39,709 nt of DNA. Source: Deltaproteobacteria bacterium RIFOXYD12_FULL_55_16. GTDB lineage: Bacteria > Desulfobacterota > Desulfobulbia > Desulfobulbales > Desulfurivibrionaceae. How positions within the stretch are numbered: the first letter of the stretch is position 1; each line of letters starts with the position of its first letter. The translations under genes were made by a program, and so were the position numbers. The notes below the pieces were generated by a model, which searched no databases, was not told where the DNA came from, and saw nothing but the letters and a program-made list of their open reading frames with translations. The stretch lies in assembly GCA_001799255.1 (NCBI GenBank), contig MGTC01000024.1, forward strand, positions 1 through 39,709. Reading direction: 5' to 3'. This document shows positions 1 through 39,709 of the stretch, one piece after another.

Positions 1-462
1 ATCCGCGAGGATCTGCTGGAGCGCGCCCCGGAAAACCTGCCCACCATGTTCAAATACAAGACCCACGCCGACAACGGCTCCATGTTCAACACCCCGCCCT
101 GCTTTTCCATCTATGTGGTGGGGTTGGTTCTCAAATGGCTCAAAAAACTGGGCGGCATCGCAGCCATGGAAAAGATCAACCAGGAAAAGGCGGCCATCCT
201 TTACAAGGCCATCGACGCCACCGATTTCTACCGGGGCCACGCCAAAGCAGGCTCCCGCTCCAACATGAACATCACCTTCAACCTGCCCACCCCGGAACTG
301 GAGGCCCAGTTCATCAAGGAGGCCACAGCCTTAGGGATGGACGGACTCAAAGGCCATCGCTCCGTCGGCGGCTGCCGGGCCTCGATCTACAACGCCTTCC
401 CCAAGGCCGGGGTAGAGGCGCTGGTTGCTTTCATGCAAGAGTTTGAGAAAAAGAACGGTTGA
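1..462 (+). CDS. serC: Phosphoserine aminotransferase, C-terminal part (5' truncated by window edge)
   Basis: Frame 1 is open from base 1; translation IREDLLERAPENLPTMFKYKTHADNGSMFNTPPCFSIYVVGLVLKWL...GLKGHRSVGGCRASIYNAFP matches SerC C-terminal motifs. Confidence 0.93.
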   Translation: MREDLLERAPENLPTMFKYKTHADNGSMFNTPPCFSIYVVGLVLKWLKKLGGIAAMEKINQEKAAILYKAIDATDFYRGHAKAGSRSNMNITFNLPTPELEAQFIKEATALGMDGLKGHRSVGGCRASIYNAFPKAGVEALVAFMQEFEKKNG

Positions 463-469
463 TATTTTT

Positions 470-602
470 GCCACGAAATCCACGAAAGACACGAAAAATT
501 TTGGCTTGTAACCCCGCTTGATCCCAGGATCAACCCCATGGCAGACAGATACAACCCAACAACCTGCTTAAAACTTTCGTGTTCTTTCGTGGGTTTCGTG
601 GC
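470..602. repeat. Intergenic inverted repeat built from CCACGAAA/CACGAAA units
   Basis: Left arm gCCACGAAAtCCACGAAAGaCACGAAA (470-497); right arm CTTTCGTGTTCTTTCGTGGGTTTCGTGGC (574-602) is its near-perfect reverse complement. An inner hairpin TTGATC-CCAG-GATCAA lies between them. Confidence 0.85.
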
Positions 603-613
603 TAATTATTTCT

Positions 614-1486
614 ATGCACTATGAAGGCGCCCATATCATCCGCCCACCCAGCGAGGCGGACAGCATCATCCTCCAGGTAACGGTGGGCTGCTCCCATAAC
701 CGGTGTACCTTTTGCGGCACCTACAAGGAAGAGCGTTTCCGCATCAAGGATCAGGCTATTGTTGAGGCGGATCTTAATTTTGCTGCCCGCTACTGCCTGC
801 GGCAATCACGGGTTTTCCTGGCTGATGGCGATGTGCTGGCTTTAAGCCAGCGGCGGCTGATCGAACTGTTCACCAAGATCAGGCAACGTCTGCCCTGGGT
901 GAACCGAGTCAGCCTCTATGGCAATGCCAGGGCCATCCGGAATAAAAGTGTGGCCCAGCTCCTTGAGCTGAAAGAGTTGGGCCTGCACCGGGTGTACCTG
1001 GGGTTGGAAAGCGGCTACGATCCAGTGCTTAAGGCAATCGACAAGGGCGCAGATGCCACGCAGATGATTGAAGCCGCCCAAAGAGTACGGACGGCAGGGC
1101 TGTTTCTCTCGGTTACTGCCCTGCTCGGTATCGCCGGGGCCGCACTCTCCCAGGAGCATGCCAAGGTCACCGGCCAGGTATTGTCCGCCATGGAACCCAA
1201 CCAGACCGGTATTCTCACCCTCATGCTGCTTGAAAACACTCAACTCTATCAGCTTGCAACAGCTGGAAAATTTCAACTTCCAGGCCAACACGCTTTGCTG
1301 CGTGAACTGCGCACCATAGTGGAGCATCTTGACCTGAAAAAAGGCCAGCTCCAAAGCAACCACGCCTCCAACTACCTGGCGATCAACGCCAGAATGCCTC
1401 GGGACAAAGAGGCGGTGCTTGCGGCCATCGACCAGGCCCTGGCCGGGCATACCCCTCTTAAACCAGAATACCTGCGAGCCCTGTAA
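614..1486 (+). CDS. Radical SAM protein
   Basis: 290 aa with CSHNRCTFCGTYKEERFR (CxxxCxxC cluster) and downstream radical SAM-like segments (HRVYLGLESG). Stop overlaps the rlmN start (TAATG). Confidence 0.85.
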   Translation: MHYEGAHIIRPPSEADSIILQVTVGCSHNRCTFCGTYKEERFRIKDQAIVEADLNFAARYCLRQSRVFLADGDVLALSQRRLIELFTKIRQRLPWVNRVSLYGNARAIRNKSVAQLLELKELGLHRVYLGLESGYDPVLKAIDKGADATQMIEAAQRVRTAGLFLSVTALLGIAGAALSQEHAKVTGQVLSAMEPNQTGILTLMLLENTQLYQLATAGKFQLPGQHALLRELRTIVEHLDLKKGQLQSNHASNYLAINARMPRDKEAVLAAIDQALAGHTPLKPEYLRAL

Positions 1487-2529
1487 TGGAAAAAACCGAA
1501 TTAAAAGATCTTACCCTGGCCCAGATGCGTGAGTGGGTCAAGGCCCAGGGCTGGCCCGCCTTCCGGGCCCAGCAGATCTTCGCCTGGCTTTATCGGCCAG
1601 GGATCTCCGAATTCTCCCAGATGACCGACATCTCCAAGGAGGTCCGCGCCCAGTTGGCGGAAAAAGCGGTAATCAGCCGCCTCACCCCGGCCATGGAGGA
1701 GCGTTCCCAGGACGGTAGCGTCAAGTACGGCTTTCGCCTGACCGACGGGGCAGTCATCGAGAGTGTGCTTATCCCCGAGGACGAACGCTTGACTCTGTGC
1801 GTCTCCTCCCAGGCGGGATGTGCCATGGGCTGCAATTTTTGTCTCACCGGCACCATGGGCTTTGTCCGCAACCTGACCGCAGGCGAGATCGTAGGCCAGG
1901 TCCAGGCTGTCACCGAGATTGTTCAGGCCCAGGGCAGAAACCGGATCAACAACCTGGTCTTCATGGGCATGGGCGAGCCGCTGGCCAATTTCGACAACCT
2001 GATCAACGCCCTCAACATCCTTATGGAGCAAACCGGGCTTGATTTCTCCAGCCGCCGGATCACCATCTCCACCTGCGGCATCATTCCCAAGCTCAAGGCT
2101 CTGGGCGAGGCAGTGACGGTCAATCTCGCCATTTCCCTCCATGCGGCGGAAGATGAAACCCGCACTCAGCTCATGCCCATCAACCAGACCTATCCGGTGG
2201 ACGATCTGCTTGCCGCTTGCCGCGCCTATCCCCTGCCCAACCGCCGCAAAGTCATGATCGAGTACATCATGATCAAGGATCTTAACGATTCCGTTCGCCA
2301 TGCCCGGTTGCTGATTAAAAAGCTGCACGGCTTGCGCTGCAAGGTCAACCTCCTGCCCTACAACGAAAACAAAACCTTCCCCTACCAAAGCCCGGATCGA
2401 GACCTGGTTGAGCTTTTCCAGAAAACCTTGCGGGATTCGGGCATTACTGCCTTGATCCGCGAGTCCCGAGGCGCGGATATCTCTGCGGCCTGCGGCCAGC
2501 TTGCGGCGGAGGCAGACGAGGAAGAATAG
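1486..2529 (+). CDS. rlmN: 23S rRNA (adenine2503-C2)-methyltransferase RlmN
   Basis: 347 aa; SSQAGCAMGCNFCLTGTMGFVRNLTAGEIVGQV, FMGMGEPLANFDN, ISTCGIIPKL, LAISLHA motifs. Confidence 0.96.
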   Translation: MEKTELKDLTLAQMREWVKAQGWPAFRAQQIFAWLYRPGISEFSQMTDISKEVRAQLAEKAVISRLTPAMEERSQDGSVKYGFRLTDGAVIESVLIPEDERLTLCVSSQAGCAMGCNFCLTGTMGFVRNLTAGEIVGQVQAVTEIVQAQGRNRINNLVFMGMGEPLANFDNLINALNILMEQTGLDFSSRRITISTCGIIPKLKALGEAVTVNLAISLHAAEDETRTQLMPINQTYPVDDLLAACRAYPLPNRRKVMIEYIMIKDLNDSVRHARLLIKKLHGLRCKVNLLPYNENKTFPYQSPDRDLVELFQKTLRDSGITALIRESRGADISAACGQLAAEADEEE

Positions 2530-2705
2530 AGCAAACCCATTGCCTGCAAAAGCGTTTTCAGGTTTTTCCATTGACTTCCCAACACCATTGGGCATAACAT
2601 TTCGATAAAGAAAACAGCACGTCTTACACTTTTTTACCCCATAAAATACGCAAGGCCGGATAGTTCCCGACTCAGAAAATCAGACCCCAGCCCAAGGAGA
2701 ATCCC

Positions 2706-3317
2706 ATGATCCATTTCACCCCCCGCCGCCGTAACCTGCTGGCCCTTTGTCTTGTGGCCCTCCTTGTCCTTGGCGGCTGCGCCACCTACACCCGACAGAT
2801 CGTTCTCCGCTACGACCCCGTAACCACTACGCGCTTTGGCGGCGGCGATCTTTATCTGGTAAATGCCGATCTGCAACCACCAACCGCTTCCGGGGCTTGG
2901 GCCTTTGGCAACACGAAAAATGCCGAGGGCGTGATGCTCGACACCCTGTGGAGCGGGGTCTCCCCTGCCGGTCTGGTGCAGAGCGCCTTGCAGCGTGAGC
3001 TTGACCGCACCGGCTATCAGGTGATCCCGGCCCAAAAAACGCCGGATTTGTCTAACAAGATGGTGGAGATCACCGCTGTAACGGTGAATGTCGATCAGGT
3101 CTCCAATATCTCCCGGATCAACGCCACCTGCACCATCAGCGTTTCGTTTACGGTGACGAAGAACGACCTGCCGGTGCGCAAGCTGCACTACGAGGCAAAG
3201 GGAAGCGACCTGTCAATCAAGGATCGCGACCGGCTGGCTGAGACCCTGCTCCGCACCACCTTGCAGGATGTGATGAAGCAGGCTATTCCGGATATTGTGG
3301 CTATTTTAGAACAGTAA
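2706..3317 (+). CDS. Putative lipoprotein of unknown function
   Basis: 203 aa; N-terminal signal with lipobox VLGGC; RBS aaggag upstream of ATG. Confidence 0.75.
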   Translation: MIHFTPRRRNLLALCLVALLVLGGCATYTRQIVLRYDPVTTTRFGGGDLYLVNADLQPPTASGAWAFGNTKNAEGVMLDTLWSGVSPAGLVQSALQRELDRTGYQVIPAQKTPDLSNKMVEITAVTVNVDQVSNISRINATCTISVSFTVTKNDLPVRKLHYEAKGSDLSIKDRDRLAETLLRTTLQDVMKQAIPDIVAILEQ

Positions 3318-3444
3318 TGCAGAAACAAGGAGTTTATTTAAAAAGGTTGTGCGCAATCCCGGAAGTTTTGGCAAACGTAATAAGGCTGAGGAAGTTCTCA
3401 AAGTACTCACCTGATAAAAAACGGCAGGCGATAAGGAGCAGGAG

Positions 3445-4071
3445 ATGCTTGATAACTGGAAAAGATGGCATCTGGTGGTGGGGGTCTGGATATTGGCGTT
3501 AATGGCGTTTCCTGTTTGTGGCCGTGCGGCAGAAGCTATGAACACAGGGATAAGCCCCGGAAGCGAGGTCACGATGAATGTTACCGGAGATGACTATCTT
3601 CTTGGGCCAGGGGATGTGCTCTCCATTTCTGTATGGAAAAATGCTGACCTGACCAAGACAGTGCAAATATCGCCGGACGGGATGATTTATTTCCCCTTGC
3701 TCGGCCAGATAATGACGGACGAGATGACCGTGGCGCAACTCACCCAAACGTTACAGGAGAAAATAGCCCCGTTTGTACCAGATCCGCAAATCTCTGTTGA
3801 GGTGCAACAGGTGAATAGCCTGGCGGTGTATGTGATTGGAAGGGTAATTCATTCCGGGCGGTTTGTATTTAACGGAAATATCAATGTGCTGCAGGCGCTT
3901 GCTATGGCAGGCGGTCTTAATCCCTTTGCAAAACGTTCTGAGATCAAAATCATCAGGACGGAAAAGGAAGGGGTCAAGGTGTATCCCTTTGATTATAATG
4001 CGGTAACCGAGGACAACGCCCTGGCGCAAAATATCCAACTGAAACGCGGCGACACAATCGTTGTGCCATAA
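3445..4071 (+). CDS. Polysaccharide biosynthesis/export protein (Wza/SLBB family)
   Basis: 208 aa; signal peptide, then DDYLLGPGDVLSISVWKNADLTKTVQISPDGMIYFPLLGQI and VYVIGRVIHSGRFVFNGNINVLQALAMAGGL, typical of poly_export plus SLBB. Confidence 0.9.
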   Translation: MLDNWKRWHLVVGVWILALMAFPVCGRAAEAMNTGISPGSEVTMNVTGDDYLLGPGDVLSISVWKNADLTKTVQISPDGMIYFPLLGQIMTDEMTVAQLTQTLQEKIAPFVPDPQISVEVQQVNSLAVYVIGRVIHSGRFVFNGNINVLQALAMAGGLNPFAKRSEIKIIRTEKEGVKVYPFDYNAVTEDNALAQNIQLKRGDTIVVP

Positions 4072-4073
4072 CG

Positions 4074-5285
4074 ATGCTAGCCATCCTGGATGTTGGATAC
4101 TCTATGAAACTGGCAACCTTTCTTTTGTCTTTTCTGTTGTTGTTTGCTCCCTGGCTTACGGCCTCGGCTCTTGCCGATGAACGCAAGGTTATCCCCTCAA
4201 TAACCGTTCAGCAGGAATATAATGACAATTTGTACTTTTCTTCACAGATACGAGATAGCGATTTTATTACTACTGTCTCGCCAGCCCTCGAATTAATCAA
4301 CAACACGGAGCGTTTACAAGCAGGGATAAAAATGCAGCTGAACGGCGTCTATTATCATAAAAACCAGAACCTGCACAGTATTGACCCGGATTATTCCGGT
4401 ACGTTGCGTTATGCCATGTCACCCAGGGCAAATCTATTTACTTCGGCAGGATACCGTCGTGATTTACGGGTTGATCGTGATTTTACGCAAACAGAGTTTC
4501 TGTTTGGCGCTGTTAACCGCACTCGATATATTTATCGATTAGGAGGAGATTACGCCCTGTCTGAAATTATGGACGGACAATTGCAATATTCTTTTAACGG
4601 TGATTATTATGAGGGCTCAAACTATTCCGATTACAAGTCGCAGGATATATCCTTTTTACTCAGTAGAGATTTATCCCGGATTGTTCCCCGAACCACTGGC
4701 AGAATGAATTTAGGAATTACAAAATTTAACACCGCAGGCTCGGAAGTAACCAATTATTCCGGCACGATCGGGACAAAGCGGCGTTTAAATGAGCAGATCA
4801 GCTATTTTGTCGATATCGGTCTCCGTTACACCCAATCAATCGCCAATACCATCTCGGTTGCCAACGGGAATCCCTACGAAGAAGATGCCGACAGCTCTGG
4901 GCTATCTGGTCAGGCTGGCGTATCCTATCTCAATAACGTCAAACTGGTTTTTTCGCACGGCGTCACGGCAACAAGCGGCAGAAGCGGAACCATAGAACGA
5001 ACAGCGGCGCAGGCTAATGTGAATCGGAGATTGACCGGAATCATCCGGGTTGATTGCACCGTCGGATATTTTATGGACAAATCAATGCAGGACAAACTGT
5101 CTGCACTTGTAATTGACGAAAGATACCTATGGTTTCAACCGAAAATATTCTATGATTTCACCAATCAAATTGCGCTTGAAACTTCGTATAATTATGAGAT
5201 GGTGAATAATAGCGAGACAAACACCGATGCGTATCGAAATCTTGTTTTGTTAAGGCTAGTTTTTCAGCACCCACTGTTTAAATAG
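4074..5285 (+). CDS. Outer-membrane beta-barrel protein, polysaccharide-locus associated
   Basis: 403 aa; signal peptide from internal Met at 4104 (MKLATFLLSFLLLFAPWLTASALA); alternating aromatic/polar beta-strand pattern; C-terminal Phe region (VFQHPLFK). Confidence 0.7.
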   Translation: MLAILDVGYSMKLATFLLSFLLLFAPWLTASALADERKVIPSITVQQEYNDNLYFSSQIRDSDFITTVSPALELINNTERLQAGIKMQLNGVYYHKNQNLHSIDPDYSGTLRYAMSPRANLFTSAGYRRDLRVDRDFTQTEFLFGAVNRTRYIYRLGGDYALSEIMDGQLQYSFNGDYYEGSNYSDYKSQDISFLLSRDLSRIVPRTTGRMNLGITKFNTAGSEVTNYSGTIGTKRRLNEQISYFVDIGLRYTQSIANTISVANGNPYEEDADSSGLSGQAGVSYLNNVKLVFSHGVTATSGRSGTIERTAAQANVNRRLTGIIRVDCTVGYFMDKSMQDKLSALVIDERYLWFQPKIFYDFTNQIALETSYNYEMVNNSETNTDAYRNLVLLRLVFQHPLFK

Positions 5286-6127
5286 TGGCAACTGCTCACC
5301 ATGAGGCTAATACGATGCGTCGTGAAACAGCTCTCCCCCTCTCCCTGCTTCTCGCCCTTCTTCCCCTAACCAGCGATGCGGATCTGCGCCCGATCAAGAA
5401 GCTCCGGGCAGGGCTGCCCCCCTATGCCGTGACAGAAAAGATCGTTCGCCACAATGAGCAGGTTGTGGCCAGCAGGCCTACCGACAAGCCCTTGCAAACG
5501 CCAGGCACCCCGCACCTGACCTGGCTGGCGGATTGCGATGCCCGGGTGCAGGCAACCTTGTTCTATCCTGAGCCGATTGATACAATTTATACGGTTCGCA
5601 ATCCCGGCAATCAACTCTCGCTGTCTGCCGGAGCTATTGACTACGGGGTCAACGAACTCCTTACCCCTGTTCTGCTTATCACTGGTAACACCAACAGCGA
5701 CAGCCTCCGGCTGTTCGTCAAAGGGTATAGCCATCTGGGAGCGGATCTGCGGCGTGATCTGGATGGCTTGCGCCTTTCTCTGGCGGAAACAGACCCTGGA
5801 GCTGGGGCAATGACAGAACTCGCCCTGGTGGAAAAAAATGTTGATTTTCAAGTAGCCACGGCCCTGAAACGGTACAGGGAAAGGATGGAAAGCGGCAGAC
5901 TGGTAGTGATCGGGGCGGTAATCGACCTGAACAATCAGTACAGACTCGGGTTTAATCGTTTACGCATTATCAACATCAATGGTGAAACCACACCGGAAAA
6001 ATTGCGGGTCATGCATCATCTCATCCGCTTGGACAAACGACTGCTTGGTCTGGTTGGTCGCCAGCCATGGGAAGAGGAGAACAAGGAGACCAAGGTCACC
6101 AGAAAGGGTAGTACCGGAAAGAAATAA
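5285..6127 (+). CDS. Hypothetical secreted protein
   Basis: Frame-consistent ORF overlapping the previous stop (TAGTG). A signal peptide begins at internal Met 5315 (MRRETALPLSLLLALLPLTSDA). No family recognised. Confidence 0.65.
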   Translation: MATAHHEANTMRRETALPLSLLLALLPLTSDADLRPIKKLRAGLPPYAVTEKIVRHNEQVVASRPTDKPLQTPGTPHLTWLADCDARVQATLFYPEPIDTIYTVRNPGNQLSLSAGAIDYGVNELLTPVLLITGNTNSDSLRLFVKGYSHLGADLRRDLDGLRLSLAETDPGAGAMTELALVEKNVDFQVATALKRYRERMESGRLVVIGAVIDLNNQYRLGFNRLRIININGETTPEKLRVMHHLIRLDKRLLGLVGRQPWEEENKETKVTRKGSTGKK

Positions 6128-6173
6128 CGTCACATTCGTTGTCGACTGCACAGATACCTCGGTAAGCCAACCC

Positions 6174-6211
6174 AAAAGCCCCCCGGACGGGTTTCCGTCC
6201 GGGGGGCTTTT
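6174..6211. terminator. Bidirectional Rho-independent terminator
   Basis: AAAAGCCCCCCGGACGG-GTTT-CCGTCCGGGGGGCTTTT perfect 17-bp stem between convergent genes. Confidence 0.93.
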
Positions 6212-6238
6212 CTAACCAGCAACCTTAATATTCAGCGT

Positions 6239-7168
6239 TTAGCAGCCAAAGGCCTTCTGCAACGGCGGCACGGTCTGTTTCTTGCGGCTCATCATGCCGT
6301 CTATCCACATGGAGTTACCGGCAATCTTGCCGCCGAAAGCCTGCTCAATAACCGCAGGCTCATCAGAAACAACCAGCAGATCGGTGCCCTCTTTCACAAC
6401 ATCGGTAAGCATGAACAGTACGGAATGACGGCCATCCTTCTGGAGATCCTCAAGAGCCTTGTACAGGTCGGCGCGAATTCCGGCAACCTGATCGATGGTG
6501 GCGAGTTCGAGCTGGCCGATGCCGACCTTCTTGCCGTTCATGTCGAAATCCTTGTAATCACGGAAGACGAGATCTTTCATGGGGATACCGTCGATGGAAG
6601 ACTTGGCCTTCAGCATCTCCATGAAGAGCGCATCGGTGTCGGCAACGCCGGCAATTTCTTTCAGGGCAGCAACCGCAGCCTTGTCAGGGGCGGTGCAGGT
6701 GGGGGACTTGAAGTTCACGGTGTCGCTCAGGATGGCGGAAAGCATAACTCCGGCAATATCCTTGGGCAGGGCGACATTGTTGTTCTTGAACATTTCGTAC
6801 AGCACGGTGCAGGTGCAGCCGACCGGCTGGGCATTGAAAACGATCGGGTTGTTGGTGGTAATGTCACCGATCTTGTGGTGATCGACAATAGCAACAACCT
6901 CGGCGTCCTTGATGTTTGCCGGAGCCTGCCCGATATCACTGAAATCGACCAGGGCAACCTTCTTACCCGCAGCGTCCGTCATGGTCTGGGGCGCGGCCAG
7001 ACCGAAGTTTTTGAGAACCGTGACGCTCTCTGGGTTCAGCTTGGCTGCCTCAATCTGCATGCAGGCAACGGCGTCGGTACCGGTAGCCTTCAGATAATGG
7101 GCGTAGGCAATGGCGGCGGCAACGGAATCGGTATCGGGATTTGAATGGCCAACAACACAAACAGACAT
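6239..7168 (-). CDS. ppaC: Manganese-dependent inorganic pyrophosphatase (family II)
   Basis: 309 aa; VVGHSNPDTDSVAAAIAYA, VAIVDHHKIGD, CTCTVLYEMF, SDTVNFKSPTCT, C-terminal SRKKQ. Confidence 0.95.
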   Translation of the reverse strand: MSVCVVGHSNPDTDSVAAAIAYAHYLKATGTDAVACMQIEAAKLNPESVTVLKNFGLAAPQTMTDAAGKKVALVDFSDIGQAPANIKDAEVVAIVDHHKIGDITTNNPIVFNAQPVGCTCTVLYEMFKNNNVALPKDIAGVMLSAILSDTVNFKSPTCTAPDKAAVAALKEIAGVADTDALFMEMLKAKSSIDGIPMKDLVFRDYKDFDMNGKKVGIGQLELATIDQVAGIRADLYKALEDLQKDGRHSVLFMLTDVVKEGTDLLVVSDEPAVIEQAFGGKIAGNSMWIDGMMSRKKQTVPPLQKAFGC

Positions 7169-7325
7169 GGTGATCCTCCTTGAATTTTTTTATTGCAGCA
7201 AAAATATCCTGTTACAGGACTATGACCTTTCTAAAATCAGAATGCTCAAAACTTAAAACGGGCAAAGAATAGTGTTGTTAAGATAGAGAGTCAAGAAGAA
7301 AGACGAGAAAATGCCTGGGATGGAA

Positions 7326-7841
7326 TTATTTATGTCCTGGTTTCTCGTCTTCGCGCCGCTGTCTAAAAGGCAGATGCGGGGTATGCACCCCCTCCCGCAG
7401 CATGAAGAAGCTGGTTTCAAGAAGCTCGACCCCGGTCAGCACCCCGACCGTAAGCACAGCCAGAACCACGCCCCCATGCTCATAACCCAGCCCGATGGCC
7501 GAGCCGATGGCAGCCAGCATCCAGATTACCGCAGCCGAAGTAACCCCCTGCACCAAGCCTTCCTTGGCCATAATTACCCCCGCGCCAAGAAAACCGATGC
7601 CAGTGACAACCTGACCCACCACCCGGCTGGGGTCTGCGCCCGTGCCTTCAGTGATCAGAGCGCCCAGCGCGACAAAGACCTCGGTGCCAAGACAGATGAG
7701 AATGCTGGTGCGGATGCCCGCCGGTTTGCCGCGCAGTTGGCGTTCCAGGCCGATGATGCCGCCACAGATAAGGGCAACGGCAATGCGCTGCCAGAAGATC
7801 GGCGTGTAGGGATCGAACAGTGGCATGGTCAGAGGTTCCAT
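7326..7841 (-). CDS. MgtC family membrane protein
   Basis: 171 aa; ALICGGIIGLERQLRGKPAGIRTSILICLGT and RVVGQVVTGIGFLGAGVIM, typical of MgtC/SapB. Confidence 0.92.
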   Translation of the reverse strand: MEPLTMPLFDPYTPIFWQRIAVALICGGIIGLERQLRGKPAGIRTSILICLGTEVFVALGALITEGTGADPSRVVGQVVTGIGFLGAGVIMAKEGLVQGVTSAAVIWMLAAIGSAIGLGYEHGGVVLAVLTVGVLTGVELLETSFFMLREGVHTPHLPFRQRREDEKPGHK

Positions 7842-8656
7842 TACGGTTGAACCTTAAGGTCAACTATGTGGTGACACCACCTTTTTTGCCGATTAAAAAT
7901 AAGCCCCAGGATCTTTTCCCTTGGAATCAACTTCAGGATATTGTTGATCTCCTTGGCAGAGTTTCGACCATATTGTGTTACTACCAGGATTCCGTCTACA
8001 AGCGGGGCAAAGGTAATCGCATCCGCCCCCTCCTTAAGGCTGGGAAGATCAAAGATTATATATCGGTTTGCGTATCTCTCCTTCATTTCGGCGACAAGGC
8101 TCTTCATCTGCGGCGAGCCCAATAATTCAGTGGTATCCTGAAATGTCTGCCCACCAGAGATAAGGGTCATCTTCTCTACCCCTGGCCAACTGATAATTTC
8201 ATTCAAGGAGCAATCGTTAAGAAGAAAATCCCCCAATCCCCTGTCTGATTTATACCCGAAACGCTTATGGATATCCTGTTTTTTTAAATCGCAGTCCACG
8301 AGCAGAACCGTCTGGTTAAATTCTCTGGCAAGGGTAATTGCCAGATTGATGGCGGTGAGAGTCTTACCCTCACCCGGTTGTACGCTTGTCACCATCAAGG
8401 TGTTCCAGCCCCTCTCTTTGGTTCTTTGTATAATCTGCGCCCGGAGAACTTTATAATTATCTATTTCGGTAGCGCCCGGAGTAATGCAAACGCACTTGTT
8501 TTTCATCAGTGCGTCCTGGTTGCAGAGAACTTGAGAAGATTTTGCATAGGCTGGCGACTGCCAGGACTTTTCCTCTCCGGAAGGACTTGATTCTTCGCCC
8601 CATATATCTTCCTGATGCTTTCTTCGCTCCCCGTCAAAGGCTTTCCGTAAACTCAT
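7841..8656 (-). CDS. CpsD/CapB-family exopolysaccharide ATPase (BY-kinase-like)
   Basis: Walker A VTSVQPGEGKTLTAINLAITLA, Walker A' VLLVDCDLKKQDIH. The start at 8656 (MSLRKAF) has RBS gaaggag; the ORF track extends upstream to 8725. Confidence 0.87.
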   Translation of the reverse strand: MSLRKAFDGERRKHQEDIWGEESSPSGEEKSWQSPAYAKSSQVLCNQDALMKNKCVCITPGATEIDNYKVLRAQIIQRTKERGWNTLMVTSVQPGEGKTLTAINLAITLAREFNQTVLLVDCDLKKQDIHKRFGYKSDRGLGDFLLNDCSLNEIISWPGVEKMTLISGGQTFQDTTELLGSPQMKSLVAEMKERYANRYIIFDLPSLKEGADAITFAPLVDGILVVTQYGRNSAKEINNILKLIPREKILGLIFNRQKRWCHHIVDLKVQP

Positions 8657-8714
8657 CGCCACAGCTCCTTCTCCATCAAAATACCTCAAGAATAGGTATC
8701 CAGCCTCTTCCGCT

Positions 8715-10220
8715 TCAGTTGACAAATCTTAACGCCAAAAGAGCAATAAAAGCCAGGCCAAGATTCAGCAATAGAAGAATAAATTGCAATCTATTCATTT
8801 TTTGAGCCTGAAGTCTTTCCTGCTCATGAAGAATTTCGGGGATAACCACTAAAACAGGAAAAGAGGTAGCTTTAGCAAGATCCTCGGCATTCAGGATTGA
8901 TTGATCATTGAATTCCACAAGAGCGGCAAGCCCTACCCCTGCGCCAACGCCCAGGACAATGCTGACAAGAACGATGAGCAACCGATTGGGTTTATATGGT
9001 TTTTTGGGCAACTGAGCAGGCTCGACAACGGTAAGTCGCCCGCCTTTCTGATCTTTTTCAAGTCCCTGGGCGACTTGAGCCTCCATGTATTTTTGCATCA
9101 ACTCATTGTAATTACGCAACTGATTATCACGATCGTTGAGCAAGGATTTATAGGTCTTTTCAACCCATGGCGTTGCGGCAATCGAGACACGATAATGGGA
9201 AGATCTCTGCTCGTTTGCCGCGATTTGTTTGTTCAGAGAGGCAATCTCCGCCTTTATACTGGCCAGCTGTGCCGCCAGGATTATATAAGCTGAATTATCA
9301 GAGATTTCTTCCTTGCTCGCCTCTTTTTCCGCGATAATCTTTTCAATCTCGGCTTTAACCAAAATAACATCTGGATATTGATCAGAAAAGCGCGCTTTCA
9401 GATTGGACAGCTGAATCCGCAACTCCTCCAGTCGTTTTTTCTGCATTTCCTGTTTGGGAATACTTGCCAGTTGTGACTCAAGGTAGCCCTCCCGTTCCCG
9501 AGATGTTCTCATCTGCTCGAAAAGCCTGTCGCTATTCGTTTCTGTATTTTGCAGACTCTGCATATTGACCTGCAGGAGTTCGGGCAGCTCATTGAGATGT
9601 TGCTCCTTATAATCTGCGATTTTCGCATCAGATTCAGCCAGAACTTCTGTTATCCGATTAACTTCCTCCAAAAGAAAACTTGAGGCGCCAGACACCGTTT
9701 TTTCACGGTCTTTCAAATATTCTTCAAGGAATAATGAGGTAAGGACTGAGGCGATCTTTTGGGTTTGCTCCGGCTTTTTCCCTTGGTAGGAAAGAGTGAA
9801 GGCGATGGTTGCCGGAGAAGCCTGGCCGGTTTTAGGATCAACAACATCGGCCTTAATAAAATTAAGAACGATATCACCTTTCATCTTCGCGGCTATTTCA
9901 TCAGGACTTATCTTATTCTGAAGCTCGGGATAGAGATGAAACTCCTTGATTATCGCCAGAATACGCGAGGTGCTGATGAGGCGCTGGTAAATTATCCCCA
10001 GACGTTGCTGGGCATATCTTGTCACCGTTGTCCGCACAAGATTAGTTGGTATTTCTTGCTCTTCAATAAGGATCGTGGAGGTGGAGCGATAAATGGATGG
10101 TAGGAGAAAAACCGTGGCCACAGTTGCCCAGAAAATGGCGCAACTGGGGAGAATCAAATACCATCTCCGCCTTAACAGCACCGCTTTCAAGTCACTCAAG
10201 CTCTTAATCTGGGCAGCCAT
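8715..10220 (-). CDS. Wzz/GumC-type polysaccharide chain-length determinant
   Basis: 501 aa; N-terminal TM (WYLILPSCAIFWATVATVFLLPSIYRSTSTILIEEQ), long coiled coil, proline-rich motif before C-terminal TM (PAQLPKKPYKPNRLLIVLVSIVLGVGAG). Confidence 0.9.
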   Translation of the reverse strand: MAAQIKSLSDLKAVLLRRRWYLILPSCAIFWATVATVFLLPSIYRSTSTILIEEQEIPTNLVRTTVTRYAQQRLGIIYQRLISTSRILAIIKEFHLYPELQNKISPDEIAAKMKGDIVLNFIKADVVDPKTGQASPATIAFTLSYQGKKPEQTQKIASVLTSLFLEEYLKDREKTVSGASSFLLEEVNRITEVLAESDAKIADYKEQHLNELPELLQVNMQSLQNTETNSDRLFEQMRTSREREGYLESQLASIPKQEMQKKRLEELRIQLSNLKARFSDQYPDVILVKAEIEKIIAEKEASKEEISDNSAYIILAAQLASIKAEIASLNKQIAANEQRSSHYRVSIAATPWVEKTYKSLLNDRDNQLRNYNELMQKYMEAQVAQGLEKDQKGGRLTVVEPAQLPKKPYKPNRLLIVLVSIVLGVGAGVGLAALVEFNDQSILNAEDLAKATSFPVLVVIPEILHEQERLQAQKMNRLQFILLLLNLGLAFIALLALRFVN

Positions 10221-10363
10221 ATCCTCAAACTCCTCTTTCTAACCCGGAAAAACATCATCGCCACTTGAACACCAGATACTAACGTTATTATCGGCGAGTC
10301 CGCTGATATCTAAAATTTTCACGGATTCAGGTTCGAAGTGCAACTTTTAATGTTTACTTGACG

Positions 10364-10381
10364 CAGCATGTTTTCATGCTG
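10364..10381. other. Small perfect hairpin in the divergent wzz/grpE intergenic region
   Basis: CAGCATG-TTTT-CATGCTG. Confidence 0.4.
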
Positions 10382-10626
10382 AAGAATACCTTATACCTGC
10401 TTCTATATCCAAGTACTTTCCGCAGTTGACAGTTGAGCCGTTTTTCCACCTGCTTTGCCAATTCCCTGAGTTATCAACAATTCCAGCCCGATGTCTTGAC
10501 AATGAAAAAGAGCATACTTATTGTTGGGTACGAACTTGAAACCTCTTTTAAAAGTCAAGTTATTGCAATAAGATACAACTGATTCACATATCCAAAGGAT
10601 TTTATTGTGCCGAAAAGGAGATAAGG

Positions 10627-11169
10627 GTGGCGGAGCAAGTAGAAAAAGAAGAGATCCTTGAGCATGACAGCTTGAGGAAAGAACAGCACGAGGCGGATGA
10701 GATCTCCGTCCAGCTGGCAACGGCTCTGGAAAGAAACCGGGAACTGGAGGACAAGCTGTTGCGTATGGCGGCGGAGCAGGATAATTTTAAAAAAAGAATG
10801 CAGCGGGAACGGGAGACAGCGCTCAAGTATGCGGAAGAAACCATCCTGCGGGAGATTCTTCCTTCTCTTGATAATCTTGAACGCGCCGTAGAACAGTGCC
10901 GTTGTTCCCCTGATGCCGTAGCTCTTCTGACCGGGGTGGAAATGACCTGTAAAGGGTTGCTCAATACCCTGGAAAAATTCGGGGTGCAACCCATGGCCGG
11001 TGAAGGGCAGCCCTTTGATCCCAATTTCCATGAAGCCGTTGCCATGGAGACCAGCACGGAGGTGCCGGAAAACCGGATTCTGCAGGAATTTCAGAAAGGA
11101 TACATGTTTAAGGACAGACTTATCCGGGCGGCCAAGGTCGTCGTTTCAAAGGGTAACGTTGAAGAATGA
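10627..11169 (+). CDS. grpE: Nucleotide exchange factor GrpE
   Basis: 180 aa, GTG start; RMAAEQDNFKKRMQRERE, LPSLDNLERA, FDPNFHEAVAMETSTEVPENRILQEFQKGYMFKDRLIRAAKVVVSKG. Confidence 0.95.
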   Translation: MAEQVEKEEILEHDSLRKEQHEADEISVQLATALERNRELEDKLLRMAAEQDNFKKRMQRERETALKYAEETILREILPSLDNLERAVEQCRCSPDAVALLTGVEMTCKGLLNTLEKFGVQPMAGEGQPFDPNFHEAVAMETSTEVPENRILQEFQKGYMFKDRLIRAAKVVVSKGNVEE

Positions 11170-11206
11170 AAAGGATTGTTTATCCAGCTAGATAAGGAGA
11201 AATGAG

Positions 11207-13105
11207 ATGGGAAAGATTATTGGTATTGATTTAGGAACAACAAATTCATGTGTCGCGGTGATGGAAGGCGGCGAGCCCAAGGTTATCGCCAATGTGGAAG
11301 GCAACAGAACCACGCCTTCGGTGGTGGCTTTTTCCAGCAGCGGCGAGCGGCTGGTGGGCCAGGTTGCCAAACGGCAGGCGGTTACCAATCCAACCAAGAC
11401 CCTGCATGCTATCAAGCGGCTTATCGGGCGCAAGTTCACCGATGCGGAAGTAAAAAAGAGCATCGAGATCAGCCCGTTCAAGATCGTTAACGGCAAGGAA
11501 GGCGATGCGGCGGTTGAGGTTGACAGCAAGGTTATGACCCCAGCTGAAATCTCCGCCATGGTTCTTACCAAGATGAAGCAGACTGCGGAGGAATACCTGG
11601 GCGAGGAAGTTACCGAGGCGGTAATCACTGTGCCTGCTTATTTTAACGACTCTCAGCGTCAGGCTACCAAAGATGCGGGCCGGATTGCCGGGCTCAATGT
11701 GCAGAGGATCATCAATGAGCCTACTGCCGCAGCCCTGGCCTATGGTCTGGACAAAAAGGGTGAAGAAAAGATTGCCGTGTTCGACCTGGGCGGCGGCACC
11801 TTTGATGTTTCGGTGCTGGAGATCGGGGACGGAGTTTTCGAAGTAAAATCCACCAACGGGGACACCTTTCTTGGTGGTGAAGATTTCGACATGCGCATTG
11901 TCAACTGGATTGCCGATGAATTCAAGCGGGATCAGGGCATTGATCTGCGCTCCGACAAGATGGCCCTGCAACGCCTGCGGGAAGAGGCGGAAAAAGCGAA
12001 GATGGAGCTTTCCACCACCATGGAAACCGAGATCAACCTGCCCTTTATCACTGCGGATGCCTCCGGGCCCAAGCATCTACAGATGAAACTCTCCCGCGCC
12101 AAACTGGAAGGTCTGGTGGATGATCTGATCGAACGCACGGTCAGGCCTTGTCAGATTGCCCTTAAAGATGCAGGAATCAGCGCGGCGGACATCGACGAGG
12201 TGATCCTGGTTGGCGGTATGACCAGGATGCCCAAGGTGCAGGAAAAGGTTAAGGAGATTTTCGGCAAGGAACCCCACAAGGGCGTGAACCCGGATGAGGT
12301 TGTGGCCATCGGCGCTGCGGTGCAGGGCGGAGTACTCAAGGGCGATGTCAAGGATGTGCTGCTTCTCGACGTTACCCCGCTGTCTCTGGGCATCGAGACC
12401 CTGGGCGGAGTGATGACCAAGCTCATCGAGAAGAACACCACTATCCCGACCAAGAAGAGCCAGGTTTTCTCCACAGCGGCGGACAGCCAGCCTGCAGTTT
12501 CCATCCATGTCTTGCAGGGTGAGCGTGAGATGGCGACAAACAACAAGACCATCGGCCGTTTTGAGCTGACTGATCTTCCTCCGGCGCCTCGCGGGGTGCC
12601 GCAGATTGAAGTCACCTTTGATCTGGACGCCAACGGCATTCTGCATGTTTCCGCCAAGGATATGGGTACCGGCAAGGAGCAATCCATCCGGATCACCGCC
12701 TCCAGCGGCCTTTCCGAGGAGGAGATCAAGCGAATGCAGAAAGACGCCGAAGCCCATGCCGACGAAGACCGCAAGCGCAAGGAACTGGTCGAAACCAAGA
12801 ATCAAGCCGACTCCATGATTTACGCCACGGAAAAGACCATGAAGGATCTGGGCGACAAGGTTGACAGCGAGACCAAAGGCAAGGTACAGGTCGAGATCGA
12901 CAGCCTCAAAAAACTCATGGAGACCGATGATGTCGAAGCGATCAAGAAGGGCCTTGAATCTTTAACCCAGGCCTCTCACAAGCTGGCGGAAATGATGTAT
13001 GCCCAGGCAACCAAGGACAAGGCGGCGGAAGAAGCTGGTCAGACCGGCGGGGCAAAGAAGGATGATGATAATGTGGTGGACGCTGATTTTGAAGAAGTGA
13101 AGTAA
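11207..13105 (+). CDS. dnaK: Molecular chaperone DnaK (Hsp70)
   Basis: 632 aa; [39 protein letters not shown], ends [14 protein letters not shown]. Confidence 0.99.
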
Positions 13106-13135
13106 GCGTTTCTGTCGTTGCGATATTTTTTAAGC

Positions 13136-13170
13136 CCAAAAGGGGGAGGCAGCTTGCCTCCCCCTTTTGG
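13136..13170. terminator. Bidirectional Rho-independent terminator
   Basis: CCAAAAGGGGGAGGC-AGCTT-GCCTCCCCCTTTTGG between convergent genes. Confidence 0.9.
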
Positions 13171-13202
13171 CATTTTTTATACTATCCGCACAAAGCGGTA
13201 CC

Positions 13203-14840
13203 TCATGAGCCGCCGCAACCAAGGCGGGCAAAGGCCTCCGGGAAAATAAAATTATTATCGTGGTCGCCGGTGTGGCAGCGCAGACAGGTTTCCCTGGTTG
13301 GCTGGCTCGGTTTGCCGCTTTGTGGCCGGAGAGCATGCTGCCTGCTCGGGCCATGGCAGGTTTCGCAGCCAACCTGACGCAGATCATTAGCCAGGTTTAG
13401 TACCACTTCTCCAGACTGGCCAAAAGCACCCGTCACATGACAGGGAAGGCATTGTGCATTGAACTGTTGCCCTTTGCCCTCCAGGGTGCCGTAAGCTAAG
13501 GCATGTCTGGTGGTGAGCCATTTCTTGAACTGCTGGGTATGGCAGCTCTGGCAGGCGGCGCTTCCGGTATAATTATCCGGAAAAATCGCTTTATTCTGGG
13601 CCAGAGAATTTACGGCCCTGTCCTTGGCCGCGAGCTTGCCTAGCCTGTTCACCTCGCTGGTGGTCGCCTGGACAATGGCCAGTACCGCCGGGTTGTCGGG
13701 CAGTTCTTTCCGCATGACCTCAAAACGATTGCTGAAGGAAGACAGTCTGGCCTGGCCAAGGTTTTTGGCGTTTTGTGCCGCCGTAAGACTGACAAGCTCC
13801 TGCTCCAGCCTTTCACGTTGGCCGAGCATGGCCTCATAAGCCGCGAGCACCTCAAGCTGATCCTTGAAGACCAGCCTTGGCTCCCCCTGTTTACGGTAGC
13901 GGCCTATCTGCCAATCCAGGCGATCCAACTCATTTTTTTTCTCCAGCAGCAGATTCTCCGGGCCTGGATCTTCCCATTTTTTTGCCTGCGTATTCCAACG
14001 CACATCCAGAATACCAACAAATTTTCCCTGCTGCTCAACCTGGGTAATAAGAGTGTTGTTGATCTGTTTCGGCGGCAGATTGCCTGGTATGTTCCCGCCT
14101 TGCAGGATGAGGTGTATTTCCGGATATTTTTCGGCAATTCTCTTGTTTATTGCCGCAGGAAAGCTGGAAAGCAGGATCAGCAGATCAGCCCGGCCTTTCA
14201 ACAGGGCGATTTCCCTGGGAAGAACCTCTTCCCAGGGAAGAATGACGGCGTTGTCTTTTTCCGTCAAAAGAGCATCCGGGCCATGGTTGCTGGTTAGGCC
14301 GACAACGGCGATGTTCATTCCGGCCATGTTCAGCAGGGTGTGGGGCTTAAAATATGGTTTGCCCTGGGTGCGGCTGACAAGGTTGGCACTTAGCCAGGGG
14401 AAAGCAGATTTCTGCTGGAGACTGAGAAGAAAGGGCAGCCCTGCGGCAAGATCCTGCCTGGCAACACCGACTGCGGCAAAAGACATTTTGTTGTATGCCG
14501 AAACAATGCCCTGCGCTGTGGCGGTAAGCTGCAAAACCTGCTCCGGCGGAATCTTTTCCTCCTTGAACAGCAGGGCGCCGCTGTCCAAAGCCAGCACCCC
14601 GGTTTTTTTCTCCCGCAAGTCAAGCAGCTGTTGGGCTTTTTTGGGCAGACCGCCCAACTGATTGCTTTGTCATCCGCAGGGTTCGGTTTCGCCCCGGACA
14701 TCGTTGGCGAAAAAAAGCGTTAGCTCACGTAGGCCCTTTGCCTGATTGATTGCGCCCGCTTTTTTTTCTGCGGCTCCGCTGATACCAGCCAGGGTGAGCA
14801 AGGCCAGGAGAGTGGAAAATAATAAAAATGTTTTCTTCAT
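13203..14840 (-). CDS. UshA-like (degenerate metallophosphatase) tetraheme c-type cytochrome; predicted selenoprotein with Sec at TGA 14672-14670
   Basis: The ORF track gives only 13203-14657 with a TTG start inside a motif. Reading upstream in the same frame across one TGA gives MKKTFLLFSTLLALLTLAGISGAAEKKAGAINQAKGLRELTLFFANDVRGETEPCG-[TGA]-QSNQLGGLPKKAQQLLDLREKK... Four CxxCH motifs follow (CQSCH, CLPCH, CETCH, CLRCH). Confidence 0.85.
14641..14657 (-). promoter_or_regulatory. Putative bacterial SECIS hairpin
   Basis: Minus strand: TTGGGC-GGTCT-GCCCAA, 6-bp perfect stem with GGTCT apical loop; 15 nt between the TGA and the stem, 18 nt between the TGA and the loop. Confidence 0.75.
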
Positions 14841-14861
14841 GGATGCGGTTTTCCTTTATGG

Positions 14862-16226
14862 TTACTTTTTTCGATCTCGCAGCAACTGCCGCCATTTGCC
14901 CAGCCGATCCCGGATGACTGCTTCATGGCCCCGGTTGGCGGGCTGGTAATAGATTTTCCCCTCAAGCTCGTCCGGCAGATGATGCTGATCCACCAGGGCA
15001 TGGGGGTCGTCATGCGCATACTGGTAGCCTTGCCCGTAGCCAAGATCCTTCATCAACGCGGTCGGCGCATTACGCAGATGAAGCGGCACCGGCAGAGTGC
15101 CTGTGCGTCTGATGTCGTGCCGCACCGAGTTATAAGCGGCATAGACGGCATTGCTCTTGGGGGCGGTGGCAAGATAGGTAACGGCCTGGGCCAGGGCCAG
15201 TTCTCCCTCTGGTGTTCCCAAGGTTTGATAGGAATTTCTGGCATTCAGGGCAACCGTGAGAGCCTGTGGGTCCGCGTTGCCGATGTCTTCCGAGGCGAAG
15301 CGGATCAGGCGGCGGGCCAGATACAAGGGTTCCTCCCCGGCGGCAAGCATTCGGCACAGCCAGTACAGGGCCCCGTCCGGATCGCTGTCCCGCAGGCTTT
15401 TGTGCAGGGCCGAGATCAGATTGTAATGCTCCTCGCCATCTTTATCATAGCGCAGACTTCTGCGCTGGATGGCTTCTTCCACTGTGGCCAGGGTTATCTG
15501 CCGCGAGCCTTCGGCATCCGGTTCGGCAAGATTAGCGGCAATTTCCAGGCTGTTCAGCAGGCTGCGGGCATCGCCGTCCGCAATCCTGGCCAGATGGGCA
15601 GCCGCCTCCGGCGCAAGGGCAATCTGCCAGGAGCCCAGCCCCTGTTCCTTGTCCGTGAGGGCCCGCTGGATAATGGCCTGCAACTCCTCCTGGCCCAAGG
15701 GCTCAAGCACCAGCACCCTGCATCGGGAGAGAAGTGGAGCGATAACATGGAAAGAGGGATTTTCGGTGGTTGCGCCAATAAGGGTCAAGAGACCGCTTTC
15801 CACATGGGGGAGGAAAGCGTCCTGTTGGCTTTTGTTAAAACGATGGATTTCATCCACGAAAACAATGGTGGCAATGTTGCGCTCATCCTTGGCGGTCTGG
15901 GCCTGAGCCACAATTTCCCGGATCTCCTTGACCCCGGACAGCACGGCGGAAAAGAAGGCGAAATCAGCGCCGGTCATCCGGGACAAAATCCGAGCCAGGG
16001 TGGTTTTGCCGGTGCCGGGCGGGCCCCAGAGCAGCAGGGAGGGCAGATATTTCTGGCCGATAAGCCGCCGGAGAATCTTGTCCTCGCCCAACAGCTGCCT
16101 TTGGCCGACAAAATCATCTATCGTTTGCGGACGCAGGCGTTCAGCCAGGGGGGCGGTATGATGGGCGGGTTGTCGGGCCATGACTCTTTGCACCCAGAAG
16201 GTCTCTGTTTCGTTTGTGAGGCTCAA
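14862..16226 (-). CDS. rarA: Replication-associated recombination protein A (RarA/MgsA AAA+ ATPase)
   Basis: APLAERLRPQTIDDFVGQRQLLGEDKILRRLI, LWGPPGTGKTTLARILS, FVDEIHRFNKSQQDAFLPHVESGLLTLIGATTENPSF. The true start may be internal Met MARQPAHHTAP. Confidence 0.96.
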   Translation of the reverse strand: MSLTNETETFWVQRVMARQPAHHTAPLAERLRPQTIDDFVGQRQLLGEDKILRRLIGQKYLPSLLLWGPPGTGKTTLARILSRMTGADFAFFSAVLSGVKEIREIVAQAQTAKDERNIATIVFVDEIHRFNKSQQDAFLPHVESGLLTLIGATTENPSFHVIAPLLSRCRVLVLEPLGQEELQAIIQRALTDKEQGLGSWQIALAPEAAAHLARIADGDARSLLNSLEIAANLAEPDAEGSRQITLATVEEAIQRRSLRYDKDGEEHYNLISALHKSLRDSDPDGALYWLCRMLAAGEEPLYLARRLIRFASEDIGNADPQALTVALNARNSYQTLGTPEGELALAQAVTYLATAPKSNAVYAAYNSVRHDIRRTGTLPVPLHLRNAPTALMKDLGYGQGYQYAHDDPHALVDQHHLPDELEGKIYYQPANRGHEAVIRDRLGKWRQLLRDRKK

Positions 16227-16309
16227 TAGTCAATCAATTTCAGAAAAAGCAGTATGCCAAAAAATGGCCGGAATGTCATCAGTTGACAGATATTAACGAT
16301 AAAGCTGAG

Positions 16310-16330
16310 TTGAGCAGCTTGTCTGCTCAA
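16310..16330. other. Perfect hairpin between rlmD end and rarA start
   Basis: TTGAGCAG-CTTGT-CTGCTCAA; no obvious U-tract. Confidence 0.45.
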
Positions 16331-16360
16331 ACGAAACTTATACCCTCTGGGTGCAAATAC

Positions 16361-17767
16361 CTATTCCCGCTCCAACCTCACCATGGTTTCCTGATGCGCG
16401 GTCTGCGGAAACATGTCCACCAGGCGAACCTCGGCCAGCCGGTAGCCGGCCTGGGTGAGACCTGCCAGATCACGGGCCAGGGTGGCCGGATCGCAGGAGA
16501 TGTAGATGATCTGCCGCGCCTTGAGATCTGGCAACAGGGGGATGAGTTCGGCGCAGCCGGAACGGGGCGGGTCGAGGATAAGACAGTCAAAGATCGCTTC
16601 TTCGGTCAGCAGACGTCTGGCCGCCCTGGTGGCACTTTCCTGGCTGAACCGGCAGCGTTCGGCTAAAGCAGCGGCGTCGGCATTGCGCCCGGCGCTGCGA
16701 ATGGTGGAGCGCTGCATATCCATGCCGGTTACCTCCCAACCCAGCATGGCCAGGGGAAGAGAAAAATTACCCATGCCGCAGAACAGATCCAGCGCCTTGC
16801 CGGGCTTCATCTCCCTTGTCCAGTCAAGCAACAGCCTGATGCAGTTTTCATTTTGACCAAGATTTACCTGACAAAACCCGCCCGGTTCGAGGGCAAGGGT
16901 CAATGGCCTGCCGCACAACCCGGCAGGCAGGGGAATTTCCACCATGTCACCAGGGGGCGCCTCCCCTTTTTTGGTAAGGCATGGCCCCCTGGCCTGGCCT
17001 GCCACAGTGAAGATCACCGACGCCAGCCCTGGCAAGGCCTGGCAGAGATGCCTGGCGGCTTGCTCATCGGCAGGCCTGGTTTTTCTGTTGTAATGGACGA
17101 GCAGGATGACTGAGCCGTGGGCGGGATTTTCGAGAAGCTCGAGAGCCGAGGCCTGGATCAGCAAGTTCTGAAACTGCCTGCTGGCGTAAAGATCGGCAAA
17201 CACCGAGTTGATGGCCTCCCCGGCCAGGGGGCAGCGAAAAACAGGGATCAGGCTGTGGCTCTGCCGGCCAAAGTACCCCGCCCTCCCCTGCGCCACCTGC
17301 AACCTGATCCGTTGTCGGTAGCCCAAGGTCTTGGGCGAGGCCAGAGGAGAGGCCAAAAGGCCGGAAAGCTCCTCCTCCCGACATAATCCGGCCCGGCAAA
17401 GCGTTTCGGCCAGAATAGCATTTTTCAAGCGAAGTTGTTCGGGATAGGCCGCGTGCTGAAAATCGCAGCCGCCGCAAGTATCATACACCGGGCAAGCCGG
17501 GGTTACCCGCTGCTCCGAGGGCTGGAGCACTTCCAGCAGGTCTGCTTCCAGATAGTGCCGGTGCCGATGACGGGGAAATACCCGCACCACCTCCCCAGGC
17601 AGCACGCGCGGAACCATGACCACCTGGCCATCCGCCAGCCGCCCCAGGCCAAGCCCACCCTTGATTACCTTCTCAACCGTGAATTCCACGGGTTTACTCA
17701 TCGGCTGCTCCGCATAAGAATGGCCGGCACAGGGTACTGCCCCATACCGGCCATTCTTGAAGGGCAA
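16361..17767 (-). CDS. 23S rRNA (uracil-5-)-methyltransferase, RumA/RlmD/TrmA family
   Basis: TRAM-like N-terminus; CPVYDTCGGCDFQHAAYPEQLRLK; LDLFCGMGNFSLPLA; LDPPRSGC; IYISCDPATLARDL. Confidence 0.93.
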   Translation of the reverse strand: MPFKNGRYGAVPCAGHSYAEQPMSKPVEFTVEKVIKGGLGLGRLADGQVVMVPRVLPGEVVRVFPRHRHRHYLEADLLEVLQPSEQRVTPACPVYDTCGGCDFQHAAYPEQLRLKNAILAETLCRAGLCREEELSGLLASPLASPKTLGYRQRIRLQVAQGRAGYFGRQSHSLIPVFRCPLAGEAINSVFADLYASRQFQNLLIQASALELLENPAHGSVILLVHYNRKTRPADEQAARHLCQALPGLASVIFTVAGQARGPCLTKKGEAPPGDMVEIPLPAGLCGRPLTLALEPGGFCQVNLGQNENCIRLLLDWTREMKPGKALDLFCGMGNFSLPLAMLGWEVTGMDMQRSTIRSAGRNADAAALAERCRFSQESATRAARRLLTEEAIFDCLILDPPRSGCAELIPLLPDLKARQIIYISCDPATLARDLAGLTQAGYRLAEVRLVDMFPQTAHQETMVRLERE

Positions 17768-17783
17768 TCCTGCCCATTAAAAC

Positions 17784-18299
17784 CTAATAATTTTTATCAG
17801 CATAGGCAAGCCAACCGCCTGCTTCCACGAGTTTTTTATCAAACTCATTCATTTTAAAAGAAATTACCACCTTCTTGTCGCCCTGGGCAGTAAGTGTGCC
17901 GGCAACCAGATCCACCGTAATCTCCACCACCTCACCCAGGCCAAAAAGGGTCTCAATCTCCTTTTTCGGCAACTCGATGGCCAGCATGCCGCAGTTGTAC
18001 ATGTTCTGCCGAAAGATGCGGGCAAAACTCTCGGCAATGACCACGTTGATGTCGTTGACCTCAAACACCCAGACCGCATGCTCCCTGGAGGAACCGCAGC
18101 CGAAATTGGCCCGGGAAATGATAACCCCCTTGCCCTCTATATCCCGGCGCGGATCAAAGCCCCCGAGCTTAAGATCTTCCAGAATAAAGGGTTGCAGGGC
18201 CAACTTGGTGTTTTCGGTCAGGTACTTGGCCGGGATGATTTCGTCAGTATTGATATCGTTTCGGTCAAGAAACAGCGCTTTGCCGCCAAACTCTTTCAT
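17784..18299 (-). CDS. leuD: 3-isopropylmalate dehydratase small subunit
   Basis: 171 aa; FLDRNDINTDEIIPAKYLT, GVIISRANFGCGSSREHAVW, SFARIFRQNMYNCGMLAIEL. Confidence 0.93.
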   Translation of the reverse strand: MKEFGGKALFLDRNDINTDEIIPAKYLTENTKLALQPFILEDLKLGGFDPRRDIEGKGVIISRANFGCGSSREHAVWVFEVNDINVVIAESFARIFRQNMYNCGMLAIELPKKEIETLFGLGEVVEITVDLVAGTLTAQGDKKVVISFKMNEFDKKLVEAGGWLAYADKNY

Positions 18300-18305
18300 T
18301 ATCGT

Positions 18306-19619
18306 TTACTCCGTTATCGTTGGGGTCAATTTCTTTTTCAGGAGCTTCCGCGGGTCGGTGATGTGGCCCTGCACCGCAGTGGCCGCAGCGGTAAGCGGAC
18401 TCATCAGATGAACAATGCCGCCCTTGCCCATCCGGCCATTGAAATTCCGGTTGGTGGTGGAGGCGCAGATCTCTCCCTCGGCCAGAACCCCGTTGCTCAT
18501 GCCCAGGCAAGCGCCGCAGGTCGGGTTGGTTACACAGAAACCAGCCTCCATGAAAATGGCGATAATCCCCTCTTCCAGAGCCTGGGAATACACCTTGGGC
18601 GTGGCCGGTGAAAGAATGCCGCGTACAGTGGCGGCAATCTTTTTGCCTTTCAAAATCCGGGCCGCAGAGCGGAGATCCTCAATGCGGCCATTGGTGCAGG
18701 AGCCGATATATACCTGATCCACAGGGGTGCCCTCCATCTCGGCGACGCTTTTCACCTCGTCCGGTTTGTAGCCGAAGGTCACCTGGGGCGCCAAGCCGGA
18801 CACATCAAGAGCCAGCTTCTGAATATAATCCGCGTCAGGGTCGGAATGCCAACGGGCAAAATCCTGCACCGCCAGCTCAATAGAGGCATAGTGATTTTTG
18901 ATAAACGGCCAGAGATATTGGGCGGTCACCATATCTGGCAGACAGATGCCGCAGGTGGCTCCAGCCTCGATGGCCATGTTGCACAGGGTCATCCGCGCCT
19001 CCATGCTCATGGCCTCAACCACCGGCCCGACAAATTCCATGACCTTGTCCGTCGCCCCGTTTACCGTCAGTTCCTTGATAATAAACAGGATCACATCCTT
19101 GGCAGAGACGCCGTCCTGCAGCCTGCCGGTGATAGTGATTCTCATGGTTTCCGGGGTGCGGAAGGAGCAGACCCCTTTCAGGATCCCCACCTCCAGATCG
19201 GTGGTGCCAACGCCTGCGGCAAAGGCCCCGAAGGCCCCGTGGGTGCAGGTATGCGAATCACCCATGATCACCGTGTAACCGGGGCGGACAAAACCCTTTT
19301 CCGGAAAAAGAGCGTGGCAGACCCCGTTGGCGCCGATGTCGAAAAAATCGCGAATCTTATGGCGCCGCGCCCAGTCGCGAAGGATCTTACCCTGAATTGC
19401 GGTTTTAGAATCTTTGGCCGGCGTCACATGGTCGATAACCGCCTTGATCTTTTTAGGATCAAAGATCCGATCCATCCCCCGGGATTCAAGATCGGTAATA
19501 GCGATAGGGGTAGTTATTTCGTGGCACATGACCACATCGATATTGAGGATGACATTCTCTGCGGTGGGAGTGTCGCGCAGGTGAGCGGCAAAAATCTTTT
19601 CAGCTATGGTTTTACCCAT
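18306..19619 (-). CDS. leuC: 3-isopropylmalate dehydratase large subunit (aconitase superfamily)
   Basis: 437 aa; MGKTIAEKIFAAH, VIMGDSHTCTHGAFGAFAAGVGTTDLE, YIGSCTNGRIEDLR, NPTCGACLGMSNGVLAEGE, STTNRNFNGRMG. Confidence 0.93.
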   Translation of the reverse strand: MGKTIAEKIFAAHLRDTPTAENVILNIDVVMCHEITTPIAITDLESRGMDRIFDPKKIKAVIDHVTPAKDSKTAIQGKILRDWARRHKIRDFFDIGANGVCHALFPEKGFVRPGYTVIMGDSHTCTHGAFGAFAAGVGTTDLEVGILKGVCSFRTPETMRITITGRLQDGVSAKDVILFIIKELTVNGATDKVMEFVGPVVEAMSMEARMTLCNMAIEAGATCGICLPDMVTAQYLWPFIKNHYASIELAVQDFARWHSDPDADYIQKLALDVSGLAPQVTFGYKPDEVKSVAEMEGTPVDQVYIGSCTNGRIEDLRSAARILKGKKIAATVRGILSPATPKVYSQALEEGIIAIFMEAGFCVTNPTCGACLGMSNGVLAEGEICASTTNRNFNGRMGKGGIVHLMSPLTAAATAVQGHITDPRKLLKKKLTPTITE

Positions 19620-19749
19620 TGTTCATAAGCCTCCGTGAGGGGTGCCTGAGTATTGTTTGCGGGGGATCCTGCTTACGGTGAAAAAAATATTTTTACCATA
19701 TACCAGCAGACCTTAGCCACGATAAATGCAGGCCATAATCTTAAAAAGT

Positions 19750-20424
19750 TCAGACGAGTCCATCAACGAGCGCATACAGCACATACTCTTCGCCGCCGAT
19801 AATATATCTGTTTTTCAGCAGAAAATGCTGATCCATAACATGCGAGTGAACCGGGTTGTAATAAACAATCGCAACCTGCCTCGGTTTCCTGTGCAGCGAT
19901 TTCTTCATGTTCTCCACAACCGCCGCAAGGATGACATCATCAAAGGGGTTGAAAAAGAAAAACACATTCTGGTCGTCTTCGATCTCGTAATCCGTTACAT
20001 CCCCCTCGATCACCGTGATCTCCAGCCGGGTACCTATCGTCTTTTCGACAAGGTTGATATTGCTTTCCGCTATGCGGCATAAGTGCGGCGAAAACTCGAT
20101 GCCCACCGCTTTTTTCATCCCCCCTAAAACAGCGAGCAACAGGACTCGCCCTTTGCCGCAGCCAAAATCAACCAGCACACCTTCCGGCGGGAGTGGTATC
20201 GCCTTCAGCAGCCGGTTAAAGGACAAGGCCATGGTCGGCTGATAGAAAGAACCCCGCTCCTTGTTCGCCCCGGTAACGGTAAGCTCCTGCAAACTGACTC
20301 TATTGCTCGTGTCAGTTCCGTATTTGAAGTCAAAATGACAATCAAAGGCCCGGTTAGCCATGATGCTTATTGTCCGAGCAACCCCTTTTTTCTTGAGATG
20401 CGACCAGATTGCCAACAAATGCAT
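19750..20424 (-). CDS. Class I SAM-dependent methyltransferase
   Basis: 224 aa; VLVDFGCGKGRVLLLAVLGGMKKAVGIEFSPHLC motif I and FFFFNPFDD. Confidence 0.75.
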   Translation of the reverse strand: MHLLAIWSHLKKKGVARTISIMANRAFDCHFDFKYGTDTSNRVSLQELTVTGANKERGSFYQPTMALSFNRLLKAIPLPPEGVLVDFGCGKGRVLLLAVLGGMKKAVGIEFSPHLCRIAESNINLVEKTIGTRLEITVIEGDVTDYEIEDDQNVFFFFNPFDDVILAAVVENMKKSLHRKPRQVAIVYYNPVHSHVMDQHFLLKNRYIIGGEEYVLYALVDGLV

Positions 20425-20448
20425 GGATCTACCCCGCGTGATCTCTTC

Positions 20449-21780
20449 TTATCGCCGTCCAGGCTTGACCAGCCCGGAGATCCGCGTGCCGATCTCGCGC
20501 AGCCTGTCTAAAACCGCATCCTCATCCATGGTGAGCAGCCGCCGATCCCGCATCACCAGCCGGCCATTGATCACCGAATGTACCACATCGCTCCCCTTAG
20601 CCGCATAGACCAGATGGGAAGGGATATTGTACATCGGGGTCAGGTGCGGCTTGTTCATGTCCAGCACGATGAGATCGGCCTTCTTCCCCGGCTCCAGGCT
20701 GCCGATCCGGCTCTGGGCCCCCAGCAGCCTGGCGCTACCCAGGGTGGCCATGCGCAGGGTGGTCTCAGCGCTCATCACCGTGGGGTCGAGACGATGCACC
20801 TTATGCAGCTTGGCGGCAGAGTCCATCTCCCCGAACATGTCCACATCGTTGTTGCTGGCCGCGCCGTCAGTGCCCAGGCCCACCGTGACCCCGGCCGCCA
20901 GCAGCTCCACCACCGGAGCCACGCCCGAGGCAAGCTTCATGTTGCTTTCCGGGCAATGGGCCACCTTAACGCCCCGCTCGGCGAGCAGGTCGATCTCCGG
21001 CTCGGTCAGCACCACGCAATGGTCGGCCACCACCTGGCTGTCGAGAATTCCCAGTGCATCAAGATGCATGACCGGGGTGTGCCCATATCTGGCCCGGCAC
21101 CCCTCCACCTCCTCCTTGGTTTCGGAAAGATGGATCACATAAGCGACCCCGTGCCTTTCCGCCACGGCCTTGAGACGCTTGAGCAGATCCGGGGAGCAGG
21201 TATACACGGCATGAGGATCAACGGTGATGGAGATCAGCGGATGATTGCGGTATTCGGCCAGCAACTCCTCCAGATAGGCGATGCCGTTTTCCGGCGCCCC
21301 GTAGTTGGGCGAGGGGAAATCGTACAGCACCTCGCCCAGCCAGCCGCGCATCCCGGAATCCGCCGTGGCGCGGGCCACCTCCTTGGCAAAAAGATACATG
21401 TCGCAAAAGCTGGTGGTGCCGGATTTGATCATCTCGGCCATCGAGAGCAGGGAGGAGTGGTAGACCATCTCGCCAGTAAGATTGGCCTCCACCGGAAAGA
21501 TGTACTCGGTAAGCCAGGTCATCAGGGGCAGATCATCGGCCAGCCCCCTAAAGCAGGCCATGGCCGCGTGGGTGTGGCTATTGACCAGACCCGGCATGAC
21601 CAGACCATGGGGCTGGACGAGTTGCTCCACCCCAGGGTACCTGGCCATCAGGGCGGCCCGCTCCCCCACCTCGATGATGGTATCGCCGGCAATGGCCACG
21701 GCGCCGTCTTCGATTACGGTATTGTTTGCATTCAGAGTCAGAATCTGGCCGCAGACCAGCAGGGTTGGCTTGGCGTTCAT
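20449..21780 (-). CDS. Amidohydrolase, MtaD/SAH-deaminase family (possible aminodeoxyfutalosine or 5'-deoxyadenosine deaminase)
   Basis: GLVMPGLVNSHTHAAMACFRGLADDLPLMTWLTEYIFPVEA, VDPHAVYTCSPDLL, HLSETKEEVEGC, VAHCPESNMKLASGVAPV, GLGTDGAASNNDVDMFGEM. Start MNAKPTLL at 21780 has RBS aaagga; the track extends to 21834. Confidence 0.88.
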   Translation of the reverse strand: MNAKPTLLVCGQILTLNANNTVIEDGAVAIAGDTIIEVGERAALMARYPGVEQLVQPHGLVMPGLVNSHTHAAMACFRGLADDLPLMTWLTEYIFPVEANLTGEMVYHSSLLSMAEMIKSGTTSFCDMYLFAKEVARATADSGMRGWLGEVLYDFPSPNYGAPENGIAYLEELLAEYRNHPLISITVDPHAVYTCSPDLLKRLKAVAERHGVAYVIHLSETKEEVEGCRARYGHTPVMHLDALGILDSQVVADHCVVLTEPEIDLLAERGVKVAHCPESNMKLASGVAPVVELLAAGVTVGLGTDGAASNNDVDMFGEMDSAAKLHKVHRLDPTVMSAETTLRMATLGSARLLGAQSRIGSLEPGKKADLIVLDMNKPHLTPMYNIPSHLVYAAKGSDVVHSVINGRLVMRDRRLLTMDEDAVLDRLREIGTRISGLVKPGRR

Positions 21781-21842
21781 GGGGTTCCTTTTCATAATAT
21801 AATCGTTCACCAGGAACAAAAAATACCGCTCCATATGAAAGA

Positions 21843-21965
21843 TAAACGTTCAGCAGTGCTGCAGATGCGTACCCCGGAGGGGCATAAACTCCAGAGGTCT
21901 GCGAAGTGTGCTATTGCACATAAGCAGGCCGATGACAAAGCAGATGTGGTGCTGCTGAACGTTTA
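21843..21965. repeat. MITE-like palindromic repeat, copy 1
   Basis: TAAACGTTCAGCAG ... CTGCTGAACGTTTA 14-bp perfect terminal inverted repeats; subterminal part shared with copy 2 at 39332-39528. Confidence 0.8.
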
Positions 21966-21966
21966 C

Positions 21967-22797
21967 CTACATCTCGGATAAAATGGCAAGCAGCAATCGC
22001 GCCAAGCGATCTTCTGCCCCTTTAGTTTCTGCGATGATCTCTTCCAGAATGATGGGCTTGAAATTATCCGGATCGTTGACGTTTGCCACCACCGAGATCC
22101 CCAGCACCCGCATCCCGGCATGAATAGCCACGATTACCTCCGGCACGGTGGACATGCCCACGGCATCGGCGCCGCATCGCCGGAGATAGCGGGTTTCTGC
22201 CGGGGTTTCCAGACTGGGGCCGGAGATGGCCACATAGACGCCGGTGGTTACCTGGGCGATTTCATGCCGGGCCGCACAGGCCAGGGCCGTGTCGATCAGG
22301 CCTCGGTCATAGGGGGCGGAGAGGTCGGGGAAGCGAGGCCCCCAAGCATCAACATTAGGCCCACGCAGGGGATTATCCGGGATGAGGTTGAGATGGTCGC
22401 GCAGCACCATCAAGGTGCCGGGCGCAAAAGCAGGGTTGAGGCCGCCTGCCGAATTGGAGACGATGAGGGCCTTTGCCCCCACCAGAGCGAGGGCCCGAAT
22501 CGGCAGACTCAACTCACGGGCCGAGTAGCCTTCATAATAATGAAACCGGCCCTGCAATACCGCCACCGGCCTGCCGCAGAGCCTGCCAAAAATAAGATTC
22601 CCGGCATGGCTCTCCACGGTTGCCTTGGGAAAATTGGGAATCTCCGCATAGGGCAGGACAACCTGCGCCTCAAGCCTGTCTCCTAAAGCACTCAGGCCGG
22701 TGCCGAGCACCAGGACAATCTCCGGCAGCTCCGGCATGCGCTCCCGCAAAAACCGCACCGCCTCATTCACCCTTTGCTTGAAGATTTCCATCGCCAT
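21967..22797 (-). CDS. Purine nucleoside phosphorylase (type I, PNP/MTAP superfamily)
   Basis: 276 aa; IVLVLGTGLSALGDRL, FPKATVESHAGNLIFG, VAVLQGRFHYYEGYS, SNSAGGLNPAFAPGTLMVLRDHLNL, GVYVAISGPSLETPAETRYLRRCGADAVGMSTVPEVIVA. Confidence 0.94.
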   Translation of the reverse strand: MAMEIFKQRVNEAVRFLRERMPELPEIVLVLGTGLSALGDRLEAQVVLPYAEIPNFPKATVESHAGNLIFGRLCGRPVAVLQGRFHYYEGYSARELSLPIRALALVGAKALIVSNSAGGLNPAFAPGTLMVLRDHLNLIPDNPLRGPNVDAWGPRFPDLSAPYDRGLIDTALACAARHEIAQVTTGVYVAISGPSLETPAETRYLRRCGADAVGMSTVPEVIVAIHAGMRVLGISVVANVNDPDNFKPIILEEIIAETKGAEDRLARLLLAILSEM

Positions 22798-22810
22798 TTA
22801 TCCTGGATAG

Positions 22811-24202
22811 TTACAGGGCATGCTGCTCGACAAATGCCTTTACCGCTCCGACCTCAGCCGCGATCACCTCACAGCGGTTTTCCTTCTCGGCCAGCGCGGC
22901 AAGGCTTTCCGTCAGTTCAGGCTCGTGGCCAATAGCGCGCCCTACCGCTTCGCCAAACTTGGCCGGATGAGCGGTGGCCAGACAGATCATTGGCACCCCC
23001 GGCTCCCGGCCAGCCAATCCGGCTCTGACCCCCACGGCGGTATGCGGATCAAGCACATAGCCATGCAGCTTGTAAAAATCACGAATGGTGGCGTTTGTTT
23101 CCTCTTCGTTCACGCTGCGCGAGGCAAAATCGGCCCGAACCCGTTCCTGGGCAAGTTCGTCAAACTGAAGGCTGCCGCTGGTGGCGAAGCGCTCCATGTC
23201 CTGACGAGTCCGCTCGGCATCCTCGCCGTTAAGATAGTAAAGATAGCGTTCAAAATTACTGGCCACCTGAATGTCCATGGAGGGGCTTGAGGTTTGCGCC
23301 ACCGCTCCCAGGGAATAATCGCCATTTAAGACAAAACGGGTCAACAGGTTGTTCTCGTTGGTGGCCAGGATCAGACGGCGGATTTGCTTGGGCAGCAGGC
23401 GACGGGCCACATAGCCGGCAAAGATATCGCCAAAATTGCCAGTGGGTACCGAAAAATCAACCTGGGCCACGTCTTCGCTTGCTGTTATCTTGAGGGCGGC
23501 ATAAACATAGTAGACCACCTGGGCCACAATCCTGGCCCAATTGATGGAGTTGATCGCACCCAGCTGATGCTTTTCTTTGAAAGGCAGATCATTAAAGATG
23601 GCCTTGACTATCGCCTGACCATCGTCAAAGGTGCCGCGCACCGCCAGATTGAAGACGTTGGCGTCGGTGACCGTGGTCATCTGCAATTCCTGGATGGGGC
23701 TTACCCGCTTGTGGGGGTGCAGAATGAAGATATTGATCCGCTCCTTGCCCCGCACCCCGTAGATCGCCGCGCTCCCGGTATCGCCGGAGGTAGCGCCGAG
23801 AATGTTCATCTTGCCGCCGGATTCCTTGAGCAGATACTCAAAAACATTACCGAGAAACTGCAGGGCCACGTCTTTGAAGGCCAGGGTCGGGCCGTGAAAA
23901 AGCTCCATGATATAGCAGTCGCCCTGCCTGACCAGCGGAGTGATCTCCGGGTGGTTGAAGGTCTGGTATGATTTCACAACCAGAGCGCGCAGATCGTCCG
24001 CCGGAATATCGTCGATAAAAAGGCTGAGTACCGCAGAGGCCAGATCAGGATAGCTGAGCTGCCGCCACTGGGCCACGGTTTCCGCAGAAATCTCGGGGAT
24101 TGCCGTAGGCAGTAGCAGGCCGCCATCGGTGGCCAGGCCCATCATCACCGCCTGCTTGAAAGATATGGGGGCAATACCGCCCCGGGTACTGATGTATTGC
24201 AT
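22811..24202 (-). CDS. thrC: Threonine synthase
   Basis: 463 aa; MQYISTRGGIAPISFKQAVMMGLATDGGLLLP, ELFHGPTLAFKDVALQFLGN, GATSGDTGSAAIYG, PTGNFGDIFAGYVA. Confidence 0.97.
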   Translation of the reverse strand: MQYISTRGGIAPISFKQAVMMGLATDGGLLLPTAIPEISAETVAQWRQLSYPDLASAVLSLFIDDIPADDLRALVVKSYQTFNHPEITPLVRQGDCYIMELFHGPTLAFKDVALQFLGNVFEYLLKESGGKMNILGATSGDTGSAAIYGVRGKERINIFILHPHKRVSPIQELQMTTVTDANVFNLAVRGTFDDGQAIVKAIFNDLPFKEKHQLGAINSINWARIVAQVVYYVYAALKITASEDVAQVDFSVPTGNFGDIFAGYVARRLLPKQIRRLILATNENNLLTRFVLNGDYSLGAVAQTSSPSMDIQVASNFERYLYYLNGEDAERTRQDMERFATSGSLQFDELAQERVRADFASRSVNEEETNATIRDFYKLHGYVLDPHTAVGVRAGLAGREPGVPMICLATAHPAKFGEAVGRAIGHEPELTESLAALAEKENRCEVIAAEVGAVKAFVEQHAL

Positions 24203-24233
24203 TACAGATCACCTCTAATCGCTCTTGTCTCTG

Positions 24234-25811
24234 TCAATCTACACTCTGCATTTTTAATTCTTCACTGTACTCAAGCAGGCTGGCGCTTTCCATCTCTGCC
24301 GGAACAGGCAGACCCATCAGCGCAAGAATAGTTGGCGCAATATTGGTCAGGGTGCCGCCATCTCGCAGACCAAGCCCTGGCGGGGCGCCGACCATGACCA
24401 GAGGCACCGGATTGGTAGAGTGCGCCGTAACCGGGCCGCCCGTTTTTTTATTGATCACGACCTCGGCATTACCATGATCCGCGGTGATGAGTACCACCCC
24501 GCCAATCTCGGTGAAACGCTCGACCACGCGGCCAATACACCGATCCACAGTTTCAACCGCGCTGATGGCCGCAGCCATGATCCCGCTATGCCCCACCATA
24601 TCGCAGTTAGCGAAGTTGAGTACCACCAAGCTGTAGGGATTGCCCTCCAGTCGGCGCAGCAGTTCCTCAGTGACCGCTGTCGCGCTCATCTCCGGTTGTA
24701 GGTCGTAAGTGGCTACCTCACGGGGGGATGGGAGCAAGGCCCTGTCTTCCAGAGGATATGGGGCTTCGCGACCGCCATTGAAAAAATAGGTGACATGGGC
24801 GTATTTTTCCGTCTCGGCGATACGCAGTTGCCGCAAGCCATGGCTGCTGACCTCTTCCCCCAGAATATGTGTAAAGGAAACCGGCGGAAAGGCAACGGGC
24901 AAAGCAAAATCTTTTTCATATTCAGTAAAGGTGAGGCAATCTGCCAGCTGGGGACGATGCGGCACAGAGAAACCAGTAAATTCCCGGTCGATAAATACCT
25001 GGGTCATCTGCCTGACCCGATCGGCCCGAAAGTTGAACAAAATCACCGAATCCCCATCGTTGATGGTGGCTACCGGCTGGCCGTTGTTCATGATAACCGT
25101 GGGCTTGATGAACTCATCGTTTTCGCCACGCTCATAGGCCGCAGCCACTGCCGCGCTGGCGCTGGTGGCCGTATGTTGGCCTAAACCATCCACCATGGCC
25201 TGCCAGGCCAGGGAAACTCGATCCCAACGATTATCACGATCCATGGCATAATAGCGGCCACAGACCGAGGCGACCTGGCCCACGCCAATTCGGGCCATGG
25301 CCTGGTCAAGCTCAGCCAGGTATCCAGCCCCGCTGCGAGGCGGGGTATCACGGCCATCCATGAAGGCATGGAGATAGACCTTGGCAAGACCTATCTTTTT
25401 TGCCATCTCCAGCAAGGCGACCAGATGACGAATATGGCTGTGCACCCCGCCATCAGAAACCAGGCCAAGAAGATGCACCGCTGTCCCCTGCCCTGCGGCA
25501 CGGGCAAAAATTCCGGTCAGCGCCTCATTTTTAAAAAAATCTCCGGTTTCAATGGCCAGGTTGATCCGGGTGAAATCCTGGTAGACAATGCGACCGGCGC
25601 CGATATTGAGATGCCCCACCTCGGAATTGCCCATCTGCCCTTCCGGGAGGCCTACTGCGCCATTGTGGGCAACCAGGGTCGTGGCGGGCTGGCTGGCCTG
25701 CCAGCGGTCCATGTTGGGCGTGCGGGCAAGATGGATCGCGTTGCCCTCCCATGGCTCCCCAATCCCCCAGCCATCGAGGATGGCCAGCAATACCGGCGTG
25801 ATCTTCTGCAT
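24234..25811 (-). CDS. gpmI: 2,3-bisphosphoglycerate-independent phosphoglycerate mutase
   Basis: VLLAILDGWG, GLPEGQMGNSEVGHLNIGAGRIVYQDFTRI, DGRDTPPRSG, NFANCDMVGHSG, ITADHGNAE. Start placed at MQKITPVLL (25811); the track extends to 25886 into rsfS. Confidence 0.96.
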   Translation of the reverse strand: MQKITPVLLAILDGWGIGEPWEGNAIHLARTPNMDRWQASQPATTLVAHNGAVGLPEGQMGNSEVGHLNIGAGRIVYQDFTRINLAIETGDFFKNEALTGIFARAAGQGTAVHLLGLVSDGGVHSHIRHLVALLEMAKKIGLAKVYLHAFMDGRDTPPRSGAGYLAELDQAMARIGVGQVASVCGRYYAMDRDNRWDRVSLAWQAMVDGLGQHTATSASAAVAAAYERGENDEFIKPTVIMNNGQPVATINDGDSVILFNFRADRVRQMTQVFIDREFTGFSVPHRPQLADCLTFTEYEKDFALPVAFPPVSFTHILGEEVSSHGLRQLRIAETEKYAHVTYFFNGGREAPYPLEDRALLPSPREVATYDLQPEMSATAVTEELLRRLEGNPYSLVVLNFANCDMVGHSGIMAAAISAVETVDRCIGRVVERFTEIGGVVLITADHGNAEVVINKKTGGPVTAHSTNPVPLVMVGAPPGLGLRDGGTLTNIAPTILALMGLPVPAEMESASLLEYSEELKMQSVD

Positions 25812-25834
25812 CGTTTCTCCAGAGACTTCAGGGC

Positions 25835-26224
25835 TCAGACGACTGCTGCTTCCGGAGCGATCTCCACTCGGGGGGCGTCGTGCCACAGGCCTTCAATGTT
25901 GTAAAAGCTGCGGTCTTCGCTGTAAAAGATATGCACGATCACATCGTTATAATCGAGCAGAACCCAATGCCCCTCGTTGAGACCCTCGGTGTTGCCATCC
26001 TTGACATTTTTATGCCGCAGAGCCTCATCCACCGCCTGGGCCAGGCCTTGCACATGCCTGGTGGAACGCCCGGTCATGATCACAAAAAAATCGGCAATAG
26101 AAGACAGGCCCCGCACATCAAGAACGACCAGGTCCTCCGCTTTTTTCTCCAGGGCGGCCAGGGCGGCAAACCGGGCCAGCTCCAGACTTGACGCATCCTG
26201 AAAATCCTTATGGACCTTTTTCAT
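25835..26224 (-). CDS. rsfS: Ribosome silencing factor (RsfS/YbeB/Iojap)
   Basis: VLDVRGLSSIADFFVIMTGRSTRHVQGLAQAVDEAL, EGLNEGHWVLLDYNDVIVHIF. Start at 26224 with RBS aaggag. Confidence 0.95.
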   Translation of the reverse strand: MKKVHKDFQDASSLELARFAALAALEKKAEDLVVLDVRGLSSIADFFVIMTGRSTRHVQGLAQAVDEALRHKNVKDGNTEGLNEGHWVLLDYNDVIVHIFYSEDRSFYNIEGLWHDAPRVEIAPEAAVV

Positions 26225-26375
26225 TATGACTCCTTGTTGGGGTAAAACCCTTTTGTCCGCCATGAACAAAAGGGAGCACTATCATAATCTGACAACGGGC
26301 AATCTGGCAACCGGATAGTTCCGCAGGCGCAGCCAGTAAAACGGCGCTGCTGAAGCAGAAGAGATATAAAAATGC

Positions 26376-26855
26376 TTACTTATGATACCCGGTTCCAGCC
26401 TTGATGGAAAACGCCCGGTACAACTGTTCCAGCGCCAGCAGGCGGGCCATCTCGTGGGTAAAAGTCATCCGTGAGAGCGACAAGACATAATCCGCCTTCT
26501 GGATAAGCTCCGCCGCAAGCCCGGTTGGGCCGCCGATCAGAAAGACCAGCTCCCGAACCCCCTGATCCTCCCAGCGGCTTACCAGCTCAGCCAGTTCTTC
26601 CGAGCTGAGCTGCTGACCTGCCGGAGCAAGGGCGATCAGCCTGACTGCCCCGCCTGAATGCGGCACACTGCCAAGAAGTATCTGCCCCTCCTCCTGCTGC
26701 AACCGCGCCTGATCTTCCCTAGCCACATTCTTCTTTTCTTTGAGCACCGGCAGGTCAAGCTGGACAAAACGCCTGAGCCGCCCGGCAAAATCATCAATCC
26801 CGGCGGCAAGGTACTGCTCCTTGGTTTTGCCCAAAAGCGGAAGAATGATCCTCAC
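26376..26855 (-). CDS. rlmH: 23S rRNA (pseudouridine1915-N3)-methyltransferase RlmH
   Basis: 159 aa; FLIGGPTGLAAELIQKADYVLSLSRMTFTHEMARLLALEQLYRAFSIKAGTGYHK. Confidence 0.95.
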   Translation of the reverse strand: MRIILPLLGKTKEQYLAAGIDDFAGRLRRFVQLDLPVLKEKKNVAREDQARLQQEEGQILLGSVPHSGGAVRLIALAPAGQQLSSEELAELVSRWEDQGVRELVFLIGGPTGLAAELIQKADYVLSLSRMTFTHEMARLLALEQLYRAFSIKAGTGYHK

Positions 26856-26865
26856 CGCCTTTTTC

Positions 26866-27267
26866 CTATTTGCCTGGCTGCGATTTAAGAATCAGCGCGA
26901 GCCGGGCGCGGAATTCCGCATAACCCATCTCCCCTTTAATCCCAGGGCAGGATTGCCTTATGGTCTCAAAATTGTCCTGACTGTCAAGCATGCTCGGATG
27001 CAGGGGCCATTGACTGCAACGCCAGGGCTTGCCGGAATGCACCGTGCATCCTTCGTTATAAAAAATGCAGTGACCGTCCACGGTTTTCATCTGCACCACC
27101 TTGCCGGCAAGGCGCAGATATTTATCCTGCACCTCGGCCAGGGGCAGATGCAGATAGGCGACCAGCCGCGCAACATCCTCGGGGTTCAAAGAAACCGTGG
27201 TTTCCCCCTGACAGCAATGGCCACATTGACGACACTGAAATATTTCCTGTTCCCCAGACATCTTCAC
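26866..27267 (-). CDS. YkgJ-family zinc/iron-chelating cysteine cluster protein
   Basis: CRQCGHCCQGETTVSLNPEDVARLVAYL ... CIFYNEGCTVHSGKPWRCSQWPL. Confidence 0.88.
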   Translation of the reverse strand: MKMSGEQEIFQCRQCGHCCQGETTVSLNPEDVARLVAYLHLPLAEVQDKYLRLAGKVVQMKTVDGHCIFYNEGCTVHSGKPWRCSQWPLHPSMLDSQDNFETIRQSCPGIKGEMGYAEFRARLALILKSQPGK

Positions 27268-27323
27268 CTCACCTGTCCTTGCCTTGTTTTCACGACGCTA
27301 TTAGTAACAGACTGCCTGATGCC

Positions 27324-28676
27324 TTACCCGTGATCATTGCCATATTCTTTGCGTTGCCGTTCCTTGAGAATAATCTTGATGGGGATGGAATCAAGCTTGA
27401 GCCCAGCCCGGAACTGGTTCAGCAGGTAACGAAGATAGGAAAAATGCACCCCCTTGGGATAGTTGGTAAAGATGATAAAGGTGGGGGGCTTTGAGGAAAT
27501 CTGGGTCGTATAGTAGAACTTGAGGCGGCGTCCCTGGTGCATGGTCGGATTATGGCTTTCCAAGGCGGCCTGCAAGATTCGGTTGAGCTTGCCGGTTGAA
27601 AAGGTGCCGCAATACTGCTTGTAAATCTTTACCACCGTGGGCAGCAACTGATTGACCCCGGCCCCGGTAAGGGCGGAAATTTTGAGCACCGGGGCATATT
27701 CGACAAAACTCGTGGCCCGGGCAATCTCCTCCAGCAACTGTTTCTGCCGCTTCGCCTCCCCATGCAGCAGATCCCATTTGTTCACCAGGATCAGACAGGC
27801 CCGGCCCCGTTCAAAGGCATAGCCCAGCACCTTGGTGTCCTGTTCGGTGATTCCCTCCCCGGCGTCGATCAGGATCAGCACCAGATCGCAGCGTTCCAGA
27901 GCGCCCAGGGCCTGAAGCACGCTGAATTTCTCCAGTTTCTCCTGCACCTTGCCCTTGCGTCTGATCCCCGCCGTATCGATGAGCAGAAACGGCTGTTTGC
28001 CAACCGTGAGCAGGGTGTCCACCGAATCCCTGGTGGTGCCGGGGATATCCGAGACCACCATGCGTTCTTCGCCCAGCAGCCGGTTAATCAGGGAAGACTT
28101 GCCCACATTGGGCCGTCCCAGGCAGGCCAGACTGATGGTCTCCGGCGGGATGTCGGTGGATTCGGGAAAAACCGGCAGGGTTTCAAGCAGGGTCTCAAAA
28201 AACACTTTGACCCCATAGCCGTGCGCGGCGGAAACCGGCCAGAGCCTGTCCACCCCCAGTTCGTAAAATTGGGGGAGCAGCTTTTGCTCAAGCTCCGGGC
28301 TGTCCACCTTGTTGACCAGGAAATGCACCGGTTTTTTCGACCGCCGCAGATAATCGGCCACCTCAAAATCTTCCGGCAGAACCCCCTCCTTGCAGTCCAG
28401 CAAGAAAAGAATCACGTCCGCCTCCCGCATGGCCTGCATGGTCTGCTCGCGGATCAGGCCGGCCATCATTTCCCGCCCGTCTCCCTCGATACCTCCAGTG
28501 TCAACCAGGATAAAAACCCGCTCCTCAATAGTCACCTGTTCATAATGACGGTCGCGGGTTACACCAGGAGTAGGATCGACAATGGCTTTACGATGCTTGG
28601 CAAAACGGTTAAAAAGGCTCGATTTGCCGACATTGGGGCGGCCAACCAGAGCAACGATGGGGTATCGGGTCTGCAT
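27324..28676 (-). CDS. der: Ribosome biogenesis GTPase Der (EngA)
   Basis: 450 aa with two G domains (GRPNVGKSSLFNRF, GRPNVGKSSLINRLLGEERMVVSDIPGTTRDS) and a C-terminal KH-like domain. Confidence 0.97.
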   Translation of the reverse strand: MQTRYPIVALVGRPNVGKSSLFNRFAKHRKAIVDPTPGVTRDRHYEQVTIEERVFILVDTGGIEGDGREMMAGLIREQTMQAMREADVILFLLDCKEGVLPEDFEVADYLRRSKKPVHFLVNKVDSPELEQKLLPQFYELGVDRLWPVSAAHGYGVKVFFETLLETLPVFPESTDIPPETISLACLGRPNVGKSSLINRLLGEERMVVSDIPGTTRDSVDTLLTVGKQPFLLIDTAGIRRKGKVQEKLEKFSVLQALGALERCDLVLILIDAGEGITEQDTKVLGYAFERGRACLILVNKWDLLHGEAKRQKQLLEEIARATSFVEYAPVLKISALTGAGVNQLLPTVVKIYKQYCGTFSTGKLNRILQAALESHNPTMHQGRRLKFYYTTQISSKPPTFIIFTNYPKGVHFSYLRYLLNQFRAGLKLDSIPIKIILKERQRKEYGNDHG

Positions 28677-29716
28677 TATTGTTTATTTTCCCTAATAAGA
28701 TTGAGGGCCTGTTCCACCACCGCACGCAGGCAGGGAAAATCCCGCCCCTGCGGCTCAGCCAGGTGTTCGTGCAGGGTGGCGGCTGCGGGGTTGATGAACT
28801 GCCGAAAAAACGGTTTTCCCCTGTTTTTAGCAAGAAAGGCAAAGGCCCCCAGAATCTGCAGGTTACGCTGCAGAGCCAGGTAGTAATATCCCTCAATGAA
28901 TCGCCCCCGGTCAAGGGGAAGGTGAGAGGCAAGGGCATCCAGGTAACAGCCGAAGAGGACTTGTTGCCGTTCTTGGGCTAACCCGGCATAGGGATCGAGA
29001 AGCAGAGAGGCGAGATCATACCCTAATGGCCCCAATCTGGCACCCTGAAAATCAATAATTCTGATTTTTCCCTCACATACCATGAGGTTGCGCGACTGAA
29101 AATCACGGTGCAGGATGAAACAGGCCGGTTCCTCCATAGCCCGCTCCGCTAAAAAGACAAACTCCCGGCCAAGCCCCTGGGGTAAGGCGTTCATCCCCAG
29201 AAAATCCTCGCACAGGGCCTTCTGGAAATAGCCTGACTCCCTGGTCAGCATGAGCGCGCGGTCATAGCGGGGAGTATCCCAGCACCACTTAGGCTGAAAA
29301 CCATGGCGCGCCTCAGTCTGCAAATGAACCAGGGCAGCCAGGGCCTGCCGGTAGCAAGCGGCCACCTCCGGCGCTTCTGTACCCTGCCTGAGAACCAGAT
29401 CATGGAGTTTGCTGTCGCCAAGATCCTCAAAAAGTATAAGCCCGCACTCCTCGGCAAAGCCGCAGATCCGTGGCACCGCCACCCCAGACTCAAAAAAATG
29501 ACAACCTATCGCATGTGCGGCCCGGGCCTCGGCCAGGCCCTGAGGCTGGCTGGTGCCCGGCAAAACGGCAAGCTGGGAACCTTCGCCCACGGCAAGCCGG
29601 TAAAACTGCCGGTCGGAGCCGTCCCCGGACATCTTCTCCACCACCTGAATCTCCGGGGAAACACCCTGGGCGGCCAGCAGCTTGGCCAGGGCCTGCTTTT
29701 GCTGATCGGTAAACAC
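28676..29716 (-). CDS. Aminoglycoside phosphotransferase-family kinase, AmgK-like (sugar kinase candidate)
   Basis: APH fold motifs: ILFEDLGDSKLHDL, FILHRDFQSRNLMVCEGKIRIIDFQGARLGPLGYDLASLL. GTG start at 29716 directly after the upstream gene's TGA. Confidence 0.85.
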   Translation of the reverse strand: MFTDQQKQALAKLLAAQGVSPEIQVVEKMSGDGSDRQFYRLAVGEGSQLAVLPGTSQPQGLAEARAAHAIGCHFFESGVAVPRICGFAEECGLILFEDLGDSKLHDLVLRQGTEAPEVAACYRQALAALVHLQTEARHGFQPKWCWDTPRYDRALMLTRESGYFQKALCEDFLGMNALPQGLGREFVFLAERAMEEPACFILHRDFQSRNLMVCEGKIRIIDFQGARLGPLGYDLASLLLDPYAGLAQERQQVLFGCYLDALASHLPLDRGRFIEGYYYLALQRNLQILGAFAFLAKNRGKPFFRQFINPAAATLHEHLAEPQGRDFPCLRAVVEQALNLIRENKQ

Positions 29717-29717
29717 C

Positions 29718-30617
29718 TCATTCCCCCCCGATGATGATACTGTCGGCCACCACACTGCCGGGGGCAACCCTGGCCCCATCCCAGACCACAACCCTGGTCA
29801 GGCTGGCCCCCGCGCCAATTATCGCGCCGCTCCCGACAGCCACCCAATCCTGCAAGGAAACCCCGGCCCCAAGCAGCGCCTCTTTTTCGAGATAGAAAGG
29901 ACTGACCACTGGCGCAGAAAAAAATCCCGGCAGCCGTCCTTTCAGGAGGATATCCTCATGCAGTTGCAAATAATCCGCCGGTGTACCCATGTCGGTCCAG
30001 AAATGGCCTGAAACAACCAGGGCCCGGATAGCGCCCCCGCTTTTAAGCAAGGCCTCATAGCAGTCAATGAGGTTATAAAAAATGCCCTCTGGAATCAGGG
30101 AGAGAACCGCCGGATTGACAACCTGCACCCCGGTGAAGGCCAGCAGGCGCTCACCCTCCTCCGCCGCTCCAGAAAAACCCACAATCCTGCCCTCGCTGTC
30201 CACCCGCACCTTGTTGAAACGCGGGCAGTCGTGCAGCACCATGGTCACCTCCGCGCCAGAGGCGCGATGGCTCCCATAGACGGCGGCCAGATCAAGGTCG
30301 TGGACAATATCACCGTTGACCGCCAGAAAAGGGGCTTCGCCAAAATGGCCTTGCGCCAGACGCAGGCCGCCACCGGTGCCAAGCTCCAGCTCTTCCATCT
30401 GAACCTGAATGCCGTCCTGACCATGAAGCATGGCCTTGATCTGCTCTCGAAGATGATGGGCGTTGACCACAACCTCCTCGACCCCGCTTTGACGGAGCTG
30501 GGCCAGGGTATGCGTCAAAAGGGGAACCCCAAGCACTGGAAACAACGGCTTGGGGCGTTTAAGAGAATAAGGCCTTAGGCGGGTTCCAAGGCCTGCGGCC
30601 AGAACCATGGCTTTCAT
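29718..30617 (-). CDS. Sugar-phosphate nucleotidyltransferase (MurU/ManC-like) with C-terminal left-handed beta-helix
   Basis: MKAMVLAAGLGTRLRPYSLKRPKPLFPVLGVPLL, ELGTGGGLRLAQ, LAVNGDIVHDLDL; hexapeptide-type C-terminus. Track start 30698 rejected because it reads through a repeat. Confidence 0.88.
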   Translation of the reverse strand: MKAMVLAAGLGTRLRPYSLKRPKPLFPVLGVPLLTHTLAQLRQSGVEEVVVNAHHLREQIKAMLHGQDGIQVQMEELELGTGGGLRLAQGHFGEAPFLAVNGDIVHDLDLAAVYGSHRASGAEVTMVLHDCPRFNKVRVDSEGRIVGFSGAAEEGERLLAFTGVQVVNPAVLSLIPEGIFYNLIDCYEALLKSGGAIRALVVSGHFWTDMGTPADYLQLHEDILLKGRLPGFFSAPVVSPFYLEKEALLGAGVSLQDWVAVGSGAIIGAGASLTRVVVWDGARVAPGSVVADSIIIGGE

Positions 30618-30630
30618 AAGATGTATCCTG

Positions 30631-30703
30631 AGTTCCGAGTTCTGAGTTCCGAGTGCTGAGTGCTGAGTGCTGAGTACTCGGCACTCAGCACTCAGCACTC
30701 AGC
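30631..30703. repeat. Heptamer tandem repeat folding as a 21-bp perfect palindrome
   Basis: Heptads AGTTCCG/AGTTCTG/AGTGCTG; arms GCTGAGTGCTGAGTGCTGAGT (30655-30675) and ACTCAGCACTCAGCACTCAGC (30683-30703), loop ACTCGGC. Confidence 0.9.
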
Positions 30704-31538
30704 TTAACGACAAGGTTCCGTCCGCCAGCTCCTCCACCCCGACCACGACAATCCCGGCCCGGTTCGCCGCTTCGAACACGGCCTCGTGGTCAAAGAGCAG
30801 GGCCTGGCCGGTTTCCACCGCCAGGACAGCGGCCTTGACTTCAGCCATGCTCTCGATGGTCTTGATGCCGATGGCCGGCAGATCGAAACGAAAATCCTGC
30901 CTGGGCTTTTTCACCTTGACGACCACCGCCTGCTCTTTTCCCAGAGCGCCGCCCCGGGTGATGGCGGCGTCCGTGCCTTCAATGGCCTCCACCGCCAGCA
31001 CAGTCCGGTTCCTGACCACCACGCACTGCCCGATATCAAGAGCGCCGATGGCCCTGGCAATCGGCCAGCCAAAACAGATATCTTCCCGCTGTTCAGCCGA
31101 GAGCTTTTTCTTGGTGAGAACCCCTTTGGGAAAAAGCAGCTCCTTAAGGTAGAGAGTGGATTCCAGCACCCGAATGCCTTCTTTTTCCAGGGCCTCGGCC
31201 ACCGCCCGCAAAATCGCGTCGTCCTGCCGGACGTCTATTTTGTTCCACAAACTCAGGCCCTTGAAATCAGGCCAGACATCCTTGAAAATCCTGGTTTTGG
31301 TAATGGCGCCCAGAAACACAGCCTCCACAACCCCATGTTCCCGGAAAAAACTGATGATCCGGCCAAGCTGGCCGAGCTTTACCCAGCAAAACCGATCGGC
31401 GATGCCTTCAAGCTCAGGCCAGGACTCCCCCTGGTGCGCGACAATCACCACCTCACGCCCAGCTTTCCTGGCCGCCTCGGCAAAGAGTTTCGGGAACTGA
31501 CCGCCGCCGGCAATAATCCCGATTCTATTCTTCGTCAT
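30699..31538 (-). CDS. lpxI: UDP-2,3-diacylglucosamine pyrophosphatase LpxI
   Basis: MTKNRIGIIAGGGQFPKLFAEAARKAGREVVIVAHQGE, VVEAVFLGAITKTRIFKDVWPDFKGL, GTDAAITRGGALGKEQAVVVKVKKPRQDFRFDLPAIGIKTIESM. Confidence 0.93.
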   Translation of the reverse strand: MTKNRIGIIAGGGQFPKLFAEAARKAGREVVIVAHQGESWPELEGIADRFCWVKLGQLGRIISFFREHGVVEAVFLGAITKTRIFKDVWPDFKGLSLWNKIDVRQDDAILRAVAEALEKEGIRVLESTLYLKELLFPKGVLTKKKLSAEQREDICFGWPIARAIGALDIGQCVVVRNRTVLAVEAIEGTDAAITRGGALGKEQAVVVKVKKPRQDFRFDLPAIGIKTIESMAEVKAAVLAVETGQALLFDHEAVFEAANRAGIVVVGVEELADGTLSLS

Positions 31539-32328
31539 CACCGGCCATGCGTACCGCCCCACGTTTCGAGGTGGCAAAGAAATTCACCAGCCTGGCTACC
31601 GGCTCACAATCCGGGAACTCTGCTATGGTCTTGGCAAGAGCATCCTGCAGGAGCAAGTCCGGGCTGCGAAAAATAATCTTGTAAGCCTGCCCCAGTTTCT
31701 TGATCTCCTCTGCGGTAAAGCCAGAGCGTCGCAGGCCAATCCGGTTGATGCCGGTAACCCGCATCTGGTTGCGCACCCCGGCCATGATCACATAGGGCGG
31801 CACATCCTTGCTCAAGCCAGACATCCCGCCGATATAGGCATACTCGCCGATCCGGACAAACTGATGTACGGCGGTGAGACCGCCGATGATCACCCGGTCG
31901 CCGATCTCGACATGCCCGCCCAGGGTGGCGGCGTTGGCCATGATAACCTGATTCCCGACCACGCAGTCATGCGCGATATGGGTGTAGGCCATCAACAGAT
32001 TGCCGCTGCCCACCGTGGTCACCCCATGGCCGCCAGGGGTTCCGCGATGGATGGAAGCATACTCCCGAATCTGATTATCATCGCCGATAACCAGCAGGGT
32101 TGGCTCATTGTTGTATTTCAAGTCCTGGGGCGGGCCGCCGATATTGGTGAAGGAACCAATGGTGTTGCGGGCGCCGATGGTGGTCAGGCCGGTGATCACG
32201 GCATGGGGGCAGACCACGCAATCGGGGCCGATCACCACTCCTTTCTCGATAACGGCATAGGGGCCAACCGTGGTAGAGGGATCAACCTTCGCCCCGGGAT
32301 CAATAACTGCGGTAGGATGTATGTTCAT
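31525..32328 (-). CDS. lpxA: UDP-N-acetylglucosamine acyltransferase LpxA
   Basis: 267 aa hexapeptide-repeat protein; MNIHPTAVIDPGAKVDPSTTVGPYAVIEKGVVIG, YASIHRGTPGG, LMAYTHIAHDCVVGNQVIMANAATLGGHVEIGD. Confidence 0.97.
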   Translation of the reverse strand: MNIHPTAVIDPGAKVDPSTTVGPYAVIEKGVVIGPDCVVCPHAVITGLTTIGARNTIGSFTNIGGPPQDLKYNNEPTLLVIGDDNQIREYASIHRGTPGGHGVTTVGSGNLLMAYTHIAHDCVVGNQVIMANAATLGGHVEIGDRVIIGGLTAVHQFVRIGEYAYIGGMSGLSKDVPPYVIMAGVRNQMRVTGINRIGLRRSGFTAEEIKKLGQAYKIIFRSPDLLLQDALAKTIAEFPDCEPVARLVNFFATSKRGAVRMAGDDEE

Positions 32329-32437
32329 TGCGCCTTCGCTTGGCTTTGGTTAGGTGGTTTTTATCCAATTCCGGCATTAAGCTGGATAGTTACAGGTGGT
32401 GCAACAAAACAGGGGCTGGAGATTTCTGGCAAAAGAC

Positions 32438-32884
32438 TCAGGCAAAGGTGGCCATGAGCTCGGCTTCGGCCACGAGCTTGCCATCGACAAAGGCCTTGCC
32501 CTCCATCTTCCAGAATCTGGCCTTGCGCTTGCTCACCGAAAGTTCGTAATGAAGCTGGTCGCCGGGCACAACCTTTTGCCGGAACTTCACCCCGTCAAGA
32601 CCGGCAAAGTAGACAAGTTTGCTGGCAACCGTCTCGGGATCGCTGACATAGGCAAGGATCGCCCCGACCTGAGCCATGCCTTCAAGGATCAAGACCCCTG
32701 GCATAACCGGTTGCGCGGGGAAATGCCCCTGAAAAAAATTTTCATTCATGGTCACGTTCTTGTATCCCCGGATAGACTCGCCAAGATGCATCGCAACAAT
32801 GCGATCCACCATAAGAAAGGGATACCGGTGCGGCAAAATCTTCAGAATTTCAAGAATATCAAGCTGTTGCAAATCAGAGTTCAT
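32438..32884 (-). CDS. fabZ: 3-hydroxyacyl-ACP dehydratase FabZ
   Basis: ILKILPHRYPFLMVDRIV, NENFFQGHFPAQPVMPGVLILEGMAQVGA. Start at 32884 with RBS gaggagg. Confidence 0.96.
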   Translation of the reverse strand: MNSDLQQLDILEILKILPHRYPFLMVDRIVAMHLGESIRGYKNVTMNENFFQGHFPAQPVMPGVLILEGMAQVGAILAYVSDPETVASKLVYFAGLDGVKFRQKVVPGDQLHYELSVSKRKARFWKMEGKAFVDGKLVAEAELMATFA

Positions 32885-32916
32885 ACCAATCCTCCTCTTT
32901 TTTGAGGCAATCGCTG

Positions 32917-33000
32917 TCAATCATCGGCAGAAGTGCCGATAAAAAGCTGCGCTTGCCTCGGGTATCACTTTGTAACTCTTTGTGTAATCATCGGCAGCAG
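32917..33000. repeat. Hairpin-containing dispersed repeat, copy A
   Basis: CAATC + ATCGGCA-GAAG-TGCCGAT (32923-32940), then GGGTATCACTTTGTAACTC, then a second partial AATCATCGGCAGCAG. Confidence 0.75.
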
Positions 33001-33011
33001 ACCGAAAGAGT

Positions 33012-34097
33012 TCACTCATTGCCGCCGTGGTTGTCAGTTTCGTCTGGCGTCATTGTCCGGGACAACTCAGCCACCTTCTTTTCAAGTTCCCGCAGCTCCT
33101 TGAGCATCTCCGGAAGTTTTGCAAAGACAGCGCTGGAGCGCAGCCAGTCTTTCTGGGGAATCGCCGGAATGCCGCCCACCATGGCGCCAGACTCCTGGCT
33201 TTTAATCACCCCTGATTTGGCCGCAATCATTACCCGATCCCCAAGGTGGATATGCCCGGCAAGACCGACCTGCCCGCCAATAACCACATTGCTGCCGGTG
33301 GTAACGCTGCCTGACACGCCCACCTGAGCGACAAGCAAGGCATCCTCCCCGATTACTACATTATGGCCAAGCTGCACAAGATTATCAATCTTCGTTCCCC
33401 GTCTGATCCAGGTCTTGCCAAAGGTGGCCCGATCAATACAGGTATTGGCGCCGATCTCCACCTCGTCATCAATCTGGACTATGCCAACCTGCGGCCGCTT
33501 GATATGCCTTCCCAAGTCATCGCTGGCGTAGCCAAAGCCGTCACTGCCAATCACCGCCCCGCTGTGAATGACAACCCGGTTGCCAAGCCGGCAATGGTGG
33601 CCAATCGTTACATTGGCATACAGCACCACATCGTCGCCAATAACCGCATCATCATAAATAACCACCCCGGGATGCAGCGTTACCCGCTGTCCAAGCCGGA
33701 TCCGGTTGCCAAGATAGACCAGCGGGCTGATGGCGACCTCGGCGGGAATCAGGCAATCATGGCCGACAACCGCCCGCGCATCAATGCCGGTAGCGACAAA
33801 AGGCCTTTCCAGAAACAAGGCATGGATGCGAGCTGCGGCCAGATAGGGATTTTTCACCCTAATCGCCGATCCGCTGATCCCGGTAAGCGCAGGCGGCACA
33901 ATGATTGCCGAGGCCTTGCACTGGTCAAGCCGAGCCCCGTGTTTCAAATCAGCGACAAAGGTTATCTCGCCCTCAACAGCGTCATCAAAATCGGCAAGGC
34001 CGCCAATAAGCACCTCGGGGTCGCCAACCAGCTCCCCTTTAACCAGGAGAGCCAGTTCCGCAAGACGTTTTTTCTCACCAGACATAACCTCTCCCAC
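33012..34097 (-). CDS. lpxD: UDP-3-O-acylglucosamine N-acyltransferase LpxD
   Basis: 361 aa; IGADALL-type hexapeptide repeats, VVIHSGAVIGSDGFGYA, VQIDDEVEIGANTCIDRATFGKTWIRRGTKIDNLVQLGHNVVIGE. The real start may be internal MSGEKKRL (34085). Confidence 0.96.
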   Translation of the reverse strand: MGEVMSGEKKRLAELALLVKGELVGDPEVLIGGLADFDDAVEGEITFVADLKHGARLDQCKASAIIVPPALTGISGSAIRVKNPYLAAARIHALFLERPFVATGIDARAVVGHDCLIPAEVAISPLVYLGNRIRLGQRVTLHPGVVIYDDAVIGDDVVLYANVTIGHHCRLGNRVVIHSGAVIGSDGFGYASDDLGRHIKRPQVGIVQIDDEVEIGANTCIDRATFGKTWIRRGTKIDNLVQLGHNVVIGEDALLVAQVGVSGSVTTGSNVVIGGQVGLAGHIHLGDRVMIAAKSGVIKSQESGAMVGGIPAIPQKDWLRSSAVFAKLPEMLKELRELEKKVAELSRTMTPDETDNHGGNE

Positions 34098-34232
34098 TTA
34101 CTGTCTGCCGGAGGCACGACAAGATTCAAAACCATAAAAAAAGACGGGCTGCCTCCTTGTTGTCAAAGGAAACACCACCCGTCTTCATAACCCGGTGTCA
34201 ACGTAGAAGATGTGCGCCCTCAGGAAAGGCCG

Positions 34233-34523
34233 CTATTCTCCGTTAATCCTGGAACGCAGAAGTCCAGACGGTTTGAAGGTCACGACCTTGCGGGAATCAA
34301 GAATCAGCTCGTCACCAGTCTGGGGATTTCTGCCCCGCCGGGCATTTTTCTTTTTCACGTTAAACTTGCCAAAACCACTGATCAACAGATCCTCGCCGCT
34401 ATTCAAGCATTTTTTGGCAATACGCAAAAAAGCCTCTACGACCTCGGCAGACTGAGCTTTGGTGAAGTTATGATCTTGATATACCTTTTGCACAAGATCC
34501 GCTTTTGTCAGGGTCATGGACAC
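34233..34523 (-). CDS. Integration host factor alpha / HU-family DNA-binding protein
   Basis: 96 aa; TLTKADLVQKVYQDHNFTKAQSAEVVEAFL, ISGFGKFNVKKKNARRGRNPQTGDELIL. Confidence 0.94.
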   Translation of the reverse strand: MSMTLTKADLVQKVYQDHNFTKAQSAEVVEAFLRIAKKCLNSGEDLLISGFGKFNVKKKNARRGRNPQTGDELILDSRKVVTFKPSGLLRSRINGE

Positions 34524-34565
34524 CCCCCTCCTTTATTATTAAAACCACAAAAAACTACGTCTCTG

Positions 34566-34624
34566 GCAATCATCGGCAGAAGTGCCGATAGCTCAACGGG
34601 TATTCATTGGTAACTCGTTGAGTT
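34566..34624. repeat. Hairpin-containing dispersed repeat, copy B
   Basis: GCAATC + ATCGGCA-GAAG-TGCCGAT (34572-34589), then CTCAACG-GGTATTCATTGGTAACT-CGTTGAG second stem. Confidence 0.75.
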
Positions 34625-34704
34625 TGGATCACGATCCTGTTAACTTATTTTTTTTCGAATGCATCTTTAATTGGCCCACAACATGTTCAACCAACTGATA
34701 ATTG

Positions 34705-36015
<1,311 letters not shown>

Positions 36016-36051
36016 TTAAGCTGTCGTTCAAGAATCGCAGCGTTCTGAAAA

Positions 36052-37263
36052 TCACCCCCCAACAACACTGGCCATACTGAAAATAGGCAGATACATAGCA
36101 ATAACCAGCCCCCCGATCATGCCGCCCAAAAAACACATCATCAACGGCTCAATTGCCGCCGTCAGATTATCTACGGCCTGATCAACCTCTTCATCATAAA
36201 AATCCGCAATCTTGGCCAACATGATATCAAGGGCGCCGGTGGCTTCACCGACATTGATCATCTGCACCACCATGCCGGGAAAAACCCCGGTCTCTTCCAG
36301 AGGCTCGGCAATGGAGCGCCCTTCGCTGATGCTGTCCGTCACCCTGAACACCGCCATCTCAATCACCTTGTTCCCGGCGGTTCTTGCCACGACATTCAAG
36401 GCTTCCAGAATCGGCACCCCGCTTTGCAGCATGGTGCCGAGGGTCCGGGTAAACTTGGCCACTGCCACCCTCCGTAAAAGCGTGCCGACAACAGGCAGGT
36501 CCAGCATCATCCGATCCATCTGGATCCGCCCCTTCTCTGTCTTGTAGATCTTTTTCACTACAAAAACCAAGGCAAAGATCGCCCCGATAATCCAATGAAA
36601 ATTTCCCTGGGCAAACGCACTAAGATCAACAACAAACTGGGTCGGGCCAGGCAGCGCGCCGCCAAAATCCTTAAACATCTTCTCAAAAACCGGCACCACG
36701 AAAACAAGCATCACCGCCATGACCACAAAGGAGATGCAGATACAGATTATCGGATAGGTCATGGCGCCTTTCACCTTCTTCTTGAGCGCCATGTTTTTTT
36801 CCATAAAGGCTGCCAACCGGTTCAGAATGGTATCCAGAATACCGCCGATTTCGCCGGCCTCCACCATGTTGCAATACAAATTGTCAAAGCAGTCGGGATG
36901 TTTTTTCATGGCATCAGCAAAGGTAGTGCCGGTCTCGACATCGGCCCTGATTGTCCGCAGCACCTTCTTGAAGGTTGGATTTTCCATCTGCTCCCCCAAA
37001 ATCTCCAGGCTTTGCACCAGCGGCAAGCCTGCATCGATCATGGTGGACAACTGACGGGTAAAGATAACCACATCCTTGCCGCTTACTTTTGGCTTTAAAA
37101 AATCAAGCCCTTCGAACAGATCCTTAGGAGCTTCTTTCAGCAGGGACACGGTTATGCGCATCTTTTTCAGGTGCGCCTGGGCCATGGCTTCATTGGGCAT
37201 CTCTACTCTGCCCTTGCGTTTCTCCCCGTAGGAGTTGACTCCCTTCCAGATATAAAACGGCAT
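36052..37263 (-). CDS. pilC: Type IV pilus/type II secretion inner-membrane protein (PilC/GspF family)
   Basis: 403 aa; VIFTRQLSTMIDAGLPLVQSLEIL, KFTRTLGTMLQSGVPILEALNVVARTAGN, MVVQMINVGEATGALD, C-terminal LPIFSMASVVGG. Confidence 0.94.
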   Translation of the reverse strand: MPFYIWKGVNSYGEKRKGRVEMPNEAMAQAHLKKMRITVSLLKEAPKDLFEGLDFLKPKVSGKDVVIFTRQLSTMIDAGLPLVQSLEILGEQMENPTFKKVLRTIRADVETGTTFADAMKKHPDCFDNLYCNMVEAGEIGGILDTILNRLAAFMEKNMALKKKVKGAMTYPIICICISFVVMAVMLVFVVPVFEKMFKDFGGALPGPTQFVVDLSAFAQGNFHWIIGAIFALVFVVKKIYKTEKGRIQMDRMMLDLPVVGTLLRRVAVAKFTRTLGTMLQSGVPILEALNVVARTAGNKVIEMAVFRVTDSISEGRSIAEPLEETGVFPGMVVQMINVGEATGALDIMLAKIADFYDEEVDQAVDNLTAAIEPLMMCFLGGMIGGLVIAMYLPIFSMASVVGG

Positions 37264-37591
37264 ACCCCTCTCCCTCTCTTGCTGAGATTAAACCGACACT
37301 TATATCTTATATCTCAAGGTTTTCCCAAAAACAATAGTAACTGTTCGGCCGCGCCACAGATACTCAAAAGATGCCCCCAGATTCCACAACGCCAGCAATC
37401 TTTCTTGATAAAGACCCTCTCCAGAGTAAACGCCCTTCTTCTTTTTTTATTGACACAACAGGCGGGATAATTTAAATAAGCTGCTTCTTTACTGAGATAT
37501 TGCCCCGGTTTGCGGCGGCTTCCTGACTACCCCAACATAGAGCGCCCAACCAGGAATAAACACGATTCCCGATCTGGGTTTTACACGGAGG

Positions 37592-37864
37592 ATGACAATG
37601 GCAAAAGCGGCTCCCACGGATATGACCAGCAAATACACCACCGGTCAGTTTCAGCAGATCATTGACAAATGTGAAGGCTGCGATCGCACAATTGAAGTCG
37701 AGACAATCAGATATTGCGCCACCTACACCATGCCCGAAAGCAAATGGCGTCTGGGTATTTGCAATTTTGCAACCCATGTGAAACCAGAAATCAGCGTGTC
37801 CACCCTCAAGATAAACCCCTTGAAAGCCTCCAAACGTGCGGCAACAAAGGGTAAGAAAAAGTAG
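37592..37864 (+). CDS. Small PxxKW-type cysteine-containing protein of unknown function
   Basis: 90 aa; KCEGCDRTIEVETIRYCATYTMPESKWRLGICNFATHVKPE...INPLKASKRA; RBS ggagg upstream. Confidence 0.75.
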   Translation: MTMAKAAPTDMTSKYTTGQFQQIIDKCEGCDRTIEVETIRYCATYTMPESKWRLGICNFATHVKPEISVSTLKINPLKASKRAATKGKKK

Positions 37865-37890
37865 CCTCGTCTTGGCCCTACAGAAATACT

Positions 37891-37924
37891 AAAAGCCCTT
37901 CCGAATCAGGAAGGGCTTTTTTTT
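37891..37924. terminator. Rho-independent terminator (convergent genes)
   Basis: AAAAGCCCTTCC-GAATCA-GGAAGGGCTTTTTTTT. Confidence 0.93.
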
Positions 37925-37940
37925 AAGTAAAGTCAAACAA

Positions 37941-38468
37941 TTACAATATCGCCTTAGGATACAGGGCGCTCAACAATTTCTCGTCTTCCTTGATCTCCTT
38001 GAATCTCTCGTAAGCCTCCTGAAAATGGCCTGGCCTGGCCGCACTTTCTGCCACCATCCCTGCCGCCTGAGTCAAAAGTTCTTCTGAGCAGTCGTACACC
38101 GCCTGAAAAACCTTAGCAATCACCAGCTGCGGGTTTTTCTCATAAGGAGGAGGCGCCTTGGTGAGGGCAATAACCGCCTGCGACACCTCTGGTTCAGCAA
38201 TGCATCTGAAAAGATCCGGGGCATCATAGATGTCCGCAGCAACCAGCATCTGCTCAATGAGGCTGGCATCCAACGAATGTAGCAACCCGCGAACCAGAGT
38301 CAGATCCCCCTCCCCATCGGAGGCCATGAACAGCTTGATGTATGGCGTAATTTCATGGGACGCTAAAGATCCTTTCCGAAAAACCGACTCCATCCAGTGC
38401 AGTTGCATCTCCGGACTTCTGGCCACAAATGGCAGGTATTTTTCATACCATTTCCGTTTTTTCACCAC
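37941..38468 (-). CDS. Hypothetical protein
   Basis: 175 aa, no family recognised; compact ORF upstream of the terminator; helical, repeat-like composition. Confidence 0.65.
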   Translation of the reverse strand: MVKKRKWYEKYLPFVARSPEMQLHWMESVFRKGSLASHEITPYIKLFMASDGEGDLTLVRGLLHSLDASLIEQMLVAADIYDAPDLFRCIAEPEVSQAVIALTKAPPPYEKNPQLVIAKVFQAVYDCSEELLTQAAGMVAESAARPGHFQEAYERFKEIKEDEKLLSALYPKAIL

Positions 38469-38540
38469 TGCCTCACCTGTTTATATGACCGTACTTTTCC
38501 GGCCTGACTCACGTTTTCAATGTTCTGCCTGCAAAAAAGG

Positions 38541-39257
38541 TTAACGGCGATCCCCCAGAAACCGGAGCAGCATGAGGAACAGATTGACAAAATCAAGATA
38601 CAGGGCCAAAGCCCCCATGATCGCACCTTTCTGAATCGCCGCCTGCCCGTTTTCCATGATTCCGCCTGAGCCGATCCGGGTAATTTTCTGCACGTCATAG
38701 GCGGTGAGTCCGGTAAAAACAAGCACGCCAATGGCAGAAACCACCCAGGAGACCATGGAACTGCCCAGAAAGATATTCACCACCGAGGCGATAAGTATAC
38801 CCACCAGCCCCATAAATAGAAAGGAACCCAGGCTGGTAAGATCTTTCTTGGTTACCGTGCCATAGACTGCCATGGAAACGAACATCCCGCCTGCGACAAA
38901 GAAGGTGGTGGCGACGGAGGTGCCGGTATAAAGCAGGATAATGGCGGAAATGGTCGCCCCGTTTAAAACAGAGTACCCCAGAAAGAGACTGGTCGCCATG
39001 CGGGCGGACATCTGCTCGATCCTGGCGGACAGATAGATCACCATGCCAAGTTCGCCGAAAATCAGGCCATAAAACAGAATAGTGTTACCAAATATAATCT
39101 GCTGCAAGGCCGGAGTGCCGGCGACCAGCAGGGCGGTAAGCCCGGTGAGACCAAGCCCCGCCGCCATCCAGTTGAAGACCTTGGCCAGGAAAAGGGTTGC
39201 CGCCTGAGAGCGGGACTGATCAATAACCATTGTTCTGTCATTGTTACTGCTGTACAT
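38541..39257 (-). CDS. Bax inhibitor-1 / YccA family membrane protein
   Basis: Multi-TM; FNWMAAGLGLTGLTALLVAG, TAYDVQKI, GALALYLDFVNLFLMLLRFLGDRR C-terminus. Start at MYSSNNDR with RBS aaggag. Confidence 0.93.
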   Translation of the reverse strand: MYSSNNDRTMVIDQSRSQAATLFLAKVFNWMAAGLGLTGLTALLVAGTPALQQIIFGNTILFYGLIFGELGMVIYLSARIEQMSARMATSLFLGYSVLNGATISAIILLYTGTSVATTFFVAGGMFVSMAVYGTVTKKDLTSLGSFLFMGLVGILIASVVNIFLGSSMVSWVVSAIGVLVFTGLTAYDVQKITRIGSGGIMENGQAAIQKGAIMGALALYLDFVNLFLMLLRFLGDRR

Positions 39258-39331
39258 AATTTCTCCTTGCGCTTTAGATTTTAAATTGAGAGACAGATGC
39301 TCTGCCCAATAATGATAAATCACCCAAATTT

Positions 39332-39528
39332 GGTAACCGTTCAGCAGTGCCGTAGATGCGCGTGTCTGTCAATCATCGGCGGTAGCAGTGCCGACAAAGA
39401 GGCCTGTCCTCTATCCCAGCGAAGCTGGATAAAAGCCCCTATACCCGGTCCCCGGATAGGGGCTCAAACATAATGGTATGCGGGCCAGGCCGATGACAAA
39501 GCAGATGCGGTGCTGCTGAACGGTTACC
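39332..39528. repeat. MITE-like palindromic repeat, copy 2 (composite, longer)
   Basis: GGTAACCGTTCAGCAG ... CTGCTGAACGGTTACC 16-bp perfect terminal inverted repeats; inner hairpins TCGGC...GCCGA and AGCCCCTAT...ATAGGGGCT. Confidence 0.8.
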
Positions 39529-39709
39529 TATTCTTCGCTGATCATTTTCGCCACAACCTGCGTGGGCTCATATTCCTCCATGGCTATCTTGACTGCGGCG
39601 GTGATGGGCACAGCCAGCAGCATGCCGACTCCCCCCCACATCCAGCCCCAGAAGACAAGAGCAAACAAGACCACCAGGGGGCTGAGATCAAGACCGCGGC
39701 CCATAACTT
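39528..39709 (-). CDS. AI-2E family transporter, C-terminal end (5' part outside window)
   Basis: Manual minus-strand translation VMGRGLDLSPLVVLFALVFWGWMWGGVGMLLAVPITAAVKIAMEEYEPTQVVAKMISEE*. Confidence 0.85.
   Translation of the reverse strand, partial: VMGRGLDLSPLVVLFALVFWGWMWGGVGMLLAVPITAAVKIAMEEYEPTQVVAKMISEE

Follow-up and report, generated by a model that had tools for sequence, protein, structure and literature searches.

The window is the whole stretch of DNA that was analysed, 39,709 nucleotides from Deltaproteobacteria bacterium RIFOXYD12_FULL_55_16. Its minus strand carries a long gene interrupted by one in-frame TGA and, just upstream, a gene for an AAA+ ATPase. The features of the locus are as follows.

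13203..14840, minus strand: full gene of the predicted selenoprotein, UshA-like tetrahaem type (NF041198), 545 aa plus a TGA stop; from the frame and a profile match
14769..14840, minus strand: signal-peptide-like N-terminus, residues 1-24; judged by eye, with comparable hydrophobic N-termini in relatives
13950..14729, minus strand: 5'-nucleotidase/metallophosphoesterase-fold domain, residues about 38-297, with most metal ligands gone; from profile and structure comparison
14670..14672, minus strand: in-frame TGA, codon 57, predicted selenocysteine (U57) in a PCG-U motif; from TGA/Cys exchange at the same codon in relatives
14641..14657, minus strand: candidate bSECIS hairpin TTGGGC-GGTCT-GCCCAA with apical loop GGUCU, nucleotides 13-29 after the TGA; z = -2.7, p = 0.008 against synonymous shuffles
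13245..13556, minus strand: tetrahaem cytochrome c554-like domain, residues about 429-532; Pfam PF13435 at 53.6 bits, PDB 6i5b and 1bvb
14862..16226, minus strand: rarA/mgsA-like AAA+ ATPase gene; from profile matches

Translated with TGA as U, the gene forms one frame of 545 codons from the ATG at 14840 to the TGA at 13203, with a single internal TGA at 14672-14670. An earlier sequence-only reading had described this frame, its one TGA and a product of about 545 aa with a CGU motif, and the translation agrees: the motif is PCG-U at codon 57, in the context TEPCG-U-QSNQLGGLPKKA. The same reading held that the gene had been truncated by the ORF caller. The ORF list indeed gives 13203..14657 on the minus strand, 484 aa with a TTG start, a call that begins at TTG 14657 because of the in-frame TGA. 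The sequence 5' of the ATG is AAAGGAAAA, and the read-through protein opens with the signal-peptide-like sequence MKKTFLLFSTLLALLTLAGISGAA. It contains four CXXCH motifs, at residues 430, 464, 492 and 519, in a C-terminal multihaem region where PF13435 scores above its cut-off, as anticipated by the description of a secreted multihaem protein with a signal peptide. Annotation without UGA read-through misses both the signal peptide and the active-site motif.

The protein belongs to a known family. It matches the NCBIfam profile NF041198, “UshA-like (seleno)protein” (UshA_like_PCGU), with 601.2 bits and an E-value of 1.5e-180, over positions 13-518 of 519 and across the TGA; the curated cut-off is 275 bits, so the assignment to an UshA-like family made from the sequence was sound. 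The profile takes in the cytochrome region. Its characteristic Sec or Cys in a PCG-U/C motif is present in the window protein, which shares with the family a full-length match, the PCGU motif, the UGA and the cytochrome region, and differs from it in nothing substantive. A profile search of the whole genome gave this one match above the cut-off, with “1 TGA” reported inside it.

The Global Ocean Sampling survey of 2008 (PMC2398784) catalogued the UshA-like CxU (COG0737) selenoprotein family, counting 76 sequences with Sec and 92 with Cys, and a 2026 review lists it under NF041198 (PMC13188914). Since both NCBIfam and the literature already include the family, the finding is correct but not new: the gene is a correctly read, ordinary member. 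A literature search for the function of the family returned catalogues only and found no biochemical data on UshA-like (seleno)proteins. A second family of the same superfamily, UshA-like selenoprotein family 2 (CxxU, NF049981), is matched weakly (31.2 bits against a cut-off of 140), and no member of it was found in the genome.

Relatives were taken from a genome-wide search across the class; a separate search of a sequence collection gave four loci. The family is very common in the class, with NF041198 matches above the strict cut-off in 190 of 258 genomes, and is mostly selenium-dependent. Nearly all of the strong matches listed from the 258 genomes contain one TGA, while twelve contain no stop. 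The sequence-only reading had placed the TGA where relatives carry Cys, and had proposed a search for homologues with Cys or Sec aligned there. Such homologues were found in 50 distinct relatives from many genera: at exactly this codon 38 have TGA and 12 have TGC or TGT, and the 38 are mostly without any other stop. In five genomes (G239, G242, G243, G254 and G257) TGA and Cys paralogues occur side by side (L060-L063, L065, L066 and L071-L074). One locus (L075, G171:C40) has the usual TGA plus a TAG ahead of the haem domain, and may be a broken gene or encode split domains.

A second line of evidence is the hairpin that follows the TGA. As RNA it reads UUGGGC-GGUCU-GCCCAA, and its loop opens with GG 18 nt past the UGA. 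This falls inside the 16-37 nt range of bacterial SECIS elements, and the E. coli fdhF element contains GGUCU as well. Because the LGGL residues encoded here are conserved at the protein level too, synonymous sites provide the fair test of the hairpin. All five inner pairs can form in 37 of 38 Sec genes, compared with 2 of 12 Cys genes. The Sec genes use GGC (38/38), GGT (34/38) and CTG (37/38) in the hairpin, and the Cys genes use a mixture of codons for the same residues. Against synonymous shuffles, the folding energy of the Sec genes has a mean z of -2.2, with p <= 0.05 in 24 of 38; for the Cys genes the mean z is +0.3, and none of the 12 reaches that level. In one Sec gene (L078) the hairpin pairs again in a shifted register, and in another (L087) the closing pair is altered on both sides, from C-G to A-U. 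A hairpin held at synonymous positions in TGA but not in Cys genes is what would be expected of a bacterial SECIS element, which it appears to be. An Rfam scan of the SECIS region and of the whole window matched no bacterial SECIS model and nothing else relevant.

Insertion of Sec also depends on dedicated machinery, and selA, selB, selC and selD had been named as genes to look for elsewhere in the genome. All four are present in the assembly, which spans 2.46 Mb over 90 contigs and is 85% complete. Profile searches found selB (354 bits), selA (612 bits) and selD (388 bits); tRNA-Sec (selC) scores 71 bits, and ARAGORN also calls a tRNA-SeC. The selD gene (L023, G000:C57:13985-14908) has an in-frame TGA of its own and is therefore probably a selenoprotein gene itself.

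The distribution of selB was followed among the relatives. Among 21 sampled genomes that carry the Sec form, 18 have it above cut-off. The three without a full selB are G014, G077 and G006, the last with a partial match at a contig end; in all three, incomplete assembly is a plausible cause. In one genus with only the Cys form (g26, G072-G076), selB is above cut-off in none of five genomes, so that this genus appears to have lost the use of Sec. The correlation has an exception in G255, which has selB although only a Cys copy is listed.

The computations thus establish the frame, the family membership, the Sec/Cys exchange, the conservation of the SECIS hairpin and the presence of the Sec machinery, together with the haem motifs and the metal-ligand loss described below. 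The exchange, the hairpin, the machinery and the absence of selB from a Cys-only genus all argue for a selenoprotein rather than a truncated gene. On this comparative evidence, 13203..14840 is almost certainly a UshA-like selenoprotein gene whose UGA is read as Sec. SelB and Sec-tRNA(Sec) would recognise the hairpin directly 3' of the UGA, and selenocysteine would be inserted at position 57.

The TGA could instead be a nonsense mutation or a miscall in a Cys gene, with the product either truncated or made from TTG 14657. ORF callers do begin at that TTG, and Cys-encoding versions exist. Nevertheless 38 distinct genes share the TGA at this codon, and most of them contain no further stop; such recurrence makes a sequencing error very unlikely; the downstream hairpin is kept at synonymous sites in TGA genes only; the genome has the full Sec machinery; and a TTG start loses the signal peptide, yet the four haem motifs of the remainder need export. 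A pseudogene or sequencing error is refuted by these comparative data, and its chance is put as very slight. Least probable of all is a reassignment of UGA in this organism, for instance to Trp or Gly, as happens in other bacterial groups: it is refuted by normal stop usage, since UGA ends 4 of the 19 identified genes of the window, this one included, and genome-wide recoding is therefore not the explanation, while the relatives without TGA align Cys, neither Trp nor Gly, and tRNA-Sec and SelB are present.

Read as a selenoprotein, the finished product would comprise a signal peptide, a 5'-nucleotidase-type fold, a helical linker and a cytochrome c554-like domain binding four c-type haems. The Sec would sit in the PCGU loop, right after the former first metal-binding loop. 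The haem domain resembles cytochrome c554 (PF13435, PDB 1bvb), here fused to a nucleotidase-fold domain. Four haem motifs occur in every complete tetrahaem member read, and two histidines outside the CXXCH motifs, His446 and His502, are invariant in 24 sequences.

The N-terminal domain shares its fold and sequence ancestry with UshA and other 5'-nucleotidases (PDB 3ivd and 1ush). Its profile aligns to 5'-nucleotidases (3ivd, 2e-17) and weakly to SoxB. A structure predicted from five sequences matches a nucleotidase-like fold, but with its low confidence (mean pLDDT 52) it is usable for the overall fold only and cannot place the Sec relative to the haems. The di-metal ligands of UshA, which we take to be Asp41, His43, Asp84, Asn116, His217, His252 and Gln254, are mostly replaced. 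In the alignment to 3ivd, DLH has become DVR, DAGD has become DSGA, GNHE has become ARQD, and the His segments have become LLSS and LQGGN. The first Asp (D47) is the sole survivor among these presumed ligands and is itself variable in the family; R49 stands at the His position of DxH. In place of an active UshA di-metal set, the protein has gained the PCGU motif and the tetrahaem domain. The PCG-U/C motif, directly after the first metal loop, is invariant in 24 tetrahaem-type sequences.

Loss of the di-metal ligands beside an invariant PCG-U/C suggests that the tetrahaem form puts an old phosphoesterase fold to redox use. The best inference is therefore that Sec57 carries out redox chemistry while the haems carry the electrons, and a redox role appears probable on these alignments. 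Catalysis of a periplasmic redox reaction would fall to the Sec, which would trade electrons with the haems. This yields a specific and testable hypothesis of redox rather than phosphatase activity.

Another role for Sec57 would be to bind a metal or a haem iron instead of acting as a redox nucleophile. Certain haem-less relatives are in its favour, in that the partner Cys is altered or lost (GSGU in L085, CGGU in L087) and the UGA is kept; a C-x-U selenenylsulfide is therefore not obligatory across the family. The interchange of Sec and Cys, and the invariant vicinal Cys of the tetrahaem form, are consistent with thiol/selenol redox chemistry, and the analysis gave no sign of a metal bound near the Sec. 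Metal or haem binding is accordingly considered unlikely. Still harder to sustain is a Sec-containing but active 5'-nucleotidase or UDP-sugar hydrolase like UshA. The sequence and the fold are similar to those of such enzymes, but the presumed metal ligands are gone except for the variable D47. Because the nucleotidase site has lost most of its metal ligands, “UshA-like” denotes ancestry and not activity; metal-dependent phosphatase activity would be unlikely, and a working UshA-type enzyme very improbable.

The preferred redox reading leaves room for guesses about the substrate. The window protein has distant sequence similarity to the SoxB thiosulfohydrolase (TIGR04486, 2.5e-9), and SoxB structures (PDB 2wdc/4uwq) match the UshA-like family profile at 1.2e-6. 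It is not itself a SoxB, scoring 35.9 bits where the TIGR04486 cut-off is 550. Relatives lie in the Desulfobulbaceae-type group (the nearest named relative is L027), and Desulfobulbaceae are sulfur-cycling bacteria. A sulfur compound is proposed from this kinship and this setting, as a guess only and a doubtful one.

An example of how far the family can vary is provided by haem-less Sec forms. These are about 330-390 aa long and occur in several genera (L082, L083, L085-L088). Their motifs include PCGU, GCGU, ECGU and PCGGU, and in L085 the motif is GSGU, where Ser replaces the motif Cys and the Sec thus lacks a Cys partner. All six retain the SECIS hairpin. Their existence indicates that haems are not essential to Sec function everywhere. 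Since the UGA and the hairpin are retained while haems and partner Cys vary, Sec is the steadier feature, and the other two are not obligatory. Three of these forms, L085 (271 bits), L087 (255) and L088 (267), fall below the NF041198 cut-off of 275 and may have been overlooked in annotation.

A broader picture would be that a phosphoesterase fold, having lost its di-metal site, became a selenol redox enzyme of the periplasm, linked to four haems or free-standing depending on the lineage, with a sulfur compound as the leading guess for its substrate. This is put forward tentatively, its chances falling a little short of even. If true, one fold supports two kinds of chemistry that are unrelated, and the haem-less Sec members below the NCBIfam cut-off are under-annotated.

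The surroundings of the gene are also partly conserved. A rarA gene lies directly 5' of the Sec form in 28 of 28 cases among L031-L060, loci from across the order, but no rarA turned up next to the Cys forms L028-L030, L037 and L040. This linkage does not imply a functional link. Elsewhere in the window, positions 4074-10220 hold an exopolysaccharide/exosortase-type cluster with a PEP-CTERM-associated outer membrane protein, an XrtA-type tyrosine kinase and a chain-length determinant.
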